The position numbers and the translations under genes are program-made. The notes beneath the pieces were generated by a model that had not been told where the DNA came from, made no database searches, and worked only from the letters and a program-made list of their open reading frames with translations. Below are positions 1 to 64,000 of a stretch of DNA of 64,000 bases, one piece after another. The first letter of the stretch is position 1. The number at the start of each line of letters is the position of its first letter. This DNA is from an uncultured Acidimicrobiales bacterium (GTDB lineage Bacteria; Actinomycetota; Acidimicrobiia; Acidimicrobiales; SZUA-35): contig CALAJQ010000029.1 in the NCBI GenBank assembly GCA_937922785.1, positions 62,001-126,000 on the forward strand, given 5' to 3'.

Positions 1-1335
1 CTCCAGGCGGAAGAATCGGTTCTGGGTGCCATGATGCTCAGCCGTGAGGCGATTGCCGACGTCGTGCAGGTTATTGACGCCAGCCATTTCTACAAGCCGA
101 CTCACGCCCACGTATATGAGGCAATTCTCAGCCTCTATAGCGGCGGCGAGCCAATCGACTCAGTCACAGTTGCCGAAGAGTTGGAGCGAGCCGGGCTGCT
201 GGAATCGGTCGGCGGTCCGTCGGTCTTGCTCGAGCTTCAGATCAACACCCCAGCTATTTCTAACGCCGAGTTTTACGCCAAGATCGTGGAAGAGCGGGCG
301 CTTCTGCGCCGCATGATCTCCGTTAGTGCCGAGATTGCTGAGACTGCCTACAGCGTTCCCGAAGATGTAATTGGGGCGCTTGATGAGGCCGAGGCAAAGA
401 TCTTCGACGTCGCTCAGAAGCGAGTGACTGACACCACTTCGGCTATGAGTGAAGTCATAGGCGCAACGCTGGATCGAATTGAAGCTCTTTATGACCGGGG
501 CGATGCAATCACCGGTACCGCATCTGGTTATAGCGATCTCGACAAAGTTCTGGCCGGCCTGCAACCCAACGCTTTCTATGTAGTTGGGGCTCGCCCCGCA
601 ATGGGAAAGACGGCGTTTGCTCTCGGTATGGCCACCCACGCTGCGGTACGAGAGAATCGTCCGGTTCTGTTCTTCTCCCTCGAGATGTCCAAGCTTGAGC
701 TAACACAGCGTGTTCTGTGCTCTGAGGCCCGAATTGACGCCTCAAAGCTAAAGATCGGCGACCTCAGCGAAGGAGACTGGCAGCGTATTTCTCACGCTGT
801 TGGCCCTCTAACGGAGTCACCGATCTATATCGATGACAACCCGCACACTTCGGTAATGGAAATCAGGGCTAAGTCCAGGCGGCTCAAGTCAAAGCTGGGG
901 GATCTTGGCCTTGTGATTGTGGACTACATCCAGTTGATGTCGGGCCGCACCAACGCTGAGAGCCGCCAGGTCGAGGTGGCTGAAATCAGTCGAAACCTCA
1001 AGATCCTGGCTCGCGAACTTGAATGTCCGGTTATCGCGCTTGCGCAGTTGAATCGTGGTGTTGAGCAACGCCAAGATAAGCGGCCGATGCTCAGTGACCT
1101 TCGAGAGTCAGGCTCGCTGGAACAAGATGCCGACGCAGTGATGTTTCTATACCGCGATGAGATTTATGACCCGCAAAGCCAAGATGCGGGCATTGCCGAA
1201 GTGATTATTGCCAAGCACCGTGCTGGCCCAACGGCCACTGTCAGGTTGGCTTTTGTAGGAAAGCACACCCGCTTTGCCGACATGGCCCGGGCCTATCAGT
1301 CTGCACCCTCATCGCCGGGGCCCGAAGAGTTTTAG
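1..1335 (+). CDS. dnaB: Replicative DNA helicase DnaB (5' end outside window)
   Basis: Hexameric replicative helicase that unwinds DNA at the replication fork. The frame is open from base 1; the first visible codons (LQAEESVLGAMML) are the conserved start of the DnaB N-terminal domain, so only a short N-terminal stretch is missing and the ATG at 31 is internal. The RecA-like domain has the Walker A motif GARPAMGKT, a Walker B-like VIVDYIQLM, and the C-terminal block AQLNRGVEQRQDKRPMLSDLRESGS with the conserved Arg/Gln sensors. There is no intein insertion in the visible part. The downstream gene is on the opposite strand, so this is the last gene of its transcription unit. The family assignment is very secure. 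Confidence 0.97.
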   Translation, partial: LQAEESVLGAMMLSREAIADVVQVIDASHFYKPTHAHVYEAILSLYSGGEPIDSVTVAEELERAGLLESVGGPSVLLELQINTPAISNAEFYAKIVEERALLRRMISVSAEIAETAYSVPEDVIGALDEAEAKIFDVAQKRVTDTTSAMSEVIGATLDRIEALYDRGDAITGTASGYSDLDKVLAGLQPNAFYVVGARPAMGKTAFALGMATHAAVRENRPVLFFSLEMSKLELTQRVLCSEARIDASKLKIGDLSEGDWQRISHAVGPLTESPIYIDDNPHTSVMEIRAKSRRLKSKLGDLGLVIVDYIQLMSGRTNAESRQVEVAEISRNLKILARELECPVIALAQLNRGVEQRQDKRPMLSDLRESGSLEQDADAVMFLYRDEIYDPQSQDAGIAEVIIAKHRAGPTATVRLAFVGKHTRFADMARAYQSAPSSPGPEEF

Positions 1336-1421
1336 CTACCGCTTAGCTATTCGCCGGCGCGCTTGTGTGTGCCTACATTTGGCGCGGGCCTACGTCAGGG
1401 AAACCATCTAGCTGGCTGAGG

Positions 1422-1739
1422 TCAGTCGGTCTGTATTAGAACCGCTGGAGGAGCTGCGTCTGGAGAAGAAGCGGGAATTGTCTCGGCGCCTCCGCTGCTC
1501 AGAGTTGCGATTGCGCCGACCAAGGTCAGACACGTCGCGGCGGCCAGGACCACCTGAAGAATCATCGTTGTGCGCTGTGTTGTTGCCCCTGAAACCTGGC
1601 CCATAGGTATCTCGGGCCTGCTTGCTACTGGTGAGGGCATAGGTGGCGCAACAACTGGACGTCGTCGAACTCGACGCGTTACCGAGGTTTTGTTGTCGGT
1701 CTTGTAGGCCACATATGAAAGATCGGCCCGAGAAGCCAA
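1422..1739 (-). CDS. Small single-pass membrane protein, unknown function
   Basis: A 105-residue protein I do not recognise. The N-terminal half is basic and Pro-rich (TRRVRRRPVV). One hydrophobic helix spans about residues 59-80, followed by a short Ser/Ala/Pro-rich tail, giving a predicted N-in, C-out topology by the positive-inside rule. The start is TTG, with no convincing ribosome site; a GTG nine codons downstream is an alternative. It lies convergent to dnaB and upstream of another small membrane protein on the same strand. The composition is protein-like, but function and start are uncertain. Confidence 0.5.
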   Translation of the reverse strand: MASRADLSYVAYKTDNKTSVTRRVRRRPVVAPPMPSPVASRPEIPMGQVSGATTQRTTMILQVVLAAATCLTLVGAIATLSSGGAETIPASSPDAAPPAVLIQTD

Positions 1740-1788
1740 AATCTTTAGGTCACGGGCGATTTACCCACCTATAGCCGGGCTAGTAGGT

Positions 1789-1998
1789 CTAACCCACCAG
1801 TGAGGCAATCGCCCACAGGCAGGCTAAGAGGCCGATGACGATCTGGATTGCACTCCGTTTCAGCGGGGGAGCCTCGAGACTGCCTTCCTTGAGATGCGGC
1901 GGTGGCTTGATCAGGGCCACGATGTTGCCACCGGCCAGAGCGGCTCCAAGGGCCAAAGTAAGGAGGGAGAAGAAGTTTTCGCCTAGTAGTTGTTCCAC
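1789..1998 (-). CDS. Small two-helix membrane protein, unknown function
   Basis: A 69-residue protein with two hydrophobic segments (about residues 9-30 and 50-68), separated by a Pro-rich, charged loop (KPPPHLKEGSLEAPPLKRS). The start is GTG at 1998. It resembles the many unnamed small membrane proteins of actinobacteria; no family was recognised. Its upstream region carries a 16-bp near-palindrome (2014-2029) that could be a regulatory site. It may be co-transcribed with the 105-residue membrane protein that follows on the same strand. Confidence 0.55.
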   Translation of the reverse strand: MEQLLGENFFSLLTLALGAALAGGNIVALIKPPPHLKEGSLEAPPLKRSAIQIVIGLLACLWAIASLVG

Positions 1999-2013
1999 AA
2001 AGGTGCCCTTGAC

Positions 2014-2029
2014 GTAACGAATTTGTTAC
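2014..2029. promoter_or_regulatory. 16-bp near-palindrome upstream of small membrane gene
   Basis: GTAACGAATTTGTTAC has 5-bp perfect arms (GTAAC/GTTAC) and a largely self-complementary centre. It lies 16 nt upstream of the GTG at 1998 on the minus strand, a position suited to an operator or promoter overlap. The rest of the gene-free stretch 1999-2230 holds nothing else I can name; an ORF across it on the plus strand has no supporting features. Confidence 0.35.
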
Positions 2030-2230
2030 TTAAGTTTTTTGGACTGTCCGACGATGCTAATCGCAACTTCCGGTGGTCATTCGCCCACATCGGTTGTTAT
2101 GGGGTTTGTAGTGGGGCCATCATCCCTCCACACGCATCGCCACCGGGACCCAAATTGGGACCCGGAAGCAGATGGTCCTACTACACCCTTCCCCATTTGG
2201 GCTCGATCGCTAGCTCGCAACCGCGGTCCC

Positions 2231-2905
2231 TTACATGGGCGTTAGGTCGTCCTCGGTGACTTCGGCGGAGATTGATCGGGCAATGAACGATTCGGTTCGC
2301 CGACCTTTGACCGTGATCTTTGAGGCAATGGCCCCGGTCTCCTCATCAAAGCAATAGGTGGTTTCGAAACCAAAGAGCGAGAAAGTGCCATCGCCGATTG
2401 CCGTTAGAACGAAACACCCATCAGGCTTTTGCACAACCGTGAAACCTTCGCCCTCGTCGAGCTCATCTGCTAGTTCGTTTCGACGACTAGATGGTGTCGG
2501 TTCGGGTTCGGGCTGAGTACAAAGAAACTGCGTGCCGTCATCTGAACAGCGTCGAAGTTCGCCATCTCGGGTAACAACAGCGCCGCTGCCGATCTGGTCA
2601 AGTGAGCGATCACCAATTCGAGCCCGACGAACTTGCTGACTGGTTGAAGCATTGGCGTTGGCGAACTCAAATTCTCCGGTCAGGGCATATGGTCCGTCGA
2701 AGCTAGCTTCGTAGGCATCCAAGAACTCATCAGTGTGATCGGGCAGGGCAGAAGTCGAAGTATCCGCAGGTAGCTCGGTTCCGGGGGCAGTGCTGTCTAG
2801 GTCTTTGTTAGCTGGGTCTGGGTCCCGGTTCGAACTAAAAACCAGGTACAGCCCAAGAGCCAGACAGAGCGCTATGAGCCCTGCGAGAATGACGCTCAGG
2901 GCCTG
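2231..2905 (-). CDS. Membrane-anchored extracytoplasmic protein, unknown function
   Basis: The frame is open well upstream of the TTG at 2722 and encodes, in order, a strong transmembrane helix (plus coordinates about 2840-2905), an Asp/Pro/Thr-rich linker, and a globular extracytoplasmic domain with several Cys residues (CSDDGTQFLC, GCFVL, TTYCFDE). This layout fits a membrane-anchored sensor or lipoprotein-like protein, so the real start should precede the helix. No in-frame ATG, GTG or TTG exists there; a CTG at 2905-2903 is the best candidate and is used here. The conventional start at 2722 would remove the anchor. The protein family is unknown. It diverges from the Nudix gene. Confidence 0.6.
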   Translation of the reverse strand, partial: QALSVILAGLIALCLALGLYLVFSSNRDPDPANKDLDSTAPGTELPADTSTSALPDHTDEFLDAYEASFDGPYALTGEFEFANANASTSQQVRRARIGDRSLDQIGSGAVVTRDGELRRCSDDGTQFLCTQPEPEPTPSSRRNELADELDEGEGFTVVQKPDGCFVLTAIGDGTFSLFGFETTYCFDEETGAIASKITVKGRRTESFIARSISAEVTEDDLTPM

Positions 2906-2974
2906 ACCTATTACCGATGACGTTTGTGGCTGTTCAGTGCTGATGCTCTAGCTTGCATTCTCAGGAGGTTCAAG

Positions 2975-3661
2975 GTGAGTGATGCAGACCTAATTCCAGC
3001 GGCGACGGTGTTGCTACTTAGAGATTCTGAAGCCGGAGCGCTTGAGGTTCTTATGGTCAAACGGAATTCAAAGATCGCCTTTGGCGGCCTTTGGGTCTTC
3101 CCCGGAGGAAGGGTGGATGACCATGAGCGCAACGGCAATGACGATGAAGCCGCAGCCTTGCTTGCCGCTGTTCGGGAGGCGCACGAAGAGACCGACCTAA
3201 CGATCTCTGCTGAAGACCTCGTGCAGTGGTCGCACTGGGTTCCGCCCCCCGCTGTTGAGATTCCAACCGACCAGGGACCTAAAAAGCGGTTCGCTACTTG
3301 GTTCTTCGCAGCGGCTGCCCCTGCCGGCGTAGTGACCATCGACGGCGGCGAAATTCATGATCACGCGTGGCTTGAACCAGCCGCAGCTATGGCCATGAGA
3401 GACGCTGGGGAAATAGAGCTAGTGCCGCCAACCTGGATCAGTTTGTATCAGTTGGCAGCTCACTCTGATGTGGCATCAGCCCTGAAATGGGCAGCCGAAA
3501 CTGAGACTGAGCGATTCTCTACGCGAGGACTAATGACCGGCAAGCCCCGCATTGTGATGTGGGAAGGTGACGCTGCGTATGACTCCGGTGACGCAGAGTC
3601 GGTAGGAGGTCGAAACCGACTGGTGCTCGATCCTAAAGGATGGCGCTATGAGCGTGGATAG
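2975..3661 (+). CDS. Nudix family hydrolase
   Basis: Predicted cytoplasmic Mg-dependent hydrolase of a nucleoside-diphosphate-linked substrate (228 residues). The Nudix box is recognisable: a Gly-Gly pair in FPGGRVDDHE, then an unusually long loop, then REAHEETDL with the metal-binding Glu residues. This split spacing, with the box following VLMVKRN, is typical of the longer NUDT7/NUDT19-like branch, some of whose members act on CoA derivatives; that link is inference. The GTG at 2975 is chosen because AGGAGG lies at 2963-2968, an ideal ribosome site; an upstream ATG at 2924 lacks one. The gene ends 16 bp before the molybdenum hydroxylase genes and may be co-transcribed with them. Confidence 0.85.
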   Translation: MSDADLIPAATVLLLRDSEAGALEVLMVKRNSKIAFGGLWVFPGGRVDDHERNGNDDEAAALLAAVREAHEETDLTISAEDLVQWSHWVPPPAVEIPTDQGPKKRFATWFFAAAAPAGVVTIDGGEIHDHAWLEPAAAMAMRDAGEIELVPPTWISLYQLAAHSDVASALKWAAETETERFSTRGLMTGKPRIVMWEGDAAYDSGDAESVGGRNRLVLDPKGWRYERG

Positions 3662-3677
3662 CTGACAAACTGGGTTC

Positions 3678-5138
3678 GTGACCCACCCGATCCAGGCGCC
3701 CGCGGCAACTGTTGAGACCTACCACGCGCCCCGAACTTTGACAGAAGCGTTGGAGTTGCTTGCAGCCAACCCCTCAGCGCGCCCAATTGCTGGTGGGACC
3801 GACTTGATGGTTGAGCTCGATAGGGGAGTGGGCGCCGCGAACCCAGTGACCTTGATTGATCTCACCCGCATTCCAGGGCTTGATGAAATTGAGATTTCGG
3901 AAGACCTTGTGCGGATTGGTCCGCTTGTCACCCACAACGACATCGTCAGCCATCCCGCTTTGCCAGCTATCGCTTTGCCGTTGGTTCAGGCTTGCCTGGA
4001 AGTTGGATCCCCGGCGCTCAGGAACCGAGCCACAGTGGTGGGAAACGTCGTCACGGCTAGTCCGGCAAACGACTCCCTTTCGGCTCTTAACGCGCTTGAT
4101 GCTGTGGTGCACATCACCGGCCCATCCACGTCGCGAGATGTTCCGATTGGAGAGTTCACAGTTGGGGTCAGAAAGACGGTGTTGGGTGAAGATGAACTGG
4201 TCACCGGTATCTCGATTCCGCGAGACCCTCAGCGCCGATCGATCTATGCAAAATTGGGCCTGCGCCAAGCGCAGGCCATCTCCGTTGTTCACTTAGGCGT
4301 TTCGGTTTGGCTTGGCGCAACTGGCGAAGTGACCGACGCCCGAATAGCCATTGGAAGCGTCGCTCCCACGATCTTCAGATCGATCGCCGCCGAAGCGACC
4401 CTTGTGGGCCAGCCGCTGGCCCCGCCGGCCATCGGTGCCGCGGCTTCAGCAGCCGCGGCCGAAATCGCCCCGATCGATGATCTGCGTGCGCCCGCCGACT
4501 ACAGGCGAGACACCACAGAGGTGTTGATTCGAAGATGCCTTACGGCTCTGCAAACTCGAACTGAAGCCCAACTTTGGCCAGATCGGACTCCTACGTTACG
4601 TATCACCGACCGGCAGCCCACTCAGCCGACAAAGGTCACCTTGTCCAACAGCGACGCCATCACCGTCACGGTTAATGGCACGAAGATTACTGCTTCAAAT
4701 GCGGCTTCTTTGAACCTCTTGGATTGGTTGCGCGGCCCGGCGCATCACTCGGATCCGTCAATCTCGCTCCAAGGCGCCCAGGAAGGTTGCGCCGAGGGAG
4801 AGTGTGGGGCATGCACAGTAATCATGGATGGTCAGGCGGTGCTGTCGTGCCTCGTTCCGGCCGCCCGTGCGAACTCCGACAACGTGATCACAATCGAAGG
4901 TATTGCTAACGGCGGGCGACTTTCGAAGCTCCAGGCCGCCTTTGTTGACTACACCGCTGTTCAATGTGGTTTTTGCATCCCTGGATTCTTGGTCAGCGGA
5001 TCTGCATTGGCAGAAGAAATGAGCGATCCAAGCGACGCCCAAATCGATTTGGCTCTGTCGGGCAACCTGTGCCGCTGCACGGGCTACTACAAGATCCGCG
5101 ACGCAGTCAGAGAAGCGACACGAAGCGAGCTCGGCTGA
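3678..5138 (+). CDS. Molybdenum hydroxylase FAD-binding and [2Fe-2S] fused subunit
   Basis: Electron-transfer subunit of a xanthine-dehydrogenase/CO-dehydrogenase family enzyme (486 residues, GTG start). Residues 1 to about 290 are the FAD-binding domain (IAGGTDLM near residue 38 and NRATVVGNVVTASP near 115-130). Residues about 325-486 are the ferredoxin plus [2Fe-2S]-binding domains: Cys371, 376, 379 and 391 for one cluster, and Cys430, 433, 465 and 467 (CGFC, LCRC) for the other. All eight Cys are present. The order FAD then Fe-S is the reverse of the usual XdhA or eukaryotic XDH order. The stop overlaps the ATG of the Mo subunit (TGATG), so the two are translationally coupled. Confidence 0.93.
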   Translation: MTHPIQAPAATVETYHAPRTLTEALELLAANPSARPIAGGTDLMVELDRGVGAANPVTLIDLTRIPGLDEIEISEDLVRIGPLVTHNDIVSHPALPAIALPLVQACLEVGSPALRNRATVVGNVVTASPANDSLSALNALDAVVHITGPSTSRDVPIGEFTVGVRKTVLGEDELVTGISIPRDPQRRSIYAKLGLRQAQAISVVHLGVSVWLGATGEVTDARIAIGSVAPTIFRSIAAEATLVGQPLAPPAIGAAASAAAAEIAPIDDLRAPADYRRDTTEVLIRRCLTALQTRTEAQLWPDRTPTLRITDRQPTQPTKVTLSNSDAITVTVNGTKITASNAASLNLLDWLRGPAHHSDPSISLQGAQEGCAEGECGACTVIMDGQAVLSCLVPAARANSDNVITIEGIANGGRLSKLQAAFVDYTAVQCGFCIPGFLVSGSALAEEMSDPSDAQIDLALSGNLCRCTGYYKIRDAVREATRSELG

Positions 5139-7411
5139 TGACATCGGTGGTTGGAGAGATGCACGACTCGGGCGTCGGGGCCGCTCTTAAGCGCTTTGAC
5201 GCGACTGACAAAGTTACTGGTGCCGCTGAATATCCTGCAGATCGCATACCGGCTGACGCCTTGTGGGCCAAGGTTGTTTTCACCGGTCAACCACACGCTC
5301 GGCTAATAGCTCTGGACACTTCAGATGCTGAAGCATCCCCCGGCGTTGTGGCCGTCCTGACCGCAGCAGATGTGCCAGTTAATGAGTACGGGCTTACGAA
5401 GAATGATCAGCCGGTGTTTATTGGCACAACGCAGAACGATCGGACCGAAGTGCCTAGCAACATTTCGCGTTGGGAAGCAGATCATCTCGCACTGGTGGTA
5501 GCTGAGACTGCTGAACAGGCCGAAGCCGGCGCTGCGCTGGTGAAGGCGGATTGGGAGCAACTCGAGGTTCTTGGCGACATCGATGCAGCCTTGAGTTCCG
5601 ACACCCTCATTCACCCCGAGGATGGTCTCGATTCGAACCGGTATCACTCTTTCAAAATCCGCAAGGGTGACCTGGCCAAGGGTCAGGCGGCGACCACTTG
5701 GGTTGTCGAAGGCACTTACGAACTGCCCTATCAGGAGCACGCCTACCTTCAGCCTGAAGCAGGGCTGGCCTATTACGACTCTGACCGGCGTCTCACCGTT
5801 GAGGTGGCTGGCCAATGGACTCATGAAGACCGTGTCCAACTTGCTCATGCTTTGGACCTGCCTGAGGATCGGCTTCGGGTGATCTACCCGTCTATCGGAG
5901 GGGCCTTCGGCGGTCGGGAAGACATCTCGCTTCAGATCGTGTTGGCGCTTGCTGCCATGCGTTTGGCAGAGAAGGGCGACACCAGGGCGGTCGGAAGCAT
6001 CTGGTCGCGAGAAGAGTCAATCGTTGGACACCACAAGCGTCACCGAGGCCGTATCGAAGCCACACTTGGCGCTGACGCCGACGGCAAGATCACCTTCGTC
6101 GAGGCCGATGTCGTGCTAGACGCGGGCGCCTACAACTACACATCGAACAAGGTATTGGGCAACGCCCATATTGGTGTGGCTGGTTGTTACGAGGTGCCAA
6201 ACGCCCGGATCGATTCCAGTGTGGTCTACACAAACGCCACACCGGGGGGAGCATTCCGTGGTTTCGGGGGACCTCAGGCCGCGTTTGTGGCAGAGACTCA
6301 AATGAACAAACTCGCCGAGCTTTCGGGCTTGGACCCGATCGAGTTAAGACGGATCAACACGCTAAAAAACGGCTCTGAGTTCATCACCCAAACTGAGATG
6401 CCTGAAGGGGTATCTCTTCCTCAAGTTATTGACCGGTGTGCCATTGAGGCCCGCATGGGTGAACCGATGCGTTTAGCCAGTCAGTTCTCGCCTGTAGCCT
6501 CTTTGGCTCCAGCCGCGGATGCTCTAAAACGTGGTCGCGGGTTTGCGTGCGCTTTCAAAAACGTTGGCTTCAGCTTCGGCTTTCCCGAAAGGTGCGAGGC
6601 CGAGATCCATCTTTTGGGTGGCGAAGAAGACGAGTACCCGACGTCGGCCATCTTGTTCCACGCTGGTGCTGAGGTAGGCCAAGGCGCACACCAGGCATTC
6701 ATTCAGATGGCGGCCGAAGCCACCGGAGTTGGCTCGGAGAACATCGAGGGTGTTTTTTCTGACACTGCGAGTTCGGGCGATTCGGGATCAGCTTCGGCGT
6801 CTCGCCTCACATGGATGGCTGGCAACTCAATTCAAGGTGCTGCCTCCGAAGCTGAAAAGCAGTGGCGGGAGGGAGCTCGCCCCGCGATTGGGCAGTTCCG
6901 ATTTGTTCCACCGCCTACCGAGTATCTCGATCCCGAAACCGGCGCTGGATGGCCCAATTTCACTTACGGCTATGTGGCCCAGGCCATCGAAATGACGGTT
7001 GACACCGAGACCGGCCACATCGTGGTTGACCGGGTGGTCAGTACTCATGACGTTGGCAAGGCCATCAACCCGGTCTTGGTTGAAGGGCAAATCGAAGGTG
7101 CTGTCATCCAAGCCCACGGCTATGCCCTTAGCGAGAACCTTCAAAGCAAAGACGGGTTCTTGCTGAATCCGAGGTTCAGCGGTTACTTGATTCCCGGAAT
7201 TGGTGACATCCCTCGCAAGGTCGAAAGCGTGATCATGGAAGAGGCCGATCCGCTGGGGCCCTTCGGAGCCCGTGGCATGGCTGAGATGCCCATGATGACC
7301 TATGCTCCCGCATTGGTAGCAGCGCTTCATGACGCCACCGGCGTCTGGTTCGACACGTTCCCACTGACTCCGTCCAGGGTTCTAGCCGGCCTAAAACGAG
7401 TAACCGGCTAA
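5138..7411 (+). CDS. Molybdenum hydroxylase large (Mo cofactor) subunit
   Basis: Catalytic subunit (757 residues) that binds the molybdopterin cofactor and hydroxylates a heterocycle or aldehyde. Visible motifs: GGAFGGRED near residue 254, GAFRGFGGPQ with Arg374 (the XDH-type Arg), GAEVGQGAHQ, and the catalytic Glu716 in GARGMAEMP. The presence of GAFRGFGGPQ and absence of the CoxL AYRCSFR loop point to an XDH or other aza-arene hydroxylase, not CO dehydrogenase. The start is the ATG overlapping the upstream TGA; the longer frame to 4964 lies inside the previous gene. The substrate cannot be read from sequence; the neighbouring RutA makes a pyrimidine or purine derivative plausible (inference). 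Confidence 0.93.
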   Translation: MTSVVGEMHDSGVGAALKRFDATDKVTGAAEYPADRIPADALWAKVVFTGQPHARLIALDTSDAEASPGVVAVLTAADVPVNEYGLTKNDQPVFIGTTQNDRTEVPSNISRWEADHLALVVAETAEQAEAGAALVKADWEQLEVLGDIDAALSSDTLIHPEDGLDSNRYHSFKIRKGDLAKGQAATTWVVEGTYELPYQEHAYLQPEAGLAYYDSDRRLTVEVAGQWTHEDRVQLAHALDLPEDRLRVIYPSIGGAFGGREDISLQIVLALAAMRLAEKGDTRAVGSIWSREESIVGHHKRHRGRIEATLGADADGKITFVEADVVLDAGAYNYTSNKVLGNAHIGVAGCYEVPNARIDSSVVYTNATPGGAFRGFGGPQAAFVAETQMNKLAELSGLDPIELRRINTLKNGSEFITQTEMPEGVSLPQVIDRCAIEARMGEPMRLASQFSPVASLAPAADALKRGRGFACAFKNVGFSFGFPERCEAEIHLLGGEEDEYPTSAILFHAGAEVGQGAHQAFIQMAAEATGVGSENIEGVFSDTASSGDSGSASASRLTWMAGNSIQGAASEAEKQWREGARPAIGQFRFVPPPTEYLDPETGAGWPNFTYGYVAQAIEMTVDTETGHIVVDRVVSTHDVGKAINPVLVEGQIEGAVIQAHGYALSENLQSKDGFLLNPRFSGYLIPGIGDIPRKVESVIMEEADPLGPFGARGMAEMPMMTYAPALVAALHDATGVWFDTFPLTPSRVLAGLKRVTG

Positions 7412-7440
7412 CAGCCAATCCCTCTGAACCGACCTGTCTA

Positions 7441-7488
7441 CCAGTCAAAAAATCCGAACTGACCTGGGAAACAGCCGGGTTTGACTGG
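7441..7488. terminator. Inverted repeat between convergent genes
   Basis: CCAGTCAAA (7441-7449) and TTTGACTGG (7480-7488) form a perfect 9-bp inverted repeat with a 30-nt loop, between the convergent Mo-subunit gene and the isocitrate-lyase-like gene. A third copy of TTTGACTG follows near 7510. The A-run in the left arm would give a U-rich stem for the opposite transcript. A bidirectional terminator is the simplest reading; the long loop lowers confidence. Confidence 0.4.
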
Positions 7489-7522
7489 CTACACCGCCAG
7501 AATGGGAGCGTTTGACTGATCT

Positions 7523-8413
7523 TTAGCCGGCGAACTGGGCTTGTAGGTCTATGACTTCGGGAAGACCGATGATGTCGGTGAAGTCGTCGAATCCCGGCAT
7601 GTCCTTAACCGCTTCGACTGGAGTTCCGTCTGCCTTCAGTTTGGCCAAGACCTCTTGCATGGCTTTGGTGGCGGCCAGCAATGTTGAGATGGGCATGATG
7701 ATCATCGCGAACCCAAGCTCAACGATTTCGGCCTTGGTTAACGGGGGAGTTTTGCCACCTTCAGCCCAGTTGAACACCAGCGGAATGTCTGACAGTTCCT
7801 TCGCCACGGTCTTCAGCTCATCCATGTTCTGCAGCGCTTCAACAAACAACACATCCGCGCCAGCGGCCCGAGCGGCCCGAGCCCTGGCAAGAGCGGCGTC
7901 TAACCCGTGAGGAGCTCTGGCATCAGTTCGGGCGATGATTGTGAAGTCTGGGTTCCGTCGGGCCTCGACCGCAGCACGAACCTTGGCTTCGAATTCTGTA
8001 GCCGGCACAACAACTTTGCCTTCCATGTGGCCACAGCGTTTCGGCATGACCTGGTCTTCGATGTGAAGCCCGGCCACTCCGACCCGCTCATAGGTCTGAA
8101 CTGTGCGGATGACGTTAATGGGGTTGCCATAACCAGTGTCGGCGTCGGCAATTACGGGAAGATCGGTTGCTGCAACAATGCGGGCGGCATGGTCGGCCAT
8201 CTCCGACATTCCAAGAAGCCCAACGTCAGGTCGACCCAGCAACGAAGCTGACGCTCCGAATCCAGTCACGTAGACGGCGTCGAAATCTGCTTGCTCGATA
8301 AGGCGTGCTCCAAGCGCGTCATAGCATCCGGGCAACAGAATCGGACCCGGGCTTGAAAGCAGTTCTCGAAATCGGGCCGGACCGTCAGGTGAGTTGCGAA
8401 GTAGCTGAGACAT
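7523..8413 (-). CDS. Isocitrate lyase/PEP mutase superfamily enzyme
   Basis: A 296-residue TIM-barrel enzyme that makes or breaks C-C or P-C bonds alpha to a carboxylate. Mg-binding DADTGYGN (Asp90, Asp92) and the active-site loop KRCGH (residues 125-129, Cys127) identify the lyase branch, which includes isocitrate lyase, methylisocitrate lyase, dimethylmalate lyase and oxaloacetate decarboxylase, rather than PEP mutase. It is much shorter than isocitrate lyase proper and closest in layout to methylisocitrate lyase-like members. A -10-like TAACCT sits 6 nt before the ATG, suggesting a leaderless mRNA divergent from the isochorismatase gene 23 bp away. The exact substrate is unknown; C3/C4 product handling from N-heterocycle breakdown is a guess. 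Confidence 0.85.
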   Translation of the reverse strand: MSQLLRNSPDGPARFRELLSSPGPILLPGCYDALGARLIEQADFDAVYVTGFGASASLLGRPDVGLLGMSEMADHAARIVAATDLPVIADADTGYGNPINVIRTVQTYERVGVAGLHIEDQVMPKRCGHMEGKVVVPATEFEAKVRAAVEARRNPDFTIIARTDARAPHGLDAALARARAARAAGADVLFVEALQNMDELKTVAKELSDIPLVFNWAEGGKTPPLTKAEIVELGFAMIIMPISTLLAATKAMQEVLAKLKADGTPVEAVKDMPGFDDFTDIIGLPEVIDLQAQFAG

Positions 8414-8436
8414 GCCGACAGGTTAGATTCAAGACC

Positions 8437-9096
8437 ATGGATTCGGAGACCTCAATTAGCTACGAGAACGCCGGATTTGGAAATCGCACCGAATTCGGAA
8501 CGGCTCCGGCAGTCGTTGTGGTGGACATGTGCAGCGCATATTTTGACCCCCAGTCGCCTCTGTTCCTGAACCGTGCTGAAGTGGCCGATGCGGTCCGCCA
8601 ACTTGTTGCCGACGCCCGAAATTGCGCTGTACCAGTGGTATGGACCACGGTTGAGTACGAAGCCGGAGGTGCAAACGGCGGAGTCTGGTATCAGAAGCTA
8701 CCCAAGATCTTGAATTCCTTTGATGCAGGTAATCCGTTGCGAGATTGGCTTCCTGGCCTTCATCCCGGAGGCGACGAACTAGTAATAGCCAAACAACACG
8801 CCAGCGGATTTTTCGGCACTGACTTAGCTAGCCAACTCCAACAGTTGGGAGCTGATTCGTTGCTGATTGCCGGGGTTTCAACTAGTGGTTGCGTCCGGGC
8901 CACTGCCACTGACGCCTCCGCCCATGGGTTTAAACCGTTTGTAGTGCGCCAGTGTGTTGGGGATCGGACCGACCAAGTTCATGAGTCGAACCTTTTTGAT
9001 CTGAACGCGAAGTACGCCGACGTGATCGATCAGGCCCAAGCCAGCGCTTACCTCCTCAGCATCGCCCCAGCTAACCCAGCTAACCCAGCCAATTGA
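8437..9096 (+). CDS. Isochorismatase-family amidohydrolase (N-carbamoylsarcosine amidase type)
   Basis: A 219-residue cysteine hydrolase with the family triad visible: Asp30 (VVVVDM), Lys119 (VIAKQHASGF) and nucleophile Cys152 in GVSTSGCVRATATDA. The SGCVRATA signature is typical of N-carbamoylsarcosine amidases and maleamate amidohydrolases; RutB, which hydrolyses the RutA product, is in the same superfamily. As the next gene is rutA, this enzyme may do the RutB step (inference). The ATG at 8437 is chosen because TAGATT lies 7 nt upstream (leaderless pattern) and the longer frame runs into the divergent gene. The C-terminus is a PAN-PAN-PAN repeat encoded by a 9-bp tandem repeat. Confidence 0.85.
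   Translation: MDSETSISYENAGFGNRTEFGTAPAVVVVDMCSAYFDPQSPLFLNRAEVADAVRQLVADARNCAVPVVWTTVEYEAGGANGGVWYQKLPKILNSFDAGNPLRDWLPGLHPGGDELVIAKQHASGFFGTDLASQLQQLGADSLLIAGVSTSGCVRATATDASAHGFKPFVVRQCVGDRTDQVHESNLFDLNAKYADVIDQAQASAYLLSIAPANPANPAN
9067..9093 (+). repeat. 9-bp tandem repeat at 3' end of amidohydrolase gene
   Basis: Three copies of CCAGCTAAC (the last one diverged) lie in frame just before the stop and encode Pro-Ala-Asn three times. The tail is beyond the conserved domain, so it is probably a slippage product with no catalytic role. Confidence 0.85.
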
Positions 9097-9146
9097 CCCA
9101 GCCGGGTGACTTGCTCGTGACCGACGTCACAGGCTAGACCGATCTA

Positions 9147-10196
9147 ATGGACCTTGGAATATTCATACCTATTGGCAACAACGGCTGGATGATGTCGAAG
9201 AACGCTCCGCAGTACATGCCGAGCTTTGACCTCAACCGAACAACCGCAGAACGGGCTGAAGCTGCAGGCTTTGAGTTCTTGCTCAGCATGGTGAAACTGC
9301 GCGGTTTTGGTGGCGACACCGAATTCTGGGACCACAACATGGAGTCCTTCACCCTTATGGCTGGCCTTGCCGCCGCCACAGAGAAGATCAACCTGTTTGC
9401 GTCGGTCGCTTTGCCGACCATGGAACCAGCGATGGTTGCCCGCATGGCTTCCACCATCGATGACATTTCCGATGGCCGTTTTGGCATCAACATCGTGTCT
9501 GGTTGGAACCAGATTGAGTACTCACAGATGGGCGTCTGGCCCGGTGACTGGTACTACGAGAAGCGATATGACTACGCCACCGAGTACGTGAAAATCATGA
9601 AGGAGCTTTGGTCCGATGGGGTTAGCGACCTTAAGGGCGAGTACTTCCAGATGGATGACTGCCGCCTATCTCCGCCGCCAAAGAATGGGGGAGTGCCTCT
9701 TGTTTGCGCCGGTCAGTCCGATCGCGGCATGGAGTTCTGCGCCGAATACGGCGACTACCAGTTCATTATTGGCACCGGAGACTTTGACCAAGTACGGGCC
9801 GATGCTGCTCGCTTGGTTGCTGCCGCGGACAAGTCTGGCCGAGACGTGGGCATCTACGTCTTGTTCCAGATCACCATGGGTGACACTGACGAAGAGGCAG
9901 AAGCCAAGTGGCAAAGCTACAAAGACGGCGCTGACCTAGAAGCAATCAAATTCATGACTGGCCAGGCTGAGCTGGACACCGCCGGTGCAACTGCGGAGAA
10001 GATCACAGAGATGCAGGGCGCGTTCAACTTGAACATCGGTCCGATCGTTGGCAGCCACGCAACTATTGCGGGCAAGCTCGATGAGATCTCCGAAATACCG
10101 GGTGTCAAAGGTGTCATGTGTGTCTTCGACGACTATCCGGTTGCCACTCAAGAGTTCGGCGAGAAGATCATGCCGCTCATGAAGTGCCGTAGCTGA
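9147..10196 (+). CDS. rutA: Pyrimidine monooxygenase RutA
   Basis: FMN-dependent luciferase-fold monooxygenase that opens the uracil ring between N3 and C4 to give (peroxy)ureidoacrylate. From memory, the protein (349 residues) matches E. coli RutA along its length: IPIGNNGWMMS, APQYMPSFDLN, KLRGFGGDTEFWDHN, ESFTLMAGLAA, MGVWPGDWYY, KGEYFQMDDCRLSP, CAGQSDRGM and a C-terminal EFGEKIMPLMKCR. This is stronger than a generic LLM-family assignment. No RutC, D, E, F or G homologue is adjacent; only the divergent isochorismatase-type gene could supply the next step. A TAGACC hexamer lies 6 nt upstream of the ATG. The gene is followed immediately by a convergent nitroreductase gene. Confidence 0.92.
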   Translation: MDLGIFIPIGNNGWMMSKNAPQYMPSFDLNRTTAERAEAAGFEFLLSMVKLRGFGGDTEFWDHNMESFTLMAGLAAATEKINLFASVALPTMEPAMVARMASTIDDISDGRFGINIVSGWNQIEYSQMGVWPGDWYYEKRYDYATEYVKIMKELWSDGVSDLKGEYFQMDDCRLSPPPKNGGVPLVCAGQSDRGMEFCAEYGDYQFIIGTGDFDQVRADAARLVAAADKSGRDVGIYVLFQITMGDTDEEAEAKWQSYKDGADLEAIKFMTGQAELDTAGATAEKITEMQGAFNLNIGPIVGSHATIAGKLDEISEIPGVKGVMCVFDDYPVATQEFGEKIMPLMKCRS

Positions 10197-10778
10197 CTAC
10201 TCGGGTCGGGGCTGTGGCGTCAGTCCCTTGAAGGCGAACTGCTCTGTAGGCATGCGCGGGCTTGGGACTTCTTTGGCTTGGAGCTTTTCAGGCAGGGCAG
10301 AAGCGTCGCCCTGGTAACCAAGCGCAAAGCCACACAAGATGTTCGCTTTCTCTGGATCAAGGCCCGTCTTTTCAAAGGCCAGATCCAACTCGACCCCGCC
10401 CATGAGGTGCACCGACAATCCAAGCATTGTGGCTTGATGAGTGAAGCTCATAGTGGCGGCGCCGGTATCAAAGTCTGCTGTACGAGCCATAAAGCCTTCA
10501 AGGCCAGGTCGGGCAATGATCAACCCAATCACAGGAGCTTTGGTGGCCCAGCCGCGGTTGAACTCAGAGATGATCGCCTCCATGTCGGCGCGATCGGGTC
10601 CATCGGTCTCATACAAAAACAGCCATGGCTGGTTGTTCATCCAGCTGGGGGCCCACCGGGCCGCCTCAAACAAGGCACTTAGCTGCTCATCGCTGACGGC
10701 CTTGTCGCTAAAGGATCTTGGTGACCAGCGGTCAAGAAATACTGAGTCGGTTAACGGGGATGCTGAGGTTCGCTCCAT
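10197..10778 (-). CDS. Nitroreductase-family FMN oxidoreductase
   Basis: A 193-residue flavoprotein of the NfsB/FRase fold. FMN-binding features include the N-terminal RWSPRSFSDKAV and AARWAPSWMNNQPW blocks (the Arg and Ser/Asn residues that hold the phosphate and isoalloxazine) and the C-terminal CGFALGYQGD. It probably reduces quinones, nitro compounds or an activated C=C or aldehyde with NAD(P)H. RutE, the malonic semialdehyde reductase of the rut pathway, is also a nitroreductase-fold protein, but this sequence does not resemble RutE closely. TAGAGT lies 6 nt before the ATG on the minus strand. The stop abuts the rutA stop in a convergent arrangement. Confidence 0.85.
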   Translation of the reverse strand: MERTSASPLTDSVFLDRWSPRSFSDKAVSDEQLSALFEAARWAPSWMNNQPWLFLYETDGPDRADMEAIISEFNRGWATKAPVIGLIIARPGLEGFMARTADFDTGAATMSFTHQATMLGLSVHLMGGVELDLAFEKTGLDPEKANILCGFALGYQGDASALPEKLQAKEVPSPRMPTEQFAFKGLTPQPRPE

Positions 10779-10842
10779 GGGCTAACTCTAGAAGCGGGGC
10801 GACAGTTTGGAAGATCTGGGTGAGGCAACTAGAACAGCAGGC

Positions 10843-11331
10843 ATGAGTCGAATCGAAAATGGTGCCGCCTTCGGTGACTTGGGCGGCCTCAACCTAGACA
10901 ACGAGAAGGTTTCTTTCGCCGAACTTACGGCAGGATCCTGGGGCGTAATCAACTTCTATCGAGGCCACTGGTGACCATATTGTCGTCAACAGTTGGTTGA
11001 CTTCGACACTAAGGCTGGCGTCTTCAAGAATCTGAACGTCAAGATAGTCGGTGCATCGGTAGATGACGCCGAACATGCCCTGAAGCTCAAAGAGGGGCTT
11101 CAGCTGAACTACACCCAAATCGTTCACAGCGTGGACGCCAAAGCGATCAGCGATGCTTTGGGAGTGATGACTGGAGTCTTCAAAGACACCACGATCATGC
11201 ATGCCGCTGGCTTCCTGCTTGACCCCGACGGGAACGTCAGCACTTCGGTTATCTCTAGTGGCCCCAACGGTCGGTTCGTCCCGGCTGAGATCATGGCGAA
11301 GGTGGTCTTCGAGCAAGCCCGTCGCAGCTAA
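10843..11331 (+). CDS. Peroxiredoxin-like selenoprotein (TGA read as selenocysteine)
   Basis: Thioredoxin-fold AhpC/TSA (Prx-like) protein of 162 residues, if the in-frame TGA at 10972-10974 is translated. The first 43 codons (ending NFYRGHW) and the codons after the TGA (PYCRQQLVDFD) together give FYRGHW-U-P-Y-C, where the family has FYRG-x-W-C-P-Y-C. The TGA therefore sits exactly at the peroxidatic Cys (Sec44), with a resolving-type Cys47. Both halves are in the same frame and have family-like sequence. A 6-bp hairpin follows at 10985-11001 with its loop 16 nt after the TGA, as expected of a bacterial SECIS. The ATG at 10843 follows a TAGAAC hexamer by 7 nt. The predicted role is peroxide reduction. 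The alternative, a nonsense-mutated pseudogene, is less likely given the exact position. Confidence 0.88.
10985..11001 (+). promoter_or_regulatory. Candidate bacterial SECIS hairpin
   Basis: GTCAAC (10985-10990), loop AGTTG, then GTTGAC (10996-11001): a perfect 6-bp stem with a G at the second loop position. An outer GTC/GAC pairing (10982-10984 with 11005-11007) could extend it past a 3-nt bulge. The loop begins 16 nt after the TGA, within the distance known for bacterial SECIS elements, which lie inside the coding sequence and bind SelB. It supports Sec insertion at 10972. Confidence 0.65.
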
Positions 11332-11342
11332 GGTCAAAGGCC

Positions 11343-11912
11343 ATGAACGAACCGGCCGGTTGGTACTACTCAGAAGGTGATGAACCCGGCACCACCAGGT
11401 TTTGGGATGGTTCAAGTTGGCAGGGAGAACCACACGACGCGCCTGAAATCGATGAGGTCAGTTCCAGTCTGGCTGTCGTCTCACCTGGGGTTCGCTTTGT
11501 CGGCCGGTTCATTGACTGGGCTGTCCTTTCAATAGTTGTGGCCCCTTTGCTGGCCGCTGGTGAGTCAGCTGATGGTTCACTGATTCTTGGCATCACCTAT
11601 AACTGGCTAGCACTCTTAGGATTTGTCCTGTTTCTTTGGGACATGATCTGGATTGGACTGTTTGGGGCGACCCCCGGCAAGTTCATTCTTGGTTACCGGG
11701 TCCTCACTGCTAGCGAACATGAGACTCCTCCGGGCCTAGTGGTTGGTGCTGTTCGCGCCGCTCACCGCCTGCTGTTTTGTATCCCTGTGGTTGGCGAAGT
11801 CTTGTGGCTCTGGGTCGGTGCAATCTCGGTGGGCATGATTCTCACCGGCAAAATGAAGCAAAGCCTGATGGATAAGGCTGCAATCACTATCGTCGCTGCT
11901 CCACCACGTTGA
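11343..11912 (+). CDS. RDD-family membrane protein with N-terminal DUF2510 domain
   Basis: A 189-residue protein. Residues about 3-30 (PAGWYYSEGDEPGTTRFWDGSSW) form a DUF2510 motif, a short Trp-rich module common at the cytoplasmic N-terminus of actinobacterial membrane proteins. The rest is an RDD domain with about four hydrophobic helices, starting GVRFVGRFIDWAVLS with the R..D..D residues and including GATPGKFILGYRV. The function of RDD proteins is unsettled; roles in transport or membrane stress have been proposed. It starts 12 bp after the selenoprotein and has an AAGG ribosome site, so the two are probably co-transcribed. It is paralogous to the next gene. Confidence 0.82.
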   Translation: MNEPAGWYYSEGDEPGTTRFWDGSSWQGEPHDAPEIDEVSSSLAVVSPGVRFVGRFIDWAVLSIVVAPLLAAGESADGSLILGITYNWLALLGFVLFLWDMIWIGLFGATPGKFILGYRVLTASEHETPPGLVVGAVRAAHRLLFCIPVVGEVLWLWVGAISVGMILTGKMKQSLMDKAAITIVAAPPR

Positions 11913-11930
11913 TTCAGCTAGTGTGTCGAG

Positions 11931-12548
11931 ATGAGCGATCAAGGACAACCAGCAGGTTGGTATCACGCTGAGGGCGATCCCCCCGGCACTACAAGGTATT
12001 GGGACGGCATCCAGTGGCAAGGTGGGCCCCAGGCTGCACCCGTTGCCCAACCAGGCGGCAACGTCGGAGCTATGGGTGGTATGGGTGGAACGGGTCAGAC
12101 TTTGGCCACACCTGGCCTGCGTATGGCCGGTCGTCTGATTGACGTCCTGATTAGTTTTGGAATTGCGCTGGTCATCGGTGCAGGAACAATTGACTTTGAC
12201 TCCTTTGGCGACACCGACACTGTCGTCGTCGAGCCAAGCTTTGCTTTGGTAGCCGCGTCGGCCATTATCGCGCTGGCCTATGACACGCTCTTCACGCACT
12301 TCCTGGGTGGAACCCCGGGCAAGTTGTTGTTGGGTATGCGCGTAGCCGAAGCTGACAACGGAATGACCCCTCCTTCGCTGGTGGTTGCCGCTAAGCGTGC
12401 GGCCAACCGTTTGCTCGGATTCATCACTGGCATCGGAGGCATCATTGCCTTGATCATCGGTATCGCATCTCTAGTAATGCTCTTCACCGACGATCGCCAT
12501 CAGACAGTGATGGACAAGATTGCCGGCACTGTCGTAGTTAAAAAGTAG
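11931..12548 (+). CDS. RDD-family membrane protein with DUF2510 domain (paralogue)
   Basis: A 205-residue paralogue of the preceding gene with the same order: DUF2510 (PAGWYHAEGDPPGTTRYWDG), a Gly/Met-rich linker, then an RDD domain (GLRMAGRLIDVLISFG, GGTPGKLLLGMRVAE, LFTDDRHQTVMDKIAGT). About four transmembrane helices are predicted. TAGTGT lies 6 nt upstream of the ATG, so it can be transcribed separately as a leaderless mRNA. The tandem arrangement suggests local duplication. No direct functional clue is visible. Confidence 0.82.
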   Translation: MSDQGQPAGWYHAEGDPPGTTRYWDGIQWQGGPQAAPVAQPGGNVGAMGGMGGTGQTLATPGLRMAGRLIDVLISFGIALVIGAGTIDFDSFGDTDTVVVEPSFALVAASAIIALAYDTLFTHFLGGTPGKLLLGMRVAEADNGMTPPSLVVAAKRAANRLLGFITGIGGIIALIIGIASLVMLFTDDRHQTVMDKIAGTVVVKK

Positions 12549-12580
12549 TCAAGAAATAGCAGTCGAGACGTGGTCAGGCT

Positions 12581-13312
12581 TTAGCAGCCGCCCGTCGATT
12601 TCCTATCTGGAATCGACGGGTCGACCACCTCGATATGCACGTGACCCCAGGCAGGCGATGCAGTGTAAGCATCCACCTGGGAGTCAAACGGCAACAGTCG
12701 AGCCCCAACCGAAACCTGGGTTTGGCCCCCGATGACAGTGTCGCCTGCGCTAACTGTTAGGTCACGGATGTGGAACATCTTGACCTCCCAGCCGGGCTGA
12801 CCGTCAGGTTCAATTACCAGGAAGTTGTCCGAGTGCTGGCAATAAAGCGTGTAGCTGCCGGCCCTGATGACTCGCCCGTCTATAGGTGACACGATTGCGT
12901 TCGCCGGATCTACCACGATGTCCGCAGCTGTCCTTGAGGCGTTGCCGCGGTTGCGGGTGTCCATCACAATCCATGCCGCGGTTGACTCTGTTACCTCCAT
13001 TTGTTGGGCACCGTCATGGGATGACTCGTGGAAGCCGATTCGCTCGACACTGCGAGCGGGGTGTAGCAGCTCAAGGCCACCGGTAGTAGCGAAGATCGGA
13101 TACTCACGACTTTCAACAATCCGCTCAAGCCCGGTCCAAGGCGGCGGCTGGGGCGGAAGCGTTGTAGAGCTCTCAGGGGCGGGTGCGGAAGTAGTTGTGG
13201 GCGCAAGCGAAGTCTCGGTGAGCTCAACTGGCGCCGAACCGGCAGAACCCGAAGAGCCGCAGCCAGCCAATATGAGGCCAGCGATGACGGCTACTGAACG
13301 GCGGCAGTTCAC
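12581..13312 (-). CDS. Lipoprotein with degenerate M23-like domain
   Basis: A 243-residue exported lipoprotein. The GTG at 13312 is chosen because it overlaps the upstream stop (GTGA) and gives a clean signal peptide with lipobox LAGC (Cys18); the longer frame adds a non-signal-like extension. A Ser/Thr/Pro-rich linker to about residue 65 precedes a globular domain. Its second half resembles the M23/LytM beta-fold (SPIDGRVIRAGSYTLYC, later WGHVHIEVVDP), and the final HVHIEV matches the metal-binding H-x-H strand of M23 peptidases. The first His/Asp ligand is not obvious, so it may be inactive. It is translationally coupled to the bicupin gene. Confidence 0.7.
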   Translation of the reverse strand: MNCRRSVAVIAGLILAGCGSSGSAGSAPVELTETSLAPTTTSAPAPESSTTLPPQPPPWTGLERIVESREYPIFATTGGLELLHPARSVERIGFHESSHDGAQQMEVTESTAAWIVMDTRNRGNASRTAADIVVDPANAIVSPIDGRVIRAGSYTLYCQHSDNFLVIEPDGQPGWEVKMFHIRDLTVSAGDTVIGGQTQVSVGARLLPFDSQVDAYTASPAWGHVHIEVVDPSIPDRKSTGGC

Positions 13313-14298
13313 GGTAGGCCCACGAAGTCGACGGCCAGGACTTTGCATGGCCCATAGGAGTCCAGCTGGTGGTTCTGACCGCCAGGGATGACAACACAGT
13401 CGCCGGCGGACATTGGGTGAGTCTCGTCTTGGTAGGTCACGCCAATCTCACCATCGAGGACAACAAGGAGCTGACTTTCGCACTCGATGTTGGTGACAAA
13501 ACTGCGGGCCTGGGATTCAGCCCGGTGCACGTACACCTCGGCCACGCCACCGGTTGCGGTTCCCAGTCCGAAATCGCAGGTCTCGAATCCTGCGTAGGGG
13601 CCAGCTTGCCAATTCGCCTTTGAGTCTTCATGCATCCAATACCGCTGGCCCCGGTAGTCCCGGGTTGGGTTCAGCGAGGCCGTTGGCAGCTGAAGCTTGA
13701 GGTCGGCAAAGGTGTCATGGACCGCCGGCGCTGCGACCTCCACTACTTCCAGGCCGGCGGAACTTTCAAGAACCTGGTGTCGAATATGGGGCGGCTGCAA
13801 CACACAATCTCCGGCCGAGGCCACAAAGGGTTCGCCTTGGTCTTCATAGACCAACCGAACCCAACCTGAGTGCACGTAGATCATCTGGAAACAGATGTTG
13901 TGGAAGTGCACGTAGTCGGCCACAGGTCCAGCGTCAGCGATGTGAATGTGGGAGGCAATTATCCTGCCGCCCTGCCGGGACGGAACAAGATCTCGGTAGG
14001 CCATGCCGGCCCGGCCGTCGCCAAAGTTGGGATGGTCCGCCAGCCTCGTCAGCTCGAACTCGGGTTGGCTCTTAGGCATCTGAGGCGCCGCTTGAACCGA
14101 GCGCAGCTGAACGTCGGAGCCTTCAGCCATCAACTGAATCGAGTGGCCGTCTTTAACTAGCAACGCCACAGACGGGTCATCAGCAGGGGAAATCTGAGCC
14201 ACTCTAAATCCAGAACGAGTTAGCTTGCCAAGATCGCCGGCGAAGTCCAGGGTGGTTCTGTGCTCGCCGATTGGCTCGCTAGCTGCAGGCTTGGACAT
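13309..14298 (-). CDS. Bicupin protein, unknown substrate
   Basis: A 329-residue protein with two cupin barrels. The first, about residues 105-195, has the metal-site pattern in DYVHFHNICFQMIYVHSGWV followed by AGDCVLQPPHIRHQV. The second, about 245-325, has LLVVLDGEIGVTYQDE and SAGDCVVIPGGQNHQLD, with fewer His ligands. It could be a dioxygenase or isomerase such as gentisate/homogentisate-type enzymes, but neither is clearly matched. TACTCT lies 7 nt before the ATG. It diverges from the GrdB-like selenoprotein gene with only 34 bp between starts, which suggests shared control and perhaps a shared substrate. Confidence 0.72.
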   Translation of the reverse strand: MSKPAASEPIGEHRTTLDFAGDLGKLTRSGFRVAQISPADDPSVALLVKDGHSIQLMAEGSDVQLRSVQAAPQMPKSQPEFELTRLADHPNFGDGRAGMAYRDLVPSRQGGRIIASHIHIADAGPVADYVHFHNICFQMIYVHSGWVRLVYEDQGEPFVASAGDCVLQPPHIRHQVLESSAGLEVVEVAAPAVHDTFADLKLQLPTASLNPTRDYRGQRYWMHEDSKANWQAGPYAGFETCDFGLGTATGGVAEVYVHRAESQARSFVTNIECESQLLVVLDGEIGVTYQDETHPMSAGDCVVIPGGQNHQLDSYGPCKVLAVDFVGLP

Positions 14299-14332
14299 CG
14301 ACGCCAGAGTACTGGCCAGCTACGGTTTGGTC

Positions 14333-15295
14333 ATGACGCGAGAGATGATTGCAGGCGCATCCGACCTAGAGCCAGCGGACTACATCGCCGAAACGAAACG
14401 CCTTTATGACGGTCTCGGTTTCGATTCCTATCGCTGGGCCCACAACCCAGAACCCCCAGCATGGCAGCCGATCACGAAGCCGCTAAGTGAGTCCAAGGTG
14501 ATGTTGATCGGCTCGGGCGGTATCTATCGAACCGGCCAAATCGCATTCCACACTAAGGACGACACTTCGGTCAGGGTCATCGACGCAAACACCGAATCAA
14601 GCGAGCTGCGCACCGCACATTTTGCTTATGACCAAACTGACGCACGCGAAGACCCAAACTGTGTCTTTCCGCTAGAGCGGCTTCGGGAGCTAGCGGCTGA
14701 AGGCGTCATTGGAAGCCTGAACGGGAACGCATACGGGTTCATGGGAGGCATCTATTCGACCCGGCGCACGTTGGCTGGCACGGCTGAGATATTGCTGGGG
14801 CAATGCCGGGCCGAGGAGCCAGACCTGGTTCTCCTGGTGCCGGTATGACCGGTTTGTCACCAGTCGGTCGGTCTGATCGCACGCCTTCTAGAAGCAAATG
14901 GATTTCCTACCATCGGGCTGACCTCGGCCCTTTCGATTACCCAAAGCGCTAACCCGCCAAGGTCGGTGTTTGTTGACGCCCCGCTTGGCCATACCGCCGG
15001 GCCGCCTAACGATCCTGAGATGCAAAGGCAGATTCTCACTGAAGCCCTGGTTGGCGCTGTCGAGATGACCGCGCCGGGTGTAATTCGGTTGCCTTATCGG
15101 TGGCACAACGACGGGTGGCGAAGCGACGCGTTGGGCTGGAGTCGTAAGCGTGAATCCGCTGGTGGCGCTAAATCACTTGCTGGCGATACGCGCCAAGATC
15201 GATCCGAAGAGCCCAAGTATCAGAACGAAGCGGACAGGCAAGCGGCACAAGCAATCTCCAACGATGATCAATGCCTTACGTGTCTAGGTCTCTAA
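14333..15295 (+). CDS. GrdB/PrdB-family selenoprotein (TGA read as selenocysteine)
   Basis: Member of the glycine/sarcosine/betaine/D-proline reductase selenoprotein B family (320 residues if the TGA at 14846-14848 is Sec172). Before the TGA, DLVLLVPV matches the strand that precedes Sec in GrdB/PrdB. After it, PVCHQSVGLIARLLEANGFPTIGLTSALSI and the D-P-L-G-H-x-x-G-P-P-N-D-P block match the post-Sec half. The active motif is U-P-V-C-H-Q-S, i.e. UxxC with the second family Cys replaced by Ser. The ATG at 14333 follows TACGGT by 6 nt. Classical members reduce C-N bonds in anaerobes; here the partner subunits (GrdA, GrdC/D, PrdA) are absent, so the reaction is unknown. The last codons run into a 16-bp tandem repeat. 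A SECIS is less clear than in the other selenoprotein gene. Confidence 0.86.
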
Positions 15296-15380
15296 GTGGT
15301 CTGGTCTCTAGTAGGTCTGGTCTCTAAGGGGTCTGGTCTCTAGTAGGTCTGGTCTCTAGCAGGTCTGGTCTCTAGCAAAC
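15285..15380 (+). repeat. 16-bp tandem repeat array (6 units)
   Basis: Six consecutive units of CTGGTCTCTAGTAGGT with a few substitutions, starting at 15285, 15301, 15317, 15333, 15349 and 15365; the first and last are most diverged. The array begins inside the last four codons of the selenoprotein gene (the TAA is in unit 1) and ends 20 bp before the aldo/keto reductase start. No strong hairpin is formed. It looks like a slippage-prone minisatellite. Confidence 0.9.
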
Positions 15381-15399
15381 CTCAGTTAGGGTCATCTTG

Positions 15400-16377
15400 A
15401 TGACTGAAATGACATATCGCAGGTTGGGACGTAGCGGGCTGAAAGTGAGCACGCTTTCTTATGGGTCTTGGGTGACATTCGGCGGCCAGCAGGGTCTTGA
15501 TGCGGTCACCGAGTCGATGCAGGCCGCGTGGGACGGCGGGTGCAACTTCTTTGACAACGCAGAGGTCTACGCCAAGGGAGAGTCCGAGACACTGATGGGC
15601 CAGGCGTTACAAGAGTTCGGTTGGGACCGCGAGAAGTATGTAATCAGTACCAAGTTTTACTGGGGCATCGTTGATGATGTGAACACTAAGTTCACGTTGA
15701 ACCGCAAGTACCTAATGCAGGCAATCGACCGTTCGCTTGAGCGCTTACAGCTCGACTTCGTGGATCTTGTCTACTGCCACCGGGCCGATAAAGAGACCCC
15801 AATCGAAGAGACCGTCTTCGCCATGCACGACATGATCAGTCAGGGCAAGGCGCTGTACTGGGGCACATCTGAGTGGAGCGCCGACGAAATCCGCGCCGCC
15901 TATGAGATCGCCGAACGTCACCATCTACACAAGCCAGTCATGGAACAGCCTGAGTACAACATGCTGAACCGCACCAAGGTTGAGACCGAATACGCCCGGC
16001 TCTATGAAGACATTGGATTGGGCACAACTATCTGGAGTCCGCTTGCCGGTGGTTTGTTGACAGGCAAGTATCTGGACGGGATCCCCGAAGACAGCCGAGC
16101 CAACCTCAAAGGTCACGACTACCTCAAGGACCGGATGGGTACTGATGAGGCCGTCGCCATTATCAAGCGGGTCGTAGAAGTAGCGGCTGAGTTGGACTGC
16201 AAGCCTTCGCAGCTAGCGCTTGCGTGGTGTGCTGCAAACGAGAACGTCTCGAGCGTCATTACGGGCGCCAGCCGAGTTAGTCAGGTTGTGGAGAACATGG
16301 AAGCAATCGCAGTGCTAGAGGCGCTAACACCGGAGTTAATGGCTCGCCTAAACGGCGAAGACCTAGAAGTGGCCTAG
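15400..16377 (+). CDS. Aldo/keto reductase (AKR6/K+ channel beta-like)
   Basis: NADPH-dependent carbonyl reductase, 325 residues, TIM barrel. The AKR tetrad is visible: Asp in [15 protein letters not shown], Tyr in the same block, Lys in VISTKFYW and His in [10 protein letters not shown]. The N-terminus [18 protein letters not shown] and the C-terminal [17 protein letters not shown] cofactor block are typical of the AKR6/AKR12 groups, which include Kv-beta-like and YghZ-like enzymes. The ATG at 15400 is preferred over the TTG at 15397 because TAGGGT lies 7 nt upstream. The physiological aldehyde or ketone is unknown. It may be transcribed alone, as the upstream repeat array separates it from the selenoprotein gene. 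Confidence 0.88.
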
Positions 16378-16450
16378 TAATTAGGTCAACAGTGGTCTAG
16401 CTAGAGTAGGTTAGTTGAACAATCATTAATCGGGAATTGAGGGATAACCC

Positions 16451-19400
16451 GTGGCTAACGCGACGACACCGAAGGCGCCTGACCAAAAGGGCGCGCCTGA
16501 CAGCGATGCCTCACAGGTGGTCCCGCTAGGAAACTTCCCGTTTCCAAGATCGAACGGTGGCCTTGAGTCTCGCCAGTTGGTTTGGTTGCGAAACCATGCG
16601 AACTATCTGGCTAATCGGGGCTGGCTGGACTATGTACGCGCCGTAAGCATCATCCTGCGAGGCGTCGTCGTAAACATGTTGATCGGTCTGCCCTTTCTGA
16701 TCATCGTGGCCCTATTAGTGGCTTTGCTCAGCGTCAAAAACTGGGGTTTCGCTATGGCCCTGATCTTTGTGATCGCAACCCTCATATGGATAGTTCTTTC
16801 GCCAATCGTGACTCGGCTGTGGAACATCTTCCGATTGCAAAATACGCTGGCGATGGGCAGCAGCAGTTCGGTCAAAATCCGTGATGTCTTTGAACGCAGT
16901 TTCGGCGGATTCTTGGTTGTCACCGCTGGTGTCGCAGCAATAGAGGGTCTCTCATTCTTTCTGGACGACTTTCACTATTGGGTGAATGAAAGCAACTGGG
17001 GCGGGCCCGAGATTGTCTCTATCGGCACTGTCTCCGCTGGCCTGTTTGCCACCGCCGGACGGATTCTGCCCAGGTTGGGTGGAAAAGCTAGAAGTGCGGC
17101 AATCCTGCTTGTCGGCTTGGTAGGCGTATTAGTTCCGGTTCTGATCGTGATGTTTCTGGCCAACTTCTTTGCCTTCGGAGGACCAACGGCGAGGCTGTCT
17201 CTCTATGTGGCGATTGCCGGATTCATCCTGTCGGCCATCATCGCCGTCGGTTTCCTGTTGGTGCTGTGGACGGGCGCCTTCCGGCTGCAGGAGAATCTAA
17301 TAGCCGCAATCATCCTCACGGTTGCTTTAGTTACCTTCGGCGCCTTTGCCGTGGCTGCAGACAACGCAATCGCAGAAGATGCGAAGTTGCAGGCCCGGCT
17401 GCTGGTTCTTGACCTCAGTCGAACCACACGCAACCGGACGCTAGACACCGAGATCACTCGCCCCTCGATTGAGATTGACTCTCTAGCGGCTTTCAACGAC
17501 TACTCCCGAGAGCTCGCAGCAGACCTAGATGTCGAACAACTGAACACTACTGAGTCCAACTATGACGAGCTGACCGAGGATCAGCTGAGGGAGGCGACTG
17601 AAGTTGACTTCGCGCTAAGGGAGCTTTACGAGCAGGCGAACTTCCTGCCCGGTGTTGGGGGTCTACTGAGCGAGATTGATTCCGAAGGGTTCTTCGAAAC
17701 CACGAGGATCGAACCCGAAGAACTATCCGGCCTTGCCTATGAGCTTCAACTATTGGCGCTGCGAACCAAGGATCTCCAGCGACTGCTCACATCAAATACC
17801 GAAGCCAACACCCTGCTAAACGCGACTCTAAGTGTTCCGCTCGTCAAACCTGGCGAGTTTGGCTTCACTGAGGCTGACTGGAGGTCTGTTGGGAGCTCGC
17901 TCATGGACACTTCGGCGGACCTCGTCGATCGAGGGCTACGCGAATTTGACGAAGGCCAGAGATTGATCGAGTCAGATCTGGGATCGGAGCCGGAATCGGT
18001 GCTGGATGAGGGTTATGACTTGCTCGATCTCGGCTCCGACCGTATCGAGAGAGGTGAGGAACTCTATTTCTCTGCCGATGCCATGTATCAGGGTGCCGAG
18101 CCTGTATATCTCGCTTCATACTTCTACGCCACTGAGGGACTTCCCGTTTCGCCGGTAGGGGCTCCAATCAATTCCAGCGACTTCCCACTGCTTGCCGACT
18201 TGTATCCGTTCGAATTCGCGTGGATTTCGTGGGACTTGTTCGACTTGGAGCATGACTTTTTGGCAGCTCGCGAGGAAATCGCGAGGAGCGCCGTTTTCTC
18301 AGGTCGAGTTTCTGAGGCGGTCAAAGACAACCCTGAGGTTGGCGGAATCCGGTCGGCCTCGTTCTCCTCGAGCGCAGTATTTGCCCTGATGTTGGCGGTG
18401 GTTGTATGGGCCTATGGATGGCTGGCGGTGGACCCCAATCGAACGTCACTTCATGGCATGTACCGGGACCGGTTGGCAGCTGCATACCTCGTAGGAGCCG
18501 ACACAAAGGGTGACGTGGACATTGAGGACGACCTCGACCTGCACGAGCTCAGCCGGTATGAAGCCGGATCGACCGCTCCGTATCACCTCATCAACACGGC
18601 GCTAAATCTTCAGGCCAGCGATGACATCAGCATCCATGACCGATCCAGCGATTTCTTCATCTTTTCGAAGCGATTCATTGGTTGCGAGCGCACTGGCTAT
18701 TGCCGTAGTGACACAATGGAACGGGCTTTCCCCGAGATGAGTTTGGCAACGGCGATGGCGATTTCAGCTGCCGCAGCCTCGCCAAACATGGGCCGGTCCA
18801 CTCAGCCTGCGCTAGTTGCGTTCATGACCATGCTTAATGTTCGGTTGGGATTTTGGATGCCAAACCCTGGTCGGCTTGAGGCCAAGATCGGGCTGGACCC
18901 GAAGCCAGCCGTTCCAGATCAGCCGGCAAACACTCAGTTCAAACACCCGCCCGGATTCTCCACCCAAGAAGTGATTGCTGCCGAAGCCGAGGAGCTAGAG
19001 GCTCGTTGGCATGAGTTGGGTTCGGACCGGACTATCGATGGTGGTCTTGTGGGCTTGGCCTTCTCCGGCGGAGGCATTCGCTCTGCGACTTTGAATCTTG
19101 GTCTCGTGCAGACGTTGTTTGGTGCTGGAATCTTTGATCACGTTGACTACATGTCGACTGTTTCGGGTGGTGGCTATTTGGGCTCGAGTATCAGCAGCGC
19201 TATGCGGAGCAGAGAGGCTACGCGGGCCCAAGTGAGTAGCTCGAACGTCACAGTCCGGCCAACCTCAGATGGCAAATTGTCTGTTGAGACGCCACCAAAT
19301 AGCGGAAGGTTCGTTTCGTCCCGATCTTCCTCTGACGGTGTTCCAAAAACCAAGTTCACCTTCAACCAGGAAGCCATATTGAACATTACGAACGCGAAGG

Positions 19401-20143
19401 TGGTGGCCGGTCAGAGGCTGCTAAGGATGGGCGATCCCAAGGTGTTGAAAGCGAACCACACTCCGGTATTTGGCGCCGAGTCATCACATTGGTGGCGGCC
19501 AGGCGGAGGTCAAGGCTCCTTTGGTGTCCAGTTCGGATGGCGGGTAAGGCCAACAGCGCTGTTGCGCGAAGTATCCGGCAGGCTTGACGAGCACTCGAGA
19601 TCGATCAACGTGTCAGACGGTGGTCACATCGAGAACCTCGCAGTGGTTGAACTATTGCGAAGGCGATGCCGCTACATAATCGTCGGCGATGGCGGGATGG
19701 ACCTCGATCACAGTTTTGGTGCTCTAACAATTCTGATACGGACGGCGCGGGTGGAGTTCGGAATCGAGATTGACATCAACCTTGATCAACTTCGCTTAGG
19801 TGACGACGGGTTCACAAAGGAGCATTGGGTGGTCGGCAAGATCAATTACTCCGCCACTGAAACCGGCTACCTGCTGTACTGCAAGTCTTCGCTGACTGGA
19901 GATGAAGACGAGGACATACTGGGCTATCGCAAGAGTGTTCCCTTGTTCCCGCACCAATCAACCGCTGATCAGTTTTTTGATGAGGGCCAATTCGAGTCTT
20001 ATCGAGTCCTAGGCCAACACATTGGCGACAGTGCGCTCAAGCATCTGCCTGCCGAGCGGAGGGCAACATACCAAGACCTTCAACAGTGGTTTGAAGAACT
20101 CGGCAATTACCAAACGTCGCAAGTAGCGCCAGCTTCTAGCTGA
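16451..20143 (+). CDS. Large membrane protein with C-terminal patatin-like phospholipase domain
   Basis: A 1230-residue protein, GTG start with a GAGG ribosome site. The N-terminal third has two pairs of hydrophobic helices (about residues 70-125 and 150-300), then a long soluble region rich in Asp/Glu (about 310-640), another helix near 640-660, and a patatin domain from about residue 860. Catalytic features are the oxyanion loop SGGGIRS (872-878), nucleophile Ser905 in TVSGGGYLGS, and catalytic Asp1056 in SDGGHIENL. Patatin domains are lipid acyl hydrolases. The architecture places the enzyme at the cytoplasmic membrane, probably acting on phospholipids. No secretion or effector partner is adjacent. 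Its end overlaps the convergent methyltransferase by 8 bp. Confidence 0.85.
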   Translation: MANATTPKAPDQKGAPDSDASQVVPLGNFPFPRSNGGLESRQLVWLRNHANYLANRGWLDYVRAVSIILRGVVVNMLIGLPFLIIVALLVALLSVKNWGFAMALIFVIATLIWIVLSPIVTRLWNIFRLQNTLAMGSSSSVKIRDVFERSFGGFLVVTAGVAAIEGLSFFLDDFHYWVNESNWGGPEIVSIGTVSAGLFATAGRILPRLGGKARSAAILLVGLVGVLVPVLIVMFLANFFAFGGPTARLSLYVAIAGFILSAIIAVGFLLVLWTGAFRLQENLIAAIILTVALVTFGAFAVAADNAIAEDAKLQARLLVLDLSRTTRNRTLDTEITRPSIEIDSLAAFNDYSRELAADLDVEQLNTTESNYDELTEDQLREATEVDFALRELYEQANFLPGVGGLLSEIDSEGFFETTRIEPEELSGLAYELQLLALRTKDLQRLLTSNTEANTLLNATLSVPLVKPGEFGFTEADWRSVGSSLMDTSADLVDRGLREFDEGQRLIESDLGSEPESVLDEGYDLLDLGSDRIERGEELYFSADAMYQGAEPVYLASYFYATEGLPVSPVGAPINSSDFPLLADLYPFEFAWISWDLFDLEHDFLAAREEIARSAVFSGRVSEAVKDNPEVGGIRSASFSSSAVFALMLAVVVWAYGWLAVDPNRTSLHGMYRDRLAAAYLVGADTKGDVDIEDDLDLHELSRYEAGSTAPYHLINTALNLQASDDISIHDRSSDFFIFSKRFIGCERTGYCRSDTMERAFPEMSLATAMAISAAAASPNMGRSTQPALVAFMTMLNVRLGFWMPNPGRLEAKIGLDPKPAVPDQPANTQFKHPPGFSTQEVIAAEAEELEARWHELGSDRTIDGGLVGLAFSGGGIRSATLNLGLVQTLFGAGIFDHVDYMSTVSGGGYLGSSISSAMRSREATRAQVSSSNVTVRPTSDGKLSVETPPNSGRFVSSRSSSDGVPKTKFTFNQEAILNITNAKVVAGQRLLRMGDPKVLKANHTPVFGAESSHWWRPGGGQGSFGVQFGWRVRPTALLREVSGRLDEHSRSINVSDGGHIENLAVVELLRRRCRYIIVGDGGMDLDHSFGALTILIRTARVEFGIEIDINLDQLRLGDDGFTKEHWVVGKINYSATETGYLLYCKSSLTGDEDEDILGYRKSVPLFPHQSTADQFFDEGQFESYRVLGQHIGDSALKHLPAERRATYQDLQQWFEELGNYQTSQVAPASS

Positions 20144-20873
20144 TCCCGTTGCTAGCTTGACGACGCCCGATTACCGCTGTGGTTCGTACGCTTTCGGTCA
20201 CGTTGTAGCCGTCGGCGAATGGCGTGAGACACCCAGTTAGGACTTCACCTGATGAGTCGTCGAGGTTGCTGGCAAAGCCGAGAAGAACCTCATCGACGAC
20301 GCTTGCGATGCTCCGAATTGAGTTGCGTTCAAAGAACCACTCGACCACGTGGGAAAACGCCGAGTCTGCCAATACCTGTTGGTCGGTTTCGTGGCTGCTC
20401 GAATCCGCGTTGATGTCTGGAAGTCCGAGGTTGGTAGTCAGCGTTTTCCTGAGGGCTCGTGCCCAGTCTTTGTCTTGAAGCCACACGGGAGCCCCCGCGG
20501 AACAAATCACAACCGCTCCTTTGTCGCTAACGAGTAGGTCGAGATTTTCCAGCAGGGACGCTTGATCCATATCCGAGAATCCGGACCCGATCAAGACCAG
20601 GTCGATTGCCTCGGTGACTACTCGGCCAAGGTCGCGATCGCCACCTTGGACCCATTGAACCGCAGCGTGTGCGCTGGTGGCTTGAATGCTGGCCTGGGAC
20701 ACATCGACGTCATCGTCCATGGCGATTACGCTGTCGGCCACCTGAGCAATCAACATGGCCAGCTGACCATCGCCAGCGGCAAGATTGAGGACCCGAGACT
20801 GCGGGCTGAGAGCCCCAACTGCAAAAAGATGGTCACGTAGTTGTGGGGGGTACTTTGCCTGGGCTTGTCCCAT
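20136..20873 (-). CDS. SAM-dependent methyltransferase-like protein
   Basis: A 245-residue class I methyltransferase-fold protein. SAM motif I appears as RVLNLAAGDGQLAMLIA (near residues 27-43), an acidic motif II region as VIAMDDDVD, and motif IV-like IDLVLIGSGFSDMD. The remainder, with a long helical insertion, is not recognised, so the methyl acceptor is unknown. A small molecule is as likely as a macromolecule. The gene follows gpmI on the minus strand by 22 bp and probably shares its transcript. Its 3' end overlaps the patatin gene convergently. Confidence 0.75.
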   Translation of the reverse strand: MGQAQAKYPPQLRDHLFAVGALSPQSRVLNLAAGDGQLAMLIAQVADSVIAMDDDVDVSQASIQATSAHAAVQWVQGGDRDLGRVVTEAIDLVLIGSGFSDMDQASLLENLDLLVSDKGAVVICSAGAPVWLQDKDWARALRKTLTTNLGLPDINADSSSHETDQQVLADSAFSHVVEWFFERNSIRSIASVVDEVLLGFASNLDDSSGEVLTGCLTPFADGYNVTESVRTTAVIGRRQASNGIS

Positions 20874-20895
20874 GTCGCCAGTGTCTCAGCTCTAG

Positions 20896-22518
20896 CTAGC
20901 TAAAGTTCAGCAGAGACTGGTTGTAGTCCTCGGGGGCGTCAAAGCCCATCAAGTTGAACGTGGTGGCGGCGACGTTGCTGAGTCCGGCATCTTCACCCGC
21001 TTGCACCGTGTATTCGCCTTCATAACCTGGGTCATAAATCGCAAACGGAACCGGAGACAAGGTGTGGGAAGTCTTGGGTGAGCGGACGCCGTCGGTCTCC
21101 GTGTACATGATGTCGGCGTTGCCATGATCGGCGGTGTAAACGAGTACGCCGCCCACTTCCTCGATCACCTTCATCAACTGACCTATGCAGTCCTCGATGA
21201 CTTCCATGGCCTCGATCGTTGCGTCGAGGTCGCCGGTGTGGCCCACCATGTCTCCGTTGGGGAAGTTGATTCGGCCGAACCCATACTCGCCGGTGCGCAA
21301 CAGCTTTATCGTTGCGGCGGTTATCTCTCGAACCTTCATGCCGGGGGTCTTGTTGAATTCGACATTGTCAGAAGGAATCTCAACGTAGGTTTCCAGATCA
21401 GCGTTGATGTAGCCCGACTTGTTTCCGTTCCAGAAGTAAGTGACGTGCCCGAATTTCTGCGTCTCGGAGATTGCGAAGCTCTTGATACCTGCTTTGCAAA
21501 TGAACTCACCCATGGTCCGCTCTATCTCGGGCGGATCCACCAAGTAGTTCTTGGGGACAAAGGCATCGCCGTCGTACTGAAGTAACCCGGCGTAGTAGAC
21601 GTCGGGCCTTAGGCCACGGTCGAAGTGAGCGAAGTCATCGTCTTCGTAAGCCTGAGAGATTTCGATGGCCCGGTCGCCTCTGAAGTTGAACAGTAAAACA
21701 GCGTCGCCGTCAGACATCACGCCGACTGGCTGGCCGGATGGGTCAACAACAACAAATTCTTCTAGGTACTGATCACCGGCATCAGATTCTGCGTACATGG
21801 TTTCTACCGCCGCAGCTGCGCTCTCAAAATGACGGCCGTGACCATGGGTATGGCAGTTGTAACCGCGCTCGACCATTTCCCAATCTGCGCCGTAGCGATC
21901 CATCGTTATGAACATTCGTCCCCCGCCGGATGCAATTCGATAGTTCACTCCGTGCGCATCGTTGATTTCGCTGAGCACTGCTTCGGTCGCCTCGATGTAG
22001 ACCAGGGCCGAACGGGCTGCAACGTCTCGACCGTCATGCAATACATGCACTGCAGCTGAGGTCACGCCTTCTGACGCAGCTTGACGAAGTAATGCGTAGA
22101 GGTGGTCAGTGTGGGAATGGACGTTGCCATCAGAGTGCAGGCCGATGAGGTGCAAAGTGTTGTCACGGGCCCCAGCAATGGCAGCCTGCCAAACGGGACT
22201 GTCCCACATGGACCCTGATGCGATCGAAGCATTTACCAGCTTTGCGCCTTGATCAAAGATGCGGCCTGCCCCGATGGCATTGTGGCCAACTTCAGAATTT
22301 CCCATGTCATCTTCAGTTGGCAACCCGACGGCAGGACCATGGGCCAGCAACTGGCACGCAAGATCTGCTGTGGTCAGCGAATCAAGCGTGGGGGTGTGGG
22401 CTTGGGAAACAGCATTCGAAGGGCCCTCGGGCGCAATACCAACTCCGTCAGCAACAACGATGAGAACTGGCCCCCGGCGACCTTTGAAGCTTTTGTGAAC
22501 AGACAGATCGAGGCTCAT
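20896..22518 (-). CDS. gpmI: 2,3-bisphosphoglycerate-independent phosphoglycerate mutase
   Basis: Glycolytic and gluconeogenic enzyme interconverting 3- and 2-phosphoglycerate through a phosphoserine intermediate, needing two Mn/Zn ions. The protein (540 residues) has the N-terminal VLIVVADGVGIAP with a metal Asp, the nucleophile Ser75 in MGNSEVGHNAIGAGR, VHVLHDGRDVAARS, FNFRGDRAIEIS and the C-terminal metal site VYTADHGNAD followed by KTSHTLSPVPF. The length is typical. TAGAAT lies 6 nt upstream of the ATG, so a leaderless transcript is expected. It is followed closely by the methyltransferase gene. Confidence 0.96.
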   Translation of the reverse strand: MSLDLSVHKSFKGRRGPVLIVVADGVGIAPEGPSNAVSQAHTPTLDSLTTADLACQLLAHGPAVGLPTEDDMGNSEVGHNAIGAGRIFDQGAKLVNASIASGSMWDSPVWQAAIAGARDNTLHLIGLHSDGNVHSHTDHLYALLRQAASEGVTSAAVHVLHDGRDVAARSALVYIEATEAVLSEINDAHGVNYRIASGGGRMFITMDRYGADWEMVERGYNCHTHGHGRHFESAAAAVETMYAESDAGDQYLEEFVVVDPSGQPVGVMSDGDAVLLFNFRGDRAIEISQAYEDDDFAHFDRGLRPDVYYAGLLQYDGDAFVPKNYLVDPPEIERTMGEFICKAGIKSFAISETQKFGHVTYFWNGNKSGYINADLETYVEIPSDNVEFNKTPGMKVREITAATIKLLRTGEYGFGRINFPNGDMVGHTGDLDATIEAMEVIEDCIGQLMKVIEEVGGVLVYTADHGNADIMYTETDGVRSPKTSHTLSPVPFAIYDPGYEGEYTVQAGEDAGLSNVAATTFNLMGFDAPEDYNQSLLNFS

Positions 22519-22532
22519 GGCCTAATTCTATG

Positions 22533-22674
22533 TTGGTCTGTTGGCTGACGCCTTTTGTTGCTCTAGGTACACACTCTGTTGTTTGGTCTGTTGGCTGACG
22601 CTTTTGCCGCTCTAGGTACAGACTGTTCTGTTTGGTCTGCTGGCTGACGCCTTTTGTTGCTCTAGGTACAGACC
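22533..22674 (+). repeat. About 50-bp tandem repeat, three copies
   Basis: Three copies beginning TTGGTCTG at 22533, 22583 and 22632, each containing GGCTGACGC, a T-rich TTTTG stretch and CTCTAGGTACA. Copies differ by a few substitutions and a 1-bp period change. The array lies between the starts of gpmI and its promoter on one side and the lipoprotein on the other; the lipoprotein stop codon (22662-22664) is inside copy 3. GGC-TGAC-GCC could form a weak hairpin followed by Ts, so terminator activity is possible but not shown. Confidence 0.9.
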
Positions 22675-23027
22675 TTGCGATCAAGGGTGATCGTTACCGC
22701 TGGGTTTGCGCTACTCACCCAGCTTGACCCCACATATGAACAACCCGGATCTGCAGGTAGCTCAAGCTCAACCTCAACTCGATAGTCCTTGGTTGGTTCA
22801 ACCTCTAGGTAGGCAATACCGGATCGGTCTGTTTCAGTTTCGATTGTGTCAACCACGTCCGAAGTTCGACCGTTGCCAGAGAGCTCCCGTTGTTCAGCCT
22901 TTACTGGCACTGCTCCCAGCGTTGATCCTTGGAAGTCGACAACCTGTACCGCAACTACCGGGTCAGGCTCGCTTCCACACGCGGCTAGACCAAGGGCTGC
23001 ACACGCGATCAGTGGAAGTAACTTCAT
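22662..23027 (-). CDS. Small lipoprotein, unknown function
   Basis: A 121-residue lipoprotein with a short signal peptide and lipobox LAAC (Cys17) followed by Gly-Ser. The mature part reads as a beta-rich, Ig- or carboxypeptidase-regulatory-like fold (VDFQGSTLGAVPVKAEQ, then GIAYLEVEPTKDYRVEVEL), with two Cys that could form a disulfide. It probably sits on the outer face of the membrane. The stop codon falls in the last copy of a 50-bp repeat, and the last residues (VCT) are repeat-encoded. It is divergent from the ArsR-type regulator gene, 90 bp away. Confidence 0.72.
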   Translation of the reverse strand: MKLLPLIACAALGLAACGSEPDPVVAVQVVDFQGSTLGAVPVKAEQRELSGNGRTSDVVDTIETETDRSGIAYLEVEPTKDYRVEVELELPADPGCSYVGSSWVSSANPAVTITLDRKVCT

Positions 23028-23085
23028 AGGTGTCTATCGGCAGCACTGGGCCAGGCTTGATAGCGCCCAGCACGAAGACTCGTAC

Positions 23086-23124
23086 TTGACATATAGCCAT
23101 ATAACATATTAGTTATATGGCTAT
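23086..23124 (+). promoter_or_regulatory. Promoter and palindromic operator of the ArsR-type gene
   Basis: A perfect 13-bp inverted repeat, ATAGCCATATAAC (23093-23105) and GTTATATGGCTAT (23112-23124), has a 6-bp spacer. A consensus -35 TTGACA lies at 23086-23091, and a -10-like TATTAG at 23107-23112 falls in the operator centre. The right arm contains the ATG at 23117 of the regulator itself, so binding would block both transcription and, if leaderless, the start region. Autoregulation is the obvious inference. Confidence 0.75.
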
Positions 23125-23449
23125 GACAGTTGCGCAACCGGCAGTCGAGCTTGATTTAGAGCTAGTCCTCAAGGCACTTTCCAGTGCGAGGCGCCTTCAG
23201 ATTCTGGAATGGTTAAAGGATCCGGCGAGCAATTTTCCGGTGCAAGAGATCGGTGATCCTGAGATCCACGGCGCTTGTAACCAATACATAGGCGACAAGC
23301 TGGGAATCAGTCAGCCAGCAGCTTCTCGTCATCTCAAAGTCCTAACTGATGCGTCCCTCATCGTTGCAACTCCTCGGCAAGGCTGGATTTATTATCGACG
23401 CGACGAAGAAGTGCTCGACGCAGCCAAGCGGCTCATCAACGACATTTAG
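23117..23449 (+). CDS. ArsR-family winged-helix transcriptional regulator
   Basis: A 110-residue DNA-binding protein. The winged helix runs from about residue 15 to 95, with the typical ALSSARRLQILEWLKD opening, a recognition helix in ISQPAASRHLKVLTDASLI and a wing GWIYYRRDEEV. It lacks the CxC metal site of SmtB/ArsR proper, although one Cys lies in HGACNQYI, so the ligand is unlikely to be a soft metal bound in the usual way. The start may be ATG 23117 or ATG 23123; both lie in or next to the right operator arm. It is positioned to control itself and the downstream SDR-HyuAB cluster. Confidence 0.85.
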   Translation: MAMTVAQPAVELDLELVLKALSSARRLQILEWLKDPASNFPVQEIGDPEIHGACNQYIGDKLGISQPAASRHLKVLTDASLIVATPRQGWIYYRRDEEVLDAAKRLINDI

Positions 23450-23450
23450 C

Positions 23451-23482
23451 CTCCTACCCCACAAAGCTCCTACCCCACAAAG
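23451..23482 (+). repeat. 16-bp direct tandem duplication
   Basis: CTCCTACCCCACAAAG occurs twice head to tail (23451-23466 and 23467-23482), directly after the stop codon of the ArsR-type gene and 11 bp before the SDR start. It is another example of the short duplications at gene 3' ends in this window. Confidence 0.9.
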
Positions 23483-23493
23483 AAAGCCCAGCA

Positions 23494-24300
23494 ATGTATG
23501 AATCACTGCAAGACAAAGTTGTCCTAGTCACCGGGGCAGGTGCCGGAATTGGCCGGGCCTTGGCCGAGCGCTTCGCAAGCCAGGGCTGCCACGTAATGGT
23601 CAACGACATCAACCAAGAAACCGCGGACGTCGTGGTTGACGCTATCAACGCAACGGGGGTTGGATCAGCCATGGCAGGTGTTGCTGATGTGTCAGACTCC
23701 GCTCAAGTTGCCGCCATGTTTGACGCGCTGATTGATAGGCACGGACGCATCGACGTTCTGTTAAACAACGCCGGAATCGTCAGCCCGATGCTTCACTTCT
23801 TCGAAGCTGACGAAGCGTGGTGGCGTCGAATCATTGACGTAAACCTGACCGGCCATTTCCTTTGTTGTCACCGGGCGGCTCGCCACATGGCCAAAGCGGG
23901 CGGGGGAGCAATCATCAACATGAGTTCGGGCGGGGCGACCCAAGCGCATCGAGCTTTCACCGCCTATGACGCAACCAAAGGTGGCATCGAGGCCTTAACT
24001 CGAGCACTCAGTCTTGACCTTGGGCCCTACAACATTCGAGTAAACGCCCTGATGCCCGGGTCGATTGACACAAGCGGCATGAACACCGAAGAGCGCATCT
24101 ACCGGGGCGAGAACGTTCCCCTTGGCCGGATCGGCGAAGCCTATGACATGACTGGTGCCGCCCTATTCCTGGCCTCAGAAGATGCCAGCTACATCACCGG
24201 TGACGTGATCAAGGTAGATGGCGGCATGACTGCCCAGCAGAGATCGGCCACCGTCGACATCAAACCCCCGTCTGACTTTCCCAAGGTTGAGGATCTCTGA
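23494..24300 (+). CDS. SDR-family NAD(P)-dependent oxidoreductase
   Basis: Classical short-chain dehydrogenase, 268 residues. The cofactor motif TGAGAGIGRALAE (TGxxxGxG) is near residue 13, NNAG near 91, and the catalytic Ser in INMSSGGA, with YDATK giving Tyr and Lys near 155-159. PGSIDTSGM and the C-terminal GDVIKVDGGMTA are typical. It probably oxidises or reduces a hydroxyl of the substrate handled by the HyuAB cluster. The stop shares one base with the ATG of hyuA (TGATG), so the two are translationally coupled. Acidic VNDIN after the second beta strand suggests NAD preference, which is inference. Confidence 0.88.
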   Translation: MYESLQDKVVLVTGAGAGIGRALAERFASQGCHVMVNDINQETADVVVDAINATGVGSAMAGVADVSDSAQVAAMFDALIDRHGRIDVLLNNAGIVSPMLHFFEADEAWWRRIIDVNLTGHFLCCHRAARHMAKAGGGAIINMSSGGATQAHRAFTAYDATKGGIEALTRALSLDLGPYNIRVNALMPGSIDTSGMNTEERIYRGENVPLGRIGEAYDMTGAALFLASEDASYITGDVIKVDGGMTAQQRSATVDIKPPSDFPKVEDL

Positions 24301-26378
24301 TGCGCATCGGAGCTGACGTAGGCGGAACCTTTACCGATGTGGTGCTGGAAGGGACTGACGGTTCGTTCACTTCAACCAAGGTGCTGACAACTCATGAGGC
24401 TCCCGAGATCGGGATTCTCAATGGCATCGAACAGATCATGACCGAGGCCGGTGCCGCAATGGCCGACCTTGTGCAGATCATCCACGGCACGACGTTGGCG
24501 ACTAATGCGTTGATCGAACGCCGCGGCGCTAACACGGCGCTGGTCACTACCAAGGGATTCCGCGATGTAATCGAGACTCGAACTGAAGGTCGGTACGAGC
24601 AATATGACCTCAACATCGTTCTGCCCAAGCCGCTGATTCCTCGCAAAGACAGGTTTGTAGTAAGTGAGCGCTTGAGTGCGTCGGGTGATGAACTGATCCC
24701 GTTTGACGAAGACGGTGCGGCCGCTGTCATCGAAGAGATCGCCGATGGTGGGTATCAGTCGGTTGCGGTCGGTTTCCTCCATAGCTATCGCAACCCGTTG
24801 AATGAAAGGCGTTTCAGAGAGCTGCTGTTAGCGGCGCTGCCGGACGTGTCGGTTTCAATCAGTAGCGAAGTCTCACCTCAAATGCGTGAGTACGAACGCT
24901 TTAACACGGTTGCAGCGAACGCGTATGTGCAACCGTTGATGGCCTCTTACTTGATGCGCCTTCAGAGCGAGTTGACCGAGCGAGGCGCCAGCTGCCCGCT
25001 CTATATGATCCACTCCGGAGGCGGCTTAATGAGCGTGGAAAGCGCCGCCGACTTCCCAGTCCGCTTGGTTGAATCGGGACCCGCTGGAGGGGCGATCTTT
25101 GCCGCTGATCTAGCGGCCAGGTATGGCCGTGATCGGGTGCTTTCGTTCGACATGGGAGGCACAACCGCCAAGATCAGTCTCATCGAGGACTTCAACCCGG
25201 CAACGGCCAAGACGTTCGAAGTTGACCGTAGCGCCAGGTTTAAGAAGGGCTCAGGCATGCCCATTTCGATCCCAGTTATCGAGATGATAGAGATCGGTGC
25301 TGGCGGCGGTTCGATTGCGAGTGTTGATTCGCTAGGTCAAATCCGGATTGGTCCCCACAGCGCCGGTTCAGAGCCAGGCCCAGCGGCCTATGACCTCGGT
25401 GGAACCGAGCCGACCGTAACTGATGCAAACGTTCAGCTCGGTCGGCTGCATCCGGAGACTTTCGGTGCGACCGGTATCGACCTTTCACCAGCCAAGGCTG
25501 CCCAAGCCATCACCAACGCAGTCGGTGACACGCTCGGCATGGACGCGGCAACGGCCGCAATCGGGATCTCCGAAGTGGTCGATGAGAATATGACCAACGC
25601 GGCACGCGTTCACGCCGTAGAGAACGGCAAGAACTTAGCCGGATTTACCATGATCGCCTTTGGCGGCGGCGCCCCGCTTCACGCATCCCGCTTGCTGGAC
25701 AAGCTCGGTCTGGACGAGCTGATCGTGCCGCCTGGTGCTGGCGTGGGATCTGCAATCGGTTTCCTCCGGGCACCGTTCTCATATGAAGCGGTCCGAAGCT
25801 TCTATACCAATACCGATGCGTTCGACGTAGCTGGCGCCAACACAATGTTGGCTGAGCTGACTGCCGAAGCGGAGAGTTTTGTTCGCCGGGGCACTGACGC
25901 CCCAACAGTGGTCGAGCGTCAAGTCTCGATGCGATACGCCGGCCAAGGTTGGGAGATTCCAGTAACGCTTGAGGCCAGCGAGTTCGACGATCAGGCCGCC
26001 GAGTTATTGGCCGCCAGCTTTACGAAGGCCTACGAAGAGTTCTTCGGCCGGGCCATCGATGACTTGCGAATTGAGACAGTGAGCTGGGCGGTGAAGGTCT
26101 CTTCGGTTGTGGAACCGCCTGAACGGGTTTTGCTGTCTTCTGATACCGAGGGCATCGTTGCCAGCTCGGCGTCACGCCCGATGTATGACCCCGTCACCGA
26201 TGACCTTAAAGAGTCAACCGTGATCTACCGAGATTCGATGACTGCCGGTGCCGCAATCGCAGGACCTGCAGTGATCGTGGAAGATCAGACCACCACAGTC
26301 TTGGCTTCACACCATTTGTGTGTGATGCAGCCCGACGGATCGTTGTTAGTAACCCGCGAAGGAGCGGTACGGCTATGA
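24300..26378 (+). CDS. hyuA: Hydantoinase/oxoprolinase subunit A (HyuA-like)
   Basis: A 692-residue ATP-grasping subunit of an ATP-dependent amidase of the N-methylhydantoinase, 5-oxoprolinase or acetone carboxylase superfamily. The N-terminal RIGADVGGTFTDVV and HGTTLATNALIERRGANTALVTTKGFRDV form the hydantoinase A N domain. SFDMGGTTAKI is the ASKHA phosphate loop, followed by GAGGGSIA and GAGVGSAIGF. The whole length aligns with HyuA. Together with HyuB it should hydrolyse a cyclic amide such as hydantoin, N-methylhydantoin or 5-oxoproline using ATP. The stop overlaps the hyuB start (ATGA). Confidence 0.92.
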   Translation: MRIGADVGGTFTDVVLEGTDGSFTSTKVLTTHEAPEIGILNGIEQIMTEAGAAMADLVQIIHGTTLATNALIERRGANTALVTTKGFRDVIETRTEGRYEQYDLNIVLPKPLIPRKDRFVVSERLSASGDELIPFDEDGAAAVIEEIADGGYQSVAVGFLHSYRNPLNERRFRELLLAALPDVSVSISSEVSPQMREYERFNTVAANAYVQPLMASYLMRLQSELTERGASCPLYMIHSGGGLMSVESAADFPVRLVESGPAGGAIFAADLAARYGRDRVLSFDMGGTTAKISLIEDFNPATAKTFEVDRSARFKKGSGMPISIPVIEMIEIGAGGGSIASVDSLGQIRIGPHSAGSEPGPAAYDLGGTEPTVTDANVQLGRLHPETFGATGIDLSPAKAAQAITNAVGDTLGMDAATAAIGISEVVDENMTNAARVHAVENGKNLAGFTMIAFGGGAPLHASRLLDKLGLDELIVPPGAGVGSAIGFLRAPFSYEAVRSFYTNTDAFDVAGANTMLAELTAEAESFVRRGTDAPTVVERQVSMRYAGQGWEIPVTLEASEFDDQAAELLAASFTKAYEEFFGRAIDDLRIETVSWAVKVSSVVEPPERVLLSSDTEGIVASSASRPMYDPVTDDLKESTVIYRDSMTAGAAIAGPAVIVEDQTTTVLASHHLCVMQPDGSLLVTREGAVRL

Positions 26379-28006
26379 GCAGCAAGCGCGAACTTCACTA
26401 CCAAGTCATGTGGAATCGGCTTATCTCGATTCTCGAAGAGCAGGCGCTGACACTGGTCCGCACCGCTTTCTCGACCTCAGTCCGGGAGGCCGGTGACCTG
26501 TCGGCCGGTGTCTTTGACCGTCAAGGTCGAATGATCGCCCAAGCCGTTACTGGAACCCCAGGCCATGTCAACACGATGGCCGCAGCAGTGCCTCATTTTA
26601 TTGAAGACATCGGTCCGCACCGGATCTATCCGGGCGACGTCTACATCACGAATGATCCATGGAAGGGGACTGGACACCTTCACGACATCACCGTCACGAC
26701 GCCGGTCTTTGTGGAGGACGACCTTATTGGGTTCTTTGCTTGCACCGCACACGTTGTCGACGTAGGCGGTCGAGGTTATGGACCCGATGCCAGCGAGATT
26801 TATGAAGAGGGATTCCTGATTCCGATCATGAAGTGGGTGACCCGCGGTGAACTCAACACCGATCTGGTCAACATCATCAAAAACAATGTGCGCGAGTCAG
26901 ATCAAGTGGTGGGTGACATCCACGGTCTTGCCGCTTGTAACGAAACTGGGCGACGTGCACTTAAGGCAATGCTTGCCGAGTTCGACCTCGACACCTTGGA
27001 CGATTTGGCCGAGTTCATTTTCGACCGCACTCACGCGGCCACGATGGCTGCATTGGAGCCAGTCCAAAAAGGTACCTTTACCAACACCATGACCGTTGAC
27101 GGTTACGACGAACCAGTCCAGCTAGCTGTTTCGATCGAGGTAACCGACAAAGGCATGAACGCCGACTTCACCGGCACGTCCGGTATCTCGAAATACGGCA
27201 TCAACGTCCCGCTCAACTACGCCGCCGCGTATTTCACATACGGCATGTTGGTTGCGCTCGCTCCAGAGTTGCCAAACAACTACGCGTCTTTGGCCCCGTT
27301 CACCGTGAGCGCGCCGGAGAACGTAATTGTCAACGCAGTTCATCCTGCGCCAGTTTCGGTGCGCCATGTGATCGGGCACTTTGTTACCGATCTTTGCCTT
27401 GGGGCAATGGCCGAACCACTACCAAACACGGTGCCGGCCGAAGGGGCCGGTGCGTTGTGGAACTTCCAGGCCAGTGCCCGCTCGGCCGACCGGGACAACC
27501 CTGTACCACCAATTGAAATCCTGATGTTTAACAGCGGCGGCAGTGGCGCCCGTCCAACGTTGGATGGCCTTACCGCCACAGCGTTCCCGTCAGGGGTCAT
27601 GACGATGTCAGCGGAAGCGACTGAACAGATCGGTCCAATCATCATCTGGCGTAAAGAGATCCGCGAAGACTCCGGCGGCGCTGGAAAGCAGCGCGGCGGG
27701 TTGGGTCAGGTGATCGAGATCGGCCCGACTGAGGGTTACCAGTTTGAGTTCCAAGCCATGTTTGATCGTGTGGCCAACCCCGCTCGCGGCCGAAACGGAG
27801 GCTCAGACGGTGCACCGGGCAAGGTGTATTTGGACGACGGAACTCCGTTTGCCACAAAGGGTAAACAGATCGTGCCTACGGACCGGCGCCTCATTATGGA
27901 ACTGCCGGGCGGCGGCGGATTCGGCCCGCCGGAACAGCGAGACTCAGCTGCGATGGCAAATGACATCGAGCAGGGTTATGTAAACTCTGGCGGTCTTGAT
28001 GGCTAG
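26375..28006 (+). CDS. hyuB: Hydantoinase/oxoprolinase subunit B (HyuB-like)
   Basis: A 543-residue partner of HyuA. Key stretches: SVREAGDLSAGVFDRQGRMIAQA, GHVNTMAAAV, GDVYITNDPWKGTGHLHDITV, a Cys- and His-bearing FACTAHVVDVGG, and the Gly-rich C-terminal KRGG-like QRGGLGQVIEI and PGGGGFGPP. This is the conserved hydantoinase B family pattern. The start is the ATG at 26375 overlapping the hyuA stop by 4 bp; an upstream frame extension is only out-of-frame overlap with hyuA. The 3' end overlaps the flavoprotein gene, so SDR, HyuA, HyuB and the flavoprotein are one operon. Confidence 0.92.
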   Translation: MSSKRELHYQVMWNRLISILEEQALTLVRTAFSTSVREAGDLSAGVFDRQGRMIAQAVTGTPGHVNTMAAAVPHFIEDIGPHRIYPGDVYITNDPWKGTGHLHDITVTTPVFVEDDLIGFFACTAHVVDVGGRGYGPDASEIYEEGFLIPIMKWVTRGELNTDLVNIIKNNVRESDQVVGDIHGLAACNETGRRALKAMLAEFDLDTLDDLAEFIFDRTHAATMAALEPVQKGTFTNTMTVDGYDEPVQLAVSIEVTDKGMNADFTGTSGISKYGINVPLNYAAAYFTYGMLVALAPELPNNYASLAPFTVSAPENVIVNAVHPAPVSVRHVIGHFVTDLCLGAMAEPLPNTVPAEGAGALWNFQASARSADRDNPVPPIEILMFNSGGSGARPTLDGLTATAFPSGVMTMSAEATEQIGPIIIWRKEIREDSGGAGKQRGGLGQVIEIGPTEGYQFEFQAMFDRVANPARGRNGGSDGAPGKVYLDDGTPFATKGKQIVPTDRRLIMELPGGGGFGPPEQRDSAAMANDIEQGYVNSGGLDG

Positions 28007-29186
28007 GGAGCGCTTCGATGTGGTCTGCATCGGTGGTGCCTTGGTTGGTAGCGCGATTGCGCACGCGTTAAGTGAGAACCCTGACTTTGACGGCACTGTT
28101 TGTGTAGTTGAGCGTGATCAGACCTATGACAAGTGTTCAAGCTCGAGGGCCCAGAACTCGATTCGCGAACAGTTCTCAACGCCCCCCAATATCAAGTTGA
28201 GTCAGTACGGGATGGAGTTCTTCCAGAACTTCCACGAACACACGCACGTCAACGGTGAGTCCCCGGCGCTCAACTTCGTCGGCCGCGGGTATCTGTTCTT
28301 GGCCAAGGACGACATGAAGCTGGCCAACATGAAAGCCAACCAAGTCATTCAGCACGCAAACGGTGCTGACGTTCAAGTTCTTGATCACGACGAACTTACA
28401 AAGCGATATCCGCTTATGGATTGCTCGGATCTGATCGGGGGCTGCCTCGGAACAATGAAGGAAGGCACCGTCGACGCGTGGTCGCTGTTGCAAGGCTTCC
28501 GCCAAAGGGCCATCGCAAACGGTGTCGTCTACAAACAGGGTGAGGTGGTTTCGATCCAACGCGATGGGGCCCGCGTCAGGTCGGTAACACTGGCTACCGG
28601 CGAGGTCATCGACGTAGGTGACGTTGTGAACTCCTCAGGGCCGCGGGCTCAAAAGACGGCAGAGATGGTTGGGCTTGATGTTCCGGTCGAACCACGTTCG
28701 CGCTCGAGCTTTGTATTCAGTTGCCGCACTGAACTTGAACATCACATGCCTTTGGTCATCACGCCCGACAACGTGCATTTCCGGCCCGACCAACAGCACT
28801 ATGTCTGTGGCACTCAGCCTGACGACGACGTCGCAGTTGACTATGACGACTGGGAGTTGAGGCCAAACGAGTTCGAGGACAAGATTTGGCCTGTGCTGGC
28901 AACCTACGTTCCGATGTTCGATCGGGTCTCGGTTGTGTCGTCGTGGGGCGGGCAATACGCGTTTAACACCTTGGACCACAACGCGATTTTGGGTCCAGGT
29001 AGCGAGGTTGAGAACTTTCATTTCGCCAACGGGTTCTCTGGCCACGGCATGCAACAGTCACCGGGGGTAGGCCGGGCGATTAGCGAGCTAATCACCTACG
29101 GCGAGTACCGCACGCTAGATCTCACAGCCCTCAGCTACCACCGCGTAGAGCGGAATGAGCCCTACCTAGAAACGGCAGTAATCTAA
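27999..29186 (+). CDS. FAD-dependent oxidoreductase, DAO family (amine oxidase-like)
   Basis: A 395-residue protein with the FAD dinucleotide motif FDVVCIGGALVGSAIAHAL at its N-terminus and GGQYAFNTLDHNAILGPG plus FHFANGFSGHGMQQSPGVGRAISELI at its C-terminus. This is the DAO fold shared by sarcosine oxidase, glycine oxidase, dimethylglycine dehydrogenase and L-2-hydroxyglutarate dehydrogenase. The SSRAQNSIREQF loop carries the typical Ser/Arg-rich substrate-face sequence. It overlaps hyuB by 8 bp, so the substrate is likely a product of the amidohydrolase step, for example a secondary amine such as sarcosine. That is inference. The ATG at 27999 is preferred to the TTG just before it. Confidence 0.87.
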   Translation: MARERFDVVCIGGALVGSAIAHALSENPDFDGTVCVVERDQTYDKCSSSRAQNSIREQFSTPPNIKLSQYGMEFFQNFHEHTHVNGESPALNFVGRGYLFLAKDDMKLANMKANQVIQHANGADVQVLDHDELTKRYPLMDCSDLIGGCLGTMKEGTVDAWSLLQGFRQRAIANGVVYKQGEVVSIQRDGARVRSVTLATGEVIDVGDVVNSSGPRAQKTAEMVGLDVPVEPRSRSSFVFSCRTELEHHMPLVITPDNVHFRPDQQHYVCGTQPDDDVAVDYDDWELRPNEFEDKIWPVLATYVPMFDRVSVVSSWGGQYAFNTLDHNAILGPGSEVENFHFANGFSGHGMQQSPGVGRAISELITYGEYRTLDLTALSYHRVERNEPYLETAVI

Positions 29187-29243
29187 TACGGGGACAGGCC
29201 TGGCTCACCTCCAACTGGGCCGCATTGATCAGGGAAGGACCAA

Positions 29244-30275
29244 GTGAAGTTCAGCATTCAACTTTCGGCGGACTATCCGGATAAGTCCTACGGCGGCGAC
29301 AACGTCTATCGGGACATGCTGAACCAGGCCATAGCGGCTGACGAATTGGGCTTTGACGCCGTGTCGATCACCGAACATCACCTGATCAATTGTCTGATGA
29401 TGCCGGCTCCGCTTCAGTTCGCCGTCTTGATCGCAGCTAAGACTGAACGCATCAACATAATGACGTCAGTGGTCGTGTTGCCTCTGCACGACATGCGGGT
29501 GCTTGCCGGGGAAATTGTCGCGGCCGACATCTTCACTGACGGTCGTCTCATGCTTGGCGTCGGGCGCGGCGCTTTTGCCTATGAGATGGAGCGTCTTGGG
29601 GTGCCGATGGCTGAGACCCGACCACGCTTTGAAGAGTCACTCGAAGTGTTGGACGCGTTGTTGACGTGCGAAGAAGTGGCCTGGAGCGGTGAGTATTACA
29701 ACTTTGACCCGATCACGATCATGCCTAGGCCGGTCCGGCCCATCAAGCTGATGATGGCGGTGATGAACCCAGACGGCATCCACGCTTCCACGAAACGCGG
29801 TATGCACATTCAAACAACTCCCTTGGCTGGCAACCACGAATTGCTGGTGGAACAAGTCGCCGCATTTAACCGAGCCAAAGACGAGTTAGCCGGCGAAGGT
29901 GACCACCTCACCATCTCGCTGTCGCGTTTGACTTTCCTGACTCAAAGCGAATCGGACCGCAGGGCGAAGCTCGAAACTGCTCACAGCTACTACGGCCGAT
30001 TCGACAATGTTTTCACCGGGCCAGGAATCGTGGACAGCGGCATGATCCGCCAGATTCCTCGGACACAAACCATTAACGAACTCGACAAGTCCATTCTCAT
30101 CTGTGGACCAGAACAGATGATTGAACAACTCGGGGTCTACTCAGATCTTGGGATCGACCGGTTCATCACAGGCTTTAACTTTGGGGCTGACCCAGCCGAG
30201 ACGATCGAATCGATTCACGCCTTCGCGGAACAGGTGATGCCGCACTTTGCCGAACCGATTAATAGCGACGACTAG
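29244..30275 (+). CDS. LLM-class flavin-dependent oxidoreductase
   Basis: Bacterial luciferase-fold protein, 343 residues, GTG start with a GGGAAGGA ribosome site. Motifs: AADELGFDAVSITEHHL near the N-terminus, RINIMTSVVVLPLHDMRVLAGEIVAADIFTDGRLMLGVGRGAFAYEMERLGV (the usual flavin phosphate region), and a C-terminal FNFGADPAETIESIHAFAEQVMP. It is a generic F420- or FMN-dependent monooxygenase/dehydrogenase, clearly different from RutA in this window. It lies 57 bp after the flavoprotein and is followed by a hydrolase, so it may extend the same catabolic operon. The choice between FMN and F420 cannot be made safely by eye. Confidence 0.85.
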   Translation: MKFSIQLSADYPDKSYGGDNVYRDMLNQAIAADELGFDAVSITEHHLINCLMMPAPLQFAVLIAAKTERINIMTSVVVLPLHDMRVLAGEIVAADIFTDGRLMLGVGRGAFAYEMERLGVPMAETRPRFEESLEVLDALLTCEEVAWSGEYYNFDPITIMPRPVRPIKLMMAVMNPDGIHASTKRGMHIQTTPLAGNHELLVEQVAAFNRAKDELAGEGDHLTISLSRLTFLTQSESDRRAKLETAHSYYGRFDNVFTGPGIVDSGMIRQIPRTQTINELDKSILICGPEQMIEQLGVYSDLGIDRFITGFNFGADPAETIESIHAFAEQVMPHFAEPINSDD

Positions 30276-30293
30276 TAGGGACGAGCCAATGTC

Positions 30294-31067
30294 ATGACCA
30301 CGCCAGTTGATTGTGAGTACACAGTGGAAGGCAGCGGTCCGCCGCTGATATTGGTGCATGGAATCGGGGCCGCTCGAGATACCTGGCGCTTTATGACCGA
30401 TCAGTTGGCAAGGCACTTCACCGTTATCAGCTATGACCTACGCGGCCATGGGGCCTCGCCAAACCCGTCACCAGACTTCGGGCTTGACGAGTTGGTGGCT
30501 GATCTTGAGCGAGTCCGCGAAATGGTCGGAGTCGACGATGCCCACATCGCCGGCCACTCACTTGGCGGCATGATCGGGCCGGCCTATGCGCGCCAGCATC
30601 CAACCCGGGTCAAGTCACTTGCACTCCTTTCCACCGCCGCATTTCGGACCGCCGACGACAGCAAAAAGGTCGCCGGGGTTGTCAGCGCAATGGAAGAGCG
30701 CGGCATTCCCGACGTGTTGGAAACGTTGGTTGACCGTTGGTACACCGACGCCTTTATCGAATCCAACCCCGACATCGTCAGGCGACGTCTTGACCAAGTA
30801 GTGGCCAATGACCCTGAGGTCTTCCTGAACGTGTTCCGGATCTACGCCACAACCGAGATGGCACCTTGGCTGCACGAAGTCGCAGCACCGTCATTGGTTC
30901 TGACGGGCGAGAACGACGGTGGTTGCAACCCCCGGCTTAACCGGTTGATCGACGATGCGCTCCCGAACTCAGAGCTTGTGATTTTACCTGAATACAAGCA
31001 TTCGATCTTGTTGGAGGCCGGCCAAACTGTAGCTGAACACATCATTCGGTTCTGCGGTCGTTATTAG
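30294..31067 (+). CDS. Alpha/beta hydrolase
   Basis: A 257-residue cytoplasmic hydrolase. The oxyanion motif LVHGIGAARDTW is near residue 20, the nucleophile elbow GHSLGG near 89-94, the acid in LVLTGENDGGCNP, and the catalytic His in PEYKHSILLE. RGHGAS after strand 4 is typical of esterases, lactonases and C-C hydrolases such as 3-oxoadipate enol-lactonase and RutD. The gene starts 18 bp after the LLM gene and probably shares its transcript. The substrate is not determined by sequence; a lactone or ester produced by the flavoenzyme is a reasonable guess. Confidence 0.85.
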   Translation: MTTPVDCEYTVEGSGPPLILVHGIGAARDTWRFMTDQLARHFTVISYDLRGHGASPNPSPDFGLDELVADLERVREMVGVDDAHIAGHSLGGMIGPAYARQHPTRVKSLALLSTAAFRTADDSKKVAGVVSAMEERGIPDVLETLVDRWYTDAFIESNPDIVRRRLDQVVANDPEVFLNVFRIYATTEMAPWLHEVAAPSLVLTGENDGGCNPRLNRLIDDALPNSELVILPEYKHSILLEAGQTVAEHIIRFCGRY

Positions 31068-31104
31068 TCGTCACGGTCTAGTTAGATGCCCTAACATCGC
31101 CGCC

Positions 31105-31773
31105 ATGGCAACTGAGCAGGGACCTTCGGAACGCACCACACTGATTCGAGGCGACAACAGAGCCGTCTACGGGTTGGACAACATTAAGGAGATCCTGGCC
31201 GCCGGGATCATTGCCCATGTTGGTGTTAACACACCAGACGGACCCATAGTATTGCCAATGGCTTATGCCGTTCGGGGCGACGAAATTCTGATTCACGGCT
31301 CGGTTGCGAACGCCATGATGCGAGCCGGAAAGTCGGTCGACGTTTGTGTGACGGTGACCATCGTGGACGGTCTTGTCGTGGCTCGGACTCCACTACACAA
31401 CTCGATGAACTATCGCTCGGTAGTGATCCGAGGTGAGGCCACCAGAATCACTGAACTACAAGAACACTCTGCCTGCCTGAAGCTAATCAATGACCACATC
31501 GCACCGATCTGGGACACGGCCCGAGCGCCAAGCGAAAGCGACTACAAACAGACCATGGTGTTGTCGGTGCCATTGGCTGAGTCCTCAGCCAAGGTTCGCG
31601 GTGTCAACGCGATTGATGACCCCGAAGACATTGCTGGACCCCACTGGGCGGGTGTTGTGCCGCTGACTTCGACCTGGGGTGATCCAATCCCCGCCCCCGA
31701 TCTTGGTGACCAGGCCGCGCCAATGCCAGAGGCCGTGGCCGCGCTAATAGACACAAACGCCCACCCGCTCTAG
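31105..31773 (+). CDS. Pyridoxamine 5'-phosphate oxidase-family (FMN split-barrel) protein
   Basis: A 222-residue flavin-binding split-barrel protein. The opening YGLDNIKEILAAGIIAHVGV with LPMAYAVRGDEILIHGSVANAMMRAG and YRSVVIRGEATRI matches the NimA-like or HugZ-like branch, in which FMN, F420 or heme may bind. The long C-terminal tail with GVVPLTSTWGDPIPAPDL is common in this subgroup. It probably has an oxidoreductase or detoxification role. TAACAT lies 7 nt upstream of the ATG, so it can be transcribed alone as a leaderless mRNA. It is followed by a probable terminator. Confidence 0.8.
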   Translation: MATEQGPSERTTLIRGDNRAVYGLDNIKEILAAGIIAHVGVNTPDGPIVLPMAYAVRGDEILIHGSVANAMMRAGKSVDVCVTVTIVDGLVVARTPLHNSMNYRSVVIRGEATRITELQEHSACLKLINDHIAPIWDTARAPSESDYKQTMVLSVPLAESSAKVRGVNAIDDPEDIAGPHWAGVVPLTSTWGDPIPAPDLGDQAAPMPEAVAALIDTNAHPL

Positions 31774-31788
31774 CATCAAAATCTCCCC

Positions 31789-31836
31789 GTTCTGTCGGTG
31801 TAGGCAGCCATTTCCGGCTGGCCTGGCTGTCAGAAC
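31789..31836 (+). terminator. Probable structured terminator region
   Basis: GTTCTG (31789-31794) pairs with CAGAAC (31831-31836), enclosing a second hairpin CAGCC-atttcc-GGCTG (31805-31820). It lies just after the PPOX gene and 45 bp before the VOC gene. No T-tract follows, so a factor-dependent end or processing structure is also possible. Confidence 0.4.
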
Positions 31837-31880
31837 CGGTGTTTCGAGCGACAACTGGCCGCTGACGGAGGCTCACAATC

Positions 31881-32219
31881 ATGAAGCTGCAACCAATCGT
31901 GTATGTAACAGATATGGAGCGCTCGATCGCCTGGTACAGCGCCCTCCTGGATAGCCAACCTGCGTATGCAAGCTCGCACTGGACAAGTTTTCCGGTGGCC
32001 GGTGGAACTCTTGCCCTGCACCTCACTGACGAAGCGATCACCTCTGGCGGGGTCGAACTGTCGCTGGTGACCGAAGTGCCATTGGAAGCGGTTCAAACGC
32101 GGGTCGAGGTTTCGCGTGGAATAGCAGACGAGGCATTTGGACGTTCGTTGGTCGTGCACGACCCCGACGGCACCTCAATTCAGGTGAACGAGCACGACGC
32201 CGAGCTGTACAGCGGCTAA
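31881..32219 (+). CDS. VOC-family (glyoxalase/bleomycin-resistance fold) protein
   Basis: A 112-residue single VOC domain. The two beta-alpha-beta-beta-beta halves are visible: PIVYVTDMERSIAWYSALLD at the N-terminus and SLVVHDPDGTSIQVNEHD at the C-terminus, with the metal-type Glu position replaced by the Q-V-N-E segment. Members include glyoxalase I, extradiol dioxygenases and antibiotic-binding proteins; the small size fits a dimeric lyase or binding protein. A GAGG ribosome site precedes the ATG. No neighbour indicates the substrate. Confidence 0.8.
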   Translation: MKLQPIVYVTDMERSIAWYSALLDSQPAYASSHWTSFPVAGGTLALHLTDEAITSGGVELSLVTEVPLEAVQTRVEVSRGIADEAFGRSLVVHDPDGTSIQVNEHDAELYSG

Positions 32220-32273
32220 CTGATTGCGTCACCTCATCTAGAACCTTTGGGGGCTCATCGCTAGTGTGGCCGG

Positions 32274-34031
32274 GTGCCTCGCGATGAACTGCTGAACCCG
32301 CCCTCGTCGGTCAACACGGTGTTGTTGTCTAACGTTCTGCTGCGGGAGCGTCGCAGTCTTGCCGGAACTTGGCGAGCAATCGTTGACCCTTACGACAGCG
32401 GCTACATCAGCATTTTGGGGACCCGCAACGACCGAGGCTGGTTCCGGGATTTCTCACCACGCGACCAAAGTGACCGGGTCGAATATGACTTTGACAAGTC
32501 CTTAGAGATTCAGGTTCCGGGCGACTGGAACACCCAACACGAGTCTCTTCACTTCTATGAAGGCACTGTCTGGTACCGGACGAAGTTCGATGGGGTTCCG
32601 GCCACAGACGCCGACACCAAACGGCACTTCATTCATTTCGGTGCTGTCAATCACACGTGCCGAGTCTTTGTTGACGGTGAAGAACTAGCAACCCATGTAG
32701 GCGGCTTCGGTCCTTTTGCGGTGGAGGTCACAGGACGAGTTGGCCCGGGTGAGCACACGCTTATTGTTCAAGTTAACAACCGACGCGAGCCAGATCGCAT
32801 CCCTGCGATGCGGACCGACTGGTGGAACTTTGGCGGAATCACCCGCAGCGTTGACCTGGTGAGCACGCCCAAAACCTTTTTGCGTGAGTCCTGGCTGACC
32901 ATGAACCCTGAAGGCATGATCGTCGGGGGAGCGACGGTCGACGGCGATGCCTCTACCGAGGTCACGGTTGAACTTCCTGCACTGGGAGCGAAGGCAACAG
33001 TCACCAACGGCGCGCTGAGCATCACAGCACCTGATGGCCTCGAACTTTGGAACCCAGGTAAGCCCGTTCTCCATGACGTCCGATGGACCTGTGGCGAAGA
33101 CGTGCTTGAGGACGAGGTCGGGTTCCGAACGGTCGAAGTCAAAGGAACCCAGATCTTCGTGAACGGCCAGAACGTCTGGCTTAAGGGAATTGCTCTTCAC
33201 GGCGAGGGCCCGAGTGGTGGCAAACGAGCCCATGGCCCCGACGATGCTTCCACCCTGCTGGATTGGGCCCAAGACCTGGGCGCAAACTTTGTGCGACTTG
33301 GCCACTACCAACACGACGAACATATTGTCCGCGAGGCCGACCGCCGAGGTCTGCTGGCATGGTGTGAGCTTCCCGTGTACTGGGGAATTGCCTTTGGCGA
33401 CAGTGACGTCTTGGCTAACGCTTTGGCCCAAACCGACGAGTTGGTTGTGCGTGACCGCAGTCGAGCGTCGGTGATTTTTTGGTCGGTCGCGAACGAAACC
33501 TTGCCCGGTGATGACCGAACCAGTTTCCTCGGAGCGTTGGCCGCTCGAGCGAAAGAACTTGACCCGACCAGGTTGACTACGGCGGCGCTGCTTACTCTTC
33601 CTTCGAACGATCCCGTTGTTCATGTCACCGATGAGCTTGGCGCTTTGATTGATGTGGTGGCTATTAACCAATACTTGGGCTGGTACTACGGCAACCGCCA
33701 AGAGCTACCCGAGGTTGAGTTCACCACAGCGTTTAGCAAGCCAATCATCTTTAGCGAGCTCGGCGCGGGCGCAAAGGCTGGCCACCACGGATCTGAAGAA
33801 GAGATCTGGACCGAGGAGTTTCAGGCGGCGGTTTACAAGGCACAAATTGCAATGATCGAAAATCAAAGCGAATGCGCCGGCATGTCACCGTGGATCTTGA
33901 AGGACTTCCGCACCCCTCTTAGAGTGCTGCCCGGCATTCAAGACGGTTATAACCGCAAGGGCCTGTTCTCCGAAGAAGGCCAGCCCAAGCTGGCAGCCGA
34001 TGTGCTGCGGGCCTTCTATCAAACCCGGTAA
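32274..34031 (+). CDS. Glycoside hydrolase family 2 (beta-glucuronidase-like)
   Basis: A 585-residue GH2 enzyme without a signal peptide, so cytoplasmic. N-terminal sugar-binding domain (about 30-215) with VPGDWNTQHESLHFYEGTVWYR and GAVNHTCRVFVDG; a short Ig-like domain (about 215-285); and a TIM barrel with WLKGIALHGE, NFVRLGHYQHDEHIVREADRRGLLAWCE, acid/base Glu in SVANETLPGDD and nucleophile Glu in IFSELGAGAKAG. The order and length fit beta-glucuronidase or beta-galactosidase-type members. TAGTGT lies 6 nt before the GTG start. No sugar transporter is adjacent, so the natural glycoside is unknown. Confidence 0.9.
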   Translation: MPRDELLNPPSSVNTVLLSNVLLRERRSLAGTWRAIVDPYDSGYISILGTRNDRGWFRDFSPRDQSDRVEYDFDKSLEIQVPGDWNTQHESLHFYEGTVWYRTKFDGVPATDADTKRHFIHFGAVNHTCRVFVDGEELATHVGGFGPFAVEVTGRVGPGEHTLIVQVNNRREPDRIPAMRTDWWNFGGITRSVDLVSTPKTFLRESWLTMNPEGMIVGGATVDGDASTEVTVELPALGAKATVTNGALSITAPDGLELWNPGKPVLHDVRWTCGEDVLEDEVGFRTVEVKGTQIFVNGQNVWLKGIALHGEGPSGGKRAHGPDDASTLLDWAQDLGANFVRLGHYQHDEHIVREADRRGLLAWCELPVYWGIAFGDSDVLANALAQTDELVVRDRSRASVIFWSVANETLPGDDRTSFLGALAARAKELDPTRLTTAALLTLPSNDPVVHVTDELGALIDVVAINQYLGWYYGNRQELPEVEFTTAFSKPIIFSELGAGAKAGHHGSEEEIWTEEFQAAVYKAQIAMIENQSECAGMSPWILKDFRTPLRVLPGIQDGYNRKGLFSEEGQPKLAADVLRAFYQTR

Positions 34032-34064
34032 ACAGACCCGCTCGCCAGACCTGGGTAACCCAAA

Positions 34065-34137
34065 TTCTGGCCGCATAAGGCGTCAACAATTCGCGTTTTG
34101 GCCGCACAAAGCGTCAAAAACGGCGGGTTGTGCGGCC
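34065..34137. repeat. Palindromic intergenic repeat element, copy A
   Basis: A perfect 10-bp inverted repeat GGCCGCACAA (34100-34109) and TTGTGCGGCC (34128-34137) has an 18-nt loop, preceded by a partial third arm ATTCTGGCCGCATAA at 34065. The same arms with the same 18-nt loop length recur at 56208-56245, and both copies contain GGCGGGTTGTGCGGCC. It lies between the GH2 gene and the transporter gene, where it might act as a terminator. It looks like a small dispersed REP-like element. Confidence 0.75.
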
Positions 34138-34231
34138 AAAACCCAATTGGGTGGTGCTCTACCACCAGGGGGTTTGGCTTTTTTGGCCCTGGGAGTCCGA
34201 AGCATTGTTAGGTCAGTATTGTTAGATCGAT

Positions 34232-36847
34232 ATGAATAGGGCGATGAGAAGCCAGCAAACTGGACAGGTTCAGCCTGCCCGGAGTCGAAACGGAAAAGCC
34301 GAGGCCGAAGCCGCCCCGACAGGTGGCACGCTCGGCACTTTCGGTGGCGTGTTCACCCCGAGCATCCTCACCATCTTGGGCTTGGTGCTCTTCCTTCGGG
34401 TCGCCTACGTCGTTGGATCAGTCGGCCTAATCAGGGCGCTCATCATCCTGACGCTCGCCACATCAGTTGCAGTACTTACCAGTCTGTCTCTAGCCACAGT
34501 TGCTACGAACATGAAGGTCCGGGGAGGTGGCGAGTACTTCCTGATCTCCAGAACACTTGGCATCGAGTTCGGTGGTGCCGTTGGCGTGGTTCTGTACCTG
34601 GCCATATCTGTGTCGATCGCCTTCTATTCGATCGGTTTCGCCGAGGCCCTGGTCACCGCATTGGGATATGAGAGTTCGGTTTTGGTGCAGGTAATCGCAG
34701 CCGGATTGGTGCTGATTCTCACTGCCATTGGTTTTGTTGGGTCCGATCTGGCCACCAGGCTTCAGTACTTGGTGATGGTGCTACTGGTCCTTGCCCTGGT
34801 CTCGTTCTTTATCGGCGCGGTCTCAAGATTCGACAGCGGTGTGCTGGGAGACAACATCGGCCAACCCGACAATCCAGAGGTCGGTTTCTGGGAAGCCTTC
34901 GCCATCTTCTTCCCCGCGGTCACTGGTTTCAGCCAGGGTGTTGCGATGTCGGGAGACCTGAAGACACCTAGCAAGTCGATCACGCGCGGTACGTTCGCAG
35001 CAGTCGGACTTTCGACCTTGGTCTATCTGGCTGCGATCATCCTGTTAGCGGGCGGAGCGCCTTCGGCCGTTCTTGCCGCCGACACCACAACGATTATGGG
35101 CGACTTCTCGCTGGTGGGTTGGACCATGTTAGTTGGGGTGCTTGCAGCCACTTTGTCATCGGCGCTTGCTTCCACCTTGGGTGGACCCCGAGTACTTCAG
35201 AAGTTGGGCGAGGACAAAGTTCTTCCCCGTCTCGACTTCTTCGCCGCTGGATTTGGTATGGCGAACAATCCGCGACGCGCCTTGTTCGTGTCCACTGGTC
35301 TGGCTCTGCTTACAGTGGCCGCCGGTGATCTAAACGCGATTGCGCCAGTGATCTCAATGTTCTTCTTGGCCAGCTACGGCATCATCAACTACGCCACTTA
35401 CTATGAGATTCGTGCGGGGAGCACAGGCTTTCGCCCGAAGTTCCGTTGGTATGACCGGCGGGTAAGCCTCGCCGGAACCATTGCCTGTGCTGGTGCAATT
35501 GTGGCAATCAACCCGTTGGCGGGAGCACTGGCGGCGGCTGTCTTTGCTGGCTTGTACAACTATCTGAGCAGTCGAGATGTGCCAGATCGCTGGGTCGATA
35601 GCTCGGGTTCCCACCACTACACCCAGACTCGTTCCCACCTTCGATCATTGGCCGGCGAGCCCGTCGGTACCCGAGACTGGCGTCCTTGCATTCTGGCCTT
35701 TGTGCCCCGTGACCCTGTGATTCGCGGCCGCATGATTCGGATGAGTTCTTGGATCGAAGGTGATTCTGGTTTCCTCACTGCCGTTCGCCTTATCGAAGGC
35801 TCCGGTCCAGTGCTTCGCCGCCAGGCAGTTGCCATTGAAAAGGACCTTTCGGCTGAGGTCGACTCTTTGGTTCCTGGTGCATCGGCTCGGGTACTGGTGG
35901 TGGGCGATGCAGACTCTGGCGTTCAGAGCCTTATCCAATCCCACGGCCTCGGTCCGATCCGCCCGAACACAACTGTGTTCGGCGTACGAGGGCTACGCGG
36001 TGCCGATGACAACCAGCGGGCCTATAGCCAGATGCTTCGAAACTGTGTTCGTTTCGGCACCAACGTTGCTGTCATAAGCGTGCGTAACGACGCGTGGGAG
36101 CGTTTCGAAGCCACACCCAAGGCGGACAGAACTATTGCGCTTTGGTGGTCCGATGATCAGGCTGGTCAACTGATCACTTTGATGGGATGGCTATGCCAGC
36201 GTCATCCGGACTGGCAGCAATCGTCAATCGTTGTGCATGTGTCCAAGCAAGAAGGCGAACTAGAGCGGATCAAGAAAGTTCTCGACGATGCCCGGATCGA
36301 TGCAGAGGTTCAAAGGGTTGAACCGACTCCGGCGGCCCTCAGCGATGCCTTGGGCGCCGCGACCTTGGCGTTTGCGCCGTTGCGGGTGAGGCGAGGAACT
36401 GCAATCGGCCCGTTCGGAACACCACTAGGCATGCTGGTTGAAAGCTTGCCCCTGGCCGTTATGACGCTTGCGTCAGAATCGGTTGATCTGGACGCCGAAG
36501 CAGACAACGAACAACTCGTCGAACTAGAGAAACTGTCAGCCCAAGTTGATTCAGCTCGCCTACGGGCCGAGCAGCTTGATGGTGAAGCCGCGTCGCTTCT
36601 TGTTCAGGCCGAGGCGTTAAGAATCGAGCTGGCCGACCGCAAAGCGGCATCAGCTGACGGTGACCACACTGCGCTTGAGGCTCAACTGGCAGATACCCAA
36701 AGTGGTGCTAGCGAGGCCTACCGCACCTATGTCGATGCCAGAGCTCGGTGCGTTGCTCTCGAATCGAAACTGACTGATCTAGCACCAGGTAGTTCCACCA
36801 CCGACGTCGATCCCGACGTGTGGAAGAGCTCAACAGCACGTCAATAA
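34232..36847 (+). CDS. Cation-chloride cotransporter-like permease (APC superfamily, SLC12-like)
   Basis: An 871-residue membrane transporter. Residues about 35-480 contain some 12 hydrophobic helices. The first, GTFGGVFTPSILTILGLVLFLR followed by VAYVVGSVGL, is the signature opening of cation-chloride cotransporters; GGGEYFLISRTLG and FFPAVTGFSQGVAMSGDLKTPSKSITRGT match their core. The cytoplasmic C-terminal half (about 480-871) ends in a Glu/Ala-rich coiled coil from about residue 755. The expected role is electroneutral Na/K/Cl symport or amino-acid transport. The start could also be the ATG 12 bp downstream at 34244. Its end overlaps convergent yceH by 7 bp. Confidence 0.85.
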   Translation: MNRAMRSQQTGQVQPARSRNGKAEAEAAPTGGTLGTFGGVFTPSILTILGLVLFLRVAYVVGSVGLIRALIILTLATSVAVLTSLSLATVATNMKVRGGGEYFLISRTLGIEFGGAVGVVLYLAISVSIAFYSIGFAEALVTALGYESSVLVQVIAAGLVLILTAIGFVGSDLATRLQYLVMVLLVLALVSFFIGAVSRFDSGVLGDNIGQPDNPEVGFWEAFAIFFPAVTGFSQGVAMSGDLKTPSKSITRGTFAAVGLSTLVYLAAIILLAGGAPSAVLAADTTTIMGDFSLVGWTMLVGVLAATLSSALASTLGGPRVLQKLGEDKVLPRLDFFAAGFGMANNPRRALFVSTGLALLTVAAGDLNAIAPVISMFFLASYGIINYATYYEIRAGSTGFRPKFRWYDRRVSLAGTIACAGAIVAINPLAGALAAAVFAGLYNYLSSRDVPDRWVDSSGSHHYTQTRSHLRSLAGEPVGTRDWRPCILAFVPRDPVIRGRMIRMSSWIEGDSGFLTAVRLIEGSGPVLRRQAVAIEKDLSAEVDSLVPGASARVLVVGDADSGVQSLIQSHGLGPIRPNTTVFGVRGLRGADDNQRAYSQMLRNCVRFGTNVAVISVRNDAWERFEATPKADRTIALWWSDDQAGQLITLMGWLCQRHPDWQQSSIVVHVSKQEGELERIKKVLDDARIDAEVQRVEPTPAALSDALGAATLAFAPLRVRRGTAIGPFGTPLGMLVESLPLAVMTLASESVDLDAEADNEQLVELEKLSAQVDSARLRAEQLDGEAASLLVQAEALRIELADRKAASADGDHTALEAQLADTQSGASEAYRTYVDARARCVALESKLTDLAPGSSTTDVDPDVWKSSTARQ

Positions 36848-37554
36848 CCCGGAAATCCTGTGGATAACTCTTCCGCACTGTGGAAAGCGGTGTCGGTTTC
36901 TTGCTGAGCAAGCCCTAGCTCGGACTCAATTCGGCCAAGCCTCGCTTCTAAGACTGCAACTTTGGCCTCAAGTTCTTCAACTCGAGCCGAACGTGACGGG
37001 CCGCTCGGGCGGTTCGCGGAACTAGTTGCCTGGGCAATAGCCAACGCATCGGGATCAGGCTCTCCACTTAACAAGTGAGCCCAGCGATTCTGTGTTTGGC
37101 CCGATCCTCTTCCGATGTCTACCAACAGCGCTGCCCGTTGTCCTTCAACTGGCTGGGCAAGAGAGCTAAGGGTGGCTTCAACCTCGTCCAAATGTTCGAA
37201 ACCGACATAGCGCTCTGTCCGAGTCTTGATCTCTCCAGGGGACTGCGGGCCTCTGAGCAGGGGAATTGCTAGGGCTGCTGTCTGTTCCGGGCTTAGTCCC
37301 CACACTTCGTCGAGCACGTGTTTGTGTTTTTCTGTACGCCCTGAAGTGACTGTGCGGCAAAGTTTGTTGGCCCGCAATTCCATCATGGCGCTGGTCACAT
37401 CACGTTCGCTTAGCTCCATTACTGGGTCCCGGCTGCTTTTCTGATTGCAAGCGTTAACCAGCGCATTGGTTGACAGCGGATACTGATCAGGTGTGGTTGC
37501 CCGCTTCTCCATCAAACATCCAAGTACGCGGACTTCAACTTCAGTGAGCTCCAT
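36841..37554 (-). CDS. yceH: DUF480 family protein YceH
   Basis: A 237-residue YceH-family protein. The family core ELTEVEVRVLGCLMEKRATTPDQYPLSTNALVNACNQKSSRDPVM and LRGPQSPGEIKTRTERYVGF with FEHLDEVEATLSSLA matches the two winged-helix domains of DUF480. A C-terminal coiled coil (RVEELEAKVAVLEARLGRIESEL) is also typical. The molecular function is unknown; DNA or protein binding is likely. TAGACT lies 6 nt upstream of the ATG, indicating leaderless transcription. A DnaA-box-like TGTGGATAA is embedded near the gene end at 36859-36867. Confidence 0.92.
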   Translation of the reverse strand: MELTEVEVRVLGCLMEKRATTPDQYPLSTNALVNACNQKSSRDPVMELSERDVTSAMMELRANKLCRTVTSGRTEKHKHVLDEVWGLSPEQTAALAIPLLRGPQSPGEIKTRTERYVGFEHLDEVEATLSSLAQPVEGQRAALLVDIGRGSGQTQNRWAHLLSGEPDPDALAIAQATSSANRPSGPSRSARVEELEAKVAVLEARLGRIESELGLAQQETDTAFHSAEELSTGFPGY

Positions 37555-37648
37555 AGGCCAAGTCTAAAAGGCTTCGCTGGCGGCTTGGGCGGTGGAAAAG
37601 GTGCACGTCCTGTGGAAAAATCACAAGACTCCCCGACATTGGCCGAAA

Positions 37649-37719
37649 TATCGAGCAAACATCCAGAAAGTATCGAGCAAACATGCCAAAAACGGTCTGG
37701 TCCCCACAAGTTATCCACA
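37649..37719. other. 14-bp direct repeats with adjacent DnaA box
   Basis: TATCGAGCAAACAT occurs twice (37649-37662 and 37671-37684), 22 bp apart, i.e. about two helical turns. A perfect DnaA box TTATCCACA follows at 37711-37719, with related TGTGGAAAA near 37612. The intergenic region 37555-37747 contains no gene. The layout recalls iterons next to a DnaA site, but no dnaA, dnaN or rep gene is adjacent. Confidence 0.55.
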
Positions 37720-37747
37720 AATCGAATGACCCAGTCGCATTTGTCCT

Positions 37748-38221
37748 ATGACGGAGGACAATGGTGTGGTGGCTGACAATTATCGTCTGCGGCTGGGCTT
37801 GGCGGCACTAGCTATCGCTGCCTTTTTGGTGTTTGCATACACACGAGGGCCGGCTTCGCTTGAAGAAGGCGAGGCCCGTCCACCGAAGGTAGTTGCAGCA
37901 GCGATCGACCAGTTCAGCAGAGAGTTTCCAGGTCAGGTGCCAGAAGTAGACGAAGTCGTGGTTCCGGACTCGATCGACGGCGCTGCGGTGGAGGTGTTTG
38001 TTGAGAGCGACGTGAAGGTGGTTTCGGCCGCAACCGACGGAGAGGCTTTTTGGCGAGTTGGTCGAGTGTCAAAGTTGGCCGATCACTGGGTGGTCGAGAT
38101 GCAAGCCGAGTCTGAGTCGTTTTTCGCCGGCGAAATATTCCTTTTGGTTGATCCCGAAGGTAGGCCGTACAGGGTCAGTCCCGAAGATCTAGGCGTCTCG
38201 CGTACCACTGCTGTCAGCTAA
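37748..38221 (+). CDS. Membrane-anchored protein, unknown function
   Basis: A 157-residue protein with a short cytoplasmic N-terminus, one transmembrane helix (about residues 15-32, LGLAALAIAAFLVFAYTRG) and an extracytoplasmic domain of about 115 residues. That domain is rich in Val and Glu with predicted beta strands (VFVESDVKVVSA, DHWVVEMQAESESFF, EIFLLVDPEGRPYRV). I do not recognise the family. It lies downstream of the DnaA-box region and diverges from yceH. The reading frame and composition support a real gene; its function is open. Confidence 0.62.
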   Translation: MTEDNGVVADNYRLRLGLAALAIAAFLVFAYTRGPASLEEGEARPPKVVAAAIDQFSREFPGQVPEVDEVVVPDSIDGAAVEVFVESDVKVVSAATDGEAFWRVGRVSKLADHWVVEMQAESESFFAGEIFLLVDPEGRPYRVSPEDLGVSRTTAVS

Positions 38222-38252
38222 GGCTCGCCCTGATTTGGCCCAAGAGGGCCAT

Positions 38253-39041
38253 TTAGCCGCCGAGCGGTCGCCCGAAGACTCCAAGACCGCAGATCTCATT
38301 GCGAGTTCGGGGCGCTATGGCATTTTCGGTAGCTGTAGCCGAGATCGCAGCCGTGCGAAGATCTATCGGGGCTTGTTCGACAGAAGCGTCGCACACTCTT
38401 GAGGCAAAGAACGACAATTCTTCAGGACCTAGGCCTATCTCGGTTAGGTGGGGAGCGCGATCGAAAGTGGTGACTGAACTCGTTCGAGGCATTCCCAGAT
38501 GTTCAAACTCCAACATGTCATAGCTGGAAGGGTCTTGAATTGGTCGCCTGAATCCGTAGAAGTAGAGCTCGATCTGGCCCTCTGCGGGGGCATGCACAGC
38601 CATTACGGCCAGTAGTTCCATGCCGAGAACCCTTTCAGAGAAGTCCGCCGTGCTTTGGTCCGACGGCATGCGCAGAGTCGTGATGCCAAGCGAGTCCGAG
38701 CTCGAGACGCCCTGCCCAGCCAGAGCGTCATAGCCTGCAGGTCTGTGACCGACTTGTCCAATCTGGACGGTGCCGGTCGGGCCGAGGGTGTCGCCGTTGA
38801 GCGGCGGAATGTCTGAAAACACCGAGACTTGGCGGAATCTCGGCATCGCCAGATTCAGCGGCAACGAAGACTCATGAGTCGGTAGATGAAGCTGCACCTG
38901 GGCTGGCTCATTGAGTGCAACAGCCCGATCAAGGGAGTAACTGGTTGACCTAAGCAGAGATGAGACGGAGTTGAGCGGCCGTGACGATACACACAGCTCA
39001 ACTGCTGAGATCGCCCTCGTTGTCATGATTCCTAGACCCAT
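38253..39041 (-). CDS. Hypothetical protein, no recognised family
   Basis: A 262-residue ORF without recognisable domain, signal peptide or membrane helix. A GGGGGAG stretch precedes the ATG at 39041, and AGGA precedes a second ATG at 39026, so the start is ambiguous. The central part (about residues 125-185) has a well-formed hydrophobic/acidic alternation (ERVLGMELLAVMAVHAPAEGQIELYFYGFRRP) suggesting a folded domain. The N-terminal Ser/Leu/Arg-rich part is less convincing. The gene-free stretch 39042-39182 behind it holds no clear signal. Confidence 0.5.
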   Translation of the reverse strand: MGLGIMTTRAISAVELCVSSRPLNSVSSLLRSTSYSLDRAVALNEPAQVQLHLPTHESSLPLNLAMPRFRQVSVFSDIPPLNGDTLGPTGTVQIGQVGHRPAGYDALAGQGVSSSDSLGITTLRMPSDQSTADFSERVLGMELLAVMAVHAPAEGQIELYFYGFRRPIQDPSSYDMLEFEHLGMPRTSSVTTFDRAPHLTEIGLGPEELSFFASRVCDASVEQAPIDLRTAAISATATENAIAPRTRNEICGLGVFGRPLGG

Positions 39042-39182
39042 AGCTCCCCCAATTGGTTCCGAATTTCTGAAGTTGTTCCGGTTACGTCCGCAAGCATGAA
39101 GTCGGATGCGAACATTTCAATAAAGATGTCTGGGTGACCGGACTGGCTGGGTGACCTGAATGTCTGGGTTACGGAATGCTGG

Positions 39183-39485
39183 CTAGACGCTGTTGCCCAT
39201 GATCGCTGCCGCTGCTGCCGGGAGCTCAGTCATGCACGCAGGGTTAGCTGACACAAGCGTTCGGATTCCGTCGGCCTCGGTCAGCACGAATCTCTGTTCG
39301 CTCAGGATCTGAAGGTGTTTGGACACAGTCGATTGGCTCTTTCCTACCGCTTCAACAATTTGGCCAACGGTCGCTGGCTCGGAGTTGGTCGACACAAAGT
39401 GCAGGATTCTCAGACGAGTCGGATCCGCGAGGCACTTAAACCAGCTGGACCATTCCTCGAATTCGACTTCAGTTGGGAGACTCAT
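39183..39485 (-). CDS. ArsR/SmtB-family transcriptional regulator
   Basis: A 100-residue winged-helix repressor. The core FKCLADPTRLRILHFVSTN is the canonical ArsR opening; the ELCVC-type Cys pair is reduced to one Cys here (Cys18), and a second Cys occurs in the C-terminal NPACMTELP. The recognition helix is KSQSTVSKHLQILSEQ. It is divergent from an ArsP/YraQ-type permease gene 100 bp away, with a palindromic operator between them, so it probably represses that permease and itself. The effector could be an arsenical or other metalloid; the Cys arrangement must be tested. Confidence 0.86.
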   Translation of the reverse strand: MSLPTEVEFEEWSSWFKCLADPTRLRILHFVSTNSEPATVGQIVEAVGKSQSTVSKHLQILSEQRFVLTEADGIRTLVSANPACMTELPAAAAAIMGNSV

Positions 39486-39512
39486 CGTGCACTCACAATA
39501 GGTTGCTCACTC

Positions 39513-39553
39513 TTGACATTCACGTCCTTGATCGTTTATCGTCGATCAACGAT
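39513..39553 (+). promoter_or_regulatory. Promoter with ArsR-type operator
   Basis: ATCGTT (39531-39536) and AACGAT (39548-39553) flank TATCGTCGATC, itself centred on ATCG-T-CGAT. A consensus -35 TTGACA lies at 39513-39518, and a -10-like TATCGT at 39537-39542 is 18 bp downstream, within the operator. The geometry fits repression of the permease gene by the divergent ArsR protein. Confidence 0.6.
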
Positions 39554-39584
39554 TAATGTCACAAACTAGACAGGACAGGTAGTT

Positions 39585-40484
39585 ATGATTCGTTCGACAC
39601 TTTGGCTGATTGCCGAGCTCACGGTCCTTTTCTTCGCCGTGACCTATCTTGTCCAGCTGTTCCAGCGCCGAATGGGCGACGATCGTGTGAGGGCATGGAT
39701 GGGCGGTCGCCCCTTGGTTGCGGCACTAAAGGGCATCGCCATTGGCTTTGTGACACCGTTCTGCACCTTCACCGCAATCCCGATGTTGATCGGACTTCGA
39801 CAAGCCCAGGTGCCGCCCGCTGGCTATGTCGCCTTTATTGTGGCCGCGCCAGTCTTGGACCCCGTGTTGTTCGGGGCTCTTGTGATAATTGTCGGGCTTG
39901 AAGCTGCTGTCATTTACGCAGCCATTGCCTTCGTGGCTGCGATCACTCTGGCGATGGCCGCCGAACTCATCGGAATTGATAATCACCTCAAGCCGATTGA
40001 TGACTCGCTCATCCCCGAATCTGCGTGCAGTAGTGGTGCTGCGGGAGATCGTCCACCAGCATGGAGAGGGGTTCGGGTTGAAAGTCCACCCGCAGCCAAG
40101 GCCGCGGCAAAACTGTTGAGTTCGATGGCCCCTCTGTTGCTTCTGGGCGTTGCGATTTCTTTGGCCCTCGAAGCCTTTGTCCCGCCTGAAGTGACTGCCC
40201 GTCTGACCAGTGCGAGCCCCCAATTTGCCATTCCGGTGGCCGCCCTTATCGGCACGCCGCTTTATGTTTCGACCAGTCTGTTTGTGCCTATCGCAGATAG
40301 CTTGCGAGGGGCCGGAGTAGGGATTGGTGCCATCGTCGCTTTGACCATTGCCGGTGCGGGAGCCAACCTGCCCGAGTTTGTAATTCTGTCGAAACTCGCC
40401 AAACCCAAGCTGATTGGAATTTTCTTTAGCTACGTCTTCGGCGTTGCAATCGTCGGCGGTTTGGCGGCTCAAGTGATCGTCTAG
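39585..40484 (+). CDS. ArsP/YraQ-type permease (DUF318)
   Basis: A 299-residue permease with about eight helices in two repeats. The family's conserved first-repeat signature near residue 55 reads FVTPFCTFTAIPMLIGL, and the second repeat has ALIGTPLYVSTSLFVPIADSL near residue 225. ArsP exports methylarsenite through paired Cys residues; only one Cys of the usual pair is present in the motif here, so another substrate or mechanism is possible. A GGACAGG ribosome site precedes the ATG. The divergent ArsR-type regulator and operator support a metalloid-export role (inference). Confidence 0.8.
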   Translation: MIRSTLWLIAELTVLFFAVTYLVQLFQRRMGDDRVRAWMGGRPLVAALKGIAIGFVTPFCTFTAIPMLIGLRQAQVPPAGYVAFIVAAPVLDPVLFGALVIIVGLEAAVIYAAIAFVAAITLAMAAELIGIDNHLKPIDDSLIPESACSSGAAGDRPPAWRGVRVESPPAAKAAAKLLSSMAPLLLLGVAISLALEAFVPPEVTARLTSASPQFAIPVAALIGTPLYVSTSLFVPIADSLRGAGVGIGAIVALTIAGAGANLPEFVILSKLAKPKLIGIFFSYVFGVAIVGGLAAQVIV

Positions 40485-40493
40485 CCGGCTTGG

Positions 40494-41000
40494 CTAGTCC
40501 TGTGGCTTAGAGACAATTACTCCCTGAAGTAAATCGGCAAGCACGGTTGTTTGTTCATCTGACAGATTTGCGAACAGCTCCGCAGACCACTTGTTGAACC
40601 TCGGATACAGCTCGCCAAACTGACTTGAGCCTTCGTGGGTAAGTTGGATAAACACTTTGCGGCCGTCGTCTTCGCCCTTCCTGGTTTCGATGAGGCCCTG
40701 TCTCTCAAGACCCTTACGGACTCCAGTTACGGTGCCTGGGGTCAGGCCAACCTCGTTCGCCAGTTGGGTGGCGTCCATTTCCCCCCAGACCCATAGCACC
40801 CACATTGAAACAAAGGCGCTCCAGGAAAGGCCAAGACCGGCAAGAATCTCGCGCTCGGCTCGCCGACTGACAACGCTGGCGGCTCTATACAGGTTCGAGA
40901 TCGAGCGCTGAACTTCGAGATTTACCGGGCTGCCCGCGAGGCGCTGGCGGATGTCGGCTTCGGCCTCGGAGAGGGCGTCTGGGTCGTACTCATATGGCAC
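40494..41000 (-). CDS. MarR-family transcriptional regulator
   Basis: A 168-residue winged-helix regulator. The DNA-binding domain contains WSAFVSMWVLWVWGEMDATQLANEVGLTPGTVTGVRKGLERQGLIETRKGEDDGRKVFIQLTHEG, with the wing DDGRK typical of MarR proteins. The GTG at 41000 is chosen over a longer frame reaching 41201 because TACTGT lies 7 nt upstream and because the longer frame crosses the divergent P450 promoter. An 18-bp perfect palindrome between the two genes is the likely operator. It should respond to a hydrophobic or phenolic ligand and control the P450 operon. Confidence 0.88.
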   Translation of the reverse strand: MPYEYDPDALSEAEADIRQRLAGSPVNLEVQRSISNLYRAASVVSRRAEREILAGLGLSWSAFVSMWVLWVWGEMDATQLANEVGLTPGTVTGVRKGLERQGLIETRKGEDDGRKVFIQLTHEGSSQFGELYPRFNKWSAELFANLSDEQTTVLADLLQGVIVSKPQD

Positions 41001-41049
41001 CAACCAAACAGTACCGACTGTCGCTTGTGACTGTGGCAAGACCTCAACA

Positions 41050-41078
41050 TTGACTTTACTTTGGATCCAAAGTACTTT
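41050..41078 (+). promoter_or_regulatory. P450-operon promoter with 18-bp MarR palindrome
   Basis: TACTTTGGATCCAAAGTA (41057-41074) is a perfect palindrome. A -35-like TTGACT at 41050-41055 and a -10-like TACTTT at 41073-41078 flank it at 17 bp, so a bound repressor would occlude RNA polymerase on the operon promoter. It also lies 57 bp upstream of the marR start, allowing autoregulation. Confidence 0.7.
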
Positions 41079-41131
41079 AGACGCCTGTGGTGTTAGCAAG
41101 TCTCCGCACCTGTGAGAAAGGCTGAATTCTG

Positions 41132-42370
41132 GTGAATCCAACAGCGCCGATCGATCTGCACAGCGCACAGGCCTTTCAGGCCGGCATCCCCCACAAGGCA
41201 TTCGCTGAGATGCGAAACACGCCTGGACTCACATGGTCTCCTGAAGCAGGCGGGACCAAGGGTTTTTGGTCGGTGACTCGCTATGAGGACCTGGTGACAG
41301 TGTCTCGCGACACAACGACCTATTCATCAGCTGCCGGTCACATACAGATATATGACATCGACGAAGACGCCCTCGAGGCCAGGGCATCGATGATTGACAT
41401 GGACCCGCCAATTCACACACGCCTGCGTCGCATCATCAGCTCTGCTTTTACTCCGCGCCACGTTCAGGATTACCGCGGGGCGATTAGGGCCCGCGTGGTC
41501 AACTGCCTCGATCAACTTGAAGCTGCCGGTGGTGGTAACTGGGTTGACGTAGTGGCCAAGCCAATACCGATCGGTGTCATCTGCGACCTGATGGGTGTGC
41601 CAGAGCAAGACCATAACTACTTGATCGGTTTGACCGATCACCTTGTGGCCGGCACAGGCAGCGAGCCGCTTGAACCCAATGCCTACGGCAACGAAACTGA
41701 TCTTCGTCTTCTTCCGTTTAACAGTCCCGCTGCATGGGCGATGAGCCAGTACGCAACTGATCTTGCTAGTCGTCGACGGGATAGCCCGGCAGATGACCTG
41801 GTCACCAAGCTGCTCGAGGCCGAAATTGATGGCGAACGCCTAACAACCGAAGAGTTCGCAAATTTCTTCCGATTGATGATCTTTGCTGGCAATGAGACAA
41901 CTAGATCTTCAATGGCTCACCTTGCGCTTCACATGCATCAGTTCCCAGAGGTCTTCGAGACAGTAAACGAGGATCGTTCTCTGTTAAGTGCTGTTGTCGA
42001 TGAAGTAATCCGCTATTCGTCGGCCATTCTCTATTTCCGGCGCACAGTTATGGCTCCGACCGAACTCTCGGGAACCCCATTGGCAGTAGGAGACAAAGTT
42101 GTGATGTGGTACAGCGCCGCAAACTTTGACGAAAGTCAATTTCCTGACCCGTACGCCTTCCGTCCCGATCGACCAGTGACCTCTCCCCATGTGGCGTTCG
42201 GTGGCGGAGGCGCACATTTCTGCCTCGGAGCATCACTAGCGCGACTGGAGATATCTGAGCTAATTGAGGCTGTTCTGGACAGAGGCCTTTCCTTTTCCTC
42301 AATCGGTGAGCCAACCTTCGTCGAGTCCAACTTCGTAAACGGGATCGACCATCTCGAGGTAAGCCTGTGA
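41132..42370 (+). CDS. Cytochrome P450
   Basis: A 412-residue soluble bacterial P450 (GTG start). I-helix oxygen-activation motif AGNETT (252-257), K-helix ExxR (Glu291, Arg294) and heme loop FGGGGAHFCLG with the axial thiolate Cys364 are all intact. The length and the HTRLRRIISSAFTPRHV C-helix block fit class I enzymes such as CYP125/CYP142/CYP124-like or terpene hydroxylases. No ferredoxin or ferredoxin reductase gene is adjacent, so electron partners are elsewhere. It is the first gene of a GTGA/ATGA-coupled operon with TTC38, an acyl-CoA dehydrogenase and a CoA-transferase. Confidence 0.95.
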   Translation: MNPTAPIDLHSAQAFQAGIPHKAFAEMRNTPGLTWSPEAGGTKGFWSVTRYEDLVTVSRDTTTYSSAAGHIQIYDIDEDALEARASMIDMDPPIHTRLRRIISSAFTPRHVQDYRGAIRARVVNCLDQLEAAGGGNWVDVVAKPIPIGVICDLMGVPEQDHNYLIGLTDHLVAGTGSEPLEPNAYGNETDLRLLPFNSPAAWAMSQYATDLASRRRDSPADDLVTKLLEAEIDGERLTTEEFANFFRLMIFAGNETTRSSMAHLALHMHQFPEVFETVNEDRSLLSAVVDEVIRYSSAILYFRRTVMAPTELSGTPLAVGDKVVMWYSAANFDESQFPDPYAFRPDRPVTSPHVAFGGGGAHFCLGASLARLEISELIEAVLDRGLSFSSIGEPTFVESNFVNGIDHLEVSL

Positions 42371-43614
42371 AGGTCGACATGTGGGGAGCGACTATTTCTG
42401 CAGACTTCCCAGACTCGATCACGTCCTGGAATAAGGCGTGGCACCAAGCGATGCACTTTGTTGAGGACCCTTTCCTTACTTTGGATGAGGCCAACAAGAT
42501 CGACGAGAGCTTCGCTCTCGGATCAGTCTTTTGCGGCACGTACCGTGTACTTGGTGGGACCCAGCCATCCAATTCCAAATTGTTGACTGACCTTCAAAGA
42601 GCGCGATCCCGAGCCTCTTCGCCTGCCGACCGAGCTCACGCCGAGGCATTGACTCTGATGGTCGACGGAAACTTCACCAAGGCTGCCCGCTGTTGGGATG
42701 AACTTGCTCAGTCAACCCGGGACTTCGCCGCTGTCCGTTTTGCTCACGATGTCTATCTGCACGTCGGTGACGAAGCGAGACGCTTGCGATCAAGTCAACG
42801 AGCATTCGACTCTTGGAAGCGAGATGAGCCGGGCTGGGGATTTGTTGCCGGTCAACTCTCATTCGCTATGGAAGAAGCGGGTCTCTATGACCAAGCCGAA
42901 CGGTTGGGGCGCGAAGCCCTGAACCTTGACCCGCTGGATCTCTGGGCGCGGCACTCCCTTGCCCACCTCTACGAATCGCTTGATGACAGCAAAAGCGCGT
43001 TCGAACTACTAAGCGACGCCACCGATGTCTGGTCCGACCAAAGCGGCCTGGCCGTGCATATTTGGTGGCACCTGGCGTTGCGTCTAATTGCGACCGGAGC
43101 CTACGACGAGGCCCTGGCGGTCCACGACGCGCAGGCGGAAGCTGCGACTACGCCGTTCCGTCTGTGTGATCTGATCTCGTTGCTTTGCCGTCTGGAACTT
43201 GTTGGCGTTGACGTTGGGGATCGATGGGACGTCTTGGCCAACCGATTTGCTGATCGGCCGGAGTGGCATACGTCGGGCTTTCTTGATGTGCACGCCGCTC
43301 TTCTATACACCCGCCGCCCCGACCATGAAGGTGCTGCACGCTTCTTCGATGGTCTAGCAAAGTCTCATTCAGCCGGGAACTCAGAGAACGATCACATCTT
43401 CACTGGAGTTGTTCAGCCTGTGGTTTCGGCACTCCGTAACGGAGAAGTCAACCCCGCCCGATCCATCGAAATACTGGATGAGCAGGCCGACCGCATCCAC
43501 CGGATAGGCGGCAGCATCGCCCAACGCGATCTACTAGGACTAACCCGTTCGCATTTCGCGAAACGTATCTCAAACGACACCACTACTAACGACCACGCCT
43601 TGGAGACAATATGA
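42367..43614 (+). CDS. TTC38-like tetratricopeptide-repeat protein
   Basis: A 415-residue all-helical repeat protein. DSITSWNKAWHQAMHFVEDPF at the N-terminus and the block RHSLAHLYESLDDSKSAFELLSDATDVW with LAVHIWWHLALRLIATGAYDEALAVHD match the TTC38 family, whose function is unknown; enzymes have been proposed because of the conserved H-x-x-W-H residues. Start GTG overlaps the P450 stop (GTGA). In bacteria TTC38-family genes recur beside acyl-CoA and P450 catabolic genes, as here. It may process a CoA-thioester intermediate, or act as a scaffold for the neighbouring enzymes. Confidence 0.8.
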   Translation: MKVDMWGATISADFPDSITSWNKAWHQAMHFVEDPFLTLDEANKIDESFALGSVFCGTYRVLGGTQPSNSKLLTDLQRARSRASSPADRAHAEALTLMVDGNFTKAARCWDELAQSTRDFAAVRFAHDVYLHVGDEARRLRSSQRAFDSWKRDEPGWGFVAGQLSFAMEEAGLYDQAERLGREALNLDPLDLWARHSLAHLYESLDDSKSAFELLSDATDVWSDQSGLAVHIWWHLALRLIATGAYDEALAVHDAQAEAATTPFRLCDLISLLCRLELVGVDVGDRWDVLANRFADRPEWHTSGFLDVHAALLYTRRPDHEGAARFFDGLAKSHSAGNSENDHIFTGVVQPVVSALRNGEVNPARSIEILDEQADRIHRIGGSIAQRDLLGLTRSHFAKRISNDTTTNDHALETI

Positions 43615-44816
43615 CTTGGCAGCTCACTGACAAACAAATCGCCATCAAGGCCAAGGCCAATGCCCTAGCCACCCAAGTAATCGGCCCTCGTGCCAACGAA
43701 GTTGACGAGGCAGAGCAGTACCCGTGGGAAAACGTGCATGCCTTGCGCGACGCCGGCTTCACCGGCATGACGGTCCCGAAAGAATTCGGAGGCCCAGGTC
43801 ACTCATTCCTCGATGCTGTTCTTGTAGTGGAAGAGATGGCCAAGGTTTGCGGTGTCACCGGTCGCATAGCCGTAGAGGCAAACATGGGTGCCATCAGTGC
43901 GGTTATGGCCTATGGCACCGACCAGCAGAAGAAGCTGGCCGCGGAACTGGTTCTTGATGGCGACAAGCCAGCCATCTGTATTACCGAACCCGGAGCAGGT
44001 AGCGCGGCTTCTTTGATGACCACCCGCGCCGACCGCAAAGGTGACAAGTATGTGCTGAACGGCATGAAGCATTGGATCACCGGTGGCACAGTTTCAAAGC
44101 TTCACTTGATCTTCGCTCGAGTCTTCGACGAAGGGGGTGTAGATCTAGGAATTGGTGGTTTTCTTGCCATTCGTGACGAGACTCCCGGCCTGAAGTTCGG
44201 CAAGCGTGAGCCAACCATGGGTCTACGAGCCATCCCCGAGATGGAGGTCATCTTCGAAGACATGGTGGTGGAAGCCGACATGGTCGTGATGCCGCCATCA
44301 GGTTTCCGCAAAGGTTTTGGCGATCTGATGAATGCCTACAACAGTCAACGGGTTGGTGCGGGCACCGTTGGGCTTGGCATCGCAACGGGTGCCTACGAAC
44401 TTGCTCTCGAGTTCGCGAAGGAACGCCAGCAGTTCAACCGACCAATTGCAGAGTTCCAAGGATTGCAATGGATGTTGGCCGACATGTCTGTTCAGCTTGA
44501 AGCGGCCCGCAGTCTGACTTACCGGGCCGCGGATTCCCGTGGGGCAAACGGCTCTCCGTTCCCCGACGCTGCCATGGCAGCCCAAGCGAAGATCTTCACA
44601 GCCGAGGCCTCCATCAGAGTTGTTAACGATGCGCTTCAGGTTTTCGGTGCGGCTGGCTACAGCAGGCGAAACCCACTAGAGCGCATGTACCGAGACGTCC
44701 GTATGTTCACCATCGGGGGCGGCACTGCGCAGATCCTTAGAACTGTTGTGGCGTCACGAATCCTGGAAATGAAGCTGCCGCAGGGTCGTGGCGGGTTTCT
44801 CCCTAAGGACGCCTAG
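43611..44816 (+). CDS. Acyl-CoA dehydrogenase
   Basis: FAD-dependent alpha,beta-dehydrogenase of an acyl-CoA, 401 residues. ALRDAGFTGMTVPKEFGGPG, ITEPGAGSAASLMTT, KHWITGGTVSKLHLIFA, ERQQFNRPIAEFQGLQWMLADM and VVNDALQVFGAAGYSRRNPLERMYRDVRMFTIGGGTAQILR match the family through its length. At the position of the usual catalytic Glu (YEGT) there is Gly (IGGGT); in such members the base lies elsewhere, often in the helix G region. Start ATG overlaps the TTC38 stop. Its substrate is probably the CoA ester formed by the downstream transferase. Confidence 0.93.
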   Translation: MTWQLTDKQIAIKAKANALATQVIGPRANEVDEAEQYPWENVHALRDAGFTGMTVPKEFGGPGHSFLDAVLVVEEMAKVCGVTGRIAVEANMGAISAVMAYGTDQQKKLAAELVLDGDKPAICITEPGAGSAASLMTTRADRKGDKYVLNGMKHWITGGTVSKLHLIFARVFDEGGVDLGIGGFLAIRDETPGLKFGKREPTMGLRAIPEMEVIFEDMVVEADMVVMPPSGFRKGFGDLMNAYNSQRVGAGTVGLGIATGAYELALEFAKERQQFNRPIAEFQGLQWMLADMSVQLEAARSLTYRAADSRGANGSPFPDAAMAAQAKIFTAEASIRVVNDALQVFGAAGYSRRNPLERMYRDVRMFTIGGGTAQILRTVVASRILEMKLPQGRGGFLPKDA

Positions 44817-45967
44817 TGGCCAGCCCACTTGACGGAGTTCTTGTGGTTGCATTGGAACAGGCGGTAGCTGCTCCTTTCGCAACTCGACAACTGGCTGACC
44901 TTGGCGCAGAAGTTTTGAAAGTTGAGCGCAAAGGCGAGGGCGACTTTGCTCGTGGCTATGACACAGCAATGGGTGGAACCTCGGCGTTTTTCGTGTGGGC
45001 GAATCGCGGCAAGCAAAGCATTGAACTGAACCTCAAAGACGCATCCGACCGCGCCACCTTCGACGGCCTGGTTGCCGGCGCCGACGTCTTCATTCAAAAC
45101 CTGTCGCCGTCGGCTGCAGAGCGCATGGGGGTACTTGCAGACCAATTGCGAGCTGACAGGCCGAGTCTGATCGCTTGTGACATTTCCGGTTACGGCCTAG
45201 GCGGTCCTCGAACTGATGACAAGGCTTATGACCTTGCAATACAAGCCGAAGGCGGGGCCATCGCCCTAACCGGAACTCCTGAGCAGGCCAACAAAGTTGG
45301 CTTCTCTATTGCCGATATTGCCTCGGCCATGTATGCCTTCTCCTCGATCCTTGCTGCGTTGTACCGCAAGCAGGCAACGGGGGAAGGAGCGTCGGTGGAA
45401 GTATCGATGCTGGAAAGTGTTGCCGAGTGGACTGCTGCCCCCACCTACAACGCAGTTGGCAATGGCGTGGTCCCAACGCGCTCTGGCCACCGCCACACAA
45501 TGATCGCGCCATATGGCCTTTATGGGTTGTCCGACGGCAGTGACGTGCTGGTAGGAGTGCAAAGCAACCGAGACTGGGCGGCGTTTGCCGAACATGTCTT
45601 GGTTGATTCGTCGCTGATCACTGATAGTCGTTTCGCCGACAACGTCGACAGGATCACCAACATCTCTGACCTCGAATCAATCATCGATGCTGCATTCATG
45701 GCAGTTCCGCCTGAAGAGATCCTCAGGCGCTTAAAGGCCGGCAAGGTAACTCACAGCCAAGTTCGGGACCCTCTTGCGCTTTGGCAGCACGAACAGCTTC
45801 GGGCGAGAGATCGGTTCATGAGTTTGGCCACGCCAACCGGCGAAGCCGAGGTCTACAAGTCGCCGTTTAACATCAGCGGGATTGACGAACCAAAAGCCCA
45901 TGTACCTGGGCTCGGGTCTGACAATGCTGGCCTAGTTGAACGACTCTTGGAAAGAGGAGAGGCTTAG
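44816..45967 (+). CDS. CaiB/BaiF-type CoA-transferase (family III)
   Basis: A 383-residue family III CoA-transferase that moves CoA between carboxylic acids. VVALEQAVAAPFATRQLADLGAEVLKVER is the conserved first block, and the catalytic Asp139 lies in KAYDLAIQAEGG. The later EVSMLESVAEW and a C-terminal GEAEVYKSPFNISG are also typical. The GTG start shares one base with the upstream stop codon. In this operon it probably activates the P450-oxidised carboxylate, which the acyl-CoA dehydrogenase then oxidises. Confidence 0.92.
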   Translation: MASPLDGVLVVALEQAVAAPFATRQLADLGAEVLKVERKGEGDFARGYDTAMGGTSAFFVWANRGKQSIELNLKDASDRATFDGLVAGADVFIQNLSPSAAERMGVLADQLRADRPSLIACDISGYGLGGPRTDDKAYDLAIQAEGGAIALTGTPEQANKVGFSIADIASAMYAFSSILAALYRKQATGEGASVEVSMLESVAEWTAAPTYNAVGNGVVPTRSGHRHTMIAPYGLYGLSDGSDVLVGVQSNRDWAAFAEHVLVDSSLITDSRFADNVDRITNISDLESIIDAAFMAVPPEEILRRLKAGKVTHSQVRDPLALWQHEQLRARDRFMSLATPTGEAEVYKSPFNISGIDEPKAHVPGLGSDNAGLVERLLERGEA

Positions 45968-46056
45968 TCTCTGCGACCAGTGCCCGACGTTGCCGTGGAA
46001 TAGGGTTGATGGTGCTCACCAGTGGGCAGTCGCTACAAGAGGGAATCGGGTACTAA

Positions 46057-46449
46057 ATGTCTTTGCTAATCCGAATCGGCGTAAATTCTGTTGCTTTATG
46101 GGCCGCTGCAAGCTTGATAGATGGGATCGACCTCAGCGATGACTTGCTGTCAGTCGTCTTTGTGGCCGCGATCTTTGGCTTGGTTAATGCGTTCCTCAAG
46201 CCAATTGCCATGTTGCTGTCTCTACCTTTGTTGATCCTGACCCTCGGCCTATTCACTGTTGTTGTAAATGCGGTGATGCTGGTGATCACCGACTCCCTAA
46301 GTGGGGGCTTATCCGTAGATGGGTTTGGCCCGGCAGTTCTGGGAGCACTCGTGATCAGCTTCGTGAGCTGGGCGTTGTCGAGCTTCTTACCCGGAGATGA
46401 CAACAAGAAGAAGCACCAGCAACAGCGAATGAACCAGCAACGCCGCTAA
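46057..46449 (+). CDS. YvlD/phage-holin-4-like small membrane protein
   Basis: A 130-residue membrane protein with four hydrophobic segments. RIGVNSVALWAAASLIDGIDL, followed by FVAAIFGLVNAFLKPIAMLLSLPLLILTLGLFTVVVNAVML, is the DUF360/YvlD pattern, in which N-A-x-x-K-P is conserved. A basic, Gln-rich cytoplasmic tail (KKKHQQQRMNQQRR) ends the protein. Members are often called phage holin family 4, but there is no prophage here and the chromosomal role is unknown, perhaps envelope stress. A GAGGG ribosome site lies upstream. A long hairpin follows the gene. Confidence 0.82.
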   Translation: MSLLIRIGVNSVALWAAASLIDGIDLSDDLLSVVFVAAIFGLVNAFLKPIAMLLSLPLLILTLGLFTVVVNAVMLVITDSLSGGLSVDGFGPAVLGALVISFVSWALSSFLPGDDNKKKHQQQRMNQQRR

Positions 46450-46464
46450 CCACCCCTCCCATAT

Positions 46465-46519
46465 CGCTTCTGTCAGAGGTCTATCGGGCTATAGCCCGAT
46501 AAACCTCTGACAGAAAGCG
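46465..46519. terminator. Long near-perfect hairpin between holin-like and sigma genes
   Basis: The region folds around GGGC-TATA-GCCC (46486-46497). About 22 further pairs extend outwards, with one C/A mismatch and one bulge, including CTGTCAGAGGT and ACCTCTGACAG. There is no T-run, so it may be a Rho-independent-like stop for the upstream gene, an RNA-processing structure or a protein-binding site. It is among the longest inverted repeats in the window. Confidence 0.6.
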
Positions 46520-46586
46520 TGTTGTCGCAATTTTCTTTCGGGCTGTTGTTAACGAAATGGGCTAGATCGACCCCTGTATTGTTGTG

Positions 46587-47093
46587 ATGACAATGGTGGC
46601 TGAACGGATTGAGCAGGCGTATAGGCGTCTACATCCGCGGCTGTGGCACGCGTTGTTGGCGTATTGCGGAAACGCCGAAGTTGCAAGCGATGCGGAATCT
46701 GAAGCCTTCACTCAGGCGTTGCGACGAGGCAAGGAAATCGAAGACGTGGACGCATGGGTGTGGCGTTCGGCTTTTCGGATAGCCGCCGGCTTGCTGAAGT
46801 CCCAACCAGTTCTCATGGATCTGTTCGAGCCAGCGGAGCTGATTAGTGACCGAGGCACTAGCACCCAACCGAACGTGATCGAGTTCATGTCAATGCTCAG
46901 CGACCTTACTGATCAACAGAGAGCAATTGCTGCGCTGCGTTACATCGGCAACTTTCGCGCCACGGAAATTGCCGAGCTTCTGGATACTTCGCCAGGCGCC
47001 GTCAGAGTTCAGCTCCATAGGGCCCACTCTCAACTACGTGCCCAGATACGCCCCGATTTCGAACAAAGCATGGGAGAACAAGATGACCGATGA
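46587..47093 (+). CDS. ECF-type RNA polymerase sigma factor
   Basis: A 168-residue sigma-70-family factor with regions 2 and 4. Region 2 is the YRRLHPRLWHALLAYCGNAEVASDAESEAFTQALRRG segment, in which the aspartate/aromatic pattern of region 2.2 is recognisable but weak. Region 4, LSDLTDQQRAIAALRYIGNFRATEIAELLDTSPGAVRVQLHRAHSQLRAQI, is clear. Possible starts are GTG 46584, ATG 46587 and ATG 46593; TATTGT at 46577-46582 is a likely -10, so the leader is very short. It overlaps the next gene, which fits an anti-sigma/regulator pair. Confidence 0.85.
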   Translation: MTMVAERIEQAYRRLHPRLWHALLAYCGNAEVASDAESEAFTQALRRGKEIEDVDAWVWRSAFRIAAGLLKSQPVLMDLFEPAELISDRGTSTQPNVIEFMSMLSDLTDQQRAIAALRYIGNFRATEIAELLDTSPGAVRVQLHRAHSQLRAQIRPDFEQSMGEQDDR

Positions 47094-49194
47094 CCCGGTA
47101 GATCCTGATTCGTCAGATCCAGAGTCTTTGGATCCGGACTTGGTCGAACAGTTCGACCGCTTACAGGAAACTAAGGCCCCCGACCTGTGGAACCGAATTG
47201 CTGGTGCGGGGTCCATCGATTCCGGTTCAGGCCCGTTCGATGACGCTGAGCTGCAAGTTCCGCCCGTGACTCTCGTGTCTCGAGGAGCCAATCGAGCTTG
47301 GCCGAGCCGGTGGGTTCTTGCCGCCGCAGCGATGTTCTTGGGTGCAGGAGCAATCGGAGCGAATTCGTTGCTAGACCGGGCGAATACGCCTGAAGGCGTA
47401 ATTGAACTGGGAACAGATGGTTCGGCTACAACCGTCCAGAAACCCGGTGAGATCCAAGGGCCAGCCAGCTGCATCACCTCAGAGCTTGCTGAGTCGTTGC
47501 GCCAGGAGCTGCCTGACTTTGACTATGAACCTTCAACCTCCCCATCGAACCTTTTCGCACAAAGCTCCATCGCTGTTCGGGGCCAACTAAGCGAAGCCAC
47601 AAACATTGCCGGCGGCACGATGATCTATGTCAAGAGCTTTGACCTGGTTGGCCCCGGGGCAGAAGACGGACCCCGTATAAATAGCTTGTGGACCCCAGCC
47701 ATGGACGCGCCAAGTGGCTTCCTCGGCGCAGAGTTTGTTGCGTTTCTGCCGGGTGACACAATTCTTACCCTTACAGGCGGTGACCCACTGTGGCCCACAT
47801 ATCTGGAGGGCCTATGGGTCAGTTGTGATGAATCCGGTTTGGCTGAATCTGTGCTGGCCGAGCCTTTCAACCCCGGGTGGGATGAGATCAAAGCTGGCGG
47901 CGTCAGACTCGACGAACTCTGGCAGGTCGCTCAATTTCCAACAGGCGCTAGTTCGGTGCCCCTAGGCGAGCCAACGCACTCTGTTGACGGGGCTGATGTG
48001 TTTGATCTGCAACTGGCAGAAGGGGAACGTTTCCGCCTGAGCGTGCCAGAAGGTCTGGCCGCCGATGCCAGCGTCGTACAGCTTCGCAATATTCCAGGGG
48101 CGAAAATCGAATCAGCAAACATGACTGCCACGATCACTTATGGGTTCTGTGAGAACCAGGACTCTCTTGCAATCAACGCTCTTGGTAGCGAGGTTGGACT
48201 GGACGAATCGGGAATCTCGGTATGTCGTTCGGACGAGCTCTTGGCCATGAGTGTTGATCTGTCGAGCTTGGAATCAAACGAGTCGGCCGTGCCATTTTTC
48301 AACACGTGGGATGTCAGGCCCATTGTTCCGGGCGGACCCTACGGCGAGCGGCTACGTGAGTTCAAACCAGAGCTGGGGAGCTGCGGCAACTGTGATTCGA
48401 ATGGTCCAATGTTTGATCGCAAGAACAATGTTGTAGTGAATCGAACAGGTCAAACAACGTTCACCGCAGTTGACCTAGACACGCTGGAAGAAGTGTGGAC
48501 CTTCGACACTGAGGGTTTTGGTAGCGCAATGCATGCGGGCGACGAGGCGGTCTACTTTTCAGACCCTGCTGGCCCTTTCATAAAGGTTGCCACCGAGACA
48601 GGCGCAGAGATTTGGCGAAACGACTTTGTTGACGAGCACGGACTGAGGGTCTATGGCCTTGCCGATGGAACAATGTTGCTCAAAACGGCTTTCGCTTCCG
48701 AGGGTGACAGCAGAGCTCCGCTGCTCCGTCGGATCGACGAGATATCTGGCGAAATAATCTGGGTTGGGGAGGGTCGAGAATGGGGCGCGTGGCAAGGAGG
48801 TGCGATTCCTAGGTTAAACGGCATCGCAATTCTGATGGACACCTACGACAATCCGTCTGACCCCCAAGCGGCTGGCGGTGCACTGTTCGGTTTCGACATG
48901 GACACGGGCGAGACTCTCTGGGTGACCGAGCTTGACGTCACTTCTTCTGCTTTCGGCTCGAACACGTTGGCAATTCTCACCTTCAGCCAGGGCAACATAC
49001 TGGTTGCCCGTACGGTCGACGGCGATCTCCTTAGGGTCGTGCCGGAGTCGGGCGAATTGTTGTGGAGGGCCCAGGTAGGCGCCACAGGGGTTGGCGGTAC
49101 CGAGTTCGATCGCTCCGGCAACATTGTGATCAGCGTTACCACCAGGACCGGCCAAGTTCTCGTTGATCCCGAGACCGGAGAAGTGGTGTCCTAG
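47083..49194 (+). CDS. Membrane protein with beta-propeller (PQQ-like) domain, putative anti-sigma factor
   Basis: A 703-residue protein starting at ATG 47083, which overlaps the sigma gene by 11 bp. Residues 1-76 are cytoplasmic, acidic and Pro/Ser-rich (with LDPDLVEQFDRLQETKAPDLWNRI as a likely sigma-binding helix), and one helix (77-96) crosses the membrane. The large extracytoplasmic part has Cys-containing blocks (NPGWDE, SCGNCDSN) and a C-terminal PQQ-like beta-propeller with repeats such as TAVDLDTLEEVWTFDTEGF and GFDMDTGETLWVTELD. The layout is that of an anti-sigma factor fused to a sensor. Pairing with the sigma gene supports this; it is inference. Confidence 0.68.
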   Translation: MTDDPVDPDSSDPESLDPDLVEQFDRLQETKAPDLWNRIAGAGSIDSGSGPFDDAELQVPPVTLVSRGANRAWPSRWVLAAAAMFLGAGAIGANSLLDRANTPEGVIELGTDGSATTVQKPGEIQGPASCITSELAESLRQELPDFDYEPSTSPSNLFAQSSIAVRGQLSEATNIAGGTMIYVKSFDLVGPGAEDGPRINSLWTPAMDAPSGFLGAEFVAFLPGDTILTLTGGDPLWPTYLEGLWVSCDESGLAESVLAEPFNPGWDEIKAGGVRLDELWQVAQFPTGASSVPLGEPTHSVDGADVFDLQLAEGERFRLSVPEGLAADASVVQLRNIPGAKIESANMTATITYGFCENQDSLAINALGSEVGLDESGISVCRSDELLAMSVDLSSLESNESAVPFFNTWDVRPIVPGGPYGERLREFKPELGSCGNCDSNGPMFDRKNNVVVNRTGQTTFTAVDLDTLEEVWTFDTEGFGSAMHAGDEAVYFSDPAGPFIKVATETGAEIWRNDFVDEHGLRVYGLADGTMLLKTAFASEGDSRAPLLRRIDEISGEIIWVGEGREWGAWQGGAIPRLNGIAILMDTYDNPSDPQAAGGALFGFDMDTGETLWVTELDVTSSAFGSNTLAILTFSQGNILVARTVDGDLLRVVPESGELLWRAQVGATGVGGTEFDRSGNIVISVTTRTGQVLVDPETGEVVS

Positions 49195-49375
49195 CGGTCC
49201 GCGCCGTTCCAAATCCCACATTTTCTGGGTCTGGCTTGTTACGAACGCGAGTTTTGTTGGATCGAAAGCGGCTCCAAACAGCCAAAATTGGCTATTGCGC
49301 CAAATTGACCCCCTAACAAGGAACGCCAGATCATGCAAATCCGGGTTATGGTTAGCGCGCCCACGATCGGGGAGA

Positions 49376-49394
49376 GCTGCCCGCCCTGGGCAGC
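49376..49394 (+). promoter_or_regulatory. GC-rich leader hairpin before aapJ
   Basis: GCTGCCC (49376-49382) and GGGCAGC (49388-49394) pair over a 5-nt loop, 28 bp before the aapJ ATG. A second GGGCAG follows at 49403. The region 49195-49421 is otherwise gene-free and also contains AGCCAA-aa-TTGGCT near 49280. It may be an attenuator or mRNA-stabilising structure; which cannot be told by eye. Confidence 0.4.
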
Positions 49395-49421
49395 CGGGTC
49401 TCGGGCAGCGAAAGGAAACCT

Positions 49422-50585
49422 ATGAGTTCAACACCGATGCTTCGCCGCATCCTTGCGATGTTGTTTGCATTTGCCCTAGTTGGGTCTGCATGCAGCAGCG
49501 GAGATGACACAAGCGAAGCCACAGACAGCGACGGCAACACCGTCACTACTGCCGACGATGGCAATGGAGACGACGGCGACACCGACAACGGAGATGGCGA
49601 AGAGACCATCGAACTAGTTCAGGGCGACGGCGTTCTAGCTGCTGTTCAGGCCCGTGGAACACTTAAGTGTGGCGGCAACGACACACTGCCTGGCTTTGGC
49701 ATCATCGATGCTGACGGCGAGTTCAGCGGTTTCGACATCGACTTCTGTCGAGTGCTCGCAGCAGCCGTTCTCGGTGACTCTGAGGCATTCGAAATTCTTC
49801 CTCTGACCGCAGCCCAGCGCTTCCCAACCCTCCAGTCTGGTGAGATCGACGTACTGATCCGTAACACCACCTGGACCGCTAGCCGTGACGGCAGCGAGCA
49901 AGCAACCTTCCTACACCCAACGTTCTACGATGGCCAGGGATTCATGGTTCGCTCTGACAGCGGAATTGCAAGCCTCGACGATGCTCAGAACACAACCATT
50001 TGTGTGCTTCAGGGAACAACCACCCTGCTAAACATGAACGCTGTTCTAGGCGATCGTGGCATCAGCTTCACACCTTTGGAGTTCGACTCAAACGACACAC
50101 TTCAGCCAGCGTTTGTTGCTGAGCAGTGTGAAGTATGGACCTCTGATGCGTCACAGCTCGCAGCATTCGCAGCGACACTCGACATCGACGTAACTGTTCT
50201 TCCTGACATCATCTCAAAGGAGCCACTCGGCCCAGTTGTAGCTGATGGCGATTCACAGTGGGCTCAGATCGTGGATTGGGCCACCATGGCCACCATCCAG
50301 GCTGAAGAGTTCGGAATCAACTCAGGAAACGTCGACAGCTTCCTAACCAGTGAAGACTCAGGCATCCTGCGCTTCCTTGGTCAGCCAGTAGAAGACGGTG
50401 ACGGAAACTCAGCTGTTGCAGACGTAGGCCTTGGCCTTCCAGCTGACTTCGCTTACAACATCATCAGCCAGGTAGGTAACTACGCTGAGATCTTCGAAGC
50501 GAACCTCACACCACTTGGCCTAGAGCGTGGACCAAACGCACTTTGGACCGAGGGTGGAATCATGTACGTTCCACCTTTCCGCTAG
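49422..50585 (+). CDS. aapJ: ABC transporter substrate-binding lipoprotein for amino acids (AapJ-like)
   Basis: A 387-residue extracytoplasmic solute receptor. It has a signal peptide with lipobox VGSAC (Cys24), an Asp/Gly/Thr-rich linker to about residue 62, then a family 3 periplasmic-binding fold: LKCGGNDTLPGFGIIDADGEFSGFDIDFCRVLAAA, RFPTLQSGEIDVLIRNTTWTASRD and FAYNIISQVGNYAEIFEANL. AapJ/GltI-like proteins bind general L-amino acids or glutamate/aspartate. It is followed by a hairpin and genes for both permeases and the ATPase. A GAAAGGAAA ribosome site precedes the ATG. Its codon choice leans to GCA, CCA, ACA and TCA, unlike its neighbours, as in a highly expressed gene. Confidence 0.93.
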   Translation: MSSTPMLRRILAMLFAFALVGSACSSGDDTSEATDSDGNTVTTADDGNGDDGDTDNGDGEETIELVQGDGVLAAVQARGTLKCGGNDTLPGFGIIDADGEFSGFDIDFCRVLAAAVLGDSEAFEILPLTAAQRFPTLQSGEIDVLIRNTTWTASRDGSEQATFLHPTFYDGQGFMVRSDSGIASLDDAQNTTICVLQGTTTLLNMNAVLGDRGISFTPLEFDSNDTLQPAFVAEQCEVWTSDASQLAAFAATLDIDVTVLPDIISKEPLGPVVADGDSQWAQIVDWATMATIQAEEFGINSGNVDSFLTSEDSGILRFLGQPVEDGDGNSAVADVGLGLPADFAYNIISQVGNYAEIFEANLTPLGLERGPNALWTEGGIMYVPPFR

Positions 50586-50611
50586 ACCAATAACTAGTTA
50601 GTAAGTACCAT

Positions 50612-50641
50612 CGCCGGTGCAGGGAGATCCCTGCACCGGCG
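50612..50641 (+). terminator. Intercistronic hairpin after aapJ
   Basis: A perfect 13-bp stem (arms 50612-50624 and 50629-50641, sequence CGCCGGTGCAGGG) with loop AGAT follows the aapJ stop by 27 bp. There is no T-tract. Such hairpins after substrate-binding protein genes partially terminate or stabilise the upstream mRNA, giving more receptor than permease; that role is inference. Confidence 0.7.
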
Positions 50642-50692
50642 CTCTGGTCTCGGGGATATGAGACTTCAGGGTCTGTTCGTTAGGGGAGAACT

Positions 50693-51949
50693 TTGGGCCA
50701 GCTGCTTGTGCGGCTTGCAATCTATTTTGTCGTCGCCGCAGTCGCACTGTTTGGCTGGCGCTTCCTACGGGATGTCACGACCAAACGTGATACTTCAAAC
50801 CGGCCACCTCCTTGGCGCGACGTGCGCGTTCTTGCGGTCGGTATCCAAGTCGTGGCCGTGGGAATCCTGTTCCTGCTGGGCTCATGGCTTTGGGACAACT
50901 TCAATACCCGAACCGATGACATCGGGCTTGACCCGTTCGACTTCGCCTTCTTGGATCAGCCCAGCGGCATTAGCATCGCTGACAGTGACCTAAACCCGAA
51001 CTCCCCGATTTCTTCGGCGCTTAGGAACGGCGTTAAGAACACGTTTCTCACAATCGTGGTCGGTATTCCTCTAAGTGTTCTCTTCGGTACTCTGATTGGC
51101 ATTTCCCGCCTAAGCGAAAACTGGCTGCTGTCCAAGATCGCTACCGGCTATGTCGAGTTCTTCCGAAACATCCCGCCGCTTCTCATTATCGTGTTCACCT
51201 GGAGCGTCTTCCTCACTGGGTTCCCTCCCGAACGCGAGTCCTGGGAGATCGGCGATCTCTTTATCTTCAACAACAAACGTTTTGCCGGTCCGTCGATCGC
51301 CAGCCAAGAGAACTTTGTTGCCTACCGCTGGCTAATGCTGGCCGCGCTTGCGCTCGCTGCAGTCGTTTGGGTGGTGCGAACTCGCTTGTTCGACCGCACA
51401 GGAACCCCTCACCGCAGGGTGTTGTGGTCGCTGGGCACATTCGTTGGAATCGGCGTGATCGGTTATGTCGCTTTAGGTCAGCCCTTCCGCTTCTCCACAC
51501 CAGACATTGTTGAGCGGGTCTATGAGGGCGGTGTGAAGATGCAGATGCCCTACGCGGCCGGCGTCTTCGCCTTGACGCTCTACACCGCGTCTCACATTGC
51601 TGAGATCGTGCGAGGCTCAATTCTCTCGGTCGATCGGGGTCAGGTTGAAGCAGGCAACGCCTTGGCGCTAAGTGGCTTCCAGCGCTACCGCTTCGTGGTG
51701 TTGCCCCAAGCTTTCCGGGTTGCGTTCCCGCCTCTGATCAACCAGTTCCTCAACTTCACCAAGAACACATCGTTGTTTGTTGCCATTGGCTTCGCCGAAA
51801 TCACCTCGATTTCGATCAACCTGTTTGGTCAATCTCGACCCGCTCCGCAGATCTTGTTCATCGTCATGGGCATCTACTTGACCTTCTCGTTGGTGCTGTC
51901 AACTATTGGCAACTTGATCAACGGCCGACTAGCGATTGCGGGGCGTTGA
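50693..51949 (+). CDS. aapQ: Amino-acid ABC transporter permease (AapQ-like)
   Basis: A 418-residue inner-membrane permease, TTG start with a GGGGAGAA ribosome site. About seven to eight helices are seen. SALRNGVKNTFLTIVVGIPLSVLFGTLIGISRLS is the HisM-type entry, VEFFRNIPPLLIIVFTW matches the permease loop, and HIAEIVRGSILSVDRGQVEAGNALALSGFQRYRFVVLPQAFRVAFPPLINQFLNFTKNTSL is the EAA/coupling loop that contacts the ATPase. The length, longer than HisM, is typical of AapQ/GltJ-type subunits with an extra periplasmic region. It forms a heterodimer with the next gene product. Confidence 0.92.
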   Translation: MGQLLVRLAIYFVVAAVALFGWRFLRDVTTKRDTSNRPPPWRDVRVLAVGIQVVAVGILFLLGSWLWDNFNTRTDDIGLDPFDFAFLDQPSGISIADSDLNPNSPISSALRNGVKNTFLTIVVGIPLSVLFGTLIGISRLSENWLLSKIATGYVEFFRNIPPLLIIVFTWSVFLTGFPPERESWEIGDLFIFNNKRFAGPSIASQENFVAYRWLMLAALALAAVVWVVRTRLFDRTGTPHRRVLWSLGTFVGIGVIGYVALGQPFRFSTPDIVERVYEGGVKMQMPYAAGVFALTLYTASHIAEIVRGSILSVDRGQVEAGNALALSGFQRYRFVVLPQAFRVAFPPLINQFLNFTKNTSLFVAIGFAEITSISINLFGQSRPAPQILFIVMGIYLTFSLVLSTIGNLINGRLAIAGR

Positions 51950-51950
51950 T

Positions 51951-53378
51951 ATGACTGATCCATTGATAACTGCTACCGGCGACGGAGTGCCACTGGTTGT
52001 AGAGCCCAACACGCCGCCATCTAAGAAGTTGCCTCCTGGCGAGTGGGTAAAGGCCAACCTCTTTAGCAACTGGTACAACTCACTGGTCACCTTGGTGATG
52101 GCGGTCATCCTCATCTATTTGGCGCGGTTCCTCATCGGCTGGGCCATCGGAGTCGAGTGGCAAATCACCCGCACGAACCTTCGTAACTTCATGGTCGGCG
52201 GCTTCCCAGCGGATGAGCTTTGGCGACCTTGGGCTGCATCACTGCTGATAATCGCAGGTGCTTCCTTGGGCTTTGGTGCAATGTCTCGGGCCGAGCACGA
52301 GACCGATGTTCGCAACGGAATCCCCAGCACAAAACCAACCCAGCTTGACTTGTTCCGGCGATTCTGGCCCATCGTGTTGCTGTCGATCTTCTTTGTTTCC
52401 TTCGCCCGAACAACTCCGCCGTTTATTGGCGTGGCAGTTGGAATAGTTGGGCTGTTTGCTTTGCGTGAAGTTGGCTGGCGGCTGCCAGCAGTCATACGAG
52501 ATCGGGGCGTCTTCGTCTTCGCAGCATTCTTGCTTGCTGGCTTCGGATGCCTGGCGGGCACCGGGGGACTATTAGCGATTGTCGCTGGCATCATCGTTGC
52601 CGTCTTGGTTTCCACCGAGCTCGGCCGGGCTGGAATAACCACCAGGGCCGTTGTAATCGCGGGACCCATCGCCGCTGGCTTAGTGACCTACTTCGTGCTC
52701 TCTGCTATCGGCCTCGAAGGCTTTGGTTGGGATGACTGGGGTGGCTTCCACATCACGATCTTTGCTACCGCAGTTGGTATCGCGACCGGACTTCCTTTTG
52801 GGATCCTGTTGGCTATCGGCCGACGCTCGAACCTGCCGGTCATCAAGACCGCTTGTGTGATCTTCATCGAGTTCGTTCGTGGCGTTCCCTTGATCACATT
52901 GCTCTTGTTCTCCAGCTTCATGCTGCCATTGTTCTTCCCTGCCGGCTCTGACACCCGAAGTGGCCTGACCCGAGCGATGATTTTGATCACCGCATTTAGT
53001 GCGGCCTACTTTGCCGAAATCGTTCGCGGTGGTTTGCAGTCTGTTCCAAAGGGTCAGACCGAAGCCGCTCAAGCAAGCGGGATGTCACCGGGAGCAATTC
53101 AGCGCCTAATCGTTATGCCCCAGGCTTTGCGTAACGTCATTCCTGCCATGGTCGGCCAGGCCATTGCCTTGTTCAAGGACACCTCGCTGCTGGCGATCAT
53201 CGGCATTGCCGACTTTTTCCAGTACGGCGAGATTTCCAACACCCAGCAGGACTTTCTGGGTAAGGGTCTCCAGCCGGTGACCTACACATTTATTGCCCTC
53301 GGCTATTGGGCCGTGGCTTACTGGATGTCTCGTGAAAGCCGACGTCTGGAAATGAAACTGAGAGTGGGAGTTCGATGA
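51951..53378 (+). CDS. aapM: Amino-acid ABC transporter permease (AapM-like)
   Basis: A 475-residue permease starting at ATG 51951, one base after the aapQ stop. It has about eleven hydrophobic segments: an unusually long N-terminal membrane part (about 35-260), then the HisM-like core [52 protein letters not shown] and the coupling loop [62 protein letters not shown]. The stop overlaps the ATG of the ATPase gene (ATGA). Together with AapQ it forms the membrane channel. Confidence 0.92.
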
Positions 53379-54154
53379 CCGACGCAACCGTAAACGCCGA
53401 TGCCACAGCCTTCGCTGGCACGGGCGAAGCAATAATCAAAGTCGAGAACATGGATAAGTTCTTCGGCGACTTCCAGGCGCTGAAGAACATCAACATGAAC
53501 GTTGGCCACAAGGAAGTGGTCGTTGTGATCGGGCCGTCCGGCTCTGGCAAGTCAACGCTGATCCGTTGCATCAATCGACTGGAACAGCACGACGCTGGAC
53601 GGATCGTCGTGGACGGCATCGAGCTCAGTGATGACATCCGCAACATTCAAGAAATTCGCAAAGAGACCGGCATGGTCTTCCAGAGTTTCAACCTGTTCCC
53701 GCACCTTTCAATCATCGACAACATCACCTTGGCTCCCCGCCAGGTGCGCCGCATGCCCAAGGCTGAAGCTGAAGAGCTGGCAATGGAGCTGCTTACTCGA
53801 GTGAAGATCCCCGAGCAGGCTCAGAAGTTCCCTGGCCAGTTGTCGGGTGGTCAGCAACAGCGTGTGGCCATTGCCCGTGCGCTAGCGATGCGGCCCAAGG
53901 TCATCTTGTTTGACGAGCCGACCTCGGCCCTTGACCCCGAGATGATCAAGGAAGTCCTCGACACCATGAAGGATTTGGCCAATGAGGGCATGACCATGAT
54001 TTGTGTAACTCACGAAATGGGCTTCGCCCGTGAGGTTGCGGATCGTGTTGTATTCATGGCCGACGGTGAAGTAGTCGAAGTGGGTACGCCCGATCACTTC
54101 TTCGACAACCCCCAAGAAGCCCGAACCCGCCTCTTCCTAAGCCAGATCCTCTAA
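53375..54154 (+). CDS. aapP: Amino-acid ABC transporter ATP-binding protein (AapP-like)
   Basis: A 259-residue ATPase of the polar amino-acid uptake family. Walker [10 protein letters not shown] (near residue 53), Q-loop in [12 protein letters not shown], signature [15 protein letters not shown], Walker [15 protein letters not shown] and switch His in CVTHEMGFA are all present. The short N-terminal extension before [14 protein letters not shown] is unusual but small. It energises AapQM. The transporter operon order is J, Q, M, P, as in classical aap loci. A DnaA-box-like TGTGGATAA follows at 54193-54201 in the downstream intergenic gap. Confidence 0.95.
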
Positions 54155-54223
54155 TGGGGGTCAAGTCTCAAAAGTAGCTAGGTGCCTCTAGCTGTGGATA
54201 ACTCTTGCTGCGGTAGGTCTGAC

Positions 54224-55006
54224 TTAACCGACCGTGATCTCGGCTGCGGAGTCATAGAACGCCCAGTGACCCTTGAGCCTTATCGACTCGTCGAAGGGAT
54301 CGGCGTAGATCCAAGCAATGTCGGCGGCGCTCCTGTCAGTCGCTAGGGCCCGATATTCGGCTTGACCCTTGTAGGGGCAATGGGTCGAAGATTCAGTAGC
54401 GACGAATAGATCCGCCTGAAGGTCGGCCGGTGGGATGTAGTAGCGGTTACCCATCCCAGTTTCGGACACCACCAAAGCGTTGTCGGACTGGGCGACCGTC
54501 TGGCCGTCAATTGTGACAGTGACTGGGCGACTTGAAGGGCGCACGTCGACTCGGTGGTATGGGTCCCGGAAGTGGCCGAAGATTTCGGTGTCTTCGTCAA
54601 ACCACTGATCCATCGCGTTCCAGTAGAAGGCAACGTAGCCATCTAGCCAAAGAGCTGATTCGACTCGTTCTTCATAACCCCACATGGCGTTCTCTAGCGT
54701 CTTGCCGTCAACACTTAACGACCAGTAGGAGGCGTCACCTTTAAATGGGCAGTGGGTGCTGTAGTCAGTCTTGGTGAGAAACTCAGCGGCGACGTCAGCC
54801 ATCGGGAAGTAGAGAGTCACCATGGTGCCGGTCTCGTGCAGCAGCATTGCGTTGTCGCTGTCGACCACGGTCTTGCCAGCAACGAGACCTCGAACCCGAC
54901 GAGGAACTGGCTCGAAGAAGACCTGGCGAGCGGGGCCTTTGACTTCGTAGTTGGCGAAGCTAGGGGAAGCGGCAGTGAACGGACCGCTGGGAGTTGTGAG
55001 ACTCAT
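54224..55006 (-). CDS. Tandem DUF427 protein
   Basis: A 260-residue protein made of two DUF427 domains, about residues 35-130 and 150-255. Each has the family pattern: V(V/A)DSDNAMLLHETGTMVTLYFP ... FLTKTDYSTHCPFKGDASYWSL in the first, and VAQSDNALVVSETGMGNRYYIP ... FVATESSTHCPYKGQAEYRAL in the second, each with the T-H-C-P-x-K-G motif and its Cys. Function is unknown; the fold is beta-rich and soluble. The duplicated layout is common in actinobacteria. It is on the same strand as, and downstream of, the TetR gene, which may control it. Confidence 0.88.
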   Translation of the reverse strand: MSLTTPSGPFTAASPSFANYEVKGPARQVFFEPVPRRVRGLVAGKTVVDSDNAMLLHETGTMVTLYFPMADVAAEFLTKTDYSTHCPFKGDASYWSLSVDGKTLENAMWGYEERVESALWLDGYVAFYWNAMDQWFDEDTEIFGHFRDPYHRVDVRPSSRPVTVTIDGQTVAQSDNALVVSETGMGNRYYIPPADLQADLFVATESSTHCPYKGQAEYRALATDRSAADIAWIYADPFDESIRLKGHWAFYDSAAEITVG

Positions 55007-55069
55007 TTCGTGACCTCCGGGTTGACGGCTGTGTATTTGAAACCCAACGCGGTGACCAATGCTTCCCGG

Positions 55070-55621
55070 CTAGCCAAGTCCTCGCTGGAGCGTGTCGATC
55101 AGGTGTTGGTATTCCCCAGCATGAGTGTCTGAGGTGCCGGTTGAGTGTTCCAAAGCCAGAAAGCCGTGCAACGCGCTGCGGGTACTGCGGGCCGAAAGAT
55201 GAGATAGGTCAGCGCTCAATCCCATCGCCAGGTAGACCAAAGTGAAAACTTCAAGAAGTGAGGCGTTGGCCGATGCCAAGTCTTGGTTGTTGGCCGCGGG
55301 CGGTCTTAACGTTGAGGCGAACTGGCTTGGGTGGTTTAAGGCAAAATCTCGATAGGCGGTGCCCATGGATTGCAGCGCCTTGTCGCCAGCCGCCCCAATT
55401 GCCACATTTCTCAATTTGGTGGTGAGGTTCTTGGTCGCCTCAACCGCTACGAGATTCCGTAGCCCATCGAGATTGTCGCAATAGGTGTACAGAGCCGAAG
55501 GGGCGACGGATAGGTCGTTAGCCACCGCCGATACCGAAAGAGCGTCATAACCCTTGGCCTCGACGATGCCCATCGCGCTCTTAAGCACACTTTCATTGCT
55601 GAGTCGGGGAGTTGGAGCCAT
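55070..55621 (-). CDS. TetR-family transcriptional regulator
   Basis: A 183-residue regulator with an N-terminal HTH (SNESVLKSAMGIVEAKGYDALSVSAVANDLSVAPSALYTYCDNLDGLRNLVAVEATKNL), a canonical TetR DNA-binding domain. The C-terminal ligand domain (about 60-183) with YRDFALNHPSQFASTL is of the WHG/TetR_C type. TACAGT lies 7 nt before the ATG, so it is probably leaderless. An inverted repeat in the 140-bp region shared with hsp20 is a plausible binding site. It may also control the DUF427 gene downstream. Confidence 0.87.
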   Translation of the reverse strand: MAPTPRLSNESVLKSAMGIVEAKGYDALSVSAVANDLSVAPSALYTYCDNLDGLRNLVAVEATKNLTTKLRNVAIGAAGDKALQSMGTAYRDFALNHPSQFASTLRPPAANNQDLASANASLLEVFTLVYLAMGLSADLSHLSARSTRSALHGFLALEHSTGTSDTHAGEYQHLIDTLQRGLG

Positions 55622-55662
55622 AGGAATGACTGTAGTCGCTGAAAGAATTCATGTAAAGATTC

Positions 55663-55710
55663 TTGACAAAGCGTCGATAATAGAGAAATACTTTCTGTAT
55701 CGAAAGTATT
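55663..55710 (+). promoter_or_regulatory. hsp20 promoter region with inverted repeat
   Basis: A -35 TTGACA lies at 55663-55668. AATACTTTC (55687-55695) and GAAAGTATT (55702-55710) form a perfect 9-bp inverted repeat over a 6-nt spacer. It differs from CIRCE (TTAGCACTC) and from the HAIR element, so a heat-shock link is not established. The inverted repeat lies where a -10 element and operator would be expected, 52-76 bp before hsp20 and 66-89 bp before tetR. Confidence 0.55.
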
Positions 55711-55762
55711 CGATGCACTAAGAACAACAAGTCGAATCCAACCCACTCGAAAGGAGTGCTTT

Positions 55763-56185
55763 ATGTTGTTAATGCAAAATGACCCGTTCCGAGATCTTGA
55801 CCTCCTCTTCCGAGGTGGTCGGTCAGGCAATGGAACTAACGCAATGGCTATGGACGCTTACCGACGAGGTGAAGATGTCTGGGTCCACATTGACTTGCCA
55901 GGCGTGAGTGCTGATTCGGTAGATATCGATGTTGAGCGCAGCGTCTTAACAGTGTCCGCCGAACGAAACTGGCAGCGCGAGGACGGCGATCAGATGTACC
56001 TGACCGAACGCAGGCGTGGAAAGTTCCAGCGCCAGGTTCACCTAGGTGACAGCCTCGACGTAGACGGAATCGAAGCAGACTTCGCTGATGGAGTCTTGAC
56101 GCTTCGGATTCCGGTTTCGGCCAAGGCCAAGCCGAAGAAGATTCAGATCGGCAAGAGTTCAGACCAGGTGGCAATAGACGCCTAA
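55763..56185 (+). CDS. Small heat-shock protein (Hsp20/alpha-crystallin)
   Basis: A 140-residue ATP-independent chaperone. The alpha-crystallin domain (about residues 32-130) shows AYRRGEDVWVHIDLPGVSADSVDIDVERSVLTVSAERNW, then the conserved GKFQRQVHLGDSLDVDGIEADFADGVLTLRIPVSAKAKPKKI with the G-V-L-T-L signature and an IxI-type C-terminus (KKIQIGK). It holds denatured proteins during stress. It has an AAAGGAG ribosome site 7 nt before the ATG. It is divergent from the TetR gene and may be controlled from the shared inverted repeat. Confidence 0.94.
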   Translation: MLLMQNDPFRDLDLLFRGGRSGNGTNAMAMDAYRRGEDVWVHIDLPGVSADSVDIDVERSVLTVSAERNWQREDGDQMYLTERRRGKFQRQVHLGDSLDVDGIEADFADGVLTLRIPVSAKAKPKKIQIGKSSDQVAIDA

Positions 56186-56204
56186 TTCGAACAACCCCTG
56201 CAAT

Positions 56205-56278
56205 TCTGGCCGCACAACTCGTCGATAATGACCAGTTGTGCGGCCGGAACGCGTTTTGCTGGCGGGTTGTGCGGCCGG
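56205..56278. repeat. Palindromic intergenic repeat element, copy B
   Basis: GGCCGCACAA (56208-56217) and TTGTGCGGCC (56236-56245) form a perfect 10-bp inverted repeat with an 18-nt loop, followed by GGCGGGTTGTGCGGCC (56261-56276). It starts with the same ATTCTGGCCGCA as copy A at 34065. It lies in the gap after hsp20 and before the guanine deaminase gene, again next to a gene 3' end. Confidence 0.75.
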
Positions 56279-56312
56279 AGCCGCGTCTCGGTGACGCTCT
56301 TAGACTTCGCCC

Positions 56313-57638
56313 ATGGCTTTCACCATTCGTGGCACGATCATGCAAACGCCAACCGCCGAACACCTACAAGTGCTCCAAGACCACGTGGTGACCGTGTCTG
56401 ATGACGGCGTCATATCCAGTGTGGTTCCTGGATCAGCCCACGAGGGCTCGGTCGAGGTGACTCTGGCCGAAGGTGAGATCCTGCTGCCGGGCCTAATCGA
56501 TCTGCACGTACACGCCCCGCAGTGGCCCCAACTGGGGTCCCGACTGGACAAGCCATTGGAAGACTGGCTGTTTGAGCACACGTTCCCGCTTGAAGCTCGT
56601 TTTGCTGATCTTAGCTTTGCTGCCGAAGTTTGGCCTTCGTTAGTTGGCGGACTGCTAGGCCTTGGCACCACAACGGCGGTCTACTACAGCTCCATTCACC
56701 CTGGAGCCACCCAGGCTCTGGCCGCTGAATGCCTGCGCCAAGGTCAAAGGGCGTTTGTGGGCCGGGTGGCCATGGATCACCTTGAAGGAACTCCCGAGTG
56801 GTATCGAGACAGCGATGCCAGGTCTGCGGTTGAAGCGTCTCACCAGTCGATTGTGGACATCGAAGCCCTCGATCCCAGCGGATTGGTCCGACCGATTATC
56901 ACTCCACGATTCATACCGGCATGTTCGGATGCTCTGCTTGAAGGCCTGGGTGAACTGGCGGCTTCGTCTGGGGCACTAGTGCAGACTCATTGTTCGGAGA
57001 GCGACTGGGAGCATCAGTATGTGATCGAGCGATACGGCGTGACTGACAGCGTGGCTCTCGAGCGATTCGGTCTGCTGCAGACCCCCTCGGTTCTGGCCCA
57101 TGCCGGCCACCTAACTCCCGATGATGACTTGGTGTTGGCGGGAACAAATGCAGGGATTGCCCACTGCCCTTTGTCCAACAGCTACTTCGGTAACGCGGTG
57201 TTTCCCCTTCGCCGAGTCACCGATGCGGGGGTAAAGGTTGGGCTCGGCACTGACATTGCCGGGGGAGCGGACCCCAGTCTTCTCGCCCAGTGCGCCTACG
57301 CCGTGACCGGTTCCCGCATGCTTGAAGACGGCGTTAACTCTGCCGTCGATGCCGAGAGTCGAGGACTAGTCAGTTCTCGGGTCGACATGATCAAGGCATT
57401 CTATTTGGCGACGGTTGGCGGGGCCGATGTGCTTGGTCTGCCTGTTGGGATTCTTGAAGCCGGCAGGGCATTCGATGCCTTCGTAGTGCGCACCGGTGAC
57501 CAAACGTCGGTTCGGCGCTGGCCCGAGCTCGACGACGACGAAGCAGTCTTTGAGCGCCTAGTTCGGCTCGCTAGGGCATCGGACATTGTGTCGGTTTGGG
57601 TTAATGGCACTGAGGTGCAAACACGACAAGTGAGCTGA
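56313..57638 (+). CDS. guaD: Guanine deaminase
   Basis: Zn-dependent amidohydrolase that converts guanine to xanthine and ammonia. The 441-residue protein has PGLIDLHVHAPQWPQLG (metal HxH plus the guanine-deaminase APQWP), LGTTTAVYYSS, PIITPRFIPACSDALLEGLGELA, VQTHCSES (metal His), LAHAGHLTPDDD, AHCPLSN and VGLGTDIAGG (catalytic Asp). These are typical of guaD rather than generic cytosine or adenine deaminases. TAGACT lies 6 nt upstream of the ATG. The product xanthine could feed a xanthine dehydrogenase such as the Mo hydroxylase at 3.7-7.4 kb, though they are far apart. Confidence 0.9.
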   Translation: MAFTIRGTIMQTPTAEHLQVLQDHVVTVSDDGVISSVVPGSAHEGSVEVTLAEGEILLPGLIDLHVHAPQWPQLGSRLDKPLEDWLFEHTFPLEARFADLSFAAEVWPSLVGGLLGLGTTTAVYYSSIHPGATQALAAECLRQGQRAFVGRVAMDHLEGTPEWYRDSDARSAVEASHQSIVDIEALDPSGLVRPIITPRFIPACSDALLEGLGELAASSGALVQTHCSESDWEHQYVIERYGVTDSVALERFGLLQTPSVLAHAGHLTPDDDLVLAGTNAGIAHCPLSNSYFGNAVFPLRRVTDAGVKVGLGTDIAGGADPSLLAQCAYAVTGSRMLEDGVNSAVDAESRGLVSSRVDMIKAFYLATVGGADVLGLPVGILEAGRAFDAFVVRTGDQTSVRRWPELDDDEAVFERLVRLARASDIVSVWVNGTEVQTRQVS

Positions 57639-57643
57639 CCTGG

Positions 57644-58333
57644 TCAGGCTGTTGTCAGCTCGTCGGGCGTCCAACCGAGGGTTTGGTCGACGTCGTGGTG
57701 CCCGCTTTGTTGGGTTGTTAGCCGGGCGCCTCGGACTCTGTCGAGGCGGAAGATGCGTCCATCTGCTCGAAGGTGGCACCAGCCGATCAGGTACCAGCCT
57801 TTGGTGCCGTTGTAGAAACCGACGGGATCGACGCTTCGGGTGGTGAAGCTTCCGTCAGAGTCGGCGTAGTCGATGTTCACCACAACTGACCTGCGCAGCG
57901 CATCTTCGATTGTGCGACGGGCTCGCTTGGGAACAGCGTGTTGCTGGGGCAACCGGACCCGCGACCGCAAATCCTCAACGGCAATCTGGCCGGACGGACT
58001 GAGCGATTCAACGAGTTGTTGGGCGGCGGAGGATCCCGCGTCGTTAAAGGGCATGTTTGGCCCAGCGGCGGCAAGTGCAACCAGTAGCGCCGATACCTCT
58101 GCAACCGAGAGACTTAAGACGGCGTTGCCCGGGCGATCGATGCTGATGTGGCCGCCGGTTCTTCCATGCTCGGAATAGAGCGGTACACCTGCGTTGCGCA
58201 GTGCGGCCAGGTCTCGTTCGATGGTCCGGCGTGTCACTTCGAAATGATCGGCCAGCGAGGCTGCGCTCACTGGGTTAGGAGCGGCTCTGCGAAGGTGTTC
58301 AGAGATGGCGTGGAGGCGCTCAAGACGGTTCAC
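57644..58333 (-). CDS. HTH and WYL-domain transcriptional regulator
   Basis: A 229-residue regulator of the DeoR/HTH_11 plus WYL type. The N-terminal NRLERLHAISEHLRRAAPNPVSAASLADHFEVTRRTIERDLAALRNAGVPLYSEHGRTGG is the helix-turn-helix with wing. The C-terminal WYL-like domain spans about residues 110-205 (VVVNIDYADSDGSFTTRSVDPVGFYNGTKGWYLIGWC), with the W-Y-L triplet present. The GTG at 58333 is chosen because family members open in this way; a TTG start 36 bp upstream is possible. It is divergent from a VOC gene and may control it. Confidence 0.85.
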   Translation of the reverse strand: MNRLERLHAISEHLRRAAPNPVSAASLADHFEVTRRTIERDLAALRNAGVPLYSEHGRTGGHISIDRPGNAVLSLSVAEVSALLVALAAAGPNMPFNDAGSSAAQQLVESLSPSGQIAVEDLRSRVRLPQQHAVPKRARRTIEDALRRSVVVNIDYADSDGSFTTRSVDPVGFYNGTKGWYLIGWCHLRADGRIFRLDRVRGARLTTQQSGHHDVDQTLGWTPDELTTA

Positions 58334-58426
58334 ACTTTCTAAGAGACACTGATTTCGTCGTTCGGTCAAGAGATTCTCCGAATATCCGACAAACGGTTGT
58401 CGCAGCCCCGATCTACCGTGGAGGCC

Positions 58427-58831
58427 ATGACAACAAAGATCACCTTGGGGTACACGCTCTTTTATGTGGATGATGTTCGCTCGACGCTTGACTTCTACAT
58501 GGCAGCTTTTGGTTTCGCTGAGAAACTGGAAATGGGCGACTACGGGGAACTCGACACTGGCGCAACGACGCTGGGTTTTGTCGCCAACAGCTTGGCGGAA
58601 GAGAACCTCTCCGCAGCTGGCGGATTCACTCGGCTTAGCGCTGACTCTCCGCCATATGGCGCCTCAATCACCCTGATTACCGACGACGTTGCCGGAACGC
58701 TTCAGTCAGCTTTGGACGCTGGTGGCCGTCGATACGTTGATCCTGTGAACAAACCGTGGGGCCAGACTGTCGCCTACTTGCTCGATCCGAATGGTCTGCT
58801 GGTCGAAATAGCAACTGCGGTATCAAACTGA
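58427..58831 (+). CDS. VOC-family (glyoxalase-like) protein
   Basis: A 134-residue single VOC domain: GYTLFYVDDVRSTLDFYMAAFGFAEKLE, then the second half ITDDVAGTLQSALDAGGRRYVDPVNKPWGQTVAYLLDPNGLLVEIA with the metal-type Glu in LVEIA. ATG 58427 is preferred because TACCGT and a GGAGG site lie just upstream and the longer frame crosses the WYL gene promoter. It is a probable small-molecule lyase or resistance protein. The divergent WYL regulator is the likely controller. Confidence 0.85.
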   Translation: MTTKITLGYTLFYVDDVRSTLDFYMAAFGFAEKLEMGDYGELDTGATTLGFVANSLAEENLSAAGGFTRLSADSPPYGASITLITDDVAGTLQSALDAGGRRYVDPVNKPWGQTVAYLLDPNGLLVEIATAVSN

Positions 58832-58871
58832 TGGCTTAGGTCCTAGGGTTCAGTGGCTCAGGGGGTAGCAA

Positions 58872-60032
58872 GTGAGCCACGAACCGGCCCAAGGTCAGAC
58901 CAAGATTGCGGTTCGATCGGCTGCTAGCACCTTCATGTCCTTTGCCGTGCCCATTGCCATGCTTGGCATCATCTGGCCCGATGTTCGAGAACGATTCGAC
59001 CAAACGCTTGGCACCTTGGGCTTGGCTGCTCTGGTATATGGCATTGGCCGAATGTCTACATCACTGTCGGGGCCAGTTCTGGTTCGGTGGTTTGGCCTGG
59101 GTCGAGCCTTCGTAGTTGTCCTATTCGCGCTTGCCGTGTCGATCGTGTCAATGGGCGCGGCAGTCTCGTGGCCGATGTTCCTAATCAGCCTGGCTGGAAT
59201 CGGACTGTTTTCAGGCTCTCTCGATTCGCTAGCCGCCGGTTTCATAACTGCCATTCGCGACGTTGGCAGCGCTGGTCTGATCCACGGTGCCTACGGTGTT
59301 GGCGCCACGATCGGACCACTGCTGGTGGTGGTGGCGCCCAGCTGGCGCGCCGCTTTGGGGATATCGGCCGCGGTTGTTGTTGGCGCCGCCTTGGTTGCTT
59401 TCCGAAGCCGAGATTCGTGGCCCGAAATCGCGCCGCACGCAAAGACGAAAGGTAGCCGGCCACCATTTGGTCCGGCAATCTTGTCGCTGGCTACATTCGC
59501 TGCCTTCGTAGCAATCGAGGTGACCACTGGACAATGGGTATTCACCCATCTCACTGAAGCAAGAAACGCGGGCGAGACGCTTGCCGCCGTGGGTGTCTCG
59601 CTGTTTTGGGGAGGCCTAACTGTCGGCCGTCTTGGGCTGGTTCGACCAGCCGTTCGAGACCAAATCGCCAGAATCGGACTCTCTCGTTTGGCGATCTTGG
59701 CCCTTGTCTCTGTGGCATCTCTTTCTGTCATGCCGCCTGTGCTGGCGGTGCCCGTGCTTACCTTGTCGGGCCTGGCGTTGGCGCCAATTATTCCCTCCCT
59801 CTTTGCCTCAACAGCCTCTCGCATAGGGGAAAGTCATGCCCAACAACTTGCGGTATTTCAGCTTCTGGCCACCAACGCTGGCGCTATTGGCGTCCCATTT
59901 GTTACAGGGAGACTCGTCGATTCAATTGATGCCGGAGTGATCATTGTCGTAATCGTGGCGTCGGCCGCCATTGGTGCCGGTTTGTTGTTTCTGATTGAGC
60001 GTCTGCCGGCGCAAGTAGCTGTGGCCGGCTAG
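58872..60032 (+). CDS. Major facilitator superfamily transporter
   Basis: A 386-residue membrane protein, GTG start with an AGGGGG ribosome site. About 12 helices are visible, with GLAALVYGIGRMSTSLSGPVLVRWFGLGRA containing the loop 2-3 signature and a basic central loop (about 185-200, SRDSWPEIAPHAKTKG) dividing two six-helix halves. This is the fucose permease or YcaD-like branch in appearance; the substrate is unknown. The gene stop TAG lies in the first unit of a 15-bp direct repeat. It is not closely linked to a catabolic gene. Confidence 0.85.
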   Translation: MSHEPAQGQTKIAVRSAASTFMSFAVPIAMLGIIWPDVRERFDQTLGTLGLAALVYGIGRMSTSLSGPVLVRWFGLGRAFVVVLFALAVSIVSMGAAVSWPMFLISLAGIGLFSGSLDSLAAGFITAIRDVGSAGLIHGAYGVGATIGPLLVVVAPSWRAALGISAAVVVGAALVAFRSRDSWPEIAPHAKTKGSRPPFGPAILSLATFAAFVAIEVTTGQWVFTHLTEARNAGETLAAVGVSLFWGGLTVGRLGLVRPAVRDQIARIGLSRLAILALVSVASLSVMPPVLAVPVLTLSGLALAPIIPSLFASTASRIGESHAQQLAVFQLLATNAGAIGVPFVTGRLVDSIDAGVIIVVIVASAAIGAGLLFLIERLPAQVAVAG

Positions 60033-60059
60033 CACTGGCCCAAATAGCGCTGGCCAAAT
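60031..60059 (+). repeat. 14-15-bp direct repeat at 3' end of MFS gene
   Basis: AGCACTGGCCCAAAT (60031-60045) and AGCGCTGGCCAAAT (60046-60059) lie head to tail. The MFS stop codon TAG overlaps the first unit. The downstream gene starts 27 bp later. This matches the pattern of short tandem repeats at gene ends seen elsewhere in this window. Confidence 0.8.
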
Positions 60060-60086
60060 ACCGACGTTCAAACATAGGTTGGTTGC

Positions 60087-61208
60087 ATGGCTGATGCCCC
60101 GAAACTCAAGGACTACTTCACGGACGATGTTGTGCGAGGCATTGGTGATCGGCTGGCCAAACACCAAAAGAGTTTCGACGTAGACGTGTTTGTTCAGCGT
60201 GTGCTGGTCCCCGCTGGCCAACAGCCATTTGTTGACTTGGAGTTCATAGCCCGCAGTCAACGCATCGCTGATGGCATCGACCATGTAGCGGCGCTAGAGC
60301 CGGTAGCGCTATTCGATCTGTTGACACGTTCTCTTCCGCCCGAGCTCGACGGAACCGACGACATACTTAATGGTGGGTTCTCGCTTTGGCCTTATGGTGA
60401 ACTGATCGCCCGACACGGTGCTGCGTTCCCCGTCGAAGGACTTGCCGCGGCCTACGAACTGACCAAACGTTTTACCGGCGAGTTCGCTATCAGACCGATC
60501 TTGGCGACCTCACCCGATGCGTTGGCCACCGTTGCCTCATGGGCAACAGATCCGAATGAGCACGTACGTAGGTTGGCGAGCGAAGGCACGAGGCCGAGGT
60601 TGCCGTGGGCGCAGCGGCTGGCGCTTCCGGTGGATGAGATCATCGCGATGTTGACTCAGCTCCGGGCCGACTCTTCGCTTTATGTCAGGAAGTCGGTTGC
60701 GAACCACTTGAATGATTTGGCAAAGGATCACCCTGATCGAATCATCAAACTTCTTGCGGATTGGCACAGCGAGGGCGTTGCGGAGACTCAGTGGATTGTT
60801 CGCCACGCTCTACGCAATCACCTGAAGGATGGAACACCGGAGGCGCTTGCGATCTTTGGCTACAAACCACCGAAGGTTGACGTCGTTGACCTGGCAGTGA
60901 CACCGGCCGGGGTCGCCATGGGTGAATCGGTAGCGGTCGATTTCGTTCTGCGCTCAAAGGCCCCGAGAAAACAACTCCTCATGATCGACCTGGTGATGGG
61001 TTATGTGAAAGCCAACGGATCGATATCGCCCAAGGTGTTCAAATTCCGTGAGCTCACATTGGCACCCAAGGCCGACGAGCCAGCCACCAAACGCTTTGAC
61101 ATGATGGTCCGCTCAACCCGCAAGCTCTACCCCGGCACTCACACCCTTACCGTCAGAGTTAACGGTGCCGACCTGGCCACAACCAGCTTTGAACTAACTA
61201 GTGACTAA
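60087..61208 (+). CDS. alkC: DNA alkylation repair glycosylase, AlkC-like
   Basis: A 373-residue HEAT-repeat DNA glycosylase that excises 3-methyladenine-type lesions. The hallmark ATDPNEHVRRLASEGTRPRLPWAQRL near residues 150-175 and the block SLYVRKSVANHLNDLAKDHPDRIIKLLADW match the AlkC/AlkD superfamily. The C-terminal 110 residues (VDVVDLAVTPAGVAMGESVAVDFVLRSKA to the end) are beta-rich and match the Ig-like domain that AlkC carries and AlkD lacks; the gene symbol rests on that. TAGGTT lies 6 nt upstream of the ATG. The gene is convergent with a large lipoprotein gene. Confidence 0.85.
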   Translation: MADAPKLKDYFTDDVVRGIGDRLAKHQKSFDVDVFVQRVLVPAGQQPFVDLEFIARSQRIADGIDHVAALEPVALFDLLTRSLPPELDGTDDILNGGFSLWPYGELIARHGAAFPVEGLAAAYELTKRFTGEFAIRPILATSPDALATVASWATDPNEHVRRLASEGTRPRLPWAQRLALPVDEIIAMLTQLRADSSLYVRKSVANHLNDLAKDHPDRIIKLLADWHSEGVAETQWIVRHALRNHLKDGTPEALAIFGYKPPKVDVVDLAVTPAGVAMGESVAVDFVLRSKAPRKQLLMIDLVMGYVKANGSISPKVFKFRELTLAPKADEPATKRFDMMVRSTRKLYPGTHTLTVRVNGADLATTSFELTSD

Positions 61209-61222
61209 CTGAAGCTCTGCGC

Positions 61223-62902
61223 CTACTGATAGGTGACTATTACCGGAAGAGGTTCCACTCGGTTGACCTGGCCGGGTGAGGCGGTTGGGAAGTCCTCGTC
61301 AATGAAGTTCTTCCACGCCCAGTACAGGTTCTGCTCTGGCCCAATTGGTGCCTCGAGCATGGCGTCCCACGTGCCATATTTGGCCCCCAACGGTCCTTGC
61401 CCGTCCACGTGGATAACAACAGCTAGCTCTGGGGGAGTGTTCACCAACTCGCGATCGGGCAACATTTGGGTGTTGAACTGGTGGAGGATGAGGACCTTCT
61501 GCGGAAGGGTCTCCTCGTGAACCAGAGTGGTGAGGTAGTCGACTACGGCGTTGATCTCTTGGGCTTTTACGTTGCCGATCTGACGTAGGTGAACCTGGTC
61601 CGGCTCTAGGCGCCACTCCGGATCAAGCGCTAGGCCAACGTTCGGAAGGCGAAGGAACTCTTCGTAGATCTTGGCCTGAGTAACGAAGTCGGTTCGGCCC
61701 GGTTGTAGGTCGAGGATGACTGCGACGTCGTTGGCCATGGCGGCGTCGATCCACGGCCGCACGTTCTCGATGTCCATCTCTCGGCTGTAGTTACCGTCGT
61801 CGCCTGCCTCGTTGGATGCAACGGTCACGATGATCTCAAAACCCGGTAGCGCCGGTGGGAGACCGTCGGTGTTATACAAAGCAGCTCGTTCGGTGACGCG
61901 TTCAATCGCCCGCTCGGCTGAAGTTTCGCCGAGTATTCCTAGTCGACCCGTTAGCGGGTTTCCGTAGTACGCAATGATTCGTCGGTCGGGGAAGACTTGA
62001 GTGCCACCACCGAATAGTTCTGCATCAGAGCTAGCCAAGGCCACTTGCCACTGTTCGGTTGGAGTGGGCTCGCCTGATAGGAAGACATCGGTTCGGCCCC
62101 CGATGATCTCTCGTAGTGCATCCACGTTGGTCGGGTTCGCCACTATGACGTCGCCGCCGCCTTGCACAACGGCTGGTGACGCAAGGTAGGCCGCCACTTC
62201 TTGACCCGGCCGGAAGATCACAACGGGTCCATCGCTGCTGGCCGAGCCCGAGTTTGTTAGAGGTTTGAACGGGGTCGTGGTGGTCACCGGCGCAGCGATC
62301 GTCGTTGTGGCTTCGGAACTCTCGGTTGTCGATTCGTCTTCGACCGAGGTCGGGGTTGTTGTGCTCGGTTCGGCAGTTGTTGTCGTGGACTCGGTGGTTG
62401 TTGTCGCCGTGGTTGTTGGCGCCGTGGTTGGCGGCGGCGAAATGATTCCGATGTCATCGACTCCGAGCTCGGCCGCAGTGGTCTCATCAAGGCCAAGAAC
62501 GACGATTCGTTCCGCCTCTAGCCGCGCCAGCTCGGCCCGCACCGGTTCGACGTCGGCGGTTTGGATAACTGTGAGCAGTGGGGCGCCGAGATCAATGGCC
62601 GTCATCGCTGCTATACGGGCCGATTCAGAGTTGAGCTCACCGAGGACCACGGCAACTCCCGGGCAGCCAAAGACGGCTTGTGAGAGTTCGATCAGTCCGG
62701 CGCTGGTCGATTCAGGGCCAGAGTCAAGCGTCAGTTGAGTTGGGCCCGGTTCGCATGGTTCTGTTGTTGAGGACGAGTCCCCAGTGTCAGCTCCGCTTGC
62801 GCCCGTGACCGCGCTGCCATCGTCAACCGAACCGGACGTATCAGCCGTAGGTGTGCACGACGCGGCTACTAGCGCCATAACCACAATGAGGGCTCTTGCC
62901 AT
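61223..62902 (-). CDS. Large lipoprotein with Thr-rich linker, unknown function
   Basis: A 559-residue lipoprotein: lipobox VAASC (Cys16), an N-terminal globular part to about residue 150 (a CWB2-like VVVLGELNSESARIAAMTAIDLGAPLLTV), a 60-residue Thr/Ser/Pro linker, and a C-terminal domain from about residue 220. The latter contains IAYYGNPLTGRLGILGE, VILDLQPGRTDFVTQAKIYEEFLRLPNVGLALDPEWRL and VLILHQFNTQMLPD, suggestive of a TIM-barrel glycosidase-like fold seen in uncharacterised actinobacterial proteins. Catalytic residues are unclear. It probably lies at the cell surface or in the wall. TAGCTT lies 6 nt before the ATG. Confidence 0.75.
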   Translation of the reverse strand: MARALIVVMALVAASCTPTADTSGSVDDGSAVTGASGADTGDSSSTTEPCEPGPTQLTLDSGPESTSAGLIELSQAVFGCPGVAVVLGELNSESARIAAMTAIDLGAPLLTVIQTADVEPVRAELARLEAERIVVLGLDETTAAELGVDDIGIISPPPTTAPTTTATTTTESTTTTAEPSTTTPTSVEDESTTESSEATTTIAAPVTTTTPFKPLTNSGSASSDGPVVIFRPGQEVAAYLASPAVVQGGGDVIVANPTNVDALREIIGGRTDVFLSGEPTPTEQWQVALASSDAELFGGGTQVFPDRRIIAYYGNPLTGRLGILGETSAERAIERVTERAALYNTDGLPPALPGFEIIVTVASNEAGDDGNYSREMDIENVRPWIDAAMANDVAVILDLQPGRTDFVTQAKIYEEFLRLPNVGLALDPEWRLEPDQVHLRQIGNVKAQEINAVVDYLTTLVHEETLPQKVLILHQFNTQMLPDRELVNTPPELAVVIHVDGQGPLGAKYGTWDAMLEAPIGPEQNLYWAWKNFIDEDFPTASPGQVNRVEPLPVIVTYQ

Positions 62903-62995
62903 TTCGCAAAGCTAGTAGAGCGATCACCGGCAACAAGGGCATGCCTGCGGAGCGAGACAATGGAACGTCTAGCGGCCTGCAGGCGTTCATAATCC

Positions 62996-63202
62996 ATGGG
63001 AAAGATCATCAACTTCGTTCGCGCCTTCATTAGGAACGATATTGACCAGCCACCGCGACACTCAGGTCACGATCTTGCCAAGAACGTACGAGACGCTACT
63101 GGCCGGTTCGGCGGAGGTGGTTCCGGCTCTGGCTCAGGTGGGCACCGTGGAGCCACAGAGGCCATTCTGAAACAAGCCGCCAAAGGTAAACAGCGGAAGT
63201 AG
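62996..63202 (+). CDS. Small basic Gly-rich protein, unknown function
   Basis: A 68-residue ORF, basic, with an amphipathic N-terminus (MGKIINFVRAFIRNDI), a Gly/Ser-rich centre and a Lys-rich C-terminus. I recognise no family. It could be a small DNA- or membrane-associated protein, or spurious. No ribosome site is clear. It sits between a divergent lipoprotein and a convergent HAD-like gene, and its codon use is like the neighbours. Confidence 0.4.
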   Translation: MGKIINFVRAFIRNDIDQPPRHSGHDLAKNVRDATGRFGGGGSGSGSGGHRGATEAILKQAAKGKQRK

Positions 63203-63225
63203 CGTCGGGTGGTCTGAGCGGCCGA

Positions 63226-63756
63226 TCAACTAGACCAGTGGCAGAGTCCCGGCCTCAGAGAGGCAAGAATGGCGGCCTCAGCCTCGGTCCAATTGTTCAC
63301 GTGGATTCCGAACGGAGGAACCGGCTTGCGTTGCGGACCAAAGAAAAACTGATGCTCCACTGTCCCGCGGATGGCCCGATGCACCTCGGGGTGATCGTCC
63401 ACGAAGTGAGTCAGGTTGAGGTCGAGGCAGTGCTGGCGCTTCTCGGGACGCCGTCGACAGAACCGCAGATTTGCCGGATCGAGCCCGGTTCGTTCGTAGA
63501 AGTTGTGGCCTTCAAGCCATCGTTCTGACCGAGCTTGCACACGGGGTCCGCATTTGGAAACCAACCAAACCTGCCCTTCAAACACAGCGACCAGCCGTGC
63601 GATCGCGTCAAACGCGCCTGTCATTTCCGGGGTTGCCAACAGGGCTTCCTCGTCCCCGTTGAAGAATGCGGTGTCGCCGCCGTTGGGGTGGGATGAACCA
63701 TCGATGATTACCCGGCCTATGTCGATTCCCAGTTTGGGGATTTGTTTTGTATTCAT
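63226..63756 (-). CDS. HAD-like hydrolase, unknown substrate
   Basis: A 176-residue protein with the HAD motif pattern: LGIDIGRVIID (motif I, D-x-D-like with Gly in the second residue), VWLVSKCG (motif II Ser/Lys), and FVDDHPEVHRAIRG (motif IV acidic pair). The motif I is D-I-G-R-V rather than D-x-D-x-T/V, so the general acid is shifted or missing; activity is uncertain. It is 70 bp from the LysR gene and divergent from it. The closest-looking relatives are phosphatase-like proteins of unknown role. Confidence 0.65.
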   Translation of the reverse strand: MNTKQIPKLGIDIGRVIIDGSSHPNGGDTAFFNGDEEALLATPEMTGAFDAIARLVAVFEGQVWLVSKCGPRVQARSERWLEGHNFYERTGLDPANLRFCRRRPEKRQHCLDLNLTHFVDDHPEVHRAIRGTVEHQFFFGPQRKPVPPFGIHVNNWTEAEAAILASLRPGLCHWSS

Positions 63757-63811
63757 GAATCAACCGTGACACCCGGTTCGCTATCAGAGAACTACTAAAA
63801 GCTGACCAAGC

Positions 63812-63827
63812 TATAGTTACTGACTAT
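63812..63827 (+). promoter_or_regulatory. -10 element and short dyad at the LysR start
   Basis: TATAGT (63812-63817) lies 8 nt before the LysR ATG, matching the leaderless pattern. ATAGT (63813-63817) and ACTAT (63823-63827) form a 5-bp dyad with a 5-nt spacer that includes the start codon. LysR proteins often bind T-N11-A dyads near their own start. Confidence 0.45.
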
Positions 63828-64000
63828 GACTGCCAGGGAAGCGCTCTCGGCTGACTCCGTTGCCGCCTTTGCCGTTTTTGCGCGCCATCTCAATTTCACG
63901 CGAGCAGCAGAAGAGCTGCATATCGCTCAGCCATCCCTTCACACAAAGGTGACAAAACTCAGCCGCTCACTTAACACCAAGTTGTATGAGAAGCTCGGTC
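63826..64000 (+). CDS. LysR-family transcriptional regulator (3' end outside window)
   Basis: The visible N-terminal 58 codons encode a LysR helix-turn-helix: AFAVFARHLNFTRAAEELHIAQPSLHTKVTKLSRSLNTKLYEKLG. This matches the family in the R-A-A-x-x-L and Q-P-x-x-S/x-x-x-x-K/x-L-E segments, although SLHTKV replaces the more usual SVSRQI. The effector domain is beyond the window. It is divergent from the HAD-like gene, which it may regulate. Confidence 0.85.
   Translation, partial: MTAREALSADSVAAFAVFARHLNFTRAAEELHIAQPSLHTKVTKLSRSLNTKLYEKLG

What the first reader, a model, noticed from the sequence alone, without database searches (positions are those of the whole stretch)
14333..15295. GrdB/PrdB-like gene split by an in-frame TGA: second selenoprotein, in an apparently aerobic genome
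Seen: DLVLLVPV-TGA-PVCHQS in one frame, with 149 codons following. Established: glycine, sarcosine, betaine and D-proline reductase B subunits carry Sec in a UxxCxxC motif after a hydrophobic strand. Here it is UxxCxxS, with no GrdA, GrdC/D or PrdA partner nearby, and the gene faces a bicupin gene. A stand-alone B-like subunit implies a different reaction from the classical anaerobic reductases.
Basis: partly seen in the sequence, partly recalled or inferred. Interest (0 to 1): 0.88.

Follow-up and report, generated by a model that had tools for sequence, protein, structure and literature searches.

The report
Stand-alone proline-reductase-like selenoprotein in apparent aerobes
A bacterial gene that looks broken by a stop codon really encodes a selenium-containing enzyme related to a subunit of an anaerobic amino-acid reductase, but here it seems to work without the usual partner protein and carries its own extra pair of sulfur residues, so its true reaction is still to be found.

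Summary
Observation confirmed. The frame 14333-15295 is one 320-residue gene whose TGA (14846-14848) encodes selenocysteine, by comparative evidence. The genome has SelA, SelB, SelD and tRNA-Sec. The aligned codon is TGA in 83 of 83 genes read from this and related genomes and in 79 of 80 named loci; the exception, Blastococcus tunisiensis, has TAG and a tRNA-Sec with anticodon CUA. A covarying SECIS hairpin starts 17 nt downstream (weak in the window's own copy). The protein is homologous to PrdB, the Sec subunit of D-proline reductase (36% identity over 218 residues), but is not D-proline reductase: it scores half the PrdB cut-off, and the pyruvoyl-subunit family and GrdA were found in none of 33 related genomes with non-GrdB matches (32 read). 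New here: a C-terminal CxxC arm (74 of 82 distinct subfamily tails), UxxU variants whose SECIS lies 17 nt after the second UGA, and up to 7 matches per genome. Inferred mechanism: Sec attacks a small substrate directly, Cys175 resolves, the CxxC arm recycles. Sec 'PrdB' has been listed in marine selenoproteomes since 2005, so this is a variant of a known kind.

The parts
14333..15295 (+). Stand-alone PrdB-like selenoprotein gene, 320 residues, ATG start
   Evidence: TIGR04483 E 7.9e-45, below its equivalog cut-off; PF07355 35.8 bits, above its cut-off of 22
14846..14848 (+). UGA codon for selenocysteine, residue 172
   Evidence: TGA at this column in 83 of 83 genes read from this and related genomes, the window among them, and in 79 of 80 named loci; TAG in Blastococcus with a CUA tRNA-Sec; Cys in 5 phylum members and 2 alphaproteobacteria
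14855..14857 (+). Cys175, presumed resolving residue (UxxC)
   Evidence: 76 of 82 stand-alone proteins have Cys and 6 have Asp; Sec here in two genomes, UPIUHQS
14861..14875 (+). bSECIS hairpin; 5-nt apical loop GGTCG at 14866-14870, starting 17 nt after the UGA
   Evidence: Signature in 134 of 141 distinct sequences against 105 of 2686 control windows from the named genes; stem covaries. In the window one stem pair is U.U, and the free RNA does not fold best this way (z -0.04)
15272..15283 (+). C-terminal CxxC (C314-L-T-C317), presumed mobile redox arm
   Evidence: CxxC tail in 74 of 82 distinct subfamily-A tails; 0 of 44 in groups B, C, E, F, G and 1 of 14 in D; also in the Blastococcus protein
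15185..15202 (+). Tail motif D285-x-R287-x-x-R290, beyond the end of classical PrdB
   Evidence: All three residues invariant in 57 aligned proteins
13309..14298 (-). Bicupin gene, divergent neighbour (context only)
   Evidence: Cupin_2; no homologue in 160 homologous loci
15397..16377 (+). Aldo/keto reductase, downstream neighbour (context only)
   Evidence: PF00248 222.7 bits; no homologue in 160 loci

Best explanation
The gene encodes a soluble selenoenzyme built on the PrdB (Sec-bearing) subunit of D-proline reductase but working without a recognisable pyruvoyl subunit (PrdA/GrdE) and without GrdA. Shown by comparison: Sec is encoded, and PrdB homology spans the whole catalytic core. Strongly supported by absence across genomes: no recognisable pyruvoyl or GrdA partner. 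Inferred: the selenolate of Sec172, at the start of a helix after a beta strand, attacks a small electrophilic substrate directly. That is most likely an activated carbon-heteroatom bond whose leaving group is not an amine and so needs no Schiff base; an oxidised S or O centre is the alternative. Cys175 then attacks the selenium, releasing the reduced product and leaving a selenenylsulfide. The C-terminal CxxC arm (C314, C317) opens that bond and passes the charge to a cellular thiol system such as thioredoxin. Paralogues would serve different catabolic substrates.
For: Sec: machinery; conserved codon; the codon follows the anticodon: TAG with CUA; SECIS. Homology. No partner: in 61 related genomes PF09338 and PF04723 were found only in G045 and G056, whose PrdB-model match is GrdB-type (G045 tested; G056 inferred from GrdA on the same contig), and in 0 of the 33 other genomes with a match, 32 of which were read; PF09338 in 2 of 49 further genomes with the subfamily; PF09338 does detect a real PrdA. 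Resolving residue: Sec replaces Cys175 in two genomes, a fully paired SECIS stem then lying 17 nt after the second UGA. C-terminal CxxC. Geometry: strand 165-169, helix 173-188, mean pLDDT 91.7. Non-amine precedent: fluoroacetate reductase FarB/FarE, proposed Sec attack on C-F (PMC10838667, passages). Substrate diversity: groups A-G, up to 7 matches per genome, beside differing catabolic-looking genes (neighbours named by eye).
Against: Six of 82 stand-alone proteins (group B) have Asp in place of Cys175, so an internal resolving thiol is not universal. Eight of 82 distinct subfamily-A tails, and nearly all proteins of the other groups, lack the CxxC arm. No conserved operon names a substrate. 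FarB, the precedent for a non-amine leaving group, still has a GrdE-type partner. Two of 49 further genomes do carry PF09338, and whether they also hold a classical B subunit was not checked. The related genomes are drafts of 55 to 99% estimated completeness, so a single absence means little. The window's own SECIS is not the best fold of the free RNA (z -0.04). No solved fold matches convincingly (best Z 7.8), so the active site could not be compared. Coordinates of the model were not available, so the arm's reach to Sec172 was not measured.
Confidence: 0.55

Rival explanations
1. General thiol-based antioxidant enzyme: the UxxC site reduces peroxides, disulfides or sulfoxides, as in the UxxC Prx-like and Trx-like selenoproteins, and has lost the carbon chemistry of PrdB.
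For: UxxC, CxxC and UxxU pairs are typical of thiol redox proteins; an MsrB-like gene (named by eye) lies divergent to it in 17 loci of close kin; a Prx-like selenoprotein lies 3.0 kb upstream in the window; selenoproteome tables class proline reductase with thiol redox proteins (PMC1088965, PMC1794560, passages).
Against: The PrdB core, with D107, P113, D164, E187, G190, R210, G219 and G223, is kept, which a generic redox site would not need; many diverged paralogues per genome point to several specific substrates; neighbours look mostly catabolic (by eye).
Confidence: 0.3
2. It is a pyruvoyl-type reductase after all, with a carbonyl partner too diverged for PF09338, or with a self-made carbonyl on its own chain.
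For: Glycine and D-proline reductase are described with a protein-bound carbonyl, pyruvoyl in the latter (PMC10298544, passages); two further genomes with the subfamily, proteobacterial by title, have PF09338.
Against: PF09338 was found in none of 33 related genomes with a non-GrdB match and not in 47 of 49 further genomes, while it finds PrdA and GrdE-type controls; no recurrent neighbour exists that could be the partner.
Confidence: 0.12
3. The TGA is a true stop, a pseudogene or a sequencing error.
For: Only the general prior; the window's own SECIS fold is weak.
Against: Same codon in 83 of 83 and 79 of 80 genes, TAG with a CUA tRNA-Sec, Cys homologues, covarying SECIS.
Confidence: 0.02
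4. Classical D-proline reductase PrdB (Stickland-type).
For: 36% identity over 218 residues, same UxxCHxS motif.
Against: 153 bits against the PrdB cut-off of 300, which a true PrdB passes at 422.6; no PrdA-type gene found.
Confidence: 0.01

Closest known systems
PrdB, 26-kDa Sec subunit of D-proline reductase (TIGR04483)
   Same: Core aligns with one gap, 36% identity over 218 residues; Sec, Cys at +3, His at +4 and Ser at +6 all shared
   Different: No PrdA or pyruvoyl partner found; PxUP instead of AGUG around Sec in the 82 stand-alone proteins read (two more distant phylum members, L244 and L246, depart from PxUP); about 60 extra C-terminal residues with DxRxxR and CxxC; half the family cut-off score
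GrdB / GrdF / GrdH selenoprotein B of glycine, sarcosine and betaine reductases (PF07355, TIGR01918)
   Same: Part of the model homologous (PF07355 35.8 bits, model 218-319 of 347); Sec after a strand
   Different: Below the TIGR01918 cut-off (41.7 against 65.45); UxxCxxS, not UxxCxxC; no GrdA or GrdE found
'Proline reductase PrdB' family of marine selenoproteomes (Sargasso 42 sequences; GOS 235 Sec and 110 Cys)
   Same: Same label, pfam07355, UxxC motif, surface water; the window protein very probably belongs to this set
   Different: Those lists assign the name by homology and, in the passages read, say nothing of partners, a C-terminal arm or UxxU; no sequence-to-sequence comparison was made here
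NCBI-annotated 'glycine/sarcosine/betaine reductase selenoprotein B family protein' (Roseomonas, Haematobacter plasmids)
   Same: Stand-alone, in organisms taken to be aerobic (recalled), 37-39% identity
   Different: Cys in place of Sec: PNCPVCHQT, PNCPICHQT
FarB/FarE fluoroacetate reductase (Synergistota)
   Same: GrdB-type Sec protein proposed to displace a non-amine group
   Different: Anaerobic, operon-encoded, with a GrdE-type partner (PMC10838667, passages)

Membership tests
Bacterial selenoprotein | In-frame UGA conserved at one column, exchanging with Cys in homologues | tested here: met
   83 of 83 genes read; 79 of 80 named loci plus one TAG; Cys forms
Bacterial selenoprotein | SECIS hairpin 16-37 nt after UGA with G in the loop start | tested here: met
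   134 of 141 distinct sequences against 105 of 2686 controls; in the window itself the stem has a U.U mismatch and the free fold differs
Bacterial selenoprotein | selA, selB, selC, selD in the genome | tested here: met
Bacterial selenoprotein | Selenium in the protein | not testable with these tools
   needs 75Se labelling or mass spectrometry
D-proline reductase PrdB | Equivalog score of at least 300 bits to TIGR04483 | tested here: not met
   153.1 bits; true PrdB 422.6
D-proline reductase PrdB | Pyruvoyl proprotein PrdA in the genome | tested here: not met
   PF09338 not found in G000 nor in the other related genomes with non-GrdB matches, 0 of 33 in all; it does detect PrdA
D-proline reductase PrdB | UxxCHxS motif after a hydrophobic strand | tested here: met
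   UPVCHQS against UGTCHRS
D-proline reductase PrdB | Electron donor PrdC | not tested
   no search made
D-proline reductase PrdB | D-proline to 5-aminovalerate activity | not testable with these tools
   needs an enzyme assay
GrdB family | PF07355 gathering score | tested here: met
   35.8 against 22, over model positions 218-319 of 347 only
GrdB family | TIGR01918 subfamily cut-off | tested here: not met
   41.7 against 65.45
GrdB family | GrdA in the genome | tested here: not met
   PF04723 only in G045 and G056 of 61 genomes, not in G000
GrdB family | UxxCxxC motif | tested here: not met
   UPVCHQS
Marine 'PrdB' selenoprotein family (GOS/Sargasso lists) | pfam07355 match with UxxC Sec motif | tested here: met
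   table read; sequences of those lists not compared
UAG-Sec code of Geodermatophilaceae | tRNA-Sec with CUA anticodon and TAG at the Sec site | tested here: met
   Blastococcus tunisiensis L220 and L226; this concerns the homologue, not the window

The most novel reading that the evidence does not exclude
A widespread class of pyruvoyl-independent, single-chain selenoreductases for aerobic catabolism: PrdB-type Sec chemistry freed from its cofactor subunit, with an internal thiol relay (UxxC or UxxU plus a C-terminal CxxC arm) replacing the partner proteins, and paralogues each cleaving a different carbon-heteroatom bond.
Probability: 0.35. Interest if true: 0.82.

Novelty: new variant of a known kind. 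Interest (0 to 1): 0.6.

Why it matters
D-proline and glycine reductases are textbook anaerobic selenoenzymes whose chemistry is thought to need a protein-bound carbonyl. A family that keeps the Sec subunit, shows no such partner and occurs (by record title) in Acidimicrobiales, Acidobacteriota, Binatota, Chloroflexi and Proteobacteria implies an unassigned Sec-dependent reaction, perhaps in the presence of oxygen; oxygen use was not tested here beyond the RutA gene of the window. It could also explain why 'PrdB' is among the commonest selenoproteins in ocean metagenomes. The one-protein design makes it directly testable, and the Blastococcus TAG form and the UxxU forms are natural experiments on Sec coding and on the resolving residue.

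Tried and rejected
Conserved operon partner: rejected. The bicupin and aldo/keto reductase of the window have no homologue in 160 homologous loci (21 of the 80 named loci carry proteins identical to ones in the other 80, and several loci are cut by contig ends). Clusters shared by many loci reflect close kinship: acyl-CoA synthetase, enoyl-CoA hydratase and PAP2-like in Acidimicrobiales; MsrB-like and others in Holophagales and kin. The names are by eye.

Fold search: no PDB match at E <= 0.001 with Foldseek, and the best VIA-align Z is 7.8 (microcystinase C, 158 aligned, rmsd 4.0), within the range the tool calls uninformative. No viral match at E <= 0.001. No convincing relative among solved structures by sequence (best E 0.97 and 0.048). 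Absence from these lists shows nothing about the fold.

Generic free-energy test of SECIS: uninformative, since 117 of 237 control windows pass beside 76 of 81 real ones; replaced by the fixed-position stem and loop test.

Other TGA read-through candidates in the window: only 10972 looked real (Prx-like); the rest were judged by eye and not followed.

Not in print: by the listings of searches and the passages read, no paper treats stand-alone PrdB-like proteins, their C-terminal CxxC, a UAG form or a UxxU form; the library is open-access PMC only. UxxU is in print for a Prx-like 2 family (PMC2398784, passage). Papers seen as passages: PMC2398784, PMC1088965, PMC13188914 (also its section 9), PMC1794560, PMC5029168, PMC9402790, PMC10298544, PMC5330540, PMC10838667, PMC9312934. 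None was read whole.

Counts to keep in mind: one search listed 114 matches in 35 of 61 genomes, 108 with one TGA and 6 without a stop (several of them partial; two span the Sec region and may be Cys forms, not read). The 83 proteins read come from 33 of those genomes and include the window, its two paralogues and one GrdB-type protein (L135); 31 matches, among them those of G011 and G056, were not read. In one search, 43 matches in 35 of 149 genomes include some GrdB-type genes that were not separated; 5 of the 43 have no stop. One search covered 49 of the 80 named loci's genomes (plus one control plasmid); L142-L165, L167, L173, L177, L189, L197, L211 and L221 were not included. Control windows come from the named genes only.

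Full report
What is there. The frame 14333-15295 (+) holds one TGA (14846-14848), which reads as residue 172 of 320 in DLVLLVPV-U-PVCHQS. The protein matches TIGR04483 (PrdB) at 153 bits, E 7.9e-45, over model positions 17-235 of 238, and PF07355 at 35.8 bits, cut-off 22. It aligns to the PrdB of a Terrisporobacter plasmid, which lies beside prdA, with 36% identity over 218 residues and one gap; the Sec codons fall at the same place. A profile of 57 relatives aligns to that PrdB over 232 columns with 100% probability.

It is a selenoprotein. The 4.9-Mb genome, in which the window is C29:62001-126000, encodes SelA and SelB side by side, SelD (with its own TGA) and a tRNA-Sec with anticodon TCA. 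In 61 related genomes the PrdB model finds 114 matches in 35 genomes, 108 of them with exactly one TGA and none over the PrdB cut-off. I read 83 proteins from 33 of these genomes, including the window, its two paralogues and one GrdB-type protein; 83 of 83 have TGA at the aligned column. A scan of 84,980 species genomes, with an alignment of the half before the Sec and so blind to Sec or Cys, gave 248 relatives of this subfamily. Of the 80 kept, 79 have TGA and one has TAG. That one is Blastococcus tunisiensis, and its genome has a tRNA-Sec with anticodon CUA. UAG-coded Sec is known in Geodermatophilaceae for formate dehydrogenase, UGSC and AhpC (PMC5330540, passages). A codon that follows the anticodon is strong evidence that the site is read as Sec.

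The SECIS. In the 141 distinct sequences a five-nucleotide loop 17 nt after the UGA scores far above other positions. Its stem is 99-100% paired at four positions, against 62-96% expected from base composition, and 79% at two more, against 43-45%, through changes such as CAGAC/GTCTG, GCGTAC/GTACGC, GGGCGC/GCGCCC and GTGTC/GACAC. At least four of five pairs plus a loop xG[TG] occur in 134 of 141, against 105 of 2686 control windows from the named genes. Against this, the window's own copy has a U.U mismatch, and its RNA alone does not prefer the hairpin (z -0.04), whereas the Blastococcus copy does (z -2.63).

It is not D-proline reductase. PF09338, which detects PrdA, occurs in 2 of 61 related genomes, G045 and G056, which are also the only two with GrdA. 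The PrdB-model match of G045 is GrdB-type (184 bits to TIGR01918); that of G056 was not read but lies on the contig of its GrdA. The 33 other genomes with a match, 32 of them read, show neither family. Of 49 further genomes that hold the subfamily, 47 lack PF09338 and 2 have it. What does differ is the setting: P-x-U-P in the 82 stand-alone proteins against AGUG in PrdB; L244 and L246, more distant phylum members, depart from P-x-U-P.

Anatomy. An AlphaFold2 model from 57 sequences has mean pLDDT 91.7 and pTM 0.92. Sec172 sits between strand 165-169 and helix 173-188. PrdB ends at residue 241, while this protein goes on for about 60 residues with an invariant D285-x-R287-x-x-R290 and, at the very end, C314-L-T-C317. 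A C-terminal CxxC is present in 74 of 82 distinct tails of the same subfamily (the window among them), in 1 of 14 of group D and in 0 of 44 of groups B, C, E, F and G. The Blastococcus protein has it too. The tail of the model is its weakest part (pLDDT 61 for the last ten residues). Residue 175 is Cys in 76 of 82 stand-alone proteins and Asp in 6. In two genomes of one other family of the phylum, of different genera, it is Sec: UPIUHQS. There a fully paired stem and a CGTGC loop lie 17 nt after the second UGA, while the same test from the first UGA gives a partial stem. Five phylum members and two alphaproteobacterial plasmids have Cys for Sec. Exchange of Sec and Cys at both places marks the pair as redox partners.

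Distribution and setting. By record title the subfamily occurs in Acidimicrobiales, Holophagales and Thermoanaerobaculia, Binatia, Chloroflexi, gamma- and deltaproteobacteria and Blastococcus. The window's own genome is taken to be an Acidimicrobiales draft because contigs of its close kin match named contigs in length and protein. Related genomes carry up to 7 matches; the proteins fall into motif groups A-G, of which D is not one clade in the tree. In a sample of 149 genomes of the phylum 35 have a match; some of these are GrdB-type and were not separated. No gene accompanies the family throughout; the bicupin and the aldo/keto reductase are in none of 160 loci. Same-strand neighbours of the paralogues look like catabolic genes: acyl-CoA dehydrogenase, enoyl-CoA hydratase, CoA transferase, amidohydrolase, flavin monooxygenases, fumarylacetoacetase-like. 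These were picked from the list and named by eye, not by a model. In the window a RutA (508.5 bits, cut-off 498.3), an isochorismatase-type hydrolase, a nitroreductase-type protein and a Prx-like selenoprotein lie within 7 kb upstream.

How it may work. In D-proline reductase, as reviewed in PMC10298544 (passages), the substrate is held on a pyruvoyl group of the other subunit and Sec attacks the alpha carbon; a thiol then cleaves the selenoether. [quoted passage not shown] Here the Sec side is intact and the pyruvoyl side is missing. I infer direct attack on a substrate that needs no Schiff base, resolution by Cys175, and recycling by the C-terminal CxxC arm. The fluoroacetate reductase FarB/FarE is a precedent for a non-amine leaving group, though with a GrdE-type partner (PMC10838667, passages). 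That several diverged copies exist per genome suggests several substrates. The main rival is a general thiol antioxidant enzyme; I cannot exclude it.

Novelty. 'Proline reductase PrdB' has been a named marine selenoprotein since 2005 (42 sequences, PMC1088965) and 2008 (235 Sec and 110 Cys, PMC2398784), and proline reductase made up 6.4% of marine selenoprotein genes in a 2021 survey (PMC9402790); all passages only. The kind is therefore known by name. The lack of the pyruvoyl partner across genomes, the C-terminal arm, the UAG form and the UxxU form did not turn up in my searches.

Noticed in passing
   Followed up: partly
window 7523-10778: Catabolic-looking cluster: RutA (TIGR03612, over cut-off), isochorismatase-type hydrolase (weak RutB and biuret hydrolase matches), nitroreductase-type protein (weak malonic semialdehyde reductase match) and a methylisocitrate-lyase-like protein below cut-off; perhaps a partial pyrimidine (Rut-like) route.
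   Followed up: partly
L257 (G186:C4:546600-549000) and L258 (G219:C19:13800-16300): Two PrdB-like genes with two in-frame TGAs nine bases apart (UPIUHQS); the full SECIS stem lies 17 nt after the second TGA, raising the question how the first is decoded.
   Followed up: partly
L220 6496-6498; L226 1501-1592: Blastococcus tunisiensis: PrdB-like gene with TAG at the Sec site and a tRNA-Sec (Rfam) with CUA anticodon, which ARAGORN calls tRNA-Pyl.
   Followed up: yes
L089, L081, L091, L087, L098, L118: Group B paralogues have Asp instead of the resolving Cys (UPLDHQT), so an outside thiol may resolve the Sec.
   Followed up: no
P0003 (Terrisporobacter PrdB): PrdB has a weak match (E 9.5e-5, 22.4 bits against a cut-off of 125) to the UGSC (seleno)protein family, hinting at distant kinship of two abundant marine selenoprotein families.
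   Followed up: no
L211 (CAMAVY010000021.1): A contig titled Klebsiella pneumoniae MAG carries this gene; the title is probably wrong.
   Followed up: no
L139 7968-10353: In Roseomonas the Cys form of the gene lies next to SelO, convergent.
   Followed up: no
window 15292-15377: Short tandem repeats of about ggtctggtctctag at and just after the stop codon of the gene, seen by eye in the sequence.
   Followed up: no
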